From: Microcaldota archaeon
Lineage (GTDB): Archaea > Micrarchaeota > Micrarchaeia > Micrarchaeales > CABMGC01
Assembly (NCBI GenBank): GCA_028867335.1
Contig: JAGWGN010000009.1
Span: 1-40,187, forward strand
Reading direction: 5' to 3'
Length of the DNA stretch: 40,187 nt
Shown: in pieces, positions 1 through 40,187 of the stretch
Position numbering within the stretch: position 1 is the stretch's first letter
How the letters are laid out: every line of letters begins with the position of its first letter
Notes under the pieces: generated by a model
Databases searched by the model: none
What the model saw: only the letters and a program-made list of their open reading frames with translations
What the model was told of the DNA's origin: nothing
Translations under genes and position numbers: made by a program

Positions 1-77
1 CAGAATAATTGGCTACCGCCAAATCCACTTACCGGATTGATGGGTTCATTCCAGAAGACCAGACCATTGGCAGCCGC
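1..77. repeat. Terminal direct repeat, left copy (same as 40111-40187)
   Basis: Bases 1-77 are identical to 40111-40187, the last 77 bases of the window. The reading frame of the gene beginning at 39604 continues through the right copy and on into 1..1248 when the copies are merged. A length of 77 equals a k-mer size commonly used by short-read assemblers, so this is best read as assembly overlap from a circular or circularly permuted molecule, not as a biological terminal repeat. Confidence 0.95.
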
Positions 78-1248
78 TGAAGTAGGGTCTTATGCCGATG
101 TATTGCCAATGTTATTGGGGCAGCGTAGTGCTGCCACGGATCTTCCATTGACACCAACAGCCGCCGCAGTCAAGGAGGGATTCACAGTTAACCCATCCTT
201 CGCATCTATAAAAGGCGCTAACGCTCCATTCGGAAAGTTAATGGAAGGATTAGGGGGCGGCGCTAGATTATCAGTTGAGAATGCAGTAAAGAATGCTAAT
301 ATCACTAGTAAAATTGCAAATGAGCATCTAGGCCTGCCGGAGACAAGAATACTAACCCCAGAGACATTAGAAGAGCTGCGCGCTCCACATAATGCCGTTT
401 ATCAAGAAATAGATAATATTCCATCTATACCAATGGATAAAACATATCAACAAGATCTTATTGGCGCGGAACGTACACCCACAAGAATAAGGACAAATAT
501 GTCAGATAAGATCCAGGCCCTGCAAAAACAATATAATGTACCAGAAATGACTGGAGCAGAGGCTAATATATATATCAAGGATTTAAGGGGAAATGCCAGA
601 ACTAATTATTTGGCTTCTAAGAGTCCAAATGTAGAGAATGCCGCAAGTTTAAAAAATCTAGCATATGCTCAGAATCATATTGCGAGCGCCATAGAAGACC
701 AGATAGAGCGACATCTGAATCCGGGCCAGGAAGCTCTGGCACCGATCTCTGCTCAGTCAACAGAGGCGCCTACCATTGGGAACGATCTGCTCCAAAGATT
801 CAGGAATGCCAGGAAGAGTCTGGCTGTAATAAATACTTATGAGCGGGCCATAAAGCCAGGAACTACGGATGTGATCCCGGCAAAACTGGCGAAAGAATAT
901 AACAAGAGTCCGAAGAAGTATGCTGGAACACCAGTAGAGAAAATCGCCCAGACTTATAACAATTTCCCGCATGAGATGCACGATGCCGCCACTTACCGTG
1001 GTAAAACACCGGTTAATTATGGGGATATTTTGCTTGCATGGCTAGGAAAGAATGTAGCATCTGGGGCAGAGCCACATTCAATGGGTGCAGGCGTTGCCGC
1101 CGGCGTAGCTGGCGCCACAATCAGGCCGGCGCTTAGGGCGCTACTGAAGAGCCGCGCATATCAGAAGGGATTAGCTGGATTGCCGAGGCGCAATATATTG
1201 GCGCCAATCCCTCCGTTGGGACAATTAAACGGACAGAAGAACCCTTAA
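1..1248 (+). CDS. Internal virion/ejection-type protein, 3' part (starts at 39604)
   Basis: This is the carboxy-terminal 415 residues of the gene that starts at 39604. The frame is open from base 1, and the methionine at 37 is internal. The sequence is largely helical in character, with Asn- and Ala-rich stretches. A Gly/Ala-rich segment near the C-terminus (around GAGVAAGVAGATIRPALRALL) could associate with a membrane. There is no enzymatic motif I recognise. The base composition is more AT-rich than in the tail genes that follow. The gene ends convergently with a small minus-strand ORF at 1245-1361. Confidence 0.75.
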   Translation, partial: QNNWLPPNPLTGLMGSFQKTRPLAAAEVGSYADVLPMLLGQRSAATDLPLTPTAAAVKEGFTVNPSFASIKGANAPFGKLMEGLGGGARLSVENAVKNANITSKIANEHLGLPETRILTPETLEELRAPHNAVYQEIDNIPSIPMDKTYQQDLIGAERTPTRIRTNMSDKIQALQKQYNVPEMTGAEANIYIKDLRGNARTNYLASKSPNVENAASLKNLAYAQNHIASAIEDQIERHLNPGQEALAPISAQSTEAPTIGNDLLQRFRNARKSLAVINTYERAIKPGTTDVIPAKLAKEYNKSPKKYAGTPVEKIAQTYNNFPHEMHDAATYRGKTPVNYGDILLAWLGKNVASGAEPHSMGAGVAAGVAGATIRPALRALLKSRAYQKGLAGLPRRNILAPIPPLGQLNGQKNP

Positions 1249-1361
1249 AGTTTCCCTAATAACCACACACCGGCAAAAATACCCAATAAGGTTAATCCTA
1301 TCATTGGATAGATAAAAGAGATGGCGATGGCCGCAAGGATAACTACTGTCTCGCTGCTCAT
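1245..1361 (-). CDS. Possible 38-residue single-span membrane peptide, antisense in the late block
   Basis: A complete ATG-to-TAA frame on the minus strand encodes 38 residues. After MSSETVV the peptide is almost wholly hydrophobic (ILAAIAISFIYPMIGLTLLG, then IFAGVWLLGKL), as expected for one or two membrane passes. Its stop overlaps the stop of the plus-strand virion gene. It fills half of the 212-base gap 1249-1460. The ribosome site is weak (GGGAAC), and every neighbour within 10 kb is on the plus strand. It may be a real small membrane protein, for example holin- or antiholin-like, or a chance frame. Confidence 0.35.
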   Translation of the reverse strand: MSSETVVILAAIAISFIYPMIGLTLLGIFAGVWLLGKL

Positions 1362-1422
1362 GGATGAATGTTCCCGTATCAACTAAATCTCCTATAACCC
1401 TATTCTAGGCGCGCCACACTCA

Positions 1423-1488
1423 ATGTCAAGCGATAATCCATTTCATAATGAGGCTCCATTTTGGGCGCATGTAACACAGACTCTGTAA
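1423..1488 (+). CDS. Short ORF that may be the true N-terminus of the tail-fibre protein
   Basis: An ATG frame encodes MSSDNPFHNEAPFWAHVTQT plus Leu before a TAA. Its APFW...V segment reads like the start of many phage fibre proteins. A -1 shift at the CTG at 1483 joins it to VNTGGNQQ in the frame of the large fibre gene. Either it is a separate 21-residue ORF overlapping the fibre gene, or an indel or frameshift separates the fibre from its natural start. No clear ribosome site precedes this ATG. Confidence 0.35.
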   Translation: MSSDNPFHNEAPFWAHVTQTL

Positions 1489-3329
1489 ACACTGGCGGCA
1501 ATCAGCAAGTCACTCTGCCAATGACGCTGCCGCAGACGCAGGGATCGTGGCAGGCATTTGTCCAGCAGTTGCAGAGCGTGCTCTCGCTGGCTCAACAGGG
1601 TACTTCGCGGCCAGCGTCATCCTCGACCCCGATACAGTATGCCACGTTTTTCAGCTCGACGCTACCGGCATTCCAGACCTCAGGATGCACCGTAAGTGCC
1701 GATAATACATGGAGTCTGTTCGGCGGATATAGCCTGAAAGTGGCTGTAACGGCCCCGAATGCCTATGTCATCTTTGGGGCCTCTGGGTACCCGTTCCCGC
1801 TGCCGCCCAATGAACAGTGGCTCTCGAGCTGCTACGTCAAGGCGTCCACGGCCTCGGCGCAGTTCAAGATGGGGTTCCAGACAGCTAACGGCACCTATCA
1901 GAATACCGTTACCACCAGTGCGACTGCCGGGACTGTCACGCAGCCGGCGATACCGCTTAATCTGGTGGCCGATAATGCGAGCGCTTGCACGTTCCGGCTG
2001 GACTTTCCTTCAGCCTCAGGCACAACGTTCAACTTCGATGGTTTCCAGAATGAACCGAGCGTGACGGGTACGATCAACCCCTCACCGTTCCTGCTGACCA
2101 ATATCATCGCCGGATCCATCATCGCTGATTTTATCAGTGTTAATGAGTTATCGGCTCTCAGTGCCAATATGGGTACTGTGACAGTGAATGCTAATGGCTA
2201 CGTTAATTCAGGACAGACCGCATTTAATACCGGAACTGGCTGGTGGCTCGGGAATTCGAGTGGCACACCGATTACAACCGCAAGTGGAACGTCTATCACG
2301 GATGCATCTGGGAACGCTATAGTTACGGGGAACGTCTATGATTTCTCTGTGGGCGATGGTACAAATGGGATCTCCTGGGACGGCAAGAATTTTGTAGTCA
2401 ATGGCGGCGAGATAACCGGTGATCTTACCGTGTCCACTGCCGGGCATTTCAATAGCGGGATGGGGGCATGGAACTCCGGTAATCCAGGATGGTGGTTAGA
2501 ATATAACAGTGGGACACCGCGCGCCGCTTTCGGGGATCCTTCGGGAGCTGGCTGGACTTTTGATGGCTCAGCATTCAAGATAACCAACAAAGCCAATCAA
2601 ACTATATTTGATTCTACAAATCTATTATATCTTAATGGGTCAACCATTGATTCTTTACGGCCAGCTACTGCTGGTGCGGATAAAACCGCAAGTGCTATTT
2701 GTGCGGCAATTACGAACATTGAGCAGGGCGTTGCCTATGATGGAGTTGCTATTACATTCAGCATCCCATATTCATCTACTCCGATTGTTATCTATAGCCC
2801 GGGCGGCCTGTCCTATAGCAGCAGTTTGACTGGAAGTCAGGCACAGGTATTTACAGTCACTAATCTAACAACAACTGGGTTTACACCATCTTTGAAATTA
2901 CAGCAGATCGGTGGCGCGCCCACAAATGAGTCTATAAATTTCGGTCCATCGACTGTTACCAATTCAACCACCGCGACTCTGGTTGTGCCAGGTGGCGATA
3001 TCATACTCAATGGTCTAATTACGTGTAATTTTTCAGTAACATTAACGCCGACTGGTGGCTCAGATTCTAATGATACCGTGATCATATCCATAGATGGAAC
3101 CCAATTATGGTCCCGCAATTTATCTTGGCCCACCACTAAGACATGGACATTCTCAATTGTCGTCACAGATACAGCCGCTGTGAATGGAAGTGTAGTAACT
3201 ATCTCCGATTCGGCTGGGGCCATTACAGCTACCACCTGCACTTATCAAGCTGGATCAGCCGCAACTTCAGTCACAGCAACCCCGGCTAATTGTCCGGGTG
3301 TCCCATATACAGTTTACCCACCGAGTTAA
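1461..3329 (+). CDS. Tail fibre / receptor-binding structural protein
   Basis: 622 residues from a TTG start preceded by TGAGG about seven bases upstream; an alternative ATG at 1423 lies in another frame. The protein is rich in Ser, Thr, Gly and Asn, with predicted beta character. Related blocks recur: GWWLGNSSGTPIT (about 260-275) and GWWLEYNSGTPRA (about 345-357), each after an NSG or NSGN segment. Repeated blocks of this type are common in trimeric fibre shafts. The C-terminal 200 residues form a separate beta-rich region. It follows the ejection-protein genes and precedes the tailspike, which supports a tail role. No enzymatic motif is visible. Confidence 0.75.
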   Translation: MGACNTDSVNTGGNQQVTLPMTLPQTQGSWQAFVQQLQSVLSLAQQGTSRPASSSTPIQYATFFSSTLPAFQTSGCTVSADNTWSLFGGYSLKVAVTAPNAYVIFGASGYPFPLPPNEQWLSSCYVKASTASAQFKMGFQTANGTYQNTVTTSATAGTVTQPAIPLNLVADNASACTFRLDFPSASGTTFNFDGFQNEPSVTGTINPSPFLLTNIIAGSIIADFISVNELSALSANMGTVTVNANGYVNSGQTAFNTGTGWWLGNSSGTPITTASGTSITDASGNAIVTGNVYDFSVGDGTNGISWDGKNFVVNGGEITGDLTVSTAGHFNSGMGAWNSGNPGWWLEYNSGTPRAAFGDPSGAGWTFDGSAFKITNKANQTIFDSTNLLYLNGSTIDSLRPATAGADKTASAICAAITNIEQGVAYDGVAITFSIPYSSTPIVIYSPGGLSYSSSLTGSQAQVFTVTNLTTTGFTPSLKLQQIGGAPTNESINFGPSTVTNSTTATLVVPGGDIILNGLITCNFSVTLTPTGGSDSNDTVIISIDGTQLWSRNLSWPTTKTWTFSIVVTDTAAVNGSVVTISDSAGAITATTCTYQAGSAATSVTATPANCPGVPYTVYPPS

Positions 3330-3331
3330 CC

Positions 3332-4780
3332 ATGCCACAGATATCAGGTCTACCGTCTGCTACAACTCCATTGACAGGGGCAGAACTTATCCCATTGTCG
3401 CAATCTGGCGTAGCATCGCAGACAGCATTATCGAATATCGCCCCAGCGGGTGAAGTGCATGCCCAATGGTTTGGGTGTAAGTTCGATGGCGTCACAGATG
3501 ACACCGCCAATCTGCAAGCCGCCATCAATTCTATCGCCTCCTCTGGTGGGACGGTGGTGATGCCTACTGGGCAGGCTTTAATTACTGGGACTGGTATTAC
3601 GGTGCCAGCACTCGTTAGTCTCCGTGGGCAATCCATGAGTAAGACCCAGTTACTGCTGAATTCTTCAACTGCATCTGTGACATTGAGCAGCACACCTTAT
3701 GTGAACCATTACGGATATATGAGCGACTTCACTGTAAATGGCAATAATCTGGCAACTGCGGGGATGGTAATACAGGGTCGCTCCATACTTGGGCTGAATC
3801 GAGTTTATTTTTTCGGTGTCCCCGGGCGCGGTCTTTATATCAATTCCTGCATAGATATTGAATGCAATATGCTGCTTTTCCAGAATTGCGGTACAGCCAC
3901 TCTTGGTCAATTCGAGATTGACGGAGTTGCTGTGGCCGGAAATATATCTACCACGATATTGCTGAATTCCATCTATATCTCAACTGGCGCAACTGGATGT
4001 CAGGCTGGCTTGAAGATAGACAGGAGCCGAGGGATTTCTATTGTTGGTGGCGCTATCGAAAGTTGCGGCATACCACTAATGGTGTGTTCTAAATCAGAGG
4101 GCACTTATGGGGTTAACCAACTGACTCTGCGTAATGTGGATATGGAGAATGCCACGGATCATTATATCGAAGCCGGGTATGGATGGAGTGGAGCAACCGG
4201 GCAGGGGACTGTGAATATGAGCGTTACGAACAGTAACGGCTCTGTTTCCGGATCGCCGTCCATCTTATATGCCGTTAAACTTAAAAATACCGACAGCTTC
4301 ACAGGCATAAACAATAGTTGGAGTTTGACGGCCTCGCCCACTTCCGTATATTGGCTAGAAGGAACCAGCAACCTGAGAACTTCTTTATCGCAGCATGGTG
4401 GCAGTATAGCTTATCCATTTGTGTCGGTGAATAGTGCGACACGGGCCGATGCGGTTCCTTATCTGGACTGGAAACTGCTCGGAGGCGCTTCAATATTCTT
4501 CCAGGGGGCTTCCTTCGCGTTAAATAGTGCAACACCTTCTATTAGCGGGGATACTCTGGTCAGCACTAACTCTGGTGTCGCAACTACAATCACAAACGTG
4601 ACTGGAGGCATACAGGGGCAATTAATGGCTATTTATGCAGGCGATGCAAATACAACCTTGAAACATCTGAACACTGGTGCGGGTCAATTCAGATTGAAAA
4701 GTGGTGCTAATACTGCTTTATCCGTTGGTCTTACATATCTATTCATTCTAGATTCATCGGGTACATGGAGCCAAATATGA
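3332..4780 (+). CDS. Tailspike with pectate-lyase-type beta-helix
   Basis: 482 residues from ATG 3332. The N-terminus MPQISGLPSATTPLTGAEL is a typical phage tail attachment segment. From about residue 44 it has the hallmark of the pectate lyase 3 superfamily: WFG-x-KFDGVTDDTANLQAAIN, then GGTVVMPTG. Rungs of a right-handed parallel beta-helix follow (about 70-370). Such proteins bind and often cut host surface polysaccharide. The C-terminal 110 residues are a different beta domain ending in LFILDSSGTWSQI. Catalytic residues cannot be assigned by eye. The methionine at 3332 is preferred over an earlier TTG at 3290, which lies inside the upstream gene. Confidence 0.85.
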   Translation: MPQISGLPSATTPLTGAELIPLSQSGVASQTALSNIAPAGEVHAQWFGCKFDGVTDDTANLQAAINSIASSGGTVVMPTGQALITGTGITVPALVSLRGQSMSKTQLLLNSSTASVTLSSTPYVNHYGYMSDFTVNGNNLATAGMVIQGRSILGLNRVYFFGVPGRGLYINSCIDIECNMLLFQNCGTATLGQFEIDGVAVAGNISTTILLNSIYISTGATGCQAGLKIDRSRGISIVGGAIESCGIPLMVCSKSEGTYGVNQLTLRNVDMENATDHYIEAGYGWSGATGQGTVNMSVTNSNGSVSGSPSILYAVKLKNTDSFTGINNSWSLTASPTSVYWLEGTSNLRTSLSQHGGSIAYPFVSVNSATRADAVPYLDWKLLGGASIFFQGASFALNSATPSISGDTLVSTNSGVATTITNVTGGIQGQLMAIYAGDANTTLKHLNTGAGQFRLKSGANTALSVGLTYLFILDSSGTWSQI

Positions 4781-5061
4781 AAAAACTGACTGATTTCATC
4801 AGCAAGACCGGCGAGAATCCGAAGTTCGTGGCCTTCATGGCCCATTCAGGCTTCGCTGCCACTGTGCTCATGCTGTTCTCCGGGTGGCATCAATATGCGG
4901 CCGCTGTTGTCGCTTTATTGCTGGCCGTGGCTAAGGAATTCTCTTTTGATTTACGTTACGAAGCCACACCTCCGCAGACGCTCATGGATAGCGTTGAGGA
5001 TTTCATCGGCTATCTGACCGGCATCGCGTTTGCGCTGCTGGCCGCACATTTAGGACTTTGA
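4777..5061 (+). CDS. Small membrane protein, possibly holin-related
   Basis: 94 residues. The start at 4777 overlaps the tailspike stop as ATGA and has GGAG six bases upstream, so it is preferred over ATG 4765. Hydrophobic segments lie at about 18-34, 39-52 and 76-92, with a polar loop containing KEFSFDLRYEATPPQT between the second and third. The compact multi-span architecture, lack of signal cleavage and late position would suit a holin or antiholin. A second candidate holin lies at 9799-10032. I do not recognise the family firmly. Confidence 0.7.
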   Translation: MKKLTDFISKTGENPKFVAFMAHSGFAATVLMLFSGWHQYAAAVVALLLAVAKEFSFDLRYEATPPQTLMDSVEDFIGYLTGIAFALLAAHLGL

Positions 5062-5070
5062 GGGTAATAC

Positions 5071-6801
5071 ATGAAAGCTACTTTTGTTGACGCCGCTGGC
5101 GATGTTGTAGTCATTGACTATACAGCAGACACGCTGGCTTACACGCCAGCGCCTACTCCTACGCCAACTCCGACGCCTACGCCCACACCAACACCTACGC
5201 CCACGCCCACGCCCAGTACCAATACAGTGAGCGCAACCGTGGTTGACTCAAGTGGCGTGACATGGACGGCTTCGGCCACCGTGGGCAACGACCCGACCGT
5301 TCCGGCTGTGTATGTGAAATTCAAGAATAGCGGCGGGACTGAACATCCGGGCCTAACTGCTTGGTTCTATGCCGATGGCTGCGATGTTGGCGCAACCCGC
5401 GCTGACAATGCCTTTGATTACACCAACTGCTCGCTGACGGTGGTCTATAACGCTACAACCGTGTTTACGCAGACCGGCGTGAACTTCTGGCGAGGCGCAC
5501 GCAACCAGACCATCCGCTACGGAACCCAAGCGGCTTGGGTTCCCGTTGACTTGTCGCTGTTCCCGAATTGGGCGAAGCCTGCGACCCCGCTCGCTCCCTA
5601 CAACATCAGTAAGTACGACTTCAGCTACAACGGCGACGGCTTCTCGACGTATCCCGCGATGGGAACTACCGGTTCACGGCCTGAAATTGCCTATGTTCCT
5701 CAATGCGATGTACCACAATGCGTCAGCCCATCTGACGCTAACTTCGCAGTGGTGCGCAAGGTGGCCGACAATTCAGGATGTTGGCCCGTCTACTTCAGCG
5801 ACCCGACTACGGGTCTGCCGCTTGATATAACGCAGTATCCTAATGCGACGCTCATAACAGCAGCCGCGGGCGTCTATGCTGGCAACCCGATTGTGCCATA
5901 TCAGAATATCACTGCAGGTCAGTGGAAGTTTACCGGCTCGCCATTCATACCTGATGAGGCACACCACCCCGGCTACAACTTCGTGGCCGCGGCTTCGACG
6001 GGAACGGCACGGGACAAAGACCATGCCGCTTTCTGGGCAAACTTTCCGCTGATTGCATTCAACCCGGCATACCGACAGAAAACCGGCGTGTTCCAGCATT
6101 ATCAGGAACGCGGCACGGCGTGGGCGCTGCGTAGCCTGTTCCTTGCATCGTTCGTTTCATCCATGCCAGCCTACTTCTCCAATCAGATGAACGTGATGCT
6201 TGGATTAGCAAACGCGCTTCCTCAGAATCCGCTCGGCTGGCTGAACACCTACCAGCGGCCCGGTTTTAATGGCTCGTTATCCGCTATCGCGGAATGGGAA
6301 GAAAATTATCTACGCATCGTGGTTGAACCTATCGCGCAGAAGCTGTCAGCATGGAAGCCATTTGCGCAGTACCTGCTGAGCAACATCCCGATCGTGCTAT
6401 CGGGGCAGACCTACGCGCTCTCAACCTTGTATGTTCTGACGATACTGGACGCCTCTGGCAACCCGCTCCCGACATGGAACGACGTGCTGCTGGCATCGTT
6501 GCAGGATACCCACAACTCGGCTTGGACGCTGGCCGATGCGCAAGCGGCTATTGATCCGTCCGCAACTGTTGCGTCCATCTATACGCTGTGTCAGAAATAC
6601 AAGATGAACGTGAATCAGGTTGGTGACTTCCTGCAATACGACACCGCGCCGGATGATTACCCCGCCCTCATGCGGGCTTCTGCCGCAAGTGCCGCGAGCC
6701 TTGGTGTGGCTGGCGGAGCTGCCGCATGGACTACGGCCTCAAGCGTGCCGACTCAACCAGTGTTCACGACCGAGTGGGCGTTTAACATCGTGCCGAGATA
6801 A
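5071..6801 (+). CDS. Large virion-associated or host-directed protein with Pro-Thr linker
   Basis: 576 residues from ATG 5071. A short N-terminal beta segment (MKATFVDAAGDVVVIDYT) is joined by about 24 alternating Pro/Thr residues to a beta-rich domain (about 50-170). A long, largely helical domain follows (about 200-570). The helical part contains HHPGYNFVAAASTG, FWANFPLIAFNPAYR and ERGTAWALRSLFLAS, which resemble alpha/alpha-toroid proteins often encoded by phages and bacteria near surface functions. A carbohydrate-active role is possible but unproven. It lies between the tailspike and other tail proteins. Composition is more GC-rich than the flanking fibre genes, hinting at separate acquisition. 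Confidence 0.75.
   Translation: MKATFVDAAGDVVVIDYTADTLAYTPAPTPTPTPTPTPTPTPTPTPTPSTNTVSATVVDSSGVTWTASATVGNDPTVPAVYVKFKNSGGTEHPGLTAWFYADGCDVGATRADNAFDYTNCSLTVVYNATTVFTQTGVNFWRGARNQTIRYGTQAAWVPVDLSLFPNWAKPATPLAPYNISKYDFSYNGDGFSTYPAMGTTGSRPEIAYVPQCDVPQCVSPSDANFAVVRKVADNSGCWPVYFSDPTTGLPLDITQYPNATLITAAAGVYAGNPIVPYQNITAGQWKFTGSPFIPDEAHHPGYNFVAAASTGTARDKDHAAFWANFPLIAFNPAYRQKTGVFQHYQERGTAWALRSLFLASFVSSMPAYFSNQMNVMLGLANALPQNPLGWLNTYQRPGFNGSLSAIAEWEENYLRIVVEPIAQKLSAWKPFAQYLLSNIPIVLSGQTYALSTLYVLTILDASGNPLPTWNDVLLASLQDTHNSAWTLADAQAAIDPSATVASIYTLCQKYKMNVNQVGDFLQYDTAPDDYPALMRASAASAASLGVAGGAAAWTTASSVPTQPVFTTEWAFNIVPR
5143..5214 (+). repeat. (Pro-Thr)n codon repeat
   Basis: Twenty-four codons encode an almost pure Pro-Thr alternation using mixed CCN and ACN codons (cct, cca, ccc, ccg; acg, aca, act). 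The imperfect repeat acts as an extended linker between the N-terminal segment and the rest of the 5071-6801 protein. Mixed codons suggest selection on the protein, not recent DNA slippage alone. Confidence 0.85.
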
Positions 6802-6803
6802 TA

Positions 6804-7991
6804 ATGGCGTGGTCACTGATAGCACAGTCAAGCGTTGCCGGGACAAATAGTCTAAATACAGCGGTCCCTATTCCATCTGGCATATCCAGCGGGCAGTTAT
6901 GTGTATTCCTTATCTCTGTAGCGAATGCATCTTATACCAGGTCATATCCAGATGCTTCATTCGTTGAGCGTGGGTATGCGTTATACAACACAACAACATC
7001 TTACGCTGTCGTATTAGTTGACCATATAGTCACTTCTACAGATGTTGCTAATGCCGGGACTGGAACATGGACATTCAGTCAGGGTACCAGCGGCTATGAG
7101 GGCGTCAGGTGTGCTGTATTCAGTGGAAATGCCGCTTCCGGGTTCTTCGATACATATGCAACCGCCACACAAAGTAGTTGGGGCACACTTAGCCTGACAA
7201 CGGCTAATGCAAACGAATTGCTGATTTATGGGATTATTGCCGCAAACACTGGAGCGTTGGGTGCGCAGCCTACGGGCTTTACTGACCTTGGATCATTCAA
7301 ATGGAACGGTGGCACCTCTACTGACTCATCCTATGAAGTCCAGGCATCTGCTGGTGCCACAGGTAATGTAAAACAGGTATCTTCGCCAACATCCTATAAT
7401 GGCACGATACTCGCAGCTTATATACCAGCGAGCGGCGGCACCGTCTATAACGAGAACTTAGGCATCGCCGGAAGTGCTGCATTTACCGACGTTGCAGCAG
7501 TATCGTTCAATGATGCGATAGGGATGGCCGGTGCTGCCGGATTCTCGGATACGCAGAGTGCAACCATCAATGCGACTGCCGTATTTGCTGGGTTGAGTGC
7601 CATCGGGTTTTCGTCCGGCGCCCAGACGTATAACGAGAATCTTGGCGTTGCTGGTAGTGCGGCACTTGTATTACCTGCCAATATCTCGGCGAATACATTA
7701 TTGAGCATGGCCGGGAACGCGAATATAACCACGGCAGCTCATGCAGTATTCAATGAAGTGGCGGCTATCGCTGGGTCTGCCGGATTGCAGGTATCTTCGA
7801 CCGCAATCATGGCCGTTTCTATGGCGCTGGCTGGCGCGGCTGCGCTGGGGATGAGCAGTGCCGGTGCATTTGTTGCATCCCTGTGCTGGTATTATTACAT
7901 CATGCTCGAAAGCAGAACTATGGTAATTCCGGCAGAATCGAGAACCTATTACGTCGGCTCCGAGAACCGGACCGAAGCCATTCCGTGTTAA
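6804..7991 (+). CDS. Tail-associated structural protein with Ala/Gly repeats and ESR-type C-terminus
   Basis: 395 residues starting two bases after the upstream stop. The first 210 residues look like a beta-sandwich tail domain. From about 213 there is a repetitive region with YNENLGIAGSAAF and YNENLGVAGSAAL plus related blocks (NDAIGMAGAAGFS, NEVAAIAGSAGLQ). The C-terminus carries three near repeats, LESRTMVIPA, ESRTYYVGS and ENRTEAIPC, of a motif found at the ends of many phage structural proteins. Position after the tail genes supports a minor tail or fibre-linked function; the exact role is unknown. Confidence 0.7.
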   Translation: MAWSLIAQSSVAGTNSLNTAVPIPSGISSGQLCVFLISVANASYTRSYPDASFVERGYALYNTTTSYAVVLVDHIVTSTDVANAGTGTWTFSQGTSGYEGVRCAVFSGNAASGFFDTYATATQSSWGTLSLTTANANELLIYGIIAANTGALGAQPTGFTDLGSFKWNGGTSTDSSYEVQASAGATGNVKQVSSPTSYNGTILAAYIPASGGTVYNENLGIAGSAAFTDVAAVSFNDAIGMAGAAGFSDTQSATINATAVFAGLSAIGFSSGAQTYNENLGVAGSAALVLPANISANTLLSMAGNANITTAAHAVFNEVAAIAGSAGLQVSSTAIMAVSMALAGAAALGMSSAGAFVASLCWYYYIMLESRTMVIPAESRTYYVGSENRTEAIPC

Positions 7992-8013
7992 TTGATAAAC
8001 TGAGGTAATGACA

Positions 8014-8511
8014 ATGAAATCTAATCTATCGCTCGCCCTGAAACTCTCGCACCACTACAAGGTTGAGTGTTTCGACAAGGAGGGCAACCTGAAATGGAAA
8101 GAGGATGTTGACAATCTGGTCGTAACGACCGGGCAAAATGACATCCTCAACAAATACTATGCTGGCTCCGCTTATACCGCGGCCAACTATATCGGGCTCA
8201 CGACCGGGTCGCCCACGTTTGTAGCGGGCGATACGATGGCGAGCCATACCGGATGGACTGAATATACAGCCTATTCCAACGCTACCCGCGTAGCTCCTGT
8301 ATGGGGTACCGCTTCCGCTGCTAGTATCACGGCCCCAGCATCGGCGTTCAACATCAACGGCGCGGGCGGTACTGTAGGCGGTGCATTCCTGACCACCAAC
8401 AGCACCATCGGCGGCACGACTGGCATCCTGATAGGTGAGGCCGTATTCTCTGCTAACCGCACCGTAGCGTCTGGCGATACAGTCAACGTGACACCAACGG
8501 CATCCGTATGA
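8014..8511 (+). CDS. Conserved phage tail protein (TTGSPTFxAGDTMASH family)
   Basis: 165 residues. The start at 8014 has GAGG eight bases upstream; ATG 8008 would be too close to it. The N-terminus holds WKEDVDNLVVTTGQNDILNKY, followed by IGLTTGSPTFVAGDTMASH and GWTEY, a pattern seen in a widespread group of phage structural proteins of unknown detailed function. The rest is a Gly/Thr/Ala-rich beta domain. Its stop overlaps the start of the fibre-adaptor-like gene at 8508, so the two are translationally coupled. Confidence 0.7.
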   Translation: MKSNLSLALKLSHHYKVECFDKEGNLKWKEDVDNLVVTTGQNDILNKYYAGSAYTAANYIGLTTGSPTFVAGDTMASHTGWTEYTAYSNATRVAPVWGTASAASITAPASAFNINGAGGTVGGAFLTTNSTIGGTTGILIGEAVFSANRTVASGDTVNVTPTASV

Positions 8512-8771
8512 ACTACGTCAAAGATCCGGCTGCAGTTCTGGATTATACCGAGGACTGGTCACAATGGCTTGGAACCGACACGATATCCTCAGTTACGTGG
8601 ACGGTTCCAACAGGCATTACCCAGACCTCGACATCATCGACCACGACCACGGCGACCATCTGGCTGTCTGGCGGCACAATAGGCACTACCTATAACGTCG
8701 ACTGCAAGATCGTGACCGCCGGTGGGCGCACCGACGCTCGGCAGTTGCAGATAACCATCGCCACGAAATAA
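8508..8771 (+). CDS. Fibre-tail adaptor-like protein
   Basis: 87 residues, start overlapping the upstream stop (ATGA). The sequence KDPAAVLDYTEDWSQWLG, then TWTVPTGI, IWLSGGTIGTTYNV and AGGRTDARQLQI matches the small immunoglobulin-like proteins commonly annotated as phage fibre-tail adaptors. Such proteins probably connect fibres or decorate the tail. Full length for the family. The assignment rests on remembered family pattern, not on a search. Confidence 0.75.
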   Translation: MNYVKDPAAVLDYTEDWSQWLGTDTISSVTWTVPTGITQTSTSSTTTTATIWLSGGTIGTTYNVDCKIVTAGGRTDARQLQITIATK

Positions 8772-8786
8772 CAAGAAAGGACCTAC

Positions 8787-9092
8787 ATGAAACGCAAGCC
8801 ACAACTCACACACCGCGTACATTTGCTTGAAGAAGGACATAAACAGCATGAGATACATATGGCGAAGTTGGACGAGGACATAAGCGAGATAAAGCGCGAG
8901 CTGGCATTCCTACCAAAGAAGGACGACCTGTCAGACCTTCGCGCCCACATGGATAACAGCATCAACGGGATACTGCGCGATGCGTTAAGCTCAGTCCCTC
9001 AGAAAGCTATGGTGACATGGACTATCGTACTGGCCGCGATTGCCGCCATTTCGTTCCTGATGCCCGTCCTGATAAAATTCATGGAACGATGA
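8787..9092 (+). CDS. Coiled-coil protein with C-terminal membrane anchor (XhlA-like)
   Basis: 101 residues with AAGGACC upstream of ATG 8787. Residues about 8-65 are charged and heptad-like (LLEEGHKQHEIHMAKLDEDI and following). One hydrophobic span at about 75-95 (VTWTIVLAAIAAISFLMPVL) is followed by IKFMER. This layout matches XhlA-type phage membrane proteins found with holins. It opens the lysis cassette and overlaps the next start as ATGA. Confidence 0.65.
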   Translation: MKRKPQLTHRVHLLEEGHKQHEIHMAKLDEDISEIKRELAFLPKKDDLSDLRAHMDNSINGILRDALSSVPQKAMVTWTIVLAAIAAISFLMPVLIKFMER

Positions 9093-9406
9093 GATTCAGT
9101 TCAGCCTATGCGAGATTCAGGGGCAGCCACTGGTTCCTGTTCGCGCTCGTCATATCCATCGGCCTCATTCTGGGGCTGCATTTCTGGCGTCATATTGACC
9201 CGGACTTCGGCGCCACCAATCTCGCCCTGTCCATCGAATCGTCTGTCTCCGTAGCCCTGCTTATTATGTACGGCGTGGAACAGGAGATGCAGCGGAAGCA
9301 GGAAGCGAAGCGGTGGGAGAAGATGCTGCGTTACATGCTTGACATGATGGAGTCCAATCGTGCTATGCTGAAACAATTACATGAATCTCATCCTCACAAG
9401 AACTGA
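9089..9406 (+). CDS. DUF1003-like small membrane protein
   Basis: 105 residues starting at ATG 9089, which overlaps the previous stop; an upstream GTG frame is not needed. Two hydrophobic spans lie at about 14-32 and 43-60, followed by a charged helix (EQEMQRKQEAKRWEKMLRYM). The order FRGSHWFLFALVISIGLILG, then ATNLALSIESSVSVALLIMY, then QEMQRK resembles the membrane part of DUF1003 proteins. Its place between an XhlA-like protein and a holin candidate suggests a role in membrane disruption or its timing. Confidence 0.6.
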   Translation: MRFSSAYARFRGSHWFLFALVISIGLILGLHFWRHIDPDFGATNLALSIESSVSVALLIMYGVEQEMQRKQEAKRWEKMLRYMLDMMESNRAMLKQLHESHPHKN

Positions 9407-9818
9407 TTACCCGTCGCCAGATGTTGCGATGGGGACGGTAGCGTTCGACAAATACAGCTTCTATACGCTGCAGCACGATTTCACGCCGCCTGGAACCTAT
9501 ACACTCATCCCGCACATTGTCCAGAACGGCCCGCTGAAGGGACTGAAAACCTATTGCCTCATCAATCCTGAGCTTGGCGTATTCGAGGAGCAATCCGGTT
9601 ACACTGGCGCTTACCCCATGCGCTACGCCATCCTGATACATCCCGGCAACTGGGCGCATGACTCGATAGGCTGCATACTGCCGGGGATTGCGCGTGATAC
9701 GCTGTATCCCAAGCCGAATGTCGGTGGCTCCCAAGTGGCGTTCAGGCAGATCATGGGGTTCCTCGGCGGTGTCGCCGGGCATACACTGGAAATTCGAGAT
9801 GTACAAACTGCTGCATGA
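9381..9818 (+). CDS. DUF5675 family protein
   Basis: 145 residues. The pattern ILTRTDYPSPDVAMGTV, PPGTYTLIPH, ILIHPGNWAHDSIGCILPG (about 84-102) matches DUF5675. These proteins are common in phages, often near lysis genes, and keep the HxGN...GC signature. The fold recalls L,D-transpeptidase-like proteins, but no catalytic activity has been shown to my knowledge. The gene overlaps both neighbours. It could act on peptidoglycan during lysis, but this is inference. Confidence 0.75.
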   Translation: MNLILTRTDYPSPDVAMGTVAFDKYSFYTLQHDFTPPGTYTLIPHIVQNGPLKGLKTYCLINPELGVFEEQSGYTGAYPMRYAILIHPGNWAHDSIGCILPGIARDTLYPKPNVGGSQVAFRQIMGFLGGVAGHTLEIRDVQTAA

Positions 9819-10032
9819 TCTGTTCTACGCCGTCGACGACAAGGGCGTGTCATCGCTGGATGAGTCCCGTGTCGCGCTGGCTCTGGCTCTGGTATCCTAC
9901 ATCGTCACGGTTGCATCTGCGGTATTGTGGAAAGGGCAGCCGCTGGATATCCAGGGATTCGGGTTCGGGCTGGCCGCGCTCGTATTCGGTGGCGGTCACG
10001 GTATCAAGGCGTATAATTCGAGTCCATCATGA
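9799..10032 (+). CDS. Candidate holin
   Basis: 77 residues from ATG 9799, inside the end of the previous gene. Two hydrophobic segments at about 25-44 (VALALALVSYIVTVASAVLW) and 52-66 (QGFGFGLAALVFGG) are separated by a short polar turn, with a polar C-terminus HGIKAYNSSPS. This two-span layout right upstream of Rz/Rz1 is typical of phage holins. Which of the membrane proteins at 4777, 8787, 9089 and 9799 sets lysis time cannot be told from sequence. Confidence 0.7.
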   Translation: MYKLLHDLFYAVDDKGVSSLDESRVALALALVSYIVTVASAVLWKGQPLDIQGFGFGLAALVFGGGHGIKAYNSSPS

Positions 10033-10385
10033 ACATACCCATCAAAGCAATCATCGCGCTCGTGCTGGCCATCGTGCTGGCCGGTGGCCCCGCGCTCTAC
10101 GTCCACATCCAGGATGTAAAGACGTGCAACGCCAAACTTAAAGAGCAGGCTGACGGTTACAATGCCGCATTCGCCAAAGCCCAATCCGAGAGCGCCGCAC
10201 AGCTTGCGGAGATTAACCAGCGAAGCTCCGCACTTGTTGCGGAGAATGAGAAGCTCAAAAGTGCCATCAACGAACACACAACCCACACCATCACGGTCAT
10301 CCAACATGCGCCACCTGATAAATGCACTGATGCTCGCGTCCCTGATGTTATTCTTAACGTCCTGCGCGAGCCGCCCAGAGATTAG
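10029..10385 (+). CDS. Rz: Rz-like inner-membrane spanin
   Basis: 118 residues. An N-terminal signal-anchor (about 5-24, IKAIIALVLAIVLAGGPALYV) is followed by a coiled-coil periplasmic domain rich in Ala, Glu, Gln and Lys (about 30-85) and a short Pro-containing tail. It overlaps the holin candidate by four bases. The Rz1 gene starts inside it in another frame, the classic spanin arrangement. Rz and Rz1 together fuse inner and outer membranes at lysis, so the host has an outer membrane. Confidence 0.85.
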   Translation: MNIPIKAIIALVLAIVLAGGPALYVHIQDVKTCNAKLKEQADGYNAAFAKAQSESAAQLAEINQRSSALVAENEKLKSAINEHTTHTITVIQHAPPDKCTDARVPDVILNVLREPPRD

Positions 10386-10566
10386 CGTACCCAAGCCGGT
10401 ATACGTCTATGAGCCTATCCCTGCCGCCCTGCTTAAGGCTTGCCCTGGCGCGGATTGGTCGAAGGTTCAGACGTGGCGGGATGTTGCTGTTGCTGCTACG
10501 GTGGAGAAAGCTGCGCGCACTGCGTGCGAGTCGCAGATAAAGGCCATATCGAACTTCCAGCACTAA
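10306..10566 (+). CDS. Rz1: Rz1-like outer-membrane lipoprotein spanin
   Basis: 86 residues from ATG 10306, embedded in the Rz-like gene and running past its end. The signal peptide ends in LMLFLTSC, a lipobox with the lipidated Cys at 20. The mature protein begins ASRPEISVPKPVYVYEPIP, a proline-rich start usual for Rz1. It is longer than lambda Rz1, with a helical tail containing WRDVAVAATVEKAARTACES. It would form a complex with the product of 10029-10385 across the periplasm. It is the last gene of the late block. Confidence 0.85.
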   Translation: MRHLINALMLASLMLFLTSCASRPEISVPKPVYVYEPIPAALLKACPGADWSKVQTWRDVAVAATVEKAARTACESQIKAISNFQH

Positions 10567-10594
10567 TGCGTAAGGGGCTTTGTAACGCATTTTC
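10565..10594 (+). terminator. Probable late-block terminator
   Basis: AATGCGT (10565-10571) and ACGCATT (10585-10591) form a 7-bp stem around a 13-base loop, followed by a short T run (TTTT, then C). It overlaps the Rz1 stop and lies between the convergent late and leftward blocks. The U tract is short, so it may be weak. Confidence 0.5.
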
Positions 10595-10642
10595 GTGCTA
10601 CGGTCCGAAAAATCCTGAAACAAGCCTATAAACGAAATGGCC

Positions 10643-10894
10643 TCATAACCCCCTTGCAGCAGTAGGGCTGCCGGGGCACCGTTTTTTATTAAAGCGGTTT
10701 TCTAGGTAATCCGCCAACGCAAACTCGAACATCACCCACGGCAGTTTAGGATTAGACCGGCAGAAGCGGTTTACGCTGCTATCGAGCCACCGCCTGAACT
10801 CAGCATCCGATATGCCAGCAGTGCGCATAGCATCCAGCATTTCTTCCTTCCTGACCCTGCGCTTCGACGACCTAGAATCGTACGGCATCCTCAC
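10643..10894 (-). CDS. Hypothetical basic protein, end of leftward block
   Basis: 83 residues from GTG 10894, which overlaps the stop of the 31-residue ORF; ATG 10888 is possible. The sequence is basic and helical (SSKRRVRKEEMLDAMRTAG, then ISDAEFRRWLDSSVNRF) and has no motif I recognise. It is the last gene of the minus-strand block. A small DNA- or RNA-binding role is possible from charge alone. Confidence 0.6.
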   Translation of the reverse strand: MRMPYDSRSSKRRVRKEEMLDAMRTAGISDAEFRRWLDSSVNRFCRSNPKLPWVMFEFALADYLENRFNKKRCPGSPTAARGL

Positions 10895-10986
10895 CGCCTG
10901 CCTCTCCTATCCATCCTCGCCGCCAGCAGGAACAGGCCAATCACCGCCAGAATACTGAGAGCGAGAACAATCCAATAGAGTTTCAT
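10891..10986 (-). CDS. 31-residue single-span membrane peptide
   Basis: ATG 10986 overlaps the upstream stop as ATGA, and its stop overlaps the next start as GTGA, so it sits precisely in the operon. The peptide starts MKLYWIVLALSILAVIGLFL and ends LAARMDRRGRR: one transmembrane span and a basic tail. The tight coupling on both sides argues that it is translated. Function unknown. Confidence 0.65.
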   Translation of the reverse strand: MKLYWIVLALSILAVIGLFLLAARMDRRGRR

Positions 10987-11639
10987 TTCTGTTTCCTGAT
11001 AATCTTCATCGCCTCACGCGTGAGCCGTCTGTCTTGGGTATTCATCGCAGCATCCCAAAACTGCGCAGCAAGCCGTGTAGCAGGTCCCGAAGCATTGCAC
11101 GCAGCAGTACGCGCATACCGGCCAGCATCCCACACACCCCACACACCCCACATGAGAGCGTTACCAGCATCCACACCCGCATTCACCGCAGACCGCGCAG
11201 CCTCCCGCGCAGTCCATGCAATATATCGTGCAACCCGTTGAGATATCGTAGCATCACGCGCGGCAGCCCGCAAGGATACGTCGCCAGTTTTCAGGAATTT
11301 AATAACTACATCTGGGGCATCCCATAGATGGGCAACGTCCAGCGCAAACTTACGCGCGGCCCTTCGCAACAAATCCCCAGCATCGAATTGTGCGATAATC
11401 CTACGCTTGTGGCATACCAGCTTATCTTCCCGTTCTTCCACAATATCAGCGCACTCAACGCGGCAGAGCGTGTTGCCGGGAGCATATTGCAGTGCGTCTA
11501 TGAGGCGGCGACTGGCGTGCAGCCCAGATTCACACATCACGCACTCACCTTCGTGGACGAGCCACTCGCCAATAGGCGGAAGCGGGCGACCATCGCGGAG
11601 TTTATCGCCTGAGAAGTGCCAAGCCAGAACAGGTTTCAT
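10983..11639 (-). CDS. DUF7666-like protein with Ala-rich repeat tail
   Basis: 218 residues. The N-terminal half has a cysteine/histidine pattern, GECVMCESGLHASRRLIDAL, then LCRVECADIVEEREDKLVC, like the DUF7666-type domain of phages and bacteria. From about residue 110 the protein becomes Ala/Arg-rich with degenerate short repeats (AARDATISQRVARYIAWTA, AREAARSAVNAG). It ends LTREAMKIIRKQK, similar to the end of the 11999-12652 protein (EREAQAKIIRKYLK), suggesting a related C-terminal module. Function unknown. Confidence 0.65.
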   Translation of the reverse strand: MKPVLAWHFSGDKLRDGRPLPPIGEWLVHEGECVMCESGLHASRRLIDALQYAPGNTLCRVECADIVEEREDKLVCHKRRIIAQFDAGDLLRRAARKFALDVAHLWDAPDVVIKFLKTGDVSLRAAARDATISQRVARYIAWTAREAARSAVNAGVDAGNALMWGVWGVWDAGRYARTAACNASGPATRLAAQFWDAAMNTQDRRLTREAMKIIRKQK

Positions 11640-11640
11640 T

Positions 11641-11832
11641 TCAGGTTCTCGGTTTATCTGCGCGACTCACCACCCGACAATACCCACACAACCCATCATG
11701 CGTGATGCGGCACAGCGGCTCGCCGCAGATATTGCACTGGGGATTCAACGGGAAAGCTTCCTGGCGCTTCTCCAGCGACATGCGGGCGATGCGCGCAGGC
11801 ATCAGGAATCTGTCAATAGCTTCTTTGTTCAT
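11641..11832 (-). CDS. Small zinc-ribbon-like protein
   Basis: 63 residues. Cys33-x2-Cys36, Cys41, His45 and Cys49-x2-Cys52 could bind zinc. The N-terminal half is helical and basic. A ribosome site (GAGGGG) lies six bases before ATG 11832. A nucleic-acid or protein adaptor role is plausible but not shown. Confidence 0.6.
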   Translation of the reverse strand: MNKEAIDRFLMPARIARMSLEKRQEAFPLNPQCNICGEPLCRITHDGLCGYCRVVSRADKPRT

Positions 11833-11841
11833 GGCTGCCCC

Positions 11842-11988
11842 TCACTTCACGTCCCGCATGTGGTAATGACGCCTGTCATAGCGCCGGTAGTAGTGCCAGT
11901 TCCACAGCCACTCTAGGGCGCAGCCTACCAGCAGCAGACCAAGTAGCGGCAATGTTATCATCAGCAGTGTTTCGATGTTGTCTAGCAT
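11842..11988 (-). CDS. 48-residue membrane peptide
   Basis: ATG 11988 has AAGGAGAAGG close upstream, one of the best ribosome sites in this block. The peptide begins MLDNIETLLMITLPLLGLLL, continues VGCALEWLWNWHYY and ends in a basic, His/Arg-rich tail: one membrane span with N-out topology likely. It lies between the zinc-ribbon gene and the Ala-repeat gene. Function unknown. Confidence 0.65.
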   Translation of the reverse strand: MLDNIETLLMITLPLLGLLLVGCALEWLWNWHYYRRYDRRHYHMRDVK

Positions 11989-11998
11989 AGCCTTCTCC

Positions 11999-12652
11999 TT
12001 ATTTCAGATATTTACGGATAATTTTCGCCTGGGCTTCGCGTTCATCAGCATCAGCAGCAGCATCAGCAGCATAAGCAGCAGCAGCATAAGCAGCATGAGC
12101 AACATAAGCAGCATGAGCAACATAAGCAGCATGAGCAACATAAGCAGCATGAGCAGCATAAGCAGCATCAGCAGCAGCATCAGCAGCATAAGCAGCAGCA
12201 GCATAAGCAGCATGAGCAACATAAGCAGCATCAGCAGCATAAGCAGCAGCAACAGCAGCAGCATCATAAGCAGCATCAGTAGCAGCATAAGCAGTAGCAG
12301 CATATTTTTTAAGAGCTTTGAGCGTTATCTTACCTTGCGCATACCGCCGACAGGCGTTGATGCACTCGCGTGGTCCCTTGTCATTTGGGTGTTTGGCCTC
12401 AAAATGCTTCAGCACTCTGGCGACCATATCCGCGCACATAGCAACGCGCAGCTTTGGTTTGTCGGGCATAGCCGCATGCAGCGCCCACATCATGTCCTGT
12501 ACGCCGTTCGATTCTAGGATATGCAGCAGGTTTATCGGCTTATCCTCTGGATAGTCCGGGGGCAAGGACTTGAGCAGTGTGGCCCACCCAGAAGCGCACG
12601 GGCTATGCTCGCGTAACTTTGCGAGTGTGGTAATGAGGCGTGTTTTTGTCAT
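11999..12652 (-). CDS. Imm5-like protein with Ala-rich helical repeats
   Basis: 217 residues. The N-terminus (LAKLREHSPCASGWATLLKS) and the following segment resemble Imm5-like putative immunity proteins, which occur in phages and bacteria followed by Ala-rich repeats. From about 118 to 205 the protein is built of AAYAADAA and AYVAHA blocks, encoded by near-uniform GCT/GCA codons. The predicted form is a long helix or helical solenoid. The C-terminus EREAQAKIIRKYLK is charged. The true function in phages is unknown; 'immunity' is a family label only. The start has GGAG upstream. Confidence 0.65.
   Translation of the reverse strand: MTKTRLITTLAKLREHSPCASGWATLLKSLPPDYPEDKPINLLHILESNGVQDMMWALHAAMPDKPKLRVAMCADMVARVLKHFEAKHPNDKGPRECINACRRYAQGKITLKALKKYAATAYAATDAAYDAAAVAAAYAADAAYVAHAAYAAAAYAADAAADAAYAAHAAYVAHAAYVAHAAYVAHAAYAAAAYAADAAADADEREAQAKIIRKYLK
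12092..12163 (-). repeat. 18-bp tandem repeat, four copies
   Basis: The unit AGCATGAGCAACATAAGC (plus-strand view) is repeated exactly three times (12092-12145), and a fourth copy has one mismatch. It encodes the AYVAHA block. The wider region about 12040-12303 is a trinucleotide-like AGCAGCATA tract. Perfect copies imply recent expansion. Confidence 0.9.
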
Positions 12653-13281
12653 GATTGGCTCCTCAATGCTTCCAGTTGTTCAATCTTGCGCTGCATTTCT
12701 ACAAGGAAATCGCGCACGCCGGTCTCGAGTTCCGATATGGCATCGTCATCGCGCTCGATGCGCTGGACGAATAGCATAAGGTTGCCCGGCATCCGGTTAT
12801 CGTAGCTCACGAAATCGCACCACTTGCGGCCTGAGCAGGCGAGCTGCCACATGATCTGCTGGTAATATTTGCCCGGTACTTTGCCGCTCAGCAGCGTTTC
12901 GATATGCGTTGCTGTGTTGGGGCATTTTAGCTCCAGCAGGCCGTCCTCAGCGATCAGCCCATCTGGCGATGCATGCGTTCCCGGTATCTCTGGATGCGTG
13001 AACATCCCGCACTCAGAGACCTCGACACCGCGCAGGAATGCATAGGCATCACGCGCCTCAGGCTCTACCTCGATACCGCGCTGCATGGCGGCATTCGTGT
13101 AGCCCTCCTGTGCCATGCCAGTCATGCGCTCGGCAATCAGCTGCGCCATGACGTTGTAGCGCGAAGCTCCGTAACCGGACTTGGTGCGCGCCAGTGCATC
13201 GGCTATCTGCGATGCACCGAGACTGCCGCAGCGGAGCTTGAACCATTCATCGCTGCGCTGGCTGACTTGGATATGGCTCAT
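12649..13281 (-). CDS. YqaJ/lambda-type exonuclease (recombinase partner)
   Basis: 210 residues with a good ribosome site (AGGAG) before ATG 13281. The N-terminus (QRSDEWFKLRCGSLGAS), RGIEVEPEARDAY (about 68-80), SPDGL with Asp107, and LELKCP with Glu117 and Lys119 make up the YqaJ/lambda exonuclease fold with its D-ExK metal site. The usual reaction is 5'-to-3' digestion of one strand of double-stranded DNA ends, leaving single strands for the annealing protein encoded at 13535-14257. Length is normal for the family. It overlaps the downstream gene by four bases. Confidence 0.9.
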   Translation of the reverse strand: MSHIQVSQRSDEWFKLRCGSLGASQIADALARTKSGYGASRYNVMAQLIAERMTGMAQEGYTNAAMQRGIEVEPEARDAYAFLRGVEVSECGMFTHPEIPGTHASPDGLIAEDGLLELKCPNTATHIETLLSGKVPGKYYQQIMWQLACSGRKWCDFVSYDNRMPGNLMLFVQRIERDDDAISELETGVRDFLVEMQRKIEQLEALRSQS

Positions 13282-13289
13282 GGTTTCTC

Positions 13290-13538
13290 CTAGAACGGGA
13301 TGGAATCTGTAAATTCCGGCTTCGCTTCAGAGCGCGCTTCAGACTTCGGCGCCGGCGCGCGCTCCTGAGGCAAGCTAACCCTCAGGCTAAGAAATGGCCC
13401 TTTCTGGCCGTGTTTCTGCCAGCCAGCTAGCCGGTACTCAATGCCGTTCACCGTGAGCTTGCCCTGATAATCCGGCTGATTGTCTTTGGTCTTGCGGTCA
13501 TTCTTGAATAGGATGCCGCTCATGTCATAATCGCTCAT
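13290..13538 (-). CDS. Single-stranded-DNA-binding-like small protein
   Basis: 82 residues between the annealing protein and the exonuclease. The first 60 residues look like a small OB-like beta protein (SGILFKNDRKTKDNQPDYQG, then RLAGWQKHG). A Pro/Ala/Glu-rich linker follows, and the C-terminus is EFTDSIPF. An acidic tail ending in IPF resembles the tip by which bacterial SSB recruits partners. I infer a ssDNA-binding or accessory role in phage recombination. It overlaps the upstream gene by four bases. Confidence 0.7.
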   Translation of the reverse strand: MSDYDMSGILFKNDRKTKDNQPDYQGKLTVNGIEYRLAGWQKHGQKGPFLSLRVSLPQERAPAPKSEARSEAKPEFTDSIPF

Positions 13539-14257
13539 TTCGATTTCCTCTTGGTTTCGATAGCCTTTACCATATCAGGATACGCCTGCGCCGCTATATC
13601 CTCAAGCCGCTCAACCTTCGCCCATTTCAGGAACGCGGCCTCGCTGCTCCCGGTTTCATCCAGCAGCGCCTTTAGATTAAGCGCCTGATCCTGAGTGATG
13701 CGCGGCAGGTTATTGCCTGCGGCGTTACCGCCGTCGTCATCCTCGCCTATCGCGATGTTGAATATCATCTTGAGCAGGTAGCGCATACCATAGCTCATGG
13801 CCGAGCCGGTGGCGTGCGTTTTTGTCATTACATCGCCACCCTTCGCGCCTTTGCCGTCCGCGGGCATGTCCACGTGATAGGTGCGGCTGAATCCTCCGCG
13901 ATGCGATACATAGCACTGCACGCGCACCGCCTGGTCGAGAGTCGTTTCACCAGTATCAAAACTGAGCGCGAATCCGTGGGTTGTATAAATAGGGCGCACC
14001 ACGCGGTCGAGTGCTGCATAGCTGGCGTATTTGCTCCGCGTCTGCGGATTGCTGGCATCTGCCACGATGCGGCGCAATTCCGCCTGCACCGCAGACATGG
14101 CAGCATTAAATTCGGACTCGCCAAGCTTCGCGTCCATGCGTTCCTTCATATCCAATAGCTTCTGCATCTTGTCAACATCAACCGCCGGGTCAGACGCGGC
14201 CCGCGCTATGATGGCTAGAATGCTCGGCTCATTTTCAACCTGTACGATAGCGTTCAT
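13535..14257 (-). CDS. erf: ERF-family single-strand annealing protein
   Basis: 240 residues with GGAG nine bases before ATG 14257. The sequence LGESEFNAAMSAVQAEL, YASYAALDRVVRPIYTTHGF and THATGSAMSYGMRYLLKMIF matches the ERF superfamily. These proteins anneal complementary single strands and help circularise phage genomes after entry. An acidic, Gly-rich segment (GEDDDGGNAAGNN, about 170-185) separates the core from a helical C-terminal domain. With the exonuclease at 12649 it forms a two-component recombination system, which fits a terminally redundant genome. Confidence 0.9.
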   Translation of the reverse strand: MNAIVQVENEPSILAIIARAASDPAVDVDKMQKLLDMKERMDAKLGESEFNAAMSAVQAELRRIVADASNPQTRSKYASYAALDRVVRPIYTTHGFALSFDTGETTLDQAVRVQCYVSHRGGFSRTYHVDMPADGKGAKGGDVMTKTHATGSAMSYGMRYLLKMIFNIAIGEDDDGGNAAGNNLPRITQDQALNLKALLDETGSSEAAFLKWAKVERLEDIAAQAYPDMVKAIETKRKSK

Positions 14258-14266
14258 TCGTTTCTC

Positions 14267-14950
14267 CTATTCAATCAATCCAATTTCTTTAAGGTCTTTC
14301 TCACCGACTATCTTACAGCGGAACACGCGGAATTTGCCATCGTTGCCGAGAGGAATCGCCGCGATATCCTGGGCCGTGAACTCGGCTATCAATATCCGAT
14401 AGCCGTATTGCCACTGATGCATACACCACGGCAGCGTCGCGAGATTGATGCCCGCAGCGCATTGTATATTCTCGTCTGTCGAGGCATCGGCAACCTCGTA
14501 GGATTTGCCAATCTCGTAGGTGATGCCGCCGTTGAACGGCGCTAATCCGTCGGGTTTCACTAGTTTATAGGCGCAGATATTGCCCGGCTGATCTCGGAGC
14601 ATGAGCAGCGGGTCAGTTTTGTGAGGATTGTAACCGATGGCGCCGGACAGCTGGGCGCTGGACAGGTCGGCGCCGTACAGGTTAGCGCCGTACAGGTCAG
14701 CGCCGGACAGGTTGGCGCCGTACAGGTTAGCGCCGTACAGGTTAGCGCCGGACAGGTTAGCGCCGGACAGGTTAGCGCCGTACAGGTTAGCGCCGGACAG
14801 GTTAGCGCCGGACAGGTTAGCGCCGGACAGGTTAGCGCCGGACAGGTCAACGCCGAATTTGATTGCGGCCTCCACGCATAATCTTAGGTTCTCTGTTTCT
14901 AGAGAAAATAACACTGTGCCACTGAAGCGATGTTTGATTTCAAATTTCAT
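14267..14950 (-). CDS. Pentapeptide-repeat protein
   Basis: 227 residues with AAGGAG before ATG 14950. Residues about 34-103 are 14 pentapeptide units A(N/D)L(S/Y)G, which fold as a right-handed quadrilateral beta-helix. In known members this can mimic double-stranded DNA and bind gyrase, but many have no known target. The C-terminal 120 residues form a separate domain ([20 protein letters not shown]), seen in phage proteins of unknown role. It sits directly upstream of erf in the same operon. DNA mimicry is only a possibility here. Confidence 0.85.
14640..14849 (-). repeat. 15-bp tandem repeat, 14 units
   Basis: The unit is AGCGCCGKACAGGTT in plus-strand view, with K (G or T) the only position that varies through most of the array. 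It decides Ser (TCC) or Tyr (TAC) in each pentapeptide. The first three units and the last are more divergent. Uniform codons show recent homogenisation or expansion. Confidence 0.9.
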
Positions 14951-15285
14951 GCGTAATCTCCTTCCAATATCCTATATTCGATTTCGTTCACAAGCTCAGG
15001 CGGCAGCGCGTCCGTGATATTGATGCCCAGCACCTCAATACGCATATCAGAAATATACCGCCCCTCGGCTGGCTGGTCGCGTGTCGCGGGGATATCTGAG
15101 CCGCAGATCGTGCCGTACACGTCAGCTACCATCCATGCGTGTGGGTTTATTGGGCCGTTTAGGCAAAGTCCAATCTCAACATCGACCGCGAGCGGTTTGC
15201 GCGCTGGCGTCGTTACGCACTCCGTAACGGCATCGACGGCGCGGGAATGATATTGCAGCATATCAACGGAATCGGCTAAGCACAT
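14947..15285 (-). CDS. Hypothetical early protein
   Basis: 112 residues. The start at 15285 lies seven bases after AAGGAG; the earlier ATG at 15291 is too close to it. The sequence is mixed alpha/beta ([20 protein letters not shown], then [20 protein letters not shown]). I recognise no family or motif. It overlaps the next gene in the operon as ATGA. Confidence 0.65.
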
Positions 15286-15287
15286 GG

Positions 15288-15596
15288 TCATTCTCCTTTT
15301 GATATTGAGGTGGCCGATTGTTGGAGTTCTTTTAATTGCTGCTCTAGTTTATTGGCACGAATGTATTCCTCATACCACCTCTTGCCCTGCGATTCCATCT
15401 CGGCATCGGCGGCCTTTTTGTTATCATCTAGTGCCTTGCGCTGGGCTGGTGATTCGTCTGCGATCACCTGAAATTCTAATGGTAAACCATACGCGTCCAC
15501 GCAACCAGCAAGAGCCGCCACTATCCCAGTGAACGGCGAGCTAAATGTAGTAAACTCCGTTCCATATCCGATTCTAATATAACGAGTATCTTTCAT
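15288..15596 (-). CDS. Hypothetical early protein, first gene of the leftward block
   Basis: 102 residues. ATG 15596 has AGGAGC eight bases upstream; the longer frame to 15617 would include this site and is rejected. The N-terminal half is beta-rich (YIRIGYGTEFTTFSSPFTG). The C-terminal half is a charged helix that may form a coiled coil (about 55-95). It is first behind the leftward promoter and palindromes at 15667-15741, so it is the gene most directly controlled by them. Function unknown. Confidence 0.65.
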   Translation of the reverse strand: MKDTRYIRIGYGTEFTTFSSPFTGIVAALAGCVDAYGLPLEFQVIADESPAQRKALDDNKKAADAEMESQGKRWYEEYIRANKLEQQLKELQQSATSISKGE

Positions 15597-15666
15597 GGTA
15601 TTGCTCCTGTTTTGCATGCCCTAATAATAGCCCAAAATCATCCCATTTCTACTACCGTTCGTCGGA

Positions 15667-15681
15667 TTAGACTGAGTCTAA
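15667..15681. promoter_or_regulatory. 15-bp palindrome downstream of leftward promoter
   Basis: TTAGACT-G-AGTCTAA is a perfect inverted repeat with 7-bp arms around one base. It lies just downstream (leftward) of the predicted leftward start site, a position where a bound protein would block early elongation. I see no second copy. Confidence 0.5.
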
Positions 15682-15693
15682 ATGGCGGGGTCT

Positions 15694-15722
15694 TATATAC
15701 GCTAAAGCGTATATTCCGCCAA
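15694..15722 (-). promoter_or_regulatory. Predicted leftward early promoter
   Basis: On the minus strand, TTGGCG (15717-15722) and TATATA (15694-15699) are 17 bases apart. The 20-bp palindrome 15695-15714 occupies the spacer and overlaps the -10 box. Transcription would start near 15687 and read the recombination operon. Confidence 0.55.
15695..15714. promoter_or_regulatory. Operator-like palindrome, site 1
   Basis: ATATACGCT-AA-AGCGTATAT has 9-bp perfect arms around two bases. It overlaps the leftward promoter, so binding should repress it. It matches site 2 (15722-15741) at 17 of 20 positions and the site at 23225-23238 at 13 of 14 core positions. Confidence 0.65.
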
Positions 15723-15741
15723 TATACGCTATACGGTATAT
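15722..15741. promoter_or_regulatory. Operator-like palindrome, site 2
   Basis: ATATACGCTATACGGTATAT matches site 1 at 17 of 20 positions. The outer arms AATATAC/GTATATT pair perfectly, but the inner bases do not. The centres of sites 1 and 2 are 27 bp apart, about 2.6 helical turns. It begins at the last base of the leftward -35 box. Confidence 0.6.
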
Positions 15742-15743
15742 TC

Positions 15744-15771
15744 GTGTTACATTACTGGCCAGTAGTGACAC
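15744..15771. promoter_or_regulatory. Long inverted repeat of unrelated sequence
   Basis: TACTGGCCAGTA (15753-15764) is a perfect 12-bp palindrome. It extends outward with one mismatch as CAT...GTG, and with a two-base bulge to GTGT...ACAC at 15744 and 15771. Its sequence differs from the ATATACGCT sites, so a different protein would bind it, or it forms a cruciform. Confidence 0.5.
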
Positions 15772-15793
15772 AGGATGTTGCCAGAATCGAACC

Positions 15794-15821
15794 TTGCAAA
15801 CGGCTAATGGTAAGCTACAAT
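15794..15821 (+). promoter_or_regulatory. Predicted rightward early promoter
   Basis: TTGCAA (15794-15799), 16 bases, TACAAT (15816-15821). It would transcribe the genes from 15859 onward. The palindromes at 15722-15771 lie upstream, where they could activate or repress. Confidence 0.5.
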
Positions 15822-15858
15822 AGAGATTGCCCGCAAGGAACTATTGAGGAAAACTGTC

Positions 15859-16089
15859 ATGAGTAAATTAGACCGTAGCGAATCTTGTTACTCAGAATGT
15901 GGTGACCGCAGACGACACCCAGAGTACCATCGCACCAAGACCAATGAGCTATATGCACATTTTAGGGATGGCAGTGTTTATCGCGTGGAGGAACAGCCGC
16001 AACATACCGGTAGCCTTTTCTGCTGTCAGGGCAAAAGACGACCAGCAGCGTTAATCTTCCACCGCATCAATGGAGGAAGTCAGGGATGA
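15859..16089 (+). CDS. Hypothetical small early protein, first of the rightward block
   Basis: 76 residues from ATG 15859 with TGAGGA nine bases upstream; the TTG at 15844 is rejected because it includes that site. The protein is basic and has Cys at about 10 and 14 and a CC pair near 54-55 (GSLFCCQGKRRPAALIF), but no known motif. As the first gene behind the rightward promoter it is a candidate early regulator, with no helix-turn-helix visible. It overlaps the next gene as ATGA. Confidence 0.6.
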   Translation: MSKLDRSESCYSECGDRRRHPEYHRTKTNELYAHFRDGSVYRVEEQPQHTGSLFCCQGKRRPAALIFHRINGGSQG

Positions 16090-16610
16090 CTGACGACCCC
16101 CAGCGAGGTCGCGCAGGCTCTGCGGAGCGCCGCAGCGTCGGGCAGTTATATAGACGAGCCAATGAGGATTCGTGCGTGCTGACAGTTTGCCCCATCAGTT
16201 TTAAGGATGCGAATGCCTTTGTTGCGATGCACCACCGGCACCACAAACCAGTGCAAGGCCATAAATTTTCTATAGCGGTGACAGATGGAGAGCGGGTGCG
16301 CGGAGTTGCTATCATCGGGCGACCCGTGGCTCGCCATGCGGATGATGGCGCGACCCTAGAAGTGAACCGGCTCTGCACGGATGGAGCGCGCAACGCTTGC
16401 TCGATGATGTATGCGGCAGCGTGGCGAGCGGCTAAGGCCCTTGGATATAGGCGGCTCATAACCTACACGCTCCCCGAGGAAGGTGGTGCAAGCCTGCGGG
16501 CCGCAGGGTGGAAGTGCATTGGCGAAGCTGGTGGGGGTTCATGGAAGCGCGCAGCTCGTGACAGAGCAGACGCACATCCGCTCCAGGTGAAGCTGCGGTG
16601 GGAAGCTTAG
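16086..16610 (+). CDS. XF1762-family, acetyltransferase-like phage protein
   Basis: 174 residues. From about 35 onward (ISFKDANAFVAMHHRHHKPV, GHKFSIAVTDGERVRGVAII, GRPVARHADDGATLEVNRLC, then CSMMYAAAWRAAKALGYRRL) it matches the XF1762 family common in phages. The layout recalls a GNAT acetyltransferase fold: an acceptor-like helix, then a GY-RLITYTL beta strand and a C-terminal GW loop. The substrate is unknown. The first 30 residues are low in conserved features, so the true start might be later, although the ATGA overlap supports 16086. Confidence 0.8.
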   Translation: MTDDPQRGRAGSAERRSVGQLYRRANEDSCVLTVCPISFKDANAFVAMHHRHHKPVQGHKFSIAVTDGERVRGVAIIGRPVARHADDGATLEVNRLCTDGARNACSMMYAAAWRAAKALGYRRLITYTLPEEGGASLRAAGWKCIGEAGGGSWKRAARDRADAHPLQVKLRWEA

Positions 16611-16612
16611 CA

Positions 16613-16640
16613 TTGGCAATGAGATGTTGCAAACTATAAT
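16613..16640 (+). promoter_or_regulatory. Predicted promoter of the replication gene
   Basis: TTGGCA (16613-16618), 16 bases, TATAAT (16635-16640), ending 26 bases before ATG 16667. The perfect -10 box suggests direct sigma70-type transcription of the replication gene. Confidence 0.6.
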
Positions 16641-16666
16641 CGGCTTACCAAAGAGGCGTTGGCATA

Positions 16667-17461
16667 ATGAGCTATACAAAATTACAGTCGAGCATCATAG
16701 CATCTACTATCTGGGCCGAGCCCGCTAGTACTAGAGTTGTGTGGATCACCATGCTGGCGCTGGCAAACCGGGATGGATATGTTGCCGCTAGTGTGCCTGG
16801 ACTTGCGCATATCGCACATGTCACACGTGCCGAGGCTGAAAATGCGTTATACACCCTCAGCCAGCCAGACCCCGATAGCCGGTCAACTATCTGCGAAGGG
16901 CGCCGCATTGAGGCTACTGATGGCGGTTGGAACATCATTAACTATGTGGCGAACCGCGACTCATGGACTGACGATGATAAACGCGAATTTCAGCGCAAAT
17001 GGATAGCTGAGAAGCGCGCCAAGGCAGAATTGTCGAAGTATGTCGAAGTGAGTCGAAGTTGTCGAAGTGAGTCGACGCGAATCGAACCTCCAGCTCCAGC
17101 TCCAACTCCATCTCCAAAGAAAGAGAGGCGCGCTACCGCGCTACCCACTGATTTCGGATTAACACCAGAAAGAGTTGCCTATGCCAGCCAGTACAATGTC
17201 CAGAGCGTACAAAACGTGATGGAAGCCTTCTGCAATCACCATCGAGCCAAGGGCAGCACGATGAAGGACTGGGAAGCGGCATGGAGGACATGGGTACTAC
17301 GGGAAGCTCGGTACGGTAAAAAGCCGTACCATGAAAACGTGTCGGATAATTCAAGGAAATCCGACGCATCCATCCTCGACCTCTGCAAACTGTCGGGCAT
17401 ATCGACACACGGCAAGAGCCGGGATGAGCTGCTGCTGGCGCTAAAGCGAGTGAGACCGTAA
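16667..17461 (+). CDS. O-like replication initiation / helicase-loading protein
   Basis: 264 residues. The N-terminal 100 residues (YTKLQSSIIASTIWAEPAST, then RVVWITMLALANRDG and VPGLAHIAHVTRAEAENALY) are a winged-helix domain typical of phage replication initiators. A Pro-rich linker follows (PPAPAPTPSPKK, about 141-153). The C-terminal part has VMEAFCNHHRAKGSTMKDWE and AAWRTWVLRE (about 184-215), like the DnaT/O C-terminal DNA-binding module. Four GTCGAAGT repeats lie within the gene just before the linker. It probably binds them as the origin and loads the host helicase, as no helicase is encoded. Confidence 0.8.
   Translation: MSYTKLQSSIIASTIWAEPASTRVVWITMLALANRDGYVAASVPGLAHIAHVTRAEAENALYTLSQPDPDSRSTICEGRRIEATDGGWNIINYVANRDSWTDDDKREFQRKWIAEKRAKAELSKYVEVSRSCRSESTRIEPPAPAPTPSPKKERRATALPTDFGLTPERVAYASQYNVQSVQNVMEAFCNHHRAKGSTMKDWEAAWRTWVLREARYGKKPYHENVSDNSRKSDASILDLCKLSGISTHGKSRDELLLALKRVRP
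17032..17086 (+). repeat. Iteron-like repeats, candidate replication origin
   Basis: GTCGAAGT occurs at 17032, 17042, 17052 and 17061, then GTCGACGC at 17071 and TCGAA at 17082. Spacing is 10, 10, 9, 10 and 11 bases, close to one helical turn, so the sites face one side of the DNA. They lie inside the replication gene, as in lambda O. Confidence 0.65.
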
Positions 17462-17658
17462 TGGAAACCCGCATCTGCATTGAGTGCGGCATTGATAAGC
17501 CCCTCAACAAATTCGGGGTTAGTGGCCACGGTCGCGGGCATCGCAAACGGTGCTATACTTGCCGTAGCCAGAGATACATAGCCAACAAGATAGCGCGGGC
17601 CAATGAGGAAGTTAACAAACAGATCGCTCGAAACTCTAAGGGCTGGGGTTATATTTAA
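17461..17658 (+). CDS. Small zinc-finger protein
   Basis: 65 residues, starting on the last base of the replication gene's stop (TAATG). Cys6-x2-Cys9 and Cys31-x2-Cys34 with basic residues between (GHGRGHRKRCYTC) suggest a zinc ribbon that binds nucleic acid. The pattern CxECG-x-KP-x-x-KF recalls the zinc segment found before HNH nucleases, but no HNH part is present. It is coupled to the replication gene, so a role in replication or its control is likely. Confidence 0.7.
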   Translation: METRICIECGIDKPLNKFGVSGHGRGHRKRCYTCRSQRYIANKIARANEEVNKQIARNSKGWGYI

Positions 17659-17804
17659 TGTCAGAAACTGTCTAAATATCTTGCGATATGAGTCAAGAAT
17701 GTCAAGTTATCTCGCAATAGATGATGCATATGTCAAGAAATTTTTCCTTAACAGCACCATAAGGTGGATAAGGTGCGGTGGTTATATATAAATACCGCCT
17801 CAAT

Positions 17805-17831
17805 CGTTAATAACGCAAGTCATTATTAACG
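17805..17831. promoter_or_regulatory. 9-bp inverted repeat upstream of the endolysin candidate
   Basis: CGTTAATAA (17805-17813) and TTATTAACG (17823-17831) pair perfectly around nine bases. The right arm ends just before AGGAGCAAAT-ATG of the gene at 17843. It could be an operator or an RNA hairpin that shields the ribosome site. The rest of the 184-base gap 17659-17842 is AT-rich, with TGTCAAG three times (17697-17740) and an AT-rich TATATA box near 17785. Confidence 0.5.
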
Positions 17832-17842
17832 CAGGAGCAAAT

Positions 17843-18361
17843 ATGAGACACACTTGGCGCGATGCTTTCATATCCTGGCTGGCCATTCTCATGCTGCTGG
17901 CGCTCATTACCTGGTGCCACCGCGCCAACGCCATGACCCGGCATCAACGGTGGGCGTTATGGTATGCGTATCAGGTTGGCTTCCCGTACAGCACTACCGC
18001 GAGCGCCATAATCTGGCAGGAATCCAGTCTCTGCGCGCACCGGATCGGAACGCACCACGATTATGGCTGCGGTGGCATACAGGAGGGCGCGGTCTGGGCT
18101 GCATGGCATATGCACGTCGGGCGCTGGGCGCTCATCCATGACGATAAACTCAACATTCACATCACCGTGGCGTATTTCAACTATTGTCTGTCGCAGACCC
18201 ATAACTGGGAACGTGCTGTAATCTGCTATAATACTGGCCCGGCGTATGCAAAGAGATTGAGCTGGCATTACGTAGTCCATAACGCCTACCTGCGCCGCAT
18301 CAAGTGGCGCATGAGAGAAGTGAGCGCCATTAACGGGGCAACAGTGGAGGATTTGAGATGA
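17843..18361 (+). CDS. SLT-type lytic transglycosylase-like endolysin candidate
   Basis: 172 residues with AGGAG before ATG 17843. A hydrophobic N-terminal segment (about 9-24, FISWLAILMLLALITW) ends near RANA, so the protein is exported or anchored. The core has AIIWQESS with the likely catalytic Glu60, then GCGGIQ (75-80) and AVICYNTGP (125-133), in the order of the SLT/goose-lysozyme-like domain. It would cleave peptidoglycan glycan strands. It is far from the holin/spanin cassette, inside the early block. It may be the endolysin or an enzyme acting on the cell wall earlier. No other endolysin is evident. Confidence 0.75.
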   Translation: MRHTWRDAFISWLAILMLLALITWCHRANAMTRHQRWALWYAYQVGFPYSTTASAIIWQESSLCAHRIGTHHDYGCGGIQEGAVWAAWHMHVGRWALIHDDKLNIHITVAYFNYCLSQTHNWERAVICYNTGPAYAKRLSWHYVVHNAYLRRIKWRMREVSAINGATVEDLR

Positions 18362-19008
18362 AATACGAAATCTGCAAAGACATGTTCATCGACACAGCTT
18401 TTGGCAGGCTGTTTCGTATCAAGGCGCTGGTTAAAATTGAAGGGCGCTGTGAGATTGGTGATTTAGGCGGCTATATCGCTGCTGAAAAGAATCTTGCACA
18501 AGATGGCGATGCATGGGTGTCCGGCAATGCGCAGGTGTCCGACGATGCGCGGGTGTCCGACGATGCGTGGGTGTACGGCAATGCGCAGGTGTCCGACGAT
18601 GCGCGGGTGTACGGCAATGCGTGGGTGTACGGCGATGCGTGGGTGTACGGCGATGCGTGGGTGTACGGCGATGCGTGGGTGTACGGCAATGCGCAGGTGT
18701 CCGACGATGCGCGGGTGTACGGCAATGCGCTGGTGTACGGCAATGCGCTGGTGTACGGCAATGCGCTGGTGTACAGCAATGCGCGGATATTGTGGGTTTC
18801 ACAGGTAGGGTCTGCCAATGGCACACTGACTGCATTTCTGGATAAGAACAATAAAATCATCGTTACTCGCGACTGCTTCATCGGAACGTTGGCTGAGTTT
18901 TCCAAGGCCGTTAAACAGACGCACAAGAACAATAAGATTGCGCGCGAGTATGCGCTGCTGATTAAATTCATCAAACTGAGACTTACCCAGCCAAAGGTAA
19001 AGCCATGA
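18358..19008 (+). CDS. Hexapeptide-repeat left-handed beta-helix protein
   Basis: 216 residues, coupled to the upstream gene by ATGA. The first 50 residues (LFRIKALVKIEGRCEIGDLG) match the lead-in of phage and bacterial proteins with (D/N)AxV(S/Y)(G/D) repeats. Residues 51-140 are 15 hexapeptides, predicted to form a left-handed beta-helix as in some acyltransferases. No catalytic His or cofactor site is visible. The C-terminus has a charged helix with ITRDCFIGTL-like phage sequence (IVTRDCFIGTLAEFSKAVKQ). Function unknown. Confidence 0.8.
   Translation: MKYEICKDMFIDTAFGRLFRIKALVKIEGRCEIGDLGGYIAAEKNLAQDGDAWVSGNAQVSDDARVSDDAWVYGNAQVSDDARVYGNAWVYGDAWVYGDAWVYGDAWVYGNAQVSDDARVYGNALVYGNALVYGNALVYSNARILWVSQVGSANGTLTAFLDKNNKIIVTRDCFIGTLAEFSKAVKQTHKNNKIAREYALLIKFIKLRLTQPKVKP
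18508..18777 (+). repeat. 18-bp tandem repeat, 15 units
   Basis: The frame RAT-GCG-NNG-GTG-TMC-GRC repeats 15 times. GCG and GTG never change except one GCA in the first unit. Variation is confined to GAT/AAT, CGG/TGG/CAG/CTG, TCC/TAC and GGC/GAC (once AGC). A degenerate sixteenth unit follows. Confidence 0.9.
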
Positions 19009-19406
19009 CTGACCAAGACAAAGCTATGGGAGGCACTAATAAGGTTACGCGCACCGCACCTAAGCGCATCTATCTACAGGTGAGTGATGATTCCGATGAT
19101 TGTAATGAGCCCTTCCCTATACCATCTGAAGATATGACATGGTGCGAAGATTCTGTCCTGCATTGTGAAGTAGAGTATATTCGTGTTGATTTAGCCATGC
19201 ACATGCACCCGAGTGTGCGCGGCGAAAAAAGTGTGGCAGGAAAAGAAATTCTGGAAGCCCTAAAGGAGCATGCAAAAGGAAATGTTGGCGAGGATGCCTA
19301 CATCCGCGTCTATCCTGCTGAGGCCCGCGCAATACTTAAGGCTATTGGTGGCTGTGATATAGATGCGCCCGAACCAGAATTAGCCGCACCGGAGCCGGAG
19401 GTATGA
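19005..19406 (+). CDS. Hypothetical phage protein
   Basis: 133 residues, start overlapping the upstream stop. The pattern KRIYLQVSDDSDD and HCEVEYIRVDLAMHM is found in many short phage proteins that display a beta-strand 'YIR.D' motif. A helix (ILEALKEHAKGNV) and an acidic, Pro-rich tail (DAPEPELAAPEPEV) follow. No function can be assigned. It is expressed with the middle block. Confidence 0.65.
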   Translation: MTDQDKAMGGTNKVTRTAPKRIYLQVSDDSDDCNEPFPIPSEDMTWCEDSVLHCEVEYIRVDLAMHMHPSVRGEKSVAGKEILEALKEHAKGNVGEDAYIRVYPAEARAILKAIGGCDIDAPEPELAAPEPEV

Positions 19407-19410
19407 ATCC

Positions 19411-19545
19411 ATGACATATTTTCAAGAAATGATTGTTGTATTATTGTACAGCACTTTTGTGCTGGTCTGTGTATGTGCATATTTGCTCGATGTCATTAGG
19501 AAAAACTTAGATGATAGTATTGTAGGGAAGTGGAAGCCGAAATAA
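19411..19545 (+). CDS. 44-residue membrane peptide
   Basis: ATG 19411 lies four bases after the previous stop, with GGAGG eight bases upstream. The peptide MTYFQEMIVVLLYSTFVLVC, then VCAYLLDVIRKNL has one transmembrane span with Cys residues and a charged tail ending KWKPK. It is too short for most gene finders but has a proper ribosome site. Function unknown. Confidence 0.65.
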   Translation: MTYFQEMIVVLLYSTFVLVCVCAYLLDVIRKNLDDSIVGKWKPK

Positions 19546-19550
19546 TCCAC

Positions 19551-19979
19551 ATGCGCATTTACCTAAAAAAGCAGCTATCCGGCGCGTTCACTCCTGATGA
19601 TGAACACAGCGCTGAGATTGCGCGCAAGTTCAAAGTGGGTGAGGTTGTGCGCACAGATGTTCACAAAGAGCGCAATCTCAAGTTCCTGCGCAAATACTTC
19701 GCTCTACTGGCCACCGCCTTCGACAATCAGGAGCAGTACACCGATTTCGACGAGTTCCGCGAGGAAGTGACAATCCAGTCCGGATACTACACGCTCCACC
19801 ACGGAATCAATGGCGAGATAACCAAGCGCGCCAAGTCCATCAGCTTCAGCCGCATGGACGAGCTGGAATTTTGCGAACTCTACCAGCGCACGATTGACGC
19901 ACTGATAACGCATTTCATTCCCGGTACAGACCCGGCAGCACTCGACAGTGCGGTATCGGACATACTGGGGTTTGCATGA
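19551..19979 (+). CDS. DUF1367 family protein
   Basis: 142 residues. ATG 19551 gives MRIYLKKQLSGAFTPDDEHS, the expected N-terminus for DUF1367; a longer frame from GTG 19530 lacks a usable ribosome site. KVGEVVRTDVHKERNLKFLR and KYFALLATAFDNQE are characteristic of this phage family. The family often lies in lambdoid nin-like regions near recombination and replication genes; its activity is unknown. The stop overlaps the DUF1364 gene, which often accompanies it. Confidence 0.85.
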   Translation: MRIYLKKQLSGAFTPDDEHSAEIARKFKVGEVVRTDVHKERNLKFLRKYFALLATAFDNQEQYTDFDEFREEVTIQSGYYTLHHGINGEITKRAKSISFSRMDELEFCELYQRTIDALITHFIPGTDPAALDSAVSDILGFA

Positions 19980-20296
19980 TCAGAAGCCGCGCCATTACCC
20001 AAAGCGCCGAGCATGAAGCGTGCTGCATCTGCCACTCGAATGGCACGACTGTATTTGCCCACAGCAATCACGCGATGCACGGTAAAGGTAAGGGCATAAA
20101 ATCACACGACATTTTCGGGGCTTATTTGTGTTATAAATGCCACGCCCGGTACGATGGCGGCGAACTACCGACTATGGTATTCTTCAAGGCTATGGCTGAA
20201 ACTCAGTTAAAGCTTGTTGAAGCTGGGCTCATCAAAATCAAAGGCGTGGAACCCGAAGATGCCAGCTCTAAAATACTACCACGTTTACTCTGTTAG
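19976..20296 (+). CDS. DUF1364 (HNH-like) putative nuclease
   Basis: 106 residues. Cys16-x2-Cys19, His29 in VFAHSNH, GKGKGIKSHD, and Cys52-x2-Cys55-His form the DUF1364 signature, which resembles a zinc-bound HNH or Rap-type fold. Lambda Rap, in the equivalent region, cuts branched DNA, so a recombination nuclease role is plausible. It follows DUF1367 with a four-base overlap. The catalytic His assignment is inference. Confidence 0.8.
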   Translation: MIRSRAITQSAEHEACCICHSNGTTVFAHSNHAMHGKGKGIKSHDIFGAYLCYKCHARYDGGELPTMVFFKAMAETQLKLVEAGLIKIKGVEPEDASSKILPRLLC

Positions 20297-20303
20297 GTGT
20301 CCT

Positions 20304-20648
20304 ATGAAAACAGCACTGCTCATCATCCTGTCCATACTATCAACATTCACGCTCGCCGCTACCGCGCCCGAGTGGGTATATTTCGCTACCACCGGCAACT
20401 CATCATTTTACGCAGCCGAGAATGTCGCGGTTCATTCTGTAGTGAAAGGTCATTACATGGCCGCAGTGCCGGTGCGAACGGATACTCAGGACGGAGCGAG
20501 TGTCTATTCGCTATTTTTCACTGACTGCGCCACTGGCTCCTATCTGGTCAAATTCAGCAGCGGCAAGAAAACGGATATAAGGCCGAAGCCTGCGGCTGAT
20601 ACCGTGGCTGGCGTATTGGAGGCAATCATCTGTGGCACGTCCACTTGA
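20304..20648 (+). CDS. Exported protein, surface-adhesin-E-like
   Basis: 114 residues from ATG 20304. The N-terminus MKTALLIILSILSTFTLAAT is a clear signal peptide with cleavage near residue 19. The mature part (EWVYFATTGNSSFYAAENVA, then YSLFFTDCATGSYLVKF) resembles small periplasmic surface-adhesin-E-type domains, with two Cys (about 78 and 110) that could form a disulphide. A phage-encoded periplasmic protein made with the middle genes could alter the host envelope, for example in superinfection exclusion; this is inference. Confidence 0.7.
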   Translation: MKTALLIILSILSTFTLAATAPEWVYFATTGNSSFYAAENVAVHSVVKGHYMAAVPVRTDTQDGASVYSLFFTDCATGSYLVKFSSGKKTDIRPKPAADTVAGVLEAIICGTST

Positions 20649-20937
20649 CCAAGAGGATCGTTGGCGACATGAAATCCTCAACTGCCTCGCGCAGCACCTC
20701 TGCACGAAAGAAAAGGCGCAGCCCGGCTTTGCCCGAGAGTTCATCGCCGACCAAACATGGCGGCACGGCGAAAAGCACGCAAAGCTCGTTAGACGAATGG
20801 CGCGCATCGCATGGAAGAAAGCGCGGCAAGTACAACAACGTCAGGACGATGTACAAGGGACTGCGCTTCGACAGCAAAGCCGAGCTGAATCGCTGGCAGC
20901 AGCTAGAGCAGCTCTTGGAAGTAGGCGCAATCCGTGA
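20632..20937 (+). CDS. Basic helical protein overlapping the DUF1064 gene
   Basis: 101 residues from GTG 20632, with TTGGAGG nine bases upstream, one of the strongest ribosome sites in the block. The first 66 residues (MARPLDQEDRWRHEILNCLA, WRHGEKHAKLVRRMARIAWK) look like a genuine basic helical protein. The last 30 residues (Ala/Arg/Gln-rich) coincide with the conserved DUF1064 domain in another frame and look like read-through. It overlaps the 20669-21139 gene out of frame by about 270 bases. Either both are translated or one frame is connected to the other by a shift. Confidence 0.5.
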   Translation: MARPLDQEDRWRHEILNCLAQHLCTKEKAQPGFAREFIADQTWRHGEKHAKLVRRMARIAWKKARQVQQRQDDVQGTALRQQSRAESLAAARAALGSRRNP

Positions 20938-21139
20938 CCTGCGCCATCACACGCGTTTCCCGCTGATTGTCAATAATGTCAAGATCGCCACTTATGAATG
21001 CGATGCTGAATACTGGATGGATGCAGATTGCGCTCATGTGGTGGAAGATACAAAAGGCGTGCGCACCGCCGCTTACCGCCTCAAGGAGAAACTGCTAAAA
21101 GCTTGTTGGGGCATAGATATACAGGAAATCAAGGCATGA
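20669..21139 (+). CDS. DUF1064 phage nuclease-like protein
   Basis: 156 residues from ATG 20669. The conserved domain begins at SLDEWRASHGRKRGKYNNVR (about 52) and includes FDSKAELNRWQQLEQL, VIRD-like AIRDLRHHTRFPL, CDAEYW and VVEDTKGVRTAAYRLK, the order of DUF1064 with a D-ExK-like nuclease core (D...EDTKG). Members are thought to be Holliday-junction resolvase-like nucleases. Residues 1-50 are Ser/Arg-rich and overlap the 20632 frame, so the true start may be later. It is coupled to the next gene by ATGA. Confidence 0.8.
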   Translation: MKSSTASRSTSARKKRRSPALPESSSPTKHGGTAKSTQSSLDEWRASHGRKRGKYNNVRTMYKGLRFDSKAELNRWQQLEQLLEVGAIRDLRHHTRFPLIVNNVKIATYECDAEYWMDADCAHVVEDTKGVRTAAYRLKEKLLKACWGIDIQEIKA

Positions 21140-21471
21140 GAGGAAAAATCCCTAAAACTTTCACCATCATGGCGCATACTGTCCACGTCAAGCGGATAAG
21201 CGAGCCGCAGCTCAAGAAGATATATGCCGGCCTGAGCGGTAAGCTACCGAAGGGTGAGAGCCTGTGCGGATTGTATGACCACACCAAGCACACCATTTAT
21301 TTGGCTGATTCGCTGACTGGCACCGAGCTTGAGCAGACGTTCCTGCACGAGAAGATGCACTGCTTGCTTGAGAGCGCCGGCAAGCAGGCGCTATCCGATA
21401 ACGAGGGATTTGTTGATTTGCTTTCAGAGCTGCTACATCAGTCGATTGTAACGGCGAAAGGGGCAGCATAG
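21136..21471 (+). CDS. Small HExxH putative metalloprotease-like protein
   Basis: 111 residues from ATG 21136. FLHEKMHCLLE has His71-Glu72-x2-His75, a zincin motif, followed by an acidic helix (NEGFVDLLSELLHQ) that could supply a third ligand. Small phage proteins with this layout (KHTIYLADSLTGTELEQTFL before the motif) are widespread. The substrate is unknown; host or phage protein processing is possible. The gene ends on the first base of the following GTG start. Confidence 0.75.
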   Translation: MRGKIPKTFTIMAHTVHVKRISEPQLKKIYAGLSGKLPKGESLCGLYDHTKHTIYLADSLTGTELEQTFLHEKMHCLLESAGKQALSDNEGFVDLLSELLHQSIVTAKGAA

Positions 21472-22229
21472 TGCGCATATTGCTGTTGGACATTGAAACG
21501 GCCCCGCACCGGGTCTATGTCTGGGGTTTGTATGACCAGAATGTCGCGATAAACCAGATTGAGGAACCAGGTTATACGCTGTGCTGGTCTGCCAAATGGT
21601 ATAAGTCCAAGAAAATGATGTTCAGCAGCACCAAGCAGGATGGCGTCAAGGCGATGATACAGCGCATATATGACCTCATGGCCGAGGCCGACGCGATAGT
21701 GCATTATAATGGGAACAAGTTTGACATACCCACGCTTAATCAGGAATTCATGCAGCAGAAGCTCACGCCGCCCACGCCATCGGCGCAGATTGACCTGTAC
21801 CAGACCGCAAAGCGCCGCTTTAGGCTCGCGAGCAACAAGCTGGACTTCGTGGCGCAGACGTTGGGAGTTGGAAAGAAGTTGCCGCACAAGGGCATGGAAT
21901 TATGGCGCGGCTGTATGGCCGGCAACGCCTCAGACTGGAACACGATGGAGCGGTACAATAAACAAGACGTGCGGCTCTTGGAGCGCGTCTATACGAAGCT
22001 CATCCCGTGGATACCGAGCCATCCAAACCATGGCAATTATCTGAACCGCGGAGATTCGTGTCCCAACTGTGGAGGGCACAAGATGCGCAGCGAAGGATTG
22101 CGCTATACTCAGCAGCGCCAATACCGCCGACTGCACTGTATGAACTGCGGCGCATGGGCGCGGGGCGCAATCTCCGAGAAACGCACACGCAAGGATGGTT
22201 CTATCATCAGGCCGCTAGTGCCGCTATGA
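21471..22229 (+). CDS. DnaQ/RNase H-fold 3'-5' exonuclease with zinc ribbon
   Basis: 252 residues from GTG 21471. Exo motif I is LLLDIET with Asp7 and Glu9; motif II is HYNGNKFDIPTLN with Asp85; motif III is YNKQD with Tyr162 and Asp166. This is the DEDDy 3'-5' exonuclease arrangement of polymerase-B-like proofreading domains. No polymerase domain follows. Instead a C-terminal zinc ribbon, CPNC (197-200) and CMNC (223-226), is joined by a basic segment. The enzyme probably trims single-stranded DNA during replication or recombination. Confidence 0.85.
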   Translation: MRILLLDIETAPHRVYVWGLYDQNVAINQIEEPGYTLCWSAKWYKSKKMMFSSTKQDGVKAMIQRIYDLMAEADAIVHYNGNKFDIPTLNQEFMQQKLTPPTPSAQIDLYQTAKRRFRLASNKLDFVAQTLGVGKKLPHKGMELWRGCMAGNASDWNTMERYNKQDVRLLERVYTKLIPWIPSHPNHGNYLNRGDSCPNCGGHKMRSEGLRYTQQRQYRRLHCMNCGAWARGAISEKRTRKDGSIIRPLVPL

Positions 22230-22447
22230 AATGCCAGATAATGGGTTGCGATAAGCAGGCAATCATCAACGACGATGAGGACGATGACTCACTGTGCCTC
22301 TGTATGGATCATCAGGGCATCGAGTTAGTGCATTACATCGAGGCGCCAGAGATTGATACAGACCCCCAGGACGCCAAATCAATAGAGCGACGTAAGAATG
22401 CCGTAGCTGCCTATAAATTGGAGATGAAACTGTATGCAGACGTATGA
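22226..22447 (+). CDS. Small Cys/His-rich hypothetical protein
   Basis: 73 residues from ATG 22226, overlapping the upstream stop as ATGA. Cys3, Cys8, Cys24, Cys26 and His29 around an acidic segment (NDDEDDDS) could form a small zinc knuckle. The C-terminal half is a charged helix. Function unknown. It overlaps the next gene by 14 bases. Confidence 0.65.
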   Translation: MKCQIMGCDKQAIINDDEDDDSLCLCMDHQGIELVHYIEAPEIDTDPQDAKSIERRKNAVAAYKLEMKLYADV

Positions 22448-22628
22448 TATCGGCAAATTTTTCGATACGTTCCCAAACGCAGTCAAGGCCATATCGCAGA
22501 TTGACTTGGAGAAAAGCATCTACCTGCCAACGCCGGAGAGCAAATTAGAGCGCATGAAACTCACTACATACCGCTATCTGATGGCGCTTGAACAGATGCT
22601 TATTGTGACAAATAATCGAGACTTATGA
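22434..22628 (+). CDS. Small hypothetical protein
   Basis: 64 residues, starting within the previous gene (MQTYDIGKFFDTFPNAVKAI) and ending over the start of the Q-like gene as ATGA. It looks helical throughout, with no recognised motif. The overlaps on both sides indicate a translated operon member. Confidence 0.65.
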   Translation: MQTYDIGKFFDTFPNAVKAISQIDLEKSIYLPTPESKLERMKLTTYRYLMALEQMLIVTNNRDL

Positions 22629-23080
22629 ACAAGTCCATAGAGAATGTAACAGGATGGGATGATGAGATCAGGATACTACGGCGATGGGCGCGCTGGTGCG
22701 ATAATTCCAACCACAGCGTCATCATGCGATTCTGCGGCCTAAGTGCTGCTGGTAGCCCACCAACGCTAATGCCTCTAGGCGCGCCGGATGAAGATGCTGT
22801 TACGGGTTACGCAAAGGAACACCGGCTACCGGATGCTGTAAGCCCTGAAGTTGATATGTTCATGGCGTCTCTGATAGCGTTGCATCCGAGTGTGTATAAG
22901 GCGCTTCTTCTGAAATACCGCCGTATCGTGGATGGCCAGCATTATCTTTATCGAAGCGAGCGCGCACTTTCAGGGATCCTGTATGATCTGGCGCCGCGCT
23001 ATGCATGGCCGAAGCTCATTCGAGACTGTGAATTAGGCTATGGGATGCTGCGGCGTTATATGACCGCAGCCAAGACTTGA
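22625..23080 (+). CDS. Antiterminator-Q-like protein (late regulator candidate)
   Basis: 151 residues. The N-terminus IRILRRWARWCDNSNHSVIM, then EVDMFMASLIALHPSVYKAL and LLKYRRIVDGQHYLYRSERA, echoes the order of phage 21/82-type Q proteins: a WxxW segment, a helical MAxL-LHxxL-xxY region and a C-terminal helix pair. The gene is the last of the middle block, and a consensus promoter begins at its stop codon, as Q lies just before pR' in lambdoid phages. Q proteins let RNA polymerase ignore terminators and so switch on late genes. The similarity is faint by eye, and no DNA-binding motif is certain. Confidence 0.5.
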   Translation: MNKSIENVTGWDDEIRILRRWARWCDNSNHSVIMRFCGLSAAGSPPTLMPLGAPDEDAVTGYAKEHRLPDAVSPEVDMFMASLIALHPSVYKALLLKYRRIVDGQHYLYRSERALSGILYDLAPRYAWPKLIRDCELGYGMLRRYMTAAKT

Positions 23081-23105
23081 CAACAGCCACGGATTTTAGT
23101 ATAAT
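23077..23105 (+). promoter_or_regulatory. Consensus late promoter
   Basis: TTGACA (23077-23082), 17 bases, TATAAT (23100-23105): a perfect sigma70-type promoter overlapping the end of the Q-like gene. Transcription would start near 23112 and give a leader of about 135 bases before ATG 23247. It is the only strong plus-strand promoter seen ahead of the 27.6-kb late block. Confidence 0.85.
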
Positions 23106-23118
23106 TCGACAATCGCCA

Positions 23119-23136
23119 GAGGTGTGTCCGCACCTC
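23119..23136 (+). terminator. Leader hairpin, possible attenuator or tR'-like terminator
   Basis: GAGGTG (23119-23124), loop TGTCCG, CACCTC (23131-23136), followed by ATTACCTTATTT. The stem starts about seven bases into the predicted transcript. The trailing tract is only partly T-rich, so it would terminate weakly or act as a pause or processing site. Confidence 0.45.
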
Positions 23137-23146
23137 ATTACCTTAT

Positions 23147-23219
23147 TTGCCCCCCAGCCTGAGAGATAGGATGCTTATGCACCGCTCCGGGACATCAGTG
23201 CGTGCGCGAGAGGGGGCAA
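23147..23219 (+). ncRNA. Structured late leader RNA element
   Basis: TTGCCCCC (23147-23154) and GGGGGCAA (23212-23219) pair perfectly across 57 bases that contain smaller self-complementary segments (GCAC...GTGC). The closed element ends just before the palindrome 23225-23238 and the ribosome site. It matches no RNA family I know. It could be a Q-related leader, an RNA regulator or a packaging site on the DNA. Confidence 0.4.
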
Positions 23220-23224
23220 TCTAT

Positions 23225-23238
23225 TACGCTAGAGCGTA
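23225..23238. promoter_or_regulatory. Operator-like palindrome, site 3, at the first late gene
   Basis: TACGCT-AG-AGCGTA has 6-bp perfect arms and matches the core of site 1 (15698-15711) at 13 of 14 positions. It directly abuts the ribosome site GGAG and ATG 23247. The two-base centre is too short for an RNA loop, so DNA binding is the better reading. Confidence 0.55.
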
Positions 23239-23246
23239 GGAGCTGA

Positions 23247-24680
23247 ATGTACGAAGAAAAGTTCCAAGCCGCGGCTACGCTTGTCAAGGAGAGCCGCGAC
23301 CGCGAAGGCTTGGACGCCCTGCTTCCGCTGATTGACGAGAACCCGGAAGATTTCAGGCTTTACGCTGTAATAGGCGAGGCCTTTATGAATAGCCGGATGT
23401 TCGATCCAGCGGAAAAGGCGCTGGTTATGGCGAATGACCTGCACCACGATAAATTCATTCAGATACGATTAGCCGATTGCTATACCTGCCAGCGGAAGTT
23501 TGCGAAAGCCAAGCCGATGCTGGATAAGCTCAAGGCTCAGTTCATCGGCACTATTGACGCTCCATTATGGGCATGTAGTCAAGCCGAATATCTCTCAGCC
23601 ACGGGTAAATATGACGAGGCTGAAAAGTTATATGCGTGGGTGATACAGGAAGTCCCGCACTGGCCCACGCCTTGGGGTGGCCTTGGTAATCTCAATGCAT
23701 TACAACATCGCTATGAGCGTGCTGTACATTGTTGGGGAATCCATCATCAACTTAGGCCCACATGGCGCACAGCCATAGACCTATGTTATGGTTATGGCAT
23801 AGCTGATAAATGGACAGAGGCTTATGAATTGGGCCGCTGGTCGTATATCACGAAAGAAGGTGATAAGCGGTATCTGGGTCATCCAGAGTGGGATGGCAAA
23901 GACTGTGATGAGGTTTTGGTATGCGCAGACGGCGGTCTTGGTGATCTTCTACAATATTCGCGCTATATAAATCTCATTAAGGGCAACGTCAAGTTATGGG
24001 TGCAGAAACGTCATTATGAAGTGGCGCGGTGCTTGCGATTTGACAAACCGGTCGAGTTAATTGAATCTTACAAGGATGTCGACAAATCAGTCCCGCTTGC
24101 GTGGCTAATGTTCCTGCCGGGCGTTATGGGGATGCCGCGCCCACAAGAGGCGCCCTCGCCGGTGCGGGCAGACTTCGGCACCATCAAGATGCCACAGCCT
24201 GCAATAGCCATAAGCTGGTATGGAGATCTGAAACACGCGAACGACCATCTACGGTCGACGAGGCTGGCACAATGGGCGAGATTGATATTAAAGTTCCCCC
24301 AAGTTCATTGGTTCACGGTGAACCCGGACAAGAAAGCGGCGAAGGAGATTGCTTCGACCCGATTGCCTGTTACGCAGTATTGCACTTCGTTACGGGATGC
24401 GTGCCGTTATCTTGCGACTGCGGACGCTTATGTCGGTGTGGATACGGGCCATGCCCACGTCGCTGCAACAGCGGGCAAGCCATCTTTATGCCTGTTAGTG
24501 AATTGGGTGGACAATCGCTGGACAGCGGCAGGAAACCGGACTAATCTGTATCCAGATTTTCTGCTCTATCGCGGATATGAATACCCGCGCCTCAAAGATG
24601 CGATAGACGAAATGGCCGAAGACTTGGAAAACATACTTGTCACGAGAAACAACCAAGGCGCTCAGGCGATTGCTGGCTGA
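23247..24680 (+). CDS. TPR plus glycosyltransferase-like protein
   Basis: 477 residues with AGGAG before ATG 23247. The first 200 residues are helical pairs typical of tetratricopeptide repeats (LYAVIGEAFMNSRMFDPAEK, YLSATGKYDEAEKLYAWVIQ). The C-terminal half (about 220-450) resembles a GT9/GT-B glycosyltransferase fold: LVCADGGLGDLLQYSRYI near the start, and YVGVDTGHAHVAATAGKPSL (about 394-413) as the nucleotide-sugar side. Such proteins may glycosylate proteins or glycans. It is the first late gene, ahead of the terminase genes, an unusual place. The target is unknown. Confidence 0.75.
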   Translation: MYEEKFQAAATLVKESRDREGLDALLPLIDENPEDFRLYAVIGEAFMNSRMFDPAEKALVMANDLHHDKFIQIRLADCYTCQRKFAKAKPMLDKLKAQFIGTIDAPLWACSQAEYLSATGKYDEAEKLYAWVIQEVPHWPTPWGGLGNLNALQHRYERAVHCWGIHHQLRPTWRTAIDLCYGYGIADKWTEAYELGRWSYITKEGDKRYLGHPEWDGKDCDEVLVCADGGLGDLLQYSRYINLIKGNVKLWVQKRHYEVARCLRFDKPVELIESYKDVDKSVPLAWLMFLPGVMGMPRPQEAPSPVRADFGTIKMPQPAIAISWYGDLKHANDHLRSTRLAQWARLILKFPQVHWFTVNPDKKAAKEIASTRLPVTQYCTSLRDACRYLATADAYVGVDTGHAHVAATAGKPSLCLLVNWVDNRWTAAGNRTNLYPDFLLYRGYEYPRLKDAIDEMAEDLENILVTRNNQGAQAIAG

Positions 24681-25188
24681 CCCATTATGGGCAAGAATAC
24701 CAAAAGACAGGTGCTTGGATATAGGTTGCGGCAATGATCCGTTGCCTGGCGCGACTGGCTACGATCTTCCAGACGATGCGGCTATATGTGCCGGGCTGGC
24801 GCCTGAGTATTCCCTCGTCTATTCGAGCCATTGTATCGAGCATATCCGCACAGCACCCCAAGCGTTGGCTCGCTGGTGGAGTCTGGTTAGACCCGGCGGC
24901 TGGCTGTGGGTTCTGGCCCCTGACTGGCAGCTCTATGAGCATGGCATATGGCCATCCGCGTTTAACACCCAACATCTATGGCGATGTCGCCTTCTGGGCG
25001 AGACCTCGGAAACAGAACGCTGGTTATCGCTATCGGCAGAAGCCGCACTTATGGCTGGCGGTCAAGTGATGAGACTTGCCACCGTAGACACGAATTACGA
25101 TTACACAAAGCCCGATGTTGACCAGACCAAATGGGATGCAGAAGCGTCCATAGAGCTGGTTGTATGGAAAGTCCCGGAGGTTATATGA
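24637..25188 (+). CDS. Class I SAM-dependent methyltransferase-like protein
   Basis: 183 residues from TTG 24637, with GGAAA upstream; the start lies inside the previous gene and no ATG is available before the conserved part. LDIGCGNDP (27-35) is SAM motif I. YDLPDDA gives the acidic loop, and YSSHCIEHIRTAPQALARWW followed by RPGGWLWVLAPD are motifs II-III in the Methyltransf_11-like order. It is coupled to the glycosyltransferase-like gene, suggesting joint modification of a sugar or virion target. No DNA methylase motif (such as DPPY) is seen. Confidence 0.8.
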   Translation: MSRETTKALRRLLADPLWARIPKDRCLDIGCGNDPLPGATGYDLPDDAAICAGLAPEYSLVYSSHCIEHIRTAPQALARWWSLVRPGGWLWVLAPDWQLYEHGIWPSAFNTQHLWRCRLLGETSETERWLSLSAEAALMAGGQVMRLATVDTNYDYTKPDVDQTKWDAEASIELVVWKVPEVI

Positions 25189-25430
25189 AGCTGTCTACTG
25201 CTGCACGAAAGAGCCTGCCCAAGAAAGAGTTTGCCGGCCCCGGCCGCTCCTTCCCAATTCCAGATAAAGAACACGCCCGCAAGGCCATCCAGCTTGCCCC
25301 GCGCTCGGAACATGCTGGTAATATCTCCAAAGGCCAGGAAGAGCGTATCGTGGCGAAAGCGCGCCGCAAACTTGGCAAAGCACCGTCTGAGCATACAAGC
25401 CCAACCGCGAAGCACTTCGATGCCATATAA
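25185..25430 (+). CDS. Small conserved phage protein (GPGRSFPIPDKEHARKA type)
   Basis: 81 residues from ATG 25185, overlapping the methyltransferase stop, with GGAGG upstream. FAGPGRSFPIPDKEHARKAI followed by a basic helical tail (EERIVAKARRKLGKAP) is a recurring motif in phage and prophage proteins next to head genes. Basic character suggests nucleic-acid contact. Function unknown. Confidence 0.7.
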   Translation: MKLSTAARKSLPKKEFAGPGRSFPIPDKEHARKAIQLAPRSEHAGNISKGQEERIVAKARRKLGKAPSEHTSPTAKHFDAI

Positions 25431-25620
25431 GTCACTGGCGCAGGAGCGTTATTTCAACGCCAATCGTGGCAAGATGGAGGGCGCTGATGTTGATGTAGAT
25501 GAATGGAACGCCGCATCGAAAGGCAAGAAGCTCCCTAAGCGCGCCCCAAAGAAGAAAGCCAAGATGAAATATTCCGAATATCGGAATATGGGCCATAGCC
25601 AGTTCGAGAAACTCAAATAG
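25420..25620 (+). CDS. Small basic phage protein
   Basis: 66 residues from ATG 25420, overlapping the previous gene by 11 bases. MPYKSLAQERYFNANRGKME resembles the conserved N-terminus of small phage head-region proteins (SxAQxRYxxAN). The rest is very Lys-rich (KGKKLPKRAPKKKAKMKYSE). The following methyltransferase-like frame begins at its stop codon. Function unknown. Confidence 0.7.
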   Translation: MPYKSLAQERYFNANRGKMEGADVDVDEWNAASKGKKLPKRAPKKKAKMKYSEYRNMGHSQFEKLK

Positions 25621-26192
25621 ACTATCCAGCCGTCACCCTGAACGAGATCCGAGCCTGCGGATTCACTGGCCGCGCTGGGCATCCGTGCCTGTATGACGCC
25701 ATCGCCAAGATATGCGCAGAGCGCGAGCCTGAGTCCTATCTTGAGATAGGCGTATTCGACGGAGCCAGCCTGTTCACGGCGATAAAGTATGCGCCACTCA
25801 AGCGGATAGTTGTCTGTGATATATTCAGCGATGACTGGAGGACATGGGAGGGAGGTACCAAACGCACATGGCAGGACACTCTCGATGGCGTCCTTGAAAC
25901 ATTAGACTATCAGGGAAGTTTTACCGCAATCAATGAAAGCTCGCTGACAGCCATACCAGCATTGACCGAGATGTTCGATATGGTCACGATTGACGGCGAG
26001 CATAATGATCCCTATCCACAGAAAGACTTTGAGAACGCCCACCCACACTTAAGGGTTGGCGGCATACTTGTGTTTGACGATTCAGGCCGAAAGAACATCC
26101 AGGCTGTGACTGCTACCTTCCATAATTACAAAGAACTGTTCACGCTATTTGATGGCCGAGACGCTACTACCGTATATGAGAAGCTCAGATAA
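25617..26192 (+). CDS. Class I methyltransferase-like protein with non-standard start
   Basis: 191 residues if started at ATA 25617, which overlaps the preceding TAG as ATAG and has GAGAA six bases upstream. The frame is open back to a stop at 25596, but no ATG, GTG or TTG occurs before the conserved domain. YLEIGVFDGASLFTAIKYAP (41-60) and MVTIDGEHNDPYPQKDFENA (122-141), then LRVGGILVFDDS match Methyltransf_24-type SAM enzymes. Starting at the first ATG (25962) would lose motif I. Likely choices are an ATA, CTG or ATC start, or a -1 shift from the gene before. Confidence 0.7.
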   Translation: MDYPAVTLNEIRACGFTGRAGHPCLYDAIAKICAEREPESYLEIGVFDGASLFTAIKYAPLKRIVVCDIFSDDWRTWEGGTKRTWQDTLDGVLETLDYQGSFTAINESSLTAIPALTEMFDMVTIDGEHNDPYPQKDFENAHPHLRVGGILVFDDSGRKNIQAVTATFHNYKELFTLFDGRDATTVYEKLR

Positions 26193-26221
26193 CGATTCCA
26201 CGATGCTACCCAGAGGGCGCA

Positions 26222-26458
26222 ATGGCCGCTAGATTGACTAAACGACAGGCTGATAATGCCAAGACCGCCATAAAGGTCGGTTTGATACTTAAAAAGCTAC
26301 AGGATCATATAGATGACCCCGCTAGCAATGGTTTGCAGGCTACGCAGATAGCTGCTGCCAAGATATTGCTAGGCAAGGCGCTTCCTGATCTGAAAGCCAC
26401 AGAGCATTCTGGTCCTGCTGGTGAAGCTATCGGCGTCCAGTTCATCATCCGTGGATAG
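26222..26458 (+). CDS. Candidate small terminase or TerL-associated protein
   Basis: 78 residues with GAGGG before ATG 26222. The protein is helical (LTKRQADNAKTAIKVGLILK, LQATQIAAAKILLGKALPDL) and matches a short protein that often precedes the large terminase in podoviruses. It is shorter than classical small terminases, and a helix-turn-helix is only hinted at (ATQIAAAKILLGKA). No other small-terminase candidate is nearby. It overlaps the terminase start. Confidence 0.55.
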   Translation: MAARLTKRQADNAKTAIKVGLILKKLQDHIDDPASNGLQATQIAAAKILLGKALPDLKATEHSGPAGEAIGVQFIIRG

Positions 26459-27881
26459 GATAATTGAATACAGTTACGAAGCCGTCCCGACTATCAAGCG
26501 ATTCGCGGAGTCTGATGCTTTCATCCGTGGGCTGATGGGGCCGTTTGGTTCTGGTAAGTCCAGCGGTTGTGTCGTCGAATTGATAAAGCTGGCGCATCGT
26601 CAGCCGATACAGGCTGATGGAGTCAGGCGCTCGCGGTTCGCGGTTATCCGAAATAGCTATATCCAGCTGCGCGATACCACGATAAAGACATTCCATGACT
26701 GGTTGCCTCCTGAGTTGTTCGGCGAGTGGTGGAAATCAGAGCATAACTACTACATCACCAAGTTTCCGGGTGTCTATATTGAGATATTGTTCAGGGCGCT
26801 TGACCGTCCTGATCAGGTAGCTAATCTGCTGTCTGCTGAGTATACGGGCGCGTGGGTGAATGAGGCCCGCGAAGTGCCGATGTCAGTGATTGAGGCATTA
26901 CAGGGGCGTGTCAAACGCTATCCTGGAGCCAAAGATGGCGGTTGTGTCGATGGCGGTATCATCATGGATACCAATCCGCCGGATACGGATAGTGAGTGGT
27001 ACCGATTATTTGAGGAGAAGCGGCCTGCGAACGCTGCCCTGTTCAAGCAGCCATCTGGGCGATCTCAGACAGCCGAGAATCTTGCATGGCTCAACCAGAC
27101 ATCGGCGAGTATCAAGCTTCCAGTCAATGACCCAACAAGACGTGCATTAGGCCGGGAATATTACGATAACCTTGCACAAGGCAAAGACCCTGACTTCGTC
27201 AAGGTCTATATCGATGGCGAGTACGGGTATGTCAAGGATGGGCGGCCAGTCTATTCCGAATACAACGACGCCATCCACTGCAAGGAATGCGGCCCGGTTC
27301 AGGCGAAGCCCATACGCCGGGGATGGGATTTCGGGCTGACGCCGGCAGTATCATTCAGCCAACTGCTGCCCTCAGGCCAGTGGATAGTGTTCGACGAGAT
27401 AGCGGCTGACAGTCTCGGCATCGACAGGTTCAGCGATACAGTGCTCGCTTATACGCGGGAGACATGGGGCAATTACAGCTTCATGGACTTCGGTGATCCT
27501 GCCGGCAACCAGCGCGCGCAGACCGATGAAAAGACGTGTTATGAGATATTGCGCTCCAAAGGCATCAACATAGAGCCTGGCGAAATATCTGATAGCATCC
27601 GGATAGAGTCGGTCAAGAAGCCGATGAACACAATGATAGATGGCAAGCCGGGGTTCCTGCTGCACCCACGTTGCAAGCGGTTGCGCAAGGGATTTCTCGG
27701 CAAGTACCGCTATCGGCGCCTGCTGACATCCGACGAACGCTACACCGACAAGCCAGAGAAGAATGAATACAGTCACATACACGACGCACTCCAATATGAC
27801 GCGAGCCGCCTGTTTTCAGACAAGCTGCGCGGCAAAGTCGAATGGAGAAAGGTCGAGCTGCCGAGGTTGAAACGCGTATGA
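26451..27881 (+). CDS. terL: Terminase large subunit
   Basis: 476 residues from GTG 26451; a start at GTG 26421 is also open, and neither has a strong ribosome site. Walker A is GPFGSGKS (30-37), and the Walker B-like strand is GAWVNE with Glu138 following Asn137. The C-terminal RNase H-like nuclease has GWDFGLTPA (about 291-299), DFGDPAGNQ (about 345-353) and HIHDALQYD (about 441-449), each with a conserved acidic residue. It pumps DNA into the prohead through the portal and cuts it. The redundant circular assembly is compatible with headful packaging. Confidence 0.92.
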   Translation: MDRIIEYSYEAVPTIKRFAESDAFIRGLMGPFGSGKSSGCVVELIKLAHRQPIQADGVRRSRFAVIRNSYIQLRDTTIKTFHDWLPPELFGEWWKSEHNYYITKFPGVYIEILFRALDRPDQVANLLSAEYTGAWVNEAREVPMSVIEALQGRVKRYPGAKDGGCVDGGIIMDTNPPDTDSEWYRLFEEKRPANAALFKQPSGRSQTAENLAWLNQTSASIKLPVNDPTRRALGREYYDNLAQGKDPDFVKVYIDGEYGYVKDGRPVYSEYNDAIHCKECGPVQAKPIRRGWDFGLTPAVSFSQLLPSGQWIVFDEIAADSLGIDRFSDTVLAYTRETWGNYSFMDFGDPAGNQRAQTDEKTCYEILRSKGINIEPGEISDSIRIESVKKPMNTMIDGKPGFLLHPRCKRLRKGFLGKYRYRRLLTSDERYTDKPEKNEYSHIHDALQYDASRLFSDKLRGKVEWRKVELPRLKRV

Positions 27882-28042
27882 GTATCAAGAGTGAGATGGA
27901 TATTGCAGCCCTGCGCCGCGATGTCGATATGCTGACACAGACAGTCAATAAGCAGAGCGATTTCATGCGTCAGATGGCAGAGCAGCTAGACTCGCTGCTT
28001 GGCAGGTCCGATAAAACCGACAAACGCCGGAAGTCCAAATAA
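27878..28042 (+). CDS. Small coiled-coil protein between terminase and portal
   Basis: 54 residues from ATG 27878, overlapping the terminase stop (ATGA) and ending on the portal start (TAATG). The sequence MDIAALRRDVDMLTQTVNKQ, then FMRQMAEQLDSLLG is a heptad-patterned helix, followed by a basic tail KTDKRRKSK. It is coupled on both sides, so it is very probably translated. Function unknown; a packaging or assembly helper is possible. Confidence 0.75.
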   Translation: MSIKSEMDIAALRRDVDMLTQTVNKQSDFMRQMAEQLDSLLGRSDKTDKRRKSK

Positions 28043-30300
28043 TGGCATTCGATACAAACGCTAGTAACATTGAACCAACTACTCAGTCTGGTCAGATGTC
28101 TGATGATGAACTGCTACAGTTAATAGCCGAACATGAGCGTGAGGCTATGGGCAGTTCGACAGCTCAGGGCATGACAGTGGCGCCCAATACGCCGGCTACC
28201 ATGACCACACTGGAACTGGATAACTATTACGCATGGAATTACTACATGGCGCGGCCATTGGGCAATGAACAGCCTGATCGCAGCCAGGTCGTTATTCCCG
28301 TGGTGCGCGATGTCATTGAGTGGATAGTTCCGCAGCTCATGCGGGTATTCTGCTCTACTGACCGTATCTGCCGGTTCGAGCCTGACGGGCCGCAGGACGA
28401 AGAGCTTGCTGACCAGCAGACCGATGCCTGCAATTACATATTCATGCGCATGAATGATGGCTTTAACATCATCCACGATTACATCAAGGAAGCTCTGCTG
28501 TTACGGAATGGCTACATCAAGACGCAGTGGGTAAAGAAACGTGAGGTCAAGATAGAGCGCTATACGGGGCTGTCAGAAGAGGCTTTGACACAGCTCACGA
28601 TGGATGCTGAGGAAGAAGGCGACGAGATAGAGTTTCTAGGCAAGGATGAACGTAACGAAATATCCTTCGTTCAGCAGCAAGTACCTCCGCAACCAGGTCA
28701 GCCGCCTATGCCTCCGCAGATGGTGCCGCAGACTACGCAGGTCTATGATGTCAAGATACGACGCATATCCGAGCGCAAGTTCGTCGAAGTATGCGCGGTA
28801 CCGCGTGAGAATGTGCTGGTATCTCCACGCACCCGCAGGGGACTGGATGATTCACCGTATTATTGTCACAAAGAGAAATTAAGCCGCAGCGAATGCCTCG
28901 AACTCGAATATGATCCTGAGATTGTCAAGGAAGCATTACCGGGTCCACCGCGTTGGCTGAATATAGACGATCTGGCCCGCAACTCGGTCATTGACCAGCT
29001 CACCGTAGACGAGAACGATGCAGACCCGGCCACGCAGGTTCTGGAAGTGCGCGACTGCTGTGTTCGCGTGGATTATGACGGGGACGATATCGCTGAACTG
29101 CGCCGGGTAGTAGTCATCGGTGACAAGATCGCACTCAATGAAGAGATTGAAGAGGGCGATATGGCATCGGGCGTTGCTATTCGTACGCCGCACCGTCATA
29201 TTGGTATAAGCCTGTATGAAGTACTGAAAGACTTACAGGATATCAAGACCGACCTCACGCGGCAGGGATTGGATAATGTATGGCTTTGCAACAATACCCG
29301 CATAGCCGTTGACCAGGATAACGTCAATCTTGAAGATCTATCCACCAATAGACCAGGTGGAATAGTGAGGACGCGCGGTGGCCCCGGCGATAAGCTGCTT
29401 CCGCTATCGACGCAGAATGTGTTACCAGATATTATGGGGGCCATTGAATACGTTGATACGATGCAGCAATGGCGCACAGGTGTTGGCTCTGATACTACTG
29501 TACTCAATCCGGACGAGCTTCAGAACGTAGCCAAAGGCAACGCGATGGCGCTGCTTTCCAAGTCGGAGCTTAAGGTCGAGCAGATGGCGCGCCTTCTAGG
29601 TGAGGGCATAAAGGACGCGTTCCGGAAGATTAACAATCTGATCATGCGGCATCAGGACAAAGAGATGATGATGCAGCTCCGTGGCAAATGGGTGCCTGTT
29701 GACCCTTCGTTATGGAAGACGCGCACAGCAGTCAGCGTCAATATCGGGCTGGGTTCAGGCAATCGCGAAGAAACACGCGCCAACCTGATGGTATTGGGGC
29801 AGGCCATGCAGGCCGGCAAGAGTGTGGGACTGGTCGGACCTGAGCAGGGTTATAACTATTTCCGCAAGTTGGCCGAGACGCTTGGCTTCAACAGCCCCAA
29901 TGAGTTCTTCGTAGACCCACAATCACCTGAAGGCCAGCAATTGCAGAAGATGCTGCAACAGCCGCCGGTTCCGTTACAGATAGCGCAGATGAAAGCGCAG
30001 TCTGATGCGCAGGCACAGCAGCAGAATACGCAATTACAAATACAGAAAACTCAGGCACAGATGCAGGCAGAAACCAGCCGGGACATGTTCCAGGCCAAGG
30101 TGAATGCTGCAGTCGCTGGCCAGAAAGCGCAGCTTGAGGCTCAGTCTAAGGCCATGCAGACCGGTGGGCAGATGCAGCTTGAGCGTGAGAAAGCAATATT
30201 GAACCTTGCCGTACAATTGGCAGAGGCAGCTCTCAAGGCAAACGCACAACCAGATCAGATCATCGCAGATACACGGGCGGCAGAACAAGCCGTCCAATAG
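28042..30300 (+). CDS. Portal protein (P22-like)
   Basis: 752 residues, close to the size of P22-type portals. The N-terminal half includes VVIPVVRDVIEWIVPQLMRV, FEPDGPQDEELADQQTDACN and FNIIHDYIKEALLLRNGYIK, the expected order for P22/SU10-like portals. GPGDKLLPLSTQNVLPDIMG lies in the middle. The C-terminal 120 residues are Gln/Ala-rich and helical (QAQQQNTQLQIQKTQAQMQA), like the barrel region of P22 gp1. Twelve copies form the ring for DNA entry and tail attachment. It follows the terminase as in most podoviruses. Confidence 0.92.
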   Translation: MAFDTNASNIEPTTQSGQMSDDELLQLIAEHEREAMGSSTAQGMTVAPNTPATMTTLELDNYYAWNYYMARPLGNEQPDRSQVVIPVVRDVIEWIVPQLMRVFCSTDRICRFEPDGPQDEELADQQTDACNYIFMRMNDGFNIIHDYIKEALLLRNGYIKTQWVKKREVKIERYTGLSEEALTQLTMDAEEEGDEIEFLGKDERNEISFVQQQVPPQPGQPPMPPQMVPQTTQVYDVKIRRISERKFVEVCAVPRENVLVSPRTRRGLDDSPYYCHKEKLSRSECLELEYDPEIVKEALPGPPRWLNIDDLARNSVIDQLTVDENDADPATQVLEVRDCCVRVDYDGDDIAELRRVVVIGDKIALNEEIEEGDMASGVAIRTPHRHIGISLYEVLKDLQDIKTDLTRQGLDNVWLCNNTRIAVDQDNVNLEDLSTNRPGGIVRTRGGPGDKLLPLSTQNVLPDIMGAIEYVDTMQQWRTGVGSDTTVLNPDELQNVAKGNAMALLSKSELKVEQMARLLGEGIKDAFRKINNLIMRHQDKEMMMQLRGKWVPVDPSLWKTRTAVSVNIGLGSGNREETRANLMVLGQAMQAGKSVGLVGPEQGYNYFRKLAETLGFNSPNEFFVDPQSPEGQQLQKMLQQPPVPLQIAQMKAQSDAQAQQQNTQLQIQKTQAQMQAETSRDMFQAKVNAAVAGQKAQLEAQSKAMQTGGQMQLEREKAILNLAVQLAEAALKANAQPDQIIADTRAAEQAVQ

Positions 30301-30315
30301 CTACCGGGAGGCGCT

Positions 30316-30585
30316 ATGGATTTAGACAAAGAGAAGATACGCGGCAATGATGCCAATTTCATCCTGAACCATGACATATTCAGGGAAGCATGGAAATCAG
30401 CCGAAGATGGTCTTGCGAAGGCGCGTGTAAAAGTGGCTCTCAAGGATACTGAGATGCATACGCGTCTTATCATGGCAGAGCAGGTGCTTGATATCGTGCG
30501 CAAGTATATTGAAGGTGTCGTGCAGACCGGTCAGATGGCCGATATGCAGTTGAAAGCGAAGCCGAGATTTAATGTATTCAGATAG
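30316..30585 (+). CDS. Small hypothetical head-region protein
   Basis: 89 residues with GGGAGG before ATG 30316. The sequence is helical and charged (KIRGNDANFILNHDIFREAW, EMHTRLIMAEQVLDIVRKYI). Proteins like this lie between portal and scaffold in related podoviruses, where their role is not established. Its 3' end is followed by the hairpin-rich leader 30588-30652. Confidence 0.7.
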   Translation: MDLDKEKIRGNDANFILNHDIFREAWKSAEDGLAKARVKVALKDTEMHTRLIMAEQVLDIVRKYIEGVVQTGQMADMQLKAKPRFNVFR

Positions 30586-30587
30586 AA

Positions 30588-30652
30588 TTTAGGCACCCCG
30601 CCTAAAACTACTGCCGAGAGGCAGGAGATTCCGAATGGCTGCTGCAGCAGCC
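30588..30652 (+). promoter_or_regulatory. Three consecutive hairpins upstream of the scaffold gene
   Basis: Hairpin 1: TTTAGGC/GCCTAAA with loop ACCCC (30588-30606). Hairpin 2: CTGCC/GGCAG with a GNRA-type loop GAGA (30611-30624). Hairpin 3: the perfect palindrome GGCTGCTGCAGCAGCC (30637-30652). Hairpin 3 is also the coding sequence of the MAAAAA peptide. No U tract follows any of them, so translation control or RNA processing fits better than termination. Confidence 0.6.
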
Positions 30653-30655
30653 TAA
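30635..30655 (+). CDS. Putative leader peptide MAAAAA
   Basis: ATG GCT GCT GCA GCA GCC TAA, with AGGAG eight bases upstream. The coding part is the palindrome of hairpin 3, so a ribosome here would melt it. The scaffold start lies 14 bases after the stop, which would permit coupling. Whether it is translated is untested. Confidence 0.4.
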   Translation: MAAAAA

Positions 30656-30668
30656 CCTGGAGATAACT

Positions 30669-31724
30669 ATGGATCAGCTACCCGTACAGGGCGCTGGCAC
30701 GCCGGCGCCTGCCGGTACGCCGGAGCCTTCCCTCGAAGAGCGTGCCGGTAATATCATGGCCCAAGAGTTTGAGCTTGGGGCTGATATAGACCAGAAACCG
30801 GAGCAGTCCCGCGCAAGCGAAGCTCCGATAAAAGATGATGTTAAGACTGACGAGAAAGTAGAAACCAAGGCCGATGATGGCCCAGAGATCAGTTCATTAC
30901 AGGACTTGGCCAAGTATAACGAACTGCCGTTCGAGCAGATGCTTGAGCTTGAAGTCCCCGTCAAGATTGACGGCAAGGATTCCACCATCCCCCTGAAAGA
31001 CGTGCTGAAGAGCTACCAGCTCGAAGGCCATGTCAATAACAAGAGTATGGAGGTATCCAACAAGCTGAAGGAAGTGGAGGCGCAGCGCGTCCAGTTCCAG
31101 CAGCAGACACAGGCAGAGATCCAGCGCCTGCAGAATATGGGCGCCTATGCCAACCAGATTTTATTTGAGAAATATCAGACCACCGACTGGAACGCGCTTA
31201 AGGCTAACGATCCCGTCGGATATGCGGCAGCTTGGACAGAGTTCCAGCAGGAACAGGGAAAGCTGCAGGCATATTTGCAACAGGTAGGGCAAGTCATCCA
31301 ACAGAAGCAGGGCGAAGCCTCACAGGCATCCCAGGCCAAGCTGAAGGATGAATATGAGGCGATGCTCTCAGCCCGGCCTGAATGGTCAGATATTCCGACA
31401 CGCGAAAAGGATTTCAAGGCGATTGCCGAGTCATTACGCTCGGCAGGTTTTACTCCTGAAGAGATAAGCACCGTTACCGACCACCGCGTTGTTCTGATGG
31501 CAGACAAAGCGGCGCGTTACGATGCCCTGCAGGCCAAAAAACCCGAAGTTACGCAACGCATAAAAGCCGCACCAAAACTGGTACCGGCAGGCGCGCGTAC
31601 TGGTCAGGCCAAGCCTAACAAGTTGGCCGATCTAAAGGCGCGGTTGCGCGATAACCCCAGAGATGAGGATGTCGCTGCGGCTGCATTTGGCGAATGGGCT
31701 GAACGTGCCGGATTGACCGGCTAG
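30669..31724 (+). CDS. Scaffolding protein
   Basis: 351 residues with GGAG before ATG 30669. It is strongly charged and helical: an acidic Pro/Ala/Glu-rich N-terminus (about 1-75), a central coiled coil (NKLKEVEAQRVQFQQQTQAE, about 125-155) and a basic C-terminus (KPNKLADLKARLRDN). It has the length, composition and place, directly before the major capsid gene, of phage scaffolding proteins, which guide coat assembly and leave the prohead. Scaffold genes diverge fast, so assignment rests on context. Confidence 0.85.
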   Translation: MDQLPVQGAGTPAPAGTPEPSLEERAGNIMAQEFELGADIDQKPEQSRASEAPIKDDVKTDEKVETKADDGPEISSLQDLAKYNELPFEQMLELEVPVKIDGKDSTIPLKDVLKSYQLEGHVNNKSMEVSNKLKEVEAQRVQFQQQTQAEIQRLQNMGAYANQILFEKYQTTDWNALKANDPVGYAAAWTEFQQEQGKLQAYLQQVGQVIQQKQGEASQASQAKLKDEYEAMLSARPEWSDIPTREKDFKAIAESLRSAGFTPEEISTVTDHRVVLMADKAARYDALQAKKPEVTQRIKAAPKLVPAGARTGQAKPNKLADLKARLRDNPRDEDVAAAAFGEWAERAGLTG

Positions 31725-31746
31725 CCCTTTTCAAGAGGTTAATTAA

Positions 31747-32709
31747 ATGACTATTCCTGCAAGTACTACCGTCACTTACGATCTGAAAGGCATTCGTGAG
31801 GATTTGACGGATTTCATCTACAACGTTGCCCCGACTGAGGTTCCGTTCCTGTCGTCTGCGAAGAAAACCAAAGCCTTCCAGACCAAGCATGAATGGCAGA
31901 CGGATACGCTGGCAGCTGCGGCACAGAATGCCAAGATCGAAGGCGACGACGCCACGAACTTGACTGCTACTGCCACGGTTCGCTTGTATAACTATACCCA
32001 GATTGCCAACAAAGTCGTTGGTATCTCTGGAACTGATCGTGCCGTGCGCAACGCCGGACGCAAAGACGAACTTGGCTATCAGCTGATGAAGCGCGCCAAG
32101 GAGTTGAAGCGTGATATGGAGCATGACCTGACATACAACTATGCATCATCGGTAGGTGCCTCTGGCACAGCCCGTCAGATGGCTGGTCTGGATGCCTGGA
32201 TATATACGAATGGTATTGCCTACACGACAGGCGGTGGTGCTAACCCGTCAACTTCGGATGGCACGAATACCCGCACGGATGCTTCCGCCACAACGACTCT
32301 CACAGAAGCCAACTTCAAGACCTGCCTAAGCGATATCTTTACCGCTGGCGGCAACCCTGAACTGGTGTTGTGTTCTGCGACCAACAAGCAGATCTTCTCC
32401 GGCTTTTCTGGCAACAGCGCGACCCGCTATGTTGACTTCGATAAAGCCAAGGGGCAGAAGCTGTTCACGGCCTATGATATGTACGTCTCAGACTTCGGTT
32501 CGCTCAGGATTGTCCCTGATCGTTTCATCCGCGGTAGAGACGTGTTCGTTCTGGATATGGACTACTGGAAGATTGCATATCTTCGTCCATTCGAGACCGA
32601 GCCGCTGGCCAAGACTGGCGACAGTGACCGCAAGATGCTGATCACCGAATACACCCTTGAAGCCTCAAACGAGAAGGCTTCCGGCGGCGTGTTCGATACG
32701 ACCGGCTAA
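31747..32709 (+). CDS. Major capsid protein, DUF5309/SU10 type
   Basis: 320 residues with AGAGG before ATG 31747. MTIPASTTVTYDLKGIREDL, DFIYNVAPTEVPFLSS, then VGISGTDRAVRNAGRKDELG and MKRAKELKRDMEHDLTYNYA match the SU10-type (DUF5309) major capsid family with the HK97 fold. The C-terminal region YWKIAYLRPFETEPLAKTGD followed by TEYTLEASNEKASGGVFD is typical of the family. Full length. A strong terminator directly follows, as expected for the most abundant late product. Confidence 0.92.
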   Translation: MTIPASTTVTYDLKGIREDLTDFIYNVAPTEVPFLSSAKKTKAFQTKHEWQTDTLAAAAQNAKIEGDDATNLTATATVRLYNYTQIANKVVGISGTDRAVRNAGRKDELGYQLMKRAKELKRDMEHDLTYNYASSVGASGTARQMAGLDAWIYTNGIAYTTGGGANPSTSDGTNTRTDASATTTLTEANFKTCLSDIFTAGGNPELVLCSATNKQIFSGFSGNSATRYVDFDKAKGQKLFTAYDMYVSDFGSLRIVPDRFIRGRDVFVLDMDYWKIAYLRPFETEPLAKTGDSDRKMLITEYTLEASNEKASGGVFDTTG

Positions 32710-32716
32710 TAGTTGA

Positions 32717-32743
32717 GGGGGGCTTCGGCCCCCCTTTTCTTTT
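32717..32743 (+). terminator. Strong intrinsic terminator after the capsid gene
   Basis: GGGGGGC (32717-32723), TTCG loop, GCCCCCC (32728-32734), then TTTTCTTTT. The C(UUCG)G tetraloop makes the stem very stable. Genes downstream must be reached by read-through or antitermination, which fits a Q-type system. Confidence 0.9.
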
Positions 32744-32753
32744 GGGAGTAAAT

Positions 32754-32825
32754 ATGGCTACTAGAAACTCTGCACCCGGACCTGCGTCTGGTGGAACAGT
32801 ACCAAAGGTGACACATGAAAGTTGA
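32754..32825 (+). CDS. 23-residue small protein
   Basis: ATG 32754 has GGGAG seven bases upstream and encodes MATRNSAPGPASGGTVPKVT plus HES before TGA. Its end overlaps the start of the next gene by 11 bases, so translation could be coupled. Polar, no structure expected. It might be a short virion peptide or a coupling leader. Confidence 0.5.
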   Translation: MATRNSAPGPASGGTVPKVTHES

Positions 32826-33114
32826 TATAACCTGGCGTCCAAATGTTGAACAGACTGCGATAACGACCAGCGCCACATCGCAACAGTCAGCGGCTTTTGC
32901 CACCAGTACCACGGCTATCCGGCTGGCGGCGCTGGCTTCGACTGCTACTTATGGCGTGCATTTCTCGGTTGGCAGTTCGCCTGTAGCGACAGCTAACAGT
33001 CCGATGATCCCAGCCGGCGGCGTGGAATATATACAGGTTCAAGCCGGTGAGAAGGTCGCACTTCTTCAGGAAGGTGGCGCGCTCAAAGTGACCATCACTG
33101 AGCTGACGCACTAA
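32815..33114 (+). CDS. Putative head decoration or completion protein
   Basis: 99 residues from ATG 32815. The sequence is beta-rich (TAIRLAALASTATYGVHFSV, PMIPAGGVEYIQVQAGEKVA, LLQEGGALKVTITEL), a profile common for small trimeric capsid decoration proteins. It directly follows the coat gene and its terminator. It ends on the first base of the next start (TAATG). Role inferred from position and composition. Confidence 0.65.
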   Translation: MKVDITWRPNVEQTAITTSATSQQSAAFATSTTAIRLAALASTATYGVHFSVGSSPVATANSPMIPAGGVEYIQVQAGEKVALLQEGGALKVTITELTH

Positions 33115-33452
33115 TGAGGAATCGTCTGGTTTTGAACTCAGACGGGACCGTATCTGATATCCACGAAGACGATGTTGAGGATATCTTAGACGTATCACGC
33201 AAGATGCGTGATGGCTCGCCGATGATGGGAAGCCGGTACAAGAGCGGACTCACGCATGTCGCTCACATCCCGCCAGTCATCATCGAAAAGATATGGAATG
33301 AGCATAAGGTCAATTTCTTCAAGCGCGAGGATTTGCCACGTTTCCTGTCAATTCTCAGGACTGATTACGCGCACCTGATGACCGTACCGGGCAATCCCTT
33401 TGGCGTTAAGAAAGTGCCAATCGTCTCCAGATCATTGAAGGCTACAGCATGA
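33114..33452 (+). CDS. Small head-tail region protein
   Basis: 112 residues. VLNSDGTVSDIHEDDVEDIL, HVAHIPPVIIEKIWNEHKVN and DLPRFLSILRTDYAHLMTVP form a mixed alpha/beta protein seen in SU10/P22-like gene clusters next to the adaptor gene. The function is not established. It overlaps both neighbours by one to four bases. Confidence 0.65.
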   Translation: MRNRLVLNSDGTVSDIHEDDVEDILDVSRKMRDGSPMMGSRYKSGLTHVAHIPPVIIEKIWNEHKVNFFKREDLPRFLSILRTDYAHLMTVPGNPFGVKKVPIVSRSLKATA

Positions 33453-34363
33453 GCATAGGTCAAACAGTCGTAGATTATGCGAGCCTGGAACAGTATATCC
33501 AGGATATGCTGGCGCGCAATGATCTCACCGATTACAACTATCTGCCTGAGATTCTGCAGATGGGCCAGGATCGCATATTTAATGGATTCATGGATAACAA
33601 GGGGAATTATTTTCCTGGCATCCGTGTACGCCAGATGGAAAAGAATCTCGGCTCCGGCATGATATCCGCTGTCACCATAACATCCGGTGGCACAGGATAT
33701 GCTGCCGCTGATACTATCGCATTCACCGCCGCGCCGGCCGGTGGCGTGACCGCAACTGGCACGCTGACCCTGGCTAGCGGCGTCATCACTGGCGTCAATA
33801 TAAATAACCCTGGACTTGGATATACTGCCGCGCCCACTATCACCATAACTACGTCGACAGGCTCAGGCGCTAGCCTCTCGACCACCATCATAACCAACAG
33901 CATCGAGATAGGCCCGCACGGAACTTATGCGGTTCCTTCCGACTATCTTGAACTCAAACGGATGGTATTGACAGATACATCCAACACTACGCGGATGATA
34001 CGCAAGACCGCCGAATGGATATATCAATACTATCCAGACCGTACTCCCGACAGTTTGCCACAGTATGTCGCGCGCGATAACGACGTATTCATCTTCGGCC
34101 CTTATCCTGACTCGCAATATAGCCTGAGCGGCGTCTATTACTATAAACCAGCGTACCTGACATCAAGTACAACCAATTTCCTTGTAACCTCTTATCCGGG
34201 CCTGCTTGTAGCGGCCTGCTTGGCAGAGGCTTCCTTATTCACCCGTGACACTGATGGTGTGCAGTTCTGGGACAGCCGCTTCCAGATGCTGGCTCGCACC
34301 GTACAGGCTACCTCAGACCATGAGGCATTCAGCGGATCACCATTGTCGATGTCGCCGGGATGA
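33449..34363 (+). CDS. Head-tail adaptor (SU10/P22 gp4-like) with inserted beta-repeat domain
   Basis: 304 residues. The N-terminal helices (SLEQYIQDMLARNDLTDYNY, LPEILQMGQDRIFNGFM) and the C-terminal part (YAVPSDYLELKRMVL, IYQYYPDRTPDSLPQYVARD, CLAEASLFTRDTDGVQFWDS) are those of phage adaptor proteins that bind under the portal. Between them, about residues 70-150, is a Gly/Thr-rich insert with two related units: ISAVTITSGGTGYAAADTIA and ITGVNINNPGLGYTAAPTIT. It is likely exposed at the neck and may be a decoration domain. It couples to its neighbours by four-base overlaps. Confidence 0.85.
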   Translation: MSIGQTVVDYASLEQYIQDMLARNDLTDYNYLPEILQMGQDRIFNGFMDNKGNYFPGIRVRQMEKNLGSGMISAVTITSGGTGYAAADTIAFTAAPAGGVTATGTLTLASGVITGVNINNPGLGYTAAPTITITTSTGSGASLSTTIITNSIEIGPHGTYAVPSDYLELKRMVLTDTSNTTRMIRKTAEWIYQYYPDRTPDSLPQYVARDNDVFIFGPYPDSQYSLSGVYYYKPAYLTSSTTNFLVTSYPGLLVAACLAEASLFTRDTDGVQFWDSRFQMLARTVQATSDHEAFSGSPLSMSPG

Positions 34364-35985
34364 ACCCGCCGCTCTCGTATAAACTGGGCGCGTGGCTTCC
34401 CGACAATCCGCCGCTCGTCAACCCGGCGTTCCCGCCGCAGATGGAAGCGTATTTCAATGGGGGTGAAGTCACTCTGAGCACCGCTCAGAATGCGCTATGG
34501 CGTGATGGTGCGTATCGTCCTTATCTACCGCTCGTCGGAGCCACAGCATTACCCTCCGCCTGTCTTGGCGCTATCTCGTGCTATGACAGTACCGGCGCTG
34601 TGCAGGTATTCGCGGGAACGGCGACAGATTTATACAAACTGAGTGGTGGCGCGTGGACAAAGGTTTCTAGGATCACACCAGCATGGGCAGCTTCAACTGT
34701 TTATGCACTGAATACCATCATCGTTGATTCGAATGGCAACCAGCAGCAGGTAACGACTGCCGGGACCAGCGGCAGCGGTACGCATCCGACATGGGCGACA
34801 ACGCTAAATGCCACCACAACGGATGGCACAGTAACATGGACGCTCACTCATATCGGAACTTATAACGCAACACGCTGGAGTTTTCAGCAATTCGGTGATT
34901 GTCTTGATGCAACGGATTACAACGATCCGATGCAGACCATCAATATCACCACAGGCACGAACTTCGCTGCGTTGGACACGACTGCAGGCGACCTGATTCC
35001 AACCTGCAAGGTCTTGGGCGTTATCCGTGACTTTCTGGTCGCCGGATATACCAACGACACAACCAACGGCGTAGTCCCAAACCGCGTCCAGTGGTCAGCC
35101 ATCGACAATGATGCCTCGTGGCCGTTTCCAGCGACTCAGGCGGCATATGCAGCGCAGGCCGGCGCCCAGACACTATATTCGGAATATGGGCCGGTGATGT
35201 TCATCGGCGATGGTGAGCAATTCGGCCTGATATTCCAGGCCAATGGCATCGTCCGCGTGACCTATATCGGCGGTAATGCAGTATTTGACTTCGTGACCTA
35301 TGAGAAGCGGCGCGGAGCAATCGGACAGAATGCCGTGGCCAAGGTCGGAGAGCGTTATTATTTCCTCGCACCGGACGGCTTTTTCGTCACCGATGGCAAC
35401 AGCGTGTCGCCTATCGGCGTGGACAAGTTCGACAAATGGTTTTTTGCCAATGCCAAACCTTCGGCCTTGTCAAATGTCATAGCCACAGTTGATACGCAGG
35501 CAAAGTGTGTCTATTTCGCATTTCAGTCGAACAGCGGGACTAATCTAGACTCGCTGCTTGTTTATAACTACGTCGATAACAAGGCGACCTACTGCCTGCA
35601 AAATGCCGAGTGGTACTTCCAGACGCTGACTAACAACGCTTTCGGGATTGGCGCGTTCGACACCAACCACAAATACGGCGGATTTACCGGCGCGGCTGGA
35701 ACTGCGACATTCACCACGCAGGATTTCATGCTGAATCCCGGTGGGCGCGCATTTGTCAATCAGGTGCGTGGACTGGGTGAAGGACTATACATAGCCGCTA
35801 TCGGCACGCGCAACGACCTCAACGTCTCGACATCGCTCAGTCTATACAACGCACAAGACCCGCGCGCGCTGGCAGTGCCGATGCGGGCCGAAGGCCGGTA
35901 TCACCGTATCAGCACTCAATATAGCGGCAGTTTCACAGATGCAATAGGTTTCACCGTATGGCAGACACAGAGCGGCCAGTTGTGA
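34360..35985 (+). CDS. Tail-nozzle / packaged-DNA-stabilising (P22 gp10-like) protein
   Basis: 541 residues. MNPPLSYKLGAWLPDNPPL opens a beta-rich protein. Segments VQWSAIDNDASWPFPATQAA, PVMFIGDGEQFGLIFQANGI, VTYEKRRGAIGQNAVAKVGE and FLAPDGFFVTDGNSVSPIGV match the beta-propeller nozzle family that includes P22 gp10 and SU10-type proteins. It plugs and extends the portal-adaptor channel. A WTLTHIGTY segment within a Thr-rich stretch (about 110-170) may be an added surface domain. It overlaps the next gene by 28 bases. Confidence 0.85.
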   Translation: MNPPLSYKLGAWLPDNPPLVNPAFPPQMEAYFNGGEVTLSTAQNALWRDGAYRPYLPLVGATALPSACLGAISCYDSTGAVQVFAGTATDLYKLSGGAWTKVSRITPAWAASTVYALNTIIVDSNGNQQQVTTAGTSGSGTHPTWATTLNATTTDGTVTWTLTHIGTYNATRWSFQQFGDCLDATDYNDPMQTINITTGTNFAALDTTAGDLIPTCKVLGVIRDFLVAGYTNDTTNGVVPNRVQWSAIDNDASWPFPATQAAYAAQAGAQTLYSEYGPVMFIGDGEQFGLIFQANGIVRVTYIGGNAVFDFVTYEKRRGAIGQNAVAKVGERYYFLAPDGFFVTDGNSVSPIGVDKFDKWFFANAKPSALSNVIATVDTQAKCVYFAFQSNSGTNLDSLLVYNYVDNKATYCLQNAEWYFQTLTNNAFGIGAFDTNHKYGGFTGAAGTATFTTQDFMLNPGGRAFVNQVRGLGEGLYIAAIGTRNDLNVSTSLSLYNAQDPRALAVPMRAEGRYHRISTQYSGSFTDAIGFTVWQTQSGQL

Positions 35986-36362
35986 AATTTATTCCATTTT
36001 GGGATGTTGACAAGCACTGGGACTTCTGCGCGCCGCTGCTAAAGAAAGCGGTCGATTTACAGACCGGTTGGGATTTGCCATCAATCAAGAACGAGATAAT
36101 GGCCGGTCGGATGCACTTATGGGCGACAGATAACGCTGCATTTGTGACCCAGTTGCAGACATTCCCGCTGGCGCGTGTATGCGTCATCTTCCTATGTGGA
36201 GGGATTGGCGTCGATGAGTGGGCAAACGAAGTCACAGCCACGCTGGCAAATTACGCGAAAGCGCATGGATGCTCGTCAATGGTCATAGTGGGCCGCGATG
36301 GATGGGAAAAGCGGGCGCCAGGATTTGTTAGGACTGATTCAGTTTTCAGGAGAGCATTATGA
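35958..36362 (+). CDS. GNAT-fold-like internal or assembly protein
   Basis: 134 residues from ATG 35958. FIPFWDVDKHWDFCAPLLKK, IMAGRMHLWATDNAAFVTQL, FLCGGIGVDEWANEVTATLA and SSMVIVGRDGWEKRAPGFVR follow the order of GNAT-like phage proteins, such as the T7 gp13 region, where the enzyme site may be lost. These are encoded between nozzle and ejection-protein genes. I infer a virion-assembly role. The acetyl-CoA loop (Q/RxxGxG/A) is not evident. Confidence 0.7.
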   Translation: MADTERPVVKFIPFWDVDKHWDFCAPLLKKAVDLQTGWDLPSIKNEIMAGRMHLWATDNAAFVTQLQTFPLARVCVIFLCGGIGVDEWANEVTATLANYAKAHGCSSMVIVGRDGWEKRAPGFVRTDSVFRRAL

Positions 36363-37162
36363 TTCCAATAAGCATGCAGGTCGGACAGTCCGGTGGAAAT
36401 ATGACGGGTTCAGGTCTACTCCCGCAGGCGACTCCACTTATGGGTATGCAGCCTAGCAATTATCCGATGCCGTCTAACGTGCAGATGATTCCGCCGCAGC
36501 TACAGGGCGGAATGTACAATCAGATGGCGCAGTTATCGGCTGGTCCAAATTATTTCATGCCACGTCCACAGCTCGGCGGTTATCTCCCTGGTGCTGCCGA
36601 CATTCCGGGTGGTTCATCCTCACCGGTGAATACCACAGGCAACAATGTTACTACAATGACCGGCCCTCCAGCCGGCGGCTTGAGCACCGCAATAGGCGGT
36701 TCAGGCAGTATCGTCGGTAACGGTGCGAGTAATAGCCCATTCGTAAATCCATCGCCGTGGCAGTCAAACCCGTTCAGTCCGCAGAATCCGGGATTTAACC
36801 CACCGACAGGCTGGTCTAACCTCGGCGGCATGGCCGGAGGGATGGCCGGCGGTCCACTTGGCGGATTATTGGGCGGTCTATTCGGCGGTAACTCTGGCGG
36901 CATCGCACCAACGAAGATGCCAGCTGACAATACGCCCATGCTTCAGAATCCGGCTATCTATTTCCCCGGTGCGAATCTTCCGAACGGCACACCGATAATG
37001 GGTTCCAATCAAGGCGCCAATCTATTCACTGGTCCCGGTGGCAATCTCTACAACAACTACAACTATCAGGTGAAACTGCCTAACGGTGATGTTGTTGGCG
37101 CACTTCAGCCGGACGGCTATCAGGGGCCGAGTTTCTCAGGCACCCACGGGTTACGGAGGTAA
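36359..37162 (+). CDS. Gly/Pro/Asn-rich virion protein
   Basis: 267 residues of low complexity, starting over the stop of the previous gene. It is rich in Gly, Pro, Asn, Gln and Met. GGMAGGMAGGPLGGLLGGLF (about 158-177) may insert in a membrane. The C-terminus (NLYNNYNYQVKLPNGDVVGA) is more regular. No family is recognised. Together with the three genes that follow it forms the likely ejection-protein cluster. Confidence 0.7.
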   Translation: MIPISMQVGQSGGNMTGSGLLPQATPLMGMQPSNYPMPSNVQMIPPQLQGGMYNQMAQLSAGPNYFMPRPQLGGYLPGAADIPGGSSSPVNTTGNNVTTMTGPPAGGLSTAIGGSGSIVGNGASNSPFVNPSPWQSNPFSPQNPGFNPPTGWSNLGGMAGGMAGGPLGGLLGGLFGGNSGGIAPTKMPADNTPMLQNPAIYFPGANLPNGTPIMGSNQGANLFTGPGGNLYNNYNYQVKLPNGDVVGALQPDGYQGPSFSGTHGLRR

Positions 37163-37167
37163 TTATA

Positions 37168-37986
37168 ATGTCTAAAGGTTCTTCACCGGCTGGTAATACA
37201 ACCAGCACCGTCACCCCGTGGTCAGCCGAACAGCCCTATCTACAGCAGGGCTATAACGCCGCGAATACGCTGTTAAGCACCGGTGGCCAGCAGTATTATC
37301 CGGGCCAGCAGGTCGCATCATTCAATCCATTACAGGAACAGAGCTTCGCCGGCGTGCAGAATACCGCTGCAGGTCCGCAGAATGTGACCAATGCGGGCAA
37401 CAATTATTTTACCGGCCTTGAGAGCGGCCAGTACCTGAACCCCGCATCGAATCCGGCATTACAGGGACTTGTCAATCAGGCAGACCAGCAGATACAGAAT
37501 AACCTCAGCTCGCAGTTTGCCGGCAGTGGCCGCAATATCGAGGCCTCCGCTCCGGTTCAGGCGAGCCAGATGGCGCAGGTCGCCAACCAGATATACGGCG
37601 GTGCCTACAACAACACGCTTAACAATATGACATCGGCACTCGGTCAGACCGGCGCGCTCAATGCCAATCAGTATCTGCCAAGCCAGATGCTGAACACCGC
37701 TGGCAACCAGGTACAGAATCAGGCCCAGAATATCATCGGCGGGAACATGAACCAATGGGCGTTCAACCAGCAAGCTCCGTGGAACGCACTACAGGGTTAC
37801 ACAGGCGCGATCTCAGGGCTTCCGCAAGGCCAGCAGACATCAACGCCATACTTCACCAATCCGATGGCTGGTGCTATGGGCGGGGCGCTCGGCGGTTATT
37901 CACTCGGCAATATGATGGGATCAGGTTATGGTGGCTACGGAGCTGCTCTCGGCGGACTCTTAGGCTATTTGGGCGGAGGCGGCTAA
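37168..37986 (+). CDS. Gln/Asn-rich ejection-type protein
   Basis: 272 residues with GGAGG before ATG 37168. The body is Gln/Asn/Ala-rich helix (VNQADQQIQNNLSSQFAGSG, APVQASQMAQVANQIYGGAY). The end is a Gly-rich hydrophobic tail (AMGGALGGYSLGNMMGSGYG, GYGAALGGLLGYLGGGG), a pattern common in DNA-ejection and transfer proteins that form a channel across the envelope. Role is by composition and position. Confidence 0.75.
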   Translation: MSKGSSPAGNTTSTVTPWSAEQPYLQQGYNAANTLLSTGGQQYYPGQQVASFNPLQEQSFAGVQNTAAGPQNVTNAGNNYFTGLESGQYLNPASNPALQGLVNQADQQIQNNLSSQFAGSGRNIEASAPVQASQMAQVANQIYGGAYNNTLNNMTSALGQTGALNANQYLPSQMLNTAGNQVQNQAQNIIGGNMNQWAFNQQAPWNALQGYTGAISGLPQGQQTSTPYFTNPMAGAMGGALGGYSLGNMMGSGYGGYGAALGGLLGYLGGGG

Positions 37987-37987
37987 T

Positions 37988-39604
37988 ATGGCAAGTTTAC
38001 CAGACGCAACAAATGGGCTGCTTGGCGGTTATCAGGCATCCCCGTTACTTGGCCTTGCGATGGGGTTACTGCAATCCTCTGGTGCATCGAGATTGCCAGT
38101 CACGATGGGAGCGGCACTCGGTAATGGACTAGGTGCGAGTCAGGCATATCAGACGCAGGCATTACAGAATGCCATGCAGAGGGTTATGCTCCCATACCAG
38201 CAGGCTAAAATACATGCAATCATGGGCGCATTAGGTGATTCTACTCCTGGTGCCCAACAACAAATGCAGCAGAATGCGAATCCGATTACAAAGACACAGA
38301 GGCTATTGGCTAACGCTAATCCAGTTTCTGATGCATTAAATAGTAGCCCATATGGTGGCGCATTCCAAAATATAAATGCACCTACACAGATTGCTACTCC
38401 AGAAGCGCCGCAGAATTCACGGACCACCACACCACAAAATGGTGTTGTTGATCCATTACAAGATCCTGAATATCGCAAATGGCAAATGCTGGCCCTTGCC
38501 GGAGTACAAGGCGCTGATTCATTAGCTGCGCAGAGATTGCAGATGCTGACAGCATATAATCCTGAAGTTCAGCAGCAACTAGCAGAAGCAAAAGCCAGGG
38601 GAGCATTAGGGCCGAATTTAGTAGAGAACTTAGTCAGATATGCTGGGCGCCCAGAAGCGCTATCGCCAGGGCAGAGCGCCGTGACTGGACTTAGTATGTT
38701 CCCTGCCGGTATGCAACAAGGCATAACGGGCGTTATCAACAATGCATTGGGGGTTACGCCTGGAGGACAAGGTGCCATATCGCCGACATCCCAACCTGCA
38801 CAGCCACAACCCAGAGGAACCACTATAATCCCAGGATCTAATAATGGGATGTCCGGAGCTCCTACTGGCCCTATGATGACTACAACTGGTGGGGGCGCCT
38901 TCCCAGTTATCAGCGGACAATCTCCATATAACGTCAATCTTGCCAAAGGATTAGCAGAGAACGATGCCAAATATGTGGGTACTCAGCAAACACAAGCAGA
39001 CACCGCGGCTCAAGCGAATAATAATATCGACGAGATGTGGCAAGCATACAATAATGGTTCATTTGCCGGGGCCTTCTCTAAATATCAAGGAGGTTTCTCT
39101 AATCTTCTACAGTCAATGGGCATCTCCAAGGAAAATACTAAGTATGATAATTATATAGCCCTGAATAAGAATTCCGTCCAACTAGGTATGCAGCTCACAA
39201 AATCATTATCTAGCAGGCCGAGTCAATATGAATTCAAATATATAAGCCAGAATGCTATTGCTAATCCGTCATTACAACCAGGTGCATTAGGTTATCTTAT
39301 GGGCCAGATGCAGGGTGCCAATGATTGGCAGATAGGGAAAGCTAATTTTGTAAATGCAGCCGCAGAAATCGGAATCAATCCCAGACAGGCCGCATCTTCG
39401 TATGACACAAACGCTTCTGCCACTCCACTAGCATGGGCATCACTGCGTAAAAATAACCCAGCTTATTTCAGTCAGGTTTATACTACATTGTCTAAGACAC
39501 AGACTGGAGCCGCCATGATCCGAAAAGTGGAGCAGGAAGCTCAATGGATGATCCAGAATCATATAATGGATGAAAATGGCAATCTAATATCCGGTGGGAA
39601 ATAA
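37988..39604 (+). CDS. Large ejection-type internal virion protein
   Basis: 538 residues, one base after the previous stop. The N-terminal 60 residues are Gly/Ala/Leu-rich, possibly membrane-active (LGGYQASPLLGLAMGLLQSS). A Pro/Gln/Thr-rich middle (about 85-320) follows, then a helical C-terminal domain (TAAQANNNIDEMWQAYNNGS, NAAAEIGINPRQAASSYDTN). No lysozyme motif is seen. From about 38200 the DNA becomes more AT-rich, and this continues across the join to 1248. Its stop overlaps the next start. Confidence 0.75.
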   Translation: MASLPDATNGLLGGYQASPLLGLAMGLLQSSGASRLPVTMGAALGNGLGASQAYQTQALQNAMQRVMLPYQQAKIHAIMGALGDSTPGAQQQMQQNANPITKTQRLLANANPVSDALNSSPYGGAFQNINAPTQIATPEAPQNSRTTTPQNGVVDPLQDPEYRKWQMLALAGVQGADSLAAQRLQMLTAYNPEVQQQLAEAKARGALGPNLVENLVRYAGRPEALSPGQSAVTGLSMFPAGMQQGITGVINNALGVTPGGQGAISPTSQPAQPQPRGTTIIPGSNNGMSGAPTGPMMTTTGGGAFPVISGQSPYNVNLAKGLAENDAKYVGTQQTQADTAAQANNNIDEMWQAYNNGSFAGAFSKYQGGFSNLLQSMGISKENTKYDNYIALNKNSVQLGMQLTKSLSSRPSQYEFKYISQNAIANPSLQPGALGYLMGQMQGANDWQIGKANFVNAAAEIGINPRQAASSYDTNASATPLAWASLRKNNPAYFSQVYTTLSKTQTGAAMIRKVEQEAQWMIQNHIMDENGNLISGGK

Positions 39605-40187
39605 TGGCCGATACACTCATGGCTCAATGGGCAGCCCAAGCAGCCCAAGCAGCTAAACAGCCAGCGCCAACGGGAATACCTGCATCTGGCACTCAGCCAC
39701 AGACGCTTATGGGACAATGGGCCGCCGCTGCCGCTAAACAAGCGGCAATAGAACCCACTGGAAAGACCGTGCCAGATATAAATCCAAAAGGCGTCGCATA
39801 TAATGCTATCCTTAATAGCGGCTTAAATATGATCCCTGGGGGCCAACCAATAATAGGTGCCGGCGAAACGGCATTAAGTGCATTGACTGGGACTGCCGGA
39901 CAACTCTCAGGGGATATAGCTAATGTTGGCGCATCTGCAGGTAAAGCAATGGGTCTATACCACGGAGATCCTCAGGCACTAGGGGATAAGATTGCTGCGG
40001 CAATGACTTATAAACCAACATCTGATACTGGGCAACTGCTTTCTGGCGCTATAGGCAAAGCCTATGGCGCGACATTGGGCAAAGTACGCAATGCAGCAGT
40101 CACTGCAACCCAGAATAATTGGCTACCGCCAAATCCACTTACCGGATTGATGGGTTCATTCCAGAAGACCAGACCATTGGCAGCCGC
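39604..40187 (+). CDS. Internal virion/ejection-type protein, 5' part (continues at 1..1248)
   Basis: This is the amino-terminal part of one gene of 584 residues that runs 39604-40110 and then 1-1248 on the circle. Its start overlaps the stop of the upstream gene as TAATG. The N-terminus has two copies of a short motif, TLMAQWAAQA and TLMGQWAAAA (about residues 4-50), rich in Ala and Gln. A Gly/Ala-rich stretch follows (GGQPIIGAGETALSALTGTAG) that could touch or cross a membrane. It is last in a run of large Gln/Ala-rich proteins after the tail-nozzle genes, where P22-like and T7-like phages encode proteins ejected with the DNA. I recognise no family; the ejection role is inferred from position and composition. 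Confidence 0.75.
   Translation, partial: MADTLMAQWAAQAAQAAKQPAPTGIPASGTQPQTLMGQWAAAAAKQAAIEPTGKTVPDINPKGVAYNAILNSGLNMIPGGQPIIGAGETALSALTGTAGQLSGDIANVGASAGKAMGLYHGDPQALGDKIAAAMTYKPTSDTGQLLSGAIGKAYGATLGKVRNAAVTATQNNWLPPNPLTGLMGSFQKTRPLAA
40111..40187. repeat. Terminal direct repeat, right copy (same as 1-77)
   Basis: Identical to bases 1-77. Removing one copy gives a 40,110-base circle with an uninterrupted reading frame through the join (507 bases from 39604 to 40110, exactly 169 codons). Confidence 0.95.

Follow-up and report, generated by a model that had tools for sequence, protein, structure and literature searches.

The window analysed here, a stretch of 40,187 nucleotides, contains two closely related palindromes in an intergenic region flanked by a leftward operon and divergent rightward genes, raising the question of which protein binds them and what the phage would gain from it. 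The first-pass annotation had read them as twin operators lying 27 bp apart, and had concluded from the lack of an obvious encoded repressor that a new type of phage regulator, or a host factor, is implied. The palindromes themselves are borne out, the second copying the first at 17 of 20 positions. The distance of 27 bp is correct when taken from centre to centre, the gap between the two sites being 7 bp.

15695 to 15714, no strand assigned: operator O1, ATATACGCTAAAGCGTATAT (WTATAC-N8-GTATAW), the top-ranked site of the window at 28.5 bits with a matrix built on hipBA operators only
15715 to 15721, no strand assigned: 7-bp linker TCCGCCA (TGGCGGA when read leftward), which sets the 27-bp centre-to-centre spacing
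15722 to 15741, no strand assigned: operator O2, ATATACGCTATACGGTATAT, the second-ranked site of the window at 23.8 bits, with the next site scoring 11.3

O1 is the sole near-perfect palindrome of 20 bp within the window. No further copy with up to three mismatches occurs in the window, and none appeared in 100 dinucleotide shuffles. A separate near-palindrome, CATTACTGGCCAGTAGTG, is located at 15750-15767, 8 bp away from O2.

The leftward operon encodes a 102-aa protein, pentapeptide repeats, Erf, SSB and a YqaJ/RecE-like exonuclease. The genes on both sides of the pair that matter here are the following.

15288 to 15596, minus strand: 102-aa protein, the first gene left of the pair, of no family; its single-sequence fold has a long C-terminal helix and no HTH
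13535 to 14257, minus strand: Erf annealing protein (recombination gene)
13290 to 13538, minus strand: SSB (recombination gene)
12649 to 13281, minus strand: YqaJ/RecE-like exonuclease (recombination gene)
15859 to 16089, plus strand: 76-aa open reading frame of no family, a rightward gene
16086 to 16610, plus strand: Mom-like DNA modification protein, a rightward gene

The Mom-like protein (16086-16610) is a possible anti-restriction gene, and genes with DUF7666 and an Imm5-like immunity domain are found at 10983-12652 on the minus strand, at the distal end of the recombination operon. In agreement with the first-pass annotation, no recognisable repressor was found in the window phage, and the neighbouring proteins belong to no HTH family. 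The three proteins it had offered as candidates show no sign of being repressors: the product of 15288-15596 is predicted to adopt a strand-helix-strand head followed by the long helix, that of 15859-16089 yields a low-confidence and uninformative single-sequence model, and that of 17461-17658 weakly matches HNH/endonuclease VII families.

HipBA is a classic persistence toxin-antitoxin system, the natural role of which is debated. A weight matrix trained solely on 29 hipBA operators, which themselves range from 13.3 to 29.3 bits, assigns the window pair a sum of 52.3 bits, compared to best values of 20.2 bits for a single site and 18.3 bits for a pair in 100 shuffles. Upon searching 72,556 plasmids with a 46-nt consensus pair, the best matches are hipBA promoters, from Leisingera, Sulfitobacter (two), Pseudosulfitobacter, Glaesserella and Methylobacterium, and a Mesorhizobium plasmid match retains hipB next to a broken hipA. 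The variant core TATACCC likewise matches hipBA promoters in Aeromonas (two records read) and in Novosphingobium, where the genes are unannotated and were detected by HMM. Every proteobacterial plasmid pair that we examined represents a hipBA or hipB locus. A match in a Bacillota plasmid was rejected, as it is a terminator-like palindrome and not an operator pair.

The reverse search gives a consistent picture: hipB is preceded by between two and four operators at 13 of the 34 testable viral hipA loci. These operators are of the TATAC, TATGC or TATCC type, and their distances peak at 27, 28, 54 and 81 bp. The hipBA promoter of E. coli K-12 harbors four TATCC-N8-GGATA sites (O1-O4) arranged as two pairs at 28 bp, and this motif is the published HipB consensus (PMC3920265). 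Hence, judged by their sequence, the window palindromes are very probably HipB-type operators rather than a novel operator kind. The new type of phage regulator proposed earlier is not supported, since the arms, the 8-bp core, the 27-bp spacing and the matrix score all fit the known HipB operator class. Of the two suggestions, a host factor is the better one.

Positions 1-77 and 40111-40187 of the contig are identical over 77 bp, indicating that the contig is circular and that the phage genome is probably complete. Binning had assigned it, as contig 61, to a genome of 0.96 Mb. As this bin lacks HipA and the members of its family have genomes of 0.6-1.1 Mb, it may not be the host of the phage, and the placement of a circular phage contig in it is doubtful. 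No close relatives of the window phage at the DNA level were detected among 50,697 phage records. Its Erf and portal relatives in IMG/VR do not carry the operator pair, and neither do 39 genomes related to the bin.

Pairs of the same design are present in other phages. Searching IMG/VR for the pair without fixing the gap returned 26 contigs, almost all of which agree in spacing, and a scan for symmetric arms at a fixed 27-bp spacing returned 116 stretches. When the gap was allowed to vary between 1 and 31 bp, the 18-bp sites were separated by exactly 9 bases in 55 of 56 viral contigs, corresponding to 27 bp from centre to centre. In several contigs, a series of three or four sites repeats at this 27-bp interval. 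Bases at positions left open by the search follow the consensus (TATACGC with A/T flanks) and are palindromic above expectation, with 0.71 versus 0.25 at the outermost core position. Only six contigs of the 116-stretch scan have hipBA beside the pair (L130, L097, L153, L168, L165 and L079; for L079, hipA was located on the contig). The carriers in IMG/VR, more than 100 contigs, include T4-like, N4-like and giant Caulobacter phages. Among named phages, an orphan pair occurs in the N4-like Dinoroseobacter DS-1410Ws-06 and Roseobacter RD-1410Ws-07, as well as in Caulobacter CcrBL9, CcrSC and RB23. The pairs of L048, L051 and L052, which lie inside a long helicase-like reading frame, were rejected as chance matches. 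In L054 (1399-1700), repeats of 27/28 bp built on the same TATACG palindrome extend over 300 bp, possibly as an amplified operator array; this contig was excluded from the statistics.

The E. coli-type site TATCC-N8-GGATA forms a parallel set, found mostly in lambdoid-type prophages at a spacing of 27-28 bp. Among the matches listed, 100 of 107 distinct pairs adopt the 27- or 28-bp spacing, and 2 of 120 contigs have the pair at hipBA. A 48-nt BLAST query of this class gave no match in phages, as expected for such a degenerate motif. The pair of coliphage mEp237, TTATCCCTAGCAAGGGATAA-8 bp-TTATCCCCGCTAAGGGATAG, has a spacing of 28 bp and begins 3 bp past the stop codon of an Rz-like spanin gene; in lambdoid-type prophages (L237, L226, L320), the pair is often located between the lysis genes and the HNH/terminase genes. 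Where the host is known, the class of the arms tracks it: TATACG occurs in Caulobacter and Dinoroseobacter/Roseobacter phages and in the hipBA promoters of Rhodobacterales, and TATCC at 28 bp in both mEp237 and E. coli hipBA. The 83-kb phage contig IMGVR_UViG_3300033153_006411 bears two pairs (L042:8105 and L121:6519). These differ in core type (CGCT..AGCG versus CCCT..AGGG), as though each targeted its own HipB variant.

Orphan pairs are mostly intergenic, with 10 of 52 and 7 of 51 falling within open reading frames of at least 120 aa, versus a fraction of 0.68-0.69 for random positions. A comparison of three Caulobacter phages shows no change at any of the 24 arm bases but differences in core and linker, pointing at probable selection on the arms and their spacing. 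In Caulobacter phages, the pair lies about 10 bp past a tRNA gene, within a tRNA cluster. At L053 (10254-11180), in a phage of 166 kb that carries 16 or more tRNA genes, the pair directly follows tRNA-Glu and precedes the GOLLD giant RNA by about 450 bp. A role as promoter of a structured RNA, suggested by GOLLD after the L053 pair and by tRNA clusters at L053 and L060, was rejected, as no Rfam family is common to the loci; a role as RNA hairpin was likewise rejected, the arms being kept as DNA sequence while the cores vary. No gene common to the flanks was seen at the loci compared. In a marine phage family (L043, L044, L046, L064 and others), a conserved stretch about 300 bp beyond the pair contains no convincing gene and no Rfam match, and could be an RNA or a regulatory region not yet described. 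At L076, L105, L115, L118, L120, L127, L129 and L154, inverted copies resembling TTGGTGGAGGCG flank the pair, which is then central in a larger inverted repeat.

If host HipB or HipBA binds the pair, it might simply repress a phage promoter, in the window that of the leftward recombination operon, allowing the phage to sense a loss of HipB, for instance in stressed cells. The leftward promoter that the first-pass annotation had placed over O1 can be read there as a weak candidate, TTGGCG and TATATA separated by 17 bp, with 8 of 12 positions agreeing with the consensus. The candidate promoter elements at the pair are given below.

15717 to 15722, minus strand: TTGGCG, a possible -35 read leftward, its TTG falling in the linker as it does in hipBA promoters
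15694 to 15699, minus strand: possible leftward -10, TATATA, within O1; a weak candidate read from the sequence
15721 to 15750, minus strand: GTAACA-18-TATATT, an alternative promoter read leftward whose spacer contains O2, 9/12 in a promoter scan

Since the window pair is located between divergent operons and TTGGCG-17-TATATA overlaps O1, control of a promoter by host HipB is possible in the window phage. The position between divergent operons is a place where an operator is expected, and it counts against a decoy. With a TTGNNN -35 in the linker and a -10 in the proximal site, TTGGCG/TATATA is in the register of hipBA promoters, albeit as a weak match. This register is displayed by 11 of 11 hipBA promoters, as opposed to 1 of 56 orphan pairs; as that single pair is the one in the window, its -35 may be there by chance. 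In a few phages, good promoters do embed the site, such as TTGACT-17-TATTAT at L040 and TCGACA-17-TATATT at L043. Overall, however, 17 of 54 phage orphan pairs overlap a sigma70-like promoter where 12.1 are expected from shuffled flanks (95% range 6-18), and the other class of sites yields 6 versus 10.1, so that there is no excess in either class. Orphan pairs are not generally promoters. The low scores of the window promoters (8-9 of 12), the Caulobacter pairs inside a tRNA cluster and the mEp237 pair right behind a spanin stop codon argue further against promoter control, which we regard as an unlikely account of the pair.

For a paired site that is conserved but not a promoter, and that lacks a neighbouring gene of its own, a decoy binding host HipBA would be the best explanation. 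We favor, at a probability of roughly one half, the reading that host HipB or HipBA binds the window pair as an orphan HipBA operator, which would most likely serve as a titrating decoy and possibly also as a promoter operator. Two HipB dimer sites at the spacing of hipBA promoters would be occupied together by host HipB or by the HipB-HipA complex. As the phage DNA multiplies, the pairs would retain HipBA on phage DNA and off the hipBA promoter, and the toxin held there would stay in an inactive bound complex. Titration of HipBA would in addition derepress hipBA and thereby resupply the antitoxin, and in the window phage the pair may also control a weak promoter that reads leftward into the recombination operon. 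Depending on the form that is bound, a decoy could instead free HipA rather than hold it inactive.

That an orphan pair acts as a decoy appears to us slightly short of an even bet. More tentatively still, unrelated phage lineages may independently carry gene-less, host-matched HipBA operator pairs as decoys that capture HipBA on their multiplying genomes. This would be an anti-toxin-antitoxin strategy relying on DNA instead of protein. Phage defence by HipA-family kinases would supply a reason for such a decoy: HipAD, a HipA-family kinase system, defends against phage (PMC13092281), although its antitoxin is unlike HipB.

Another way to read the pair is that it is occupied by some other DNA-binding protein of the host whose specificity resembles that of HipB. 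Hosts are rich in Cro-like HTH proteins, which could provide such a binder. Opposed to this are the location of all examined proteobacterial plasmid pairs at hipBA or hipB loci and the identity of the E. coli class with the published HipB consensus (PMC3920265), making this option improbable. The pair might also be a relic of a phage or ancestor that had hipBA and lost the genes while keeping the operators, as complete hipBA behind the same operators in the viral contigs L130, L097 and L153 would allow. This would require the same loss in many unrelated phages, the hipBA -35 is absent in 55 of 56 orphan pairs though arms and spacing persist, and the Caulobacter arms do not vary at all, so that we give the relic very little weight. 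A new phage-encoded repressor, unrecognisable by sequence, which the two small neighbour proteins without a family and some HTH_3 proteins in large pair-bearing phages (CcrBL9, CcrSC and the phage of L053, where a phage-encoded regulator is possible as they encode HTH_3 proteins of their own) might suggest, is equally improbable given that the hipBA matrix accounts for the sites, that no common gene is seen beside the pairs, that no HTH_3 match turns up in the window phage at E values of up to 10, and that neither the 76-kb N4-like phage DS-1410Ws-06 nor three other phage records have one at E up to 1.

Hundreds of phage contigs with a gene-less operator pair suggest that encounters with HipBA are frequent enough to shape phages. 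Cultured examples are coliphage mEp237, together with the hipBA of E. coli, and the Caulobacter and Dinoroseobacter phages. No description of phage-borne HipB operators was found in the open-access literature by title and abstract, subscription journals being outside the scope of this search.

Among known systems, operators of the lambda CI/Cro type are spaced palindromes as in the window pair. They are bound by dimers of Cro-like HTH proteins, at a spacing of about 23-24 bp, and their repressors are phage-encoded. In the lambda-type switch, the repressor lies beside the operators, whereas the window phage shows no repressor gene. The window sites agree better with HipB operators, having TAT(A/C)C-type arms around an N8 core and at least two sites at 27/28 bp, without being located at a hipB-hipA promoter. 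As neither HipA nor HipB is present in the window, with no HipA_C match and no HipB-like frame, we call them a HipB-type orphan pair and not a hipBA locus. Unlike hipBA operators, the window pair has neither hipB nor hipA in its vicinity or elsewhere in the phage genome, and orphan pairs mostly miss the hipBA core promoter. For Caulobacter crescentus, identical inverted repeats at matching intervals are described in the hipBA1 and hipBA2 promoters (PMC7029023); by this description, they are chromosomal and ahead of hipBA, unlike the orphan phage pair. The E. coli HipB operators share with the window pair the 5-bp arms around an 8-bp core and the arrangement in pairs of fixed spacing. They differ in the arm (TATCC versus TATAC), in the number of sites (four versus two) and in the spacing, which is 28 bp in E. 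coli hipBA and 27 bp in both the window pair and alphaproteobacterial hipBA. The HipB operator class in hipBA promoters is already known; what surprises is its occurrence as an orphan pair in phages.

Follow-up and report, generated by a model that had tools for sequence, protein, structure and literature searches.

Does the short palindrome that abuts the first late gene of this phage form a single switch with a pair of similar palindromes in its early region, and which protein would bind them? The window, by which we mean the whole 40,187-nucleotide stretch of DNA analyzed here, has a 77-bp terminal direct repeat, so the contig is probably a complete phage genome. It holds three related sites, none with an assigned strand: O1 (15696–15713) and O2 (15723–15740) between divergent early genes, and O3 (23225–23238) ahead of the structural genes. 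An earlier note on this DNA had read the three together as a shared early-late switch.

Results

The Core Match at the First Late Gene

O3, TACGCTAGAGCGTA, is a solitary, partial match to the operator core and lies directly before the GGAG of the gene that starts at 23247. It is identical to the early core TACGCTAAAGCGTA (15698–15711) at 13 of 14 positions, both are exact matches to TACGCTNNAGCGTA, and they are 7,527 bp apart; the GGAG (23239–23242) follows O3 without a gap, then come CTGA and the ATG at 23247. The earlier note was correct about this match and its coordinates, and also in saying that the site touches the ribosome site of the first late gene, 7.5 kb away. The coincidence of the O3 core with O1 is real as a sequence fact. 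The genome-wide motif scan against background that the note had suggested gave a divided answer: exact matches to TACGCTNNAGCGTA number two in the window, against 0.002 expected there by a first-order Markov estimate, and O1 and O3 are the only two in the 960,597-base assembly, whereas with up to three mismatches the window contains 17 matches against 15.4 expected, which is background. Similarly, the statement that no other palindromic copy is present holds for up to one mismatch and fails at two, where the early partner at 15725 and a site at 36252 (TACGCGAAAGCGCA) appear in the window.

The surroundings of O3 bear on what it might do. It sits in the approximately 6% of the window that is outside our gene list, its arms are 6 bp long where those of O1 are 9 bp, and nothing similar was found at 27 bp on either side of it. 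A perfect sigma-70 promoter on the plus strand (TTGACA-17-TATAAT, 12/12; 23077–23105) stands upstream of the terminase-portal-capsid block. O3 is off the promoter itself, at about +113 relative to its inferred start, so that a bound protein would be limited to a roadblock or an effect on translation. The first gene of the structural block (23247–24680, plus strand) encodes TPR repeats with a weak glycosyltransferase-9 match, and its product has a 28% partial match on another contig of the assembly (C9). The promoter heads the structural block and overlaps the stop codon of the preceding gene (22625–23080). By eye only, that gene's 151-aa product looks like a Q-type antiterminator, whose gene in lambdoid late control stands just upstream of the late promoter, and neither library nor search backs this likeness; the product has no family match, matches in phages only at E of 4 or more, and gives a poor structure model (pLDDT 40.7).

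O3 might also act as RNA. A hairpin, UACGC-UAGA-GCGUA, would then form by the ribosome site in the leader (23106–23246, plus strand) and affect translation of the 23247 gene. Its five pairs do form at O3 in the predicted leader fold, but that fold is no stabler than those of shuffled sequences (z = −0.77), a palindrome with 6-bp arms and a gap of 2 should by our estimate occur about ten times in 40 kb, and the searches yielded no close relative in which covariation could be followed. We regard the hairpin as a very improbable explanation.

The Early Pair and Its Resemblance to HipB Operators

O1, TATACGCTAAAGCGTATA, has the structure ATATACGCT AA AGCGTATAT and is a perfect match to the HipB-type operator TATACGCTNNAGCGTATA; O2, TATACGCTATACGGTATA, has two mismatches to TATACGCTNNAGCGTATA and is exactly 27 bp from O1. 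Both are 18-bp palindromes with TATxC outer arms, set in tandem at a fixed spacing, as is found for operators of the HipB type. For HipB of E. coli the consensus is TATCCN8GGATA; by our count, the two operators of the published E. coli O1O2 oligonucleotide start 28 bp apart (PMC3376134). The E. coli hipBA operators thus share the 18-bp palindrome, the TATxC outer arms, and the fixed tandem spacing with the phage pair, which differs from them in its TATACG arms, in a spacing of 27 rather than 28 bp, and in lying on a phage with no hipBA beside it.

O1 and O2 occupy the gap between leftward recombination genes and a rightward Mom-like gene. The leftward genes (12649–15596, minus strand, taking the ATG that ends at 15596 as the start of the first) encode two unknown proteins, a pentapeptide protein, an Erf-type annealing protein, an SSB-like protein, and a YqaJ-type exonuclease. 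To the right, a 76-aa ORF overlaps the Mom-like DNA modification gene (phrog_1384, 4e-43; together 15859–16610, plus strand), an arrangement resembling com-mom of phage Mu; the small ORF contains several cysteines. Three candidate promoters, predicted by a consensus scan, surround the pair: TTGCAA-16-TACAAT (15794–15821, plus strand, 9/12) for the small ORF and the Mom-like gene, TAGAAA-16-TATTAT (15624–15651, minus strand) for the recombination block, and a second leftward candidate (15721–15750, 9/12) that overlaps O2. Two more palindromes, TTAGACTGAGTCTAA (15667–15681) and TACTGGCCAGTA (15753–15764), flank O1 and O2.

The same tandem recurs in bacteria, next to hipBA. In bacterial genomes the strict tandem was found in 19 stretches, some of them from close relatives (three Hyphomicrobium, two Bradyrhizobium), against about 2 expected by a uniform-base estimate. 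An ORF of the HipB family is present in 15 of the 19; in 14 it directly adjoins the sites, and its own neighbor is mostly a HipA kinase gene. Operons of the TATACGCT operator type were found in Hyphomicrobium, Bradyrhizobium, and Rheinheimera, among others. Pfam identified HTH_3 in all four HipB-like ORFs checked and HipA_C with Couple_hipA in both HipA-like neighbors checked, and the HipB profile used recovers a solved HipB chain at 2e-18. These hipBA loci have up to four successive sites, the further ones mostly at 27, 54, and 81 bp; the exceptions are two related loci (L179 and L185), where the distances are 53 and 79 bp rather than 54 and 81. Among alphaproteobacteria, 6 of 385 genomes have a loose tandem, five of them with HipB beside it (four of five when the centre genome, which was picked for its hit, is left out). 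Among gammaproteobacteria, where the gap was left free from 3 to 22, there were matches in 4 of 369 genomes, with HipB beside the sites in three; all five matches had a gap of 11, and a reversed control pattern matched in two of the 369 genomes.

There are counter-cases. Four of the 19 stretches have no HipB (L172, L173, L181, L186); in another (L174) HipB is 1.3 kb off, behind transposase-like ORFs; and one loose match (L321) falls within two long overlapping ORFs and has only a weak HipB match (0.0016). One tandem without HipB in a gammaproteobacterial genome (L340, 1501–1543) stands just before genes that by eye are exonuclease-like and YqaJ-like, perhaps in a prophage. Because the tandem adjoins hipBA in bacteria and has the same 18-bp form as the E. 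coli HipB sites, we assign O1 and O2 to the HipB type of operator. This also supports the earlier reading of the early double site as an operator pair, whose sequence and 27-bp spacing recur both at bacterial hipBA promoters and, as described below, in viral contigs.

The Pair Without Its Operon

The pair in the window is not upstream of hipBA: it is a HipB-type site without its operon, and the window has no hipBA locus. No HTH_3 match was found in the phage contig and no HipB-like ORF in the window, nor did our searches bring out a phage-encoded regulator of the HipB/HTH_3 family, several of the genes having no family match. Neither HipB nor HipA has a match in the assembly, which is 82.7% complete and possibly not that of the host. 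The organism whose bin holds the probably complete phage contig has a small genome, and no HipA was found in it.

Viral contigs carry the same arrangement. When the pattern was O1, a spacer of 3 to 22 free bases, and then ATACGCT, five viral contigs matched, two of which (L164 and L165) share one sequence, and in all five the gap was 11, the spacing of the window. For a single exact site, 120 viral contigs were listed. In 13 of them, which represent about seven independent families as judged by repeated sequence, a second site with one or two mismatches lies 27 bp away. At other distances within 16–60 bp these 120 contigs have one more such partner, at 57, and three that carry four mismatches, at 18, 21, and 60. 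The scan for single sites is mostly chance, and it is the spacing test that made it informative: a single preferred distance of 27 bp is not produced by chance.

A HipB gene seldom accompanies these viral sites. Seventeen of the 18 viral records with strict or nearly strict sites, several of which are fragments, have no HipB-like protein. Among the listed matches to a looser tandem, 121 viral loci divide into 7 with hipB adjoining, 2 with weak matches elsewhere, and 112 with none in the fetched stretch, counts that cover the matches listed and are lower bounds, the stretches being incomplete as well. No protein family was found in more than two of the groups when 16 viral loci and the window were searched for a common regulator gene. 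The inner letters of the loose tandem vary widely, and 33 of 91 distinct cores among the matches listed have at most 3 of 8 inner letters unlike the window type; the loose-tandem sites probably belong to several HipB specificities. Among those seen, then, viral sequences appear mostly to carry the HipB-type operator without the operon.

An operator pair with no gene to control could serve as a decoy for the antitoxin, its replicating copies holding host HipB or HipBA on DNA. Either direction of effect is conceivable: HipB would be shielded from degradation and the HipA kinase kept inactive, or hipBA would be derepressed. Consistent with a decoy, E. coli operator DNA slows degradation of HipB by Lon (PMC3376134), and a HipA-related kinase system defends against phages (PMC13092281). 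The placement of 77 distinct viral tandem sites without hipBA, among the matches listed, points both ways. They avoid coding sequence, 30 of 77 lying inside ORFs of at least 100 aa as against 77% of random positions, and 47 have no candidate start within 100 bp, as a decoy would allow; but the remaining 30 (39%, against 26% at random) do have such a start, a modest excess that favors regulation.

Named Phages with HipB-Type Pairs

Queried by BLAST, two tandem sites had hits in phages of Caulobacter, Dinoroseobacter, Roseobacter, and Ruegeria, and most of the E. coli operator aligned with sequence in five Pectobacterium phage records. Short matches turned up in Klebsiella, Escherichia, and other phages as well. 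The E-values are weak (0.06 and 1e-6 for Caulobacter, 4e-5 to 3 for the roseophages, 0.02 to 0.9 for Pectobacterium) and the spacing of a query favors its like, so that the claim of pairs on named phages rests on the palindromes in the eight records read. Six of these (CcrBL9, RB23, vBDshPR2C, vB_RpoP-V13, DS-1410Ws-06, and RD-1410Ws-07) each have two palindromes with one to three mismatches to TATACGCTNNAGCGTATA, 27 bp apart. The other two, the Pectobacterium Certrevirus phages POP15 and DU_PP_I, have two exact copies of TATCCN8GGATA 28 bp apart (L325 and L326, 1502–1547). Few as they are, the named phages with enterobacterial hosts carry the E. coli type and those with alphaproteobacterial hosts the TATACG type, a correspondence drawn from the phage sites and not from the hosts' own operators. 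A HipB-like protein is absent from six of the eight; CcrBL9 and RB23 have weak XRE-like hits. The roseophages among the carriers include virulent phages. A search of plasmids produced no hit at E 0.01, which says little, since the majority of the hits to phages would have fallen outside that cutoff too.

The locations of these pairs again divide between the two readings. In the Caulobacter giant phages CcrBL9 and RB23 the pair lies between tRNA genes in a tRNA array (L300, 3001–3045; L301, 3001–3044), as might be expected of a decoy. In DS-1410Ws-06 and RD-1410Ws-07 it occupies an intergenic stretch, in vBDshPR2C it follows the last annotated gene, and in V13 it overlaps the end of that gene. 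Against a decoy, the pair in POP15 and DU_PP_I is at a gene start, running up to the annotated start codon of a small gene (110 aa), and the pair in the window lies among candidate promoters. On balance we consider a decoy, the main rival to regulation by host HipB, an unlikely role for the pair of the window.

The Strength of O3

How strong is O3 as a member of this operator family? We scored it, as the 18-mer 23223–23240, on a matrix built from 64 reference sites. O1 scores 29.5 bits, O2 20.9, and O3 11.4, that is, 9.5 bits below O2 and 18 below O1. The lowest of the 64 reference sites has 14.8 bits (12.7 with its own locus left out), and O3 ranks below them all; of 100 simulated 40-kb sequences, 24 contain a score at least as high, with 0.32 such scores per sequence. 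The limits of the reference set favor the consensus: sites were gathered with at most five mismatches, the way in which the anchors were chosen fixed an A at position 2, and rows out of register with the 27-bp spacing were excluded. Before the matrix was made, duplicates of other loci were dropped (L177, which repeats L185, as well as L085 and L090), along with L182 2120, which scores 14.8 bits, and four poor candidates that score less than 2. Also dropped were the sites of L179 and L185 that fall off the register; two of these, at L185, a hipBA locus, score 10.7 bits, below O3.

The weakness lies in the outer positions. Of the 128 reference half-sites, 123 have A at position 2, where the two sides of O3 have T and C; compared with TATACGCTNNAGCGTATA, O3 has lost the outer TATA on both sides, has four mismatches, and is no longer an 18-bp palindrome with TATxC arms. 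Among seven distinct partners with up to four mismatches, the A is kept in 12 of 14 half-sites, and the remaining two, both in one site, have T. A core with T at both outer positions can therefore exist, but next to a strong partner. In one viral family, sites reduced to the core, with both outer A/T lost, do stand as partners at 27 bp; they make up 5 of 125 core matches over 2.07 Mb of selected loci.

These results bear on the proposal that an unrecognised phage protein binds all three sites as an early-late switch. Phages often encode their own repressors, the identity of the O3 core with that of O1 has a rarity (0.002 expected) that is hard to dismiss as chance, and the location of O3 against a ribosome site is not unique: operators abut the ribosome site or the start codon in the viral contigs L164 and L165 and in the two Pectobacterium phages as well. 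A late site of such a switch should, however, be about as strong as the early sites and be placed on the late promoter, and O3 is neither: it is the weakest of the three, has no partner, and lies off the promoter. Nor did any of the 18 viral records, six of them at least 40 kb long, have a further core match with up to one mismatch away from its early-type sites (the reversed control pattern gave one match, in one record). The regulator search, which brought no HTH_3 protein in the contig and no HipB-like ORF in the window, argues against a phage protein too, as does the presence of the same operator form beside hipBA in bacteria. We therefore do not uphold the inclusion of O3 in a shared early-late switch, and judge a phage protein acting on all three sites to be improbable.

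Conservation could be followed only a short way. Searches of the viral and phage collections (viral_contigs, phages) gave no relative of the late 23247 gene, and of ten pattern stretches from the genome collection (genome_contigs) none was confirmed. A search with the Erf gene gave 31 viral loci, in none of which the core occurs exactly or with one mismatch; relatives of the portal are distant (five viral loci at 28%–34%). A second phage fragment in the same assembly (C19, L161; 5.9 kb) has a portal 47% identical to that of the window and was of no use on the operator question. It is doubtful that O3 is a functional operator; most likely the site is weak or coincidental, and any second control of the late block through it is hypothetical.

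Discussion

With moderate confidence, and on the strength of the sequence comparisons, we favor the view that O1 and O2 form a HipB-type operator through which binding of host HipB(A) would tune the early region, with O3 weak or coincidental. The pair has the arrangement that stands before hipBA operons in alpha- and gammaproteobacteria. As the phage codes for no recognisable HipB, the most likely binder would be the host's own HipB, alone or in the HipBA complex. Once bound, HipB would repress or tune the putative divergent early promoters, toward the recombination block on the left and the Mom-like gene on the right, and early phage transcription would thus depend on the level of the host antitoxin. 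Two points weigh against binding by HipB: several phage genes lack a family match, and one of them could encode a regulator of another fold; and the hosts of some viral carriers may lack hipBA.

A wider reading, which we offer tentatively and with something less than even confidence, is that unrelated phages each bear a solitary HipB operator pair, of the type that the lineage of the host would lead one to expect, as an interface to the host persistence toxin-antitoxin system. The pair would be either a sensor of antitoxin level that times the early genes or a decoy that checks the HipA kinase, and O3 would be a third, weak site extending the control to the late block. The types in question are TATACG at 27 bp, in Caulobacter and roseobacter phages and many environmental contigs, and TATCC at 28 bp, in the Pectobacterium phages. 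HipBA is the classic persistence toxin-antitoxin system, and whether systems of this kind bear on phage infection at all is an open question. A phage that has the antitoxin operator and lacks the antitoxin would give a direct handle on that question, and named laboratory pairs exist, for example Caulobacter and its phages.

The early operators of lambdoid phages are paired palindromes between divergent early promoters, where they bind a phage repressor. O1 and O2 are likewise paired palindromes between what appear to be divergent early promoters; unlike the lambdoid case, no repressor gene was found in the window, and the operator sequence and spacing are of the HipB type. The open-access literature searched gave no report of HipB operators on phages. 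A related proposal concerns cyanophage CL131, which has a gene for a putative antitoxin with a HipB domain and for which a link to the HipAB dormancy of the host has likewise been proposed; the same study suggests that phage-encoded antitoxins might keep hosts from dormancy (PMC6293099). There, however, the phage is proposed to bring an antitoxin-like protein, which the authors' own checks made doubtful, and the passages concerned do not discuss operators (PMC6293099). In Caulobacter and phage phiCbK, XRE regulators of host and phage act on overlapping sets of sites, and that phage brings a protein, TgrL (PMC10688885); the phage of the window brings only the site.

Caulobacter also offers a bacterial comparison. 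In front of hipBA1 and hipBA2 of Caulobacter crescentus stands a series of identical inverted repeats, spaced much as in E. coli (PMC7029023). Caulobacter phages carry the tandem of the window's type, a parallel in arrangement; unlike the repeats of the Caulobacter hipBA loci, the phage copies sit in a tRNA array.
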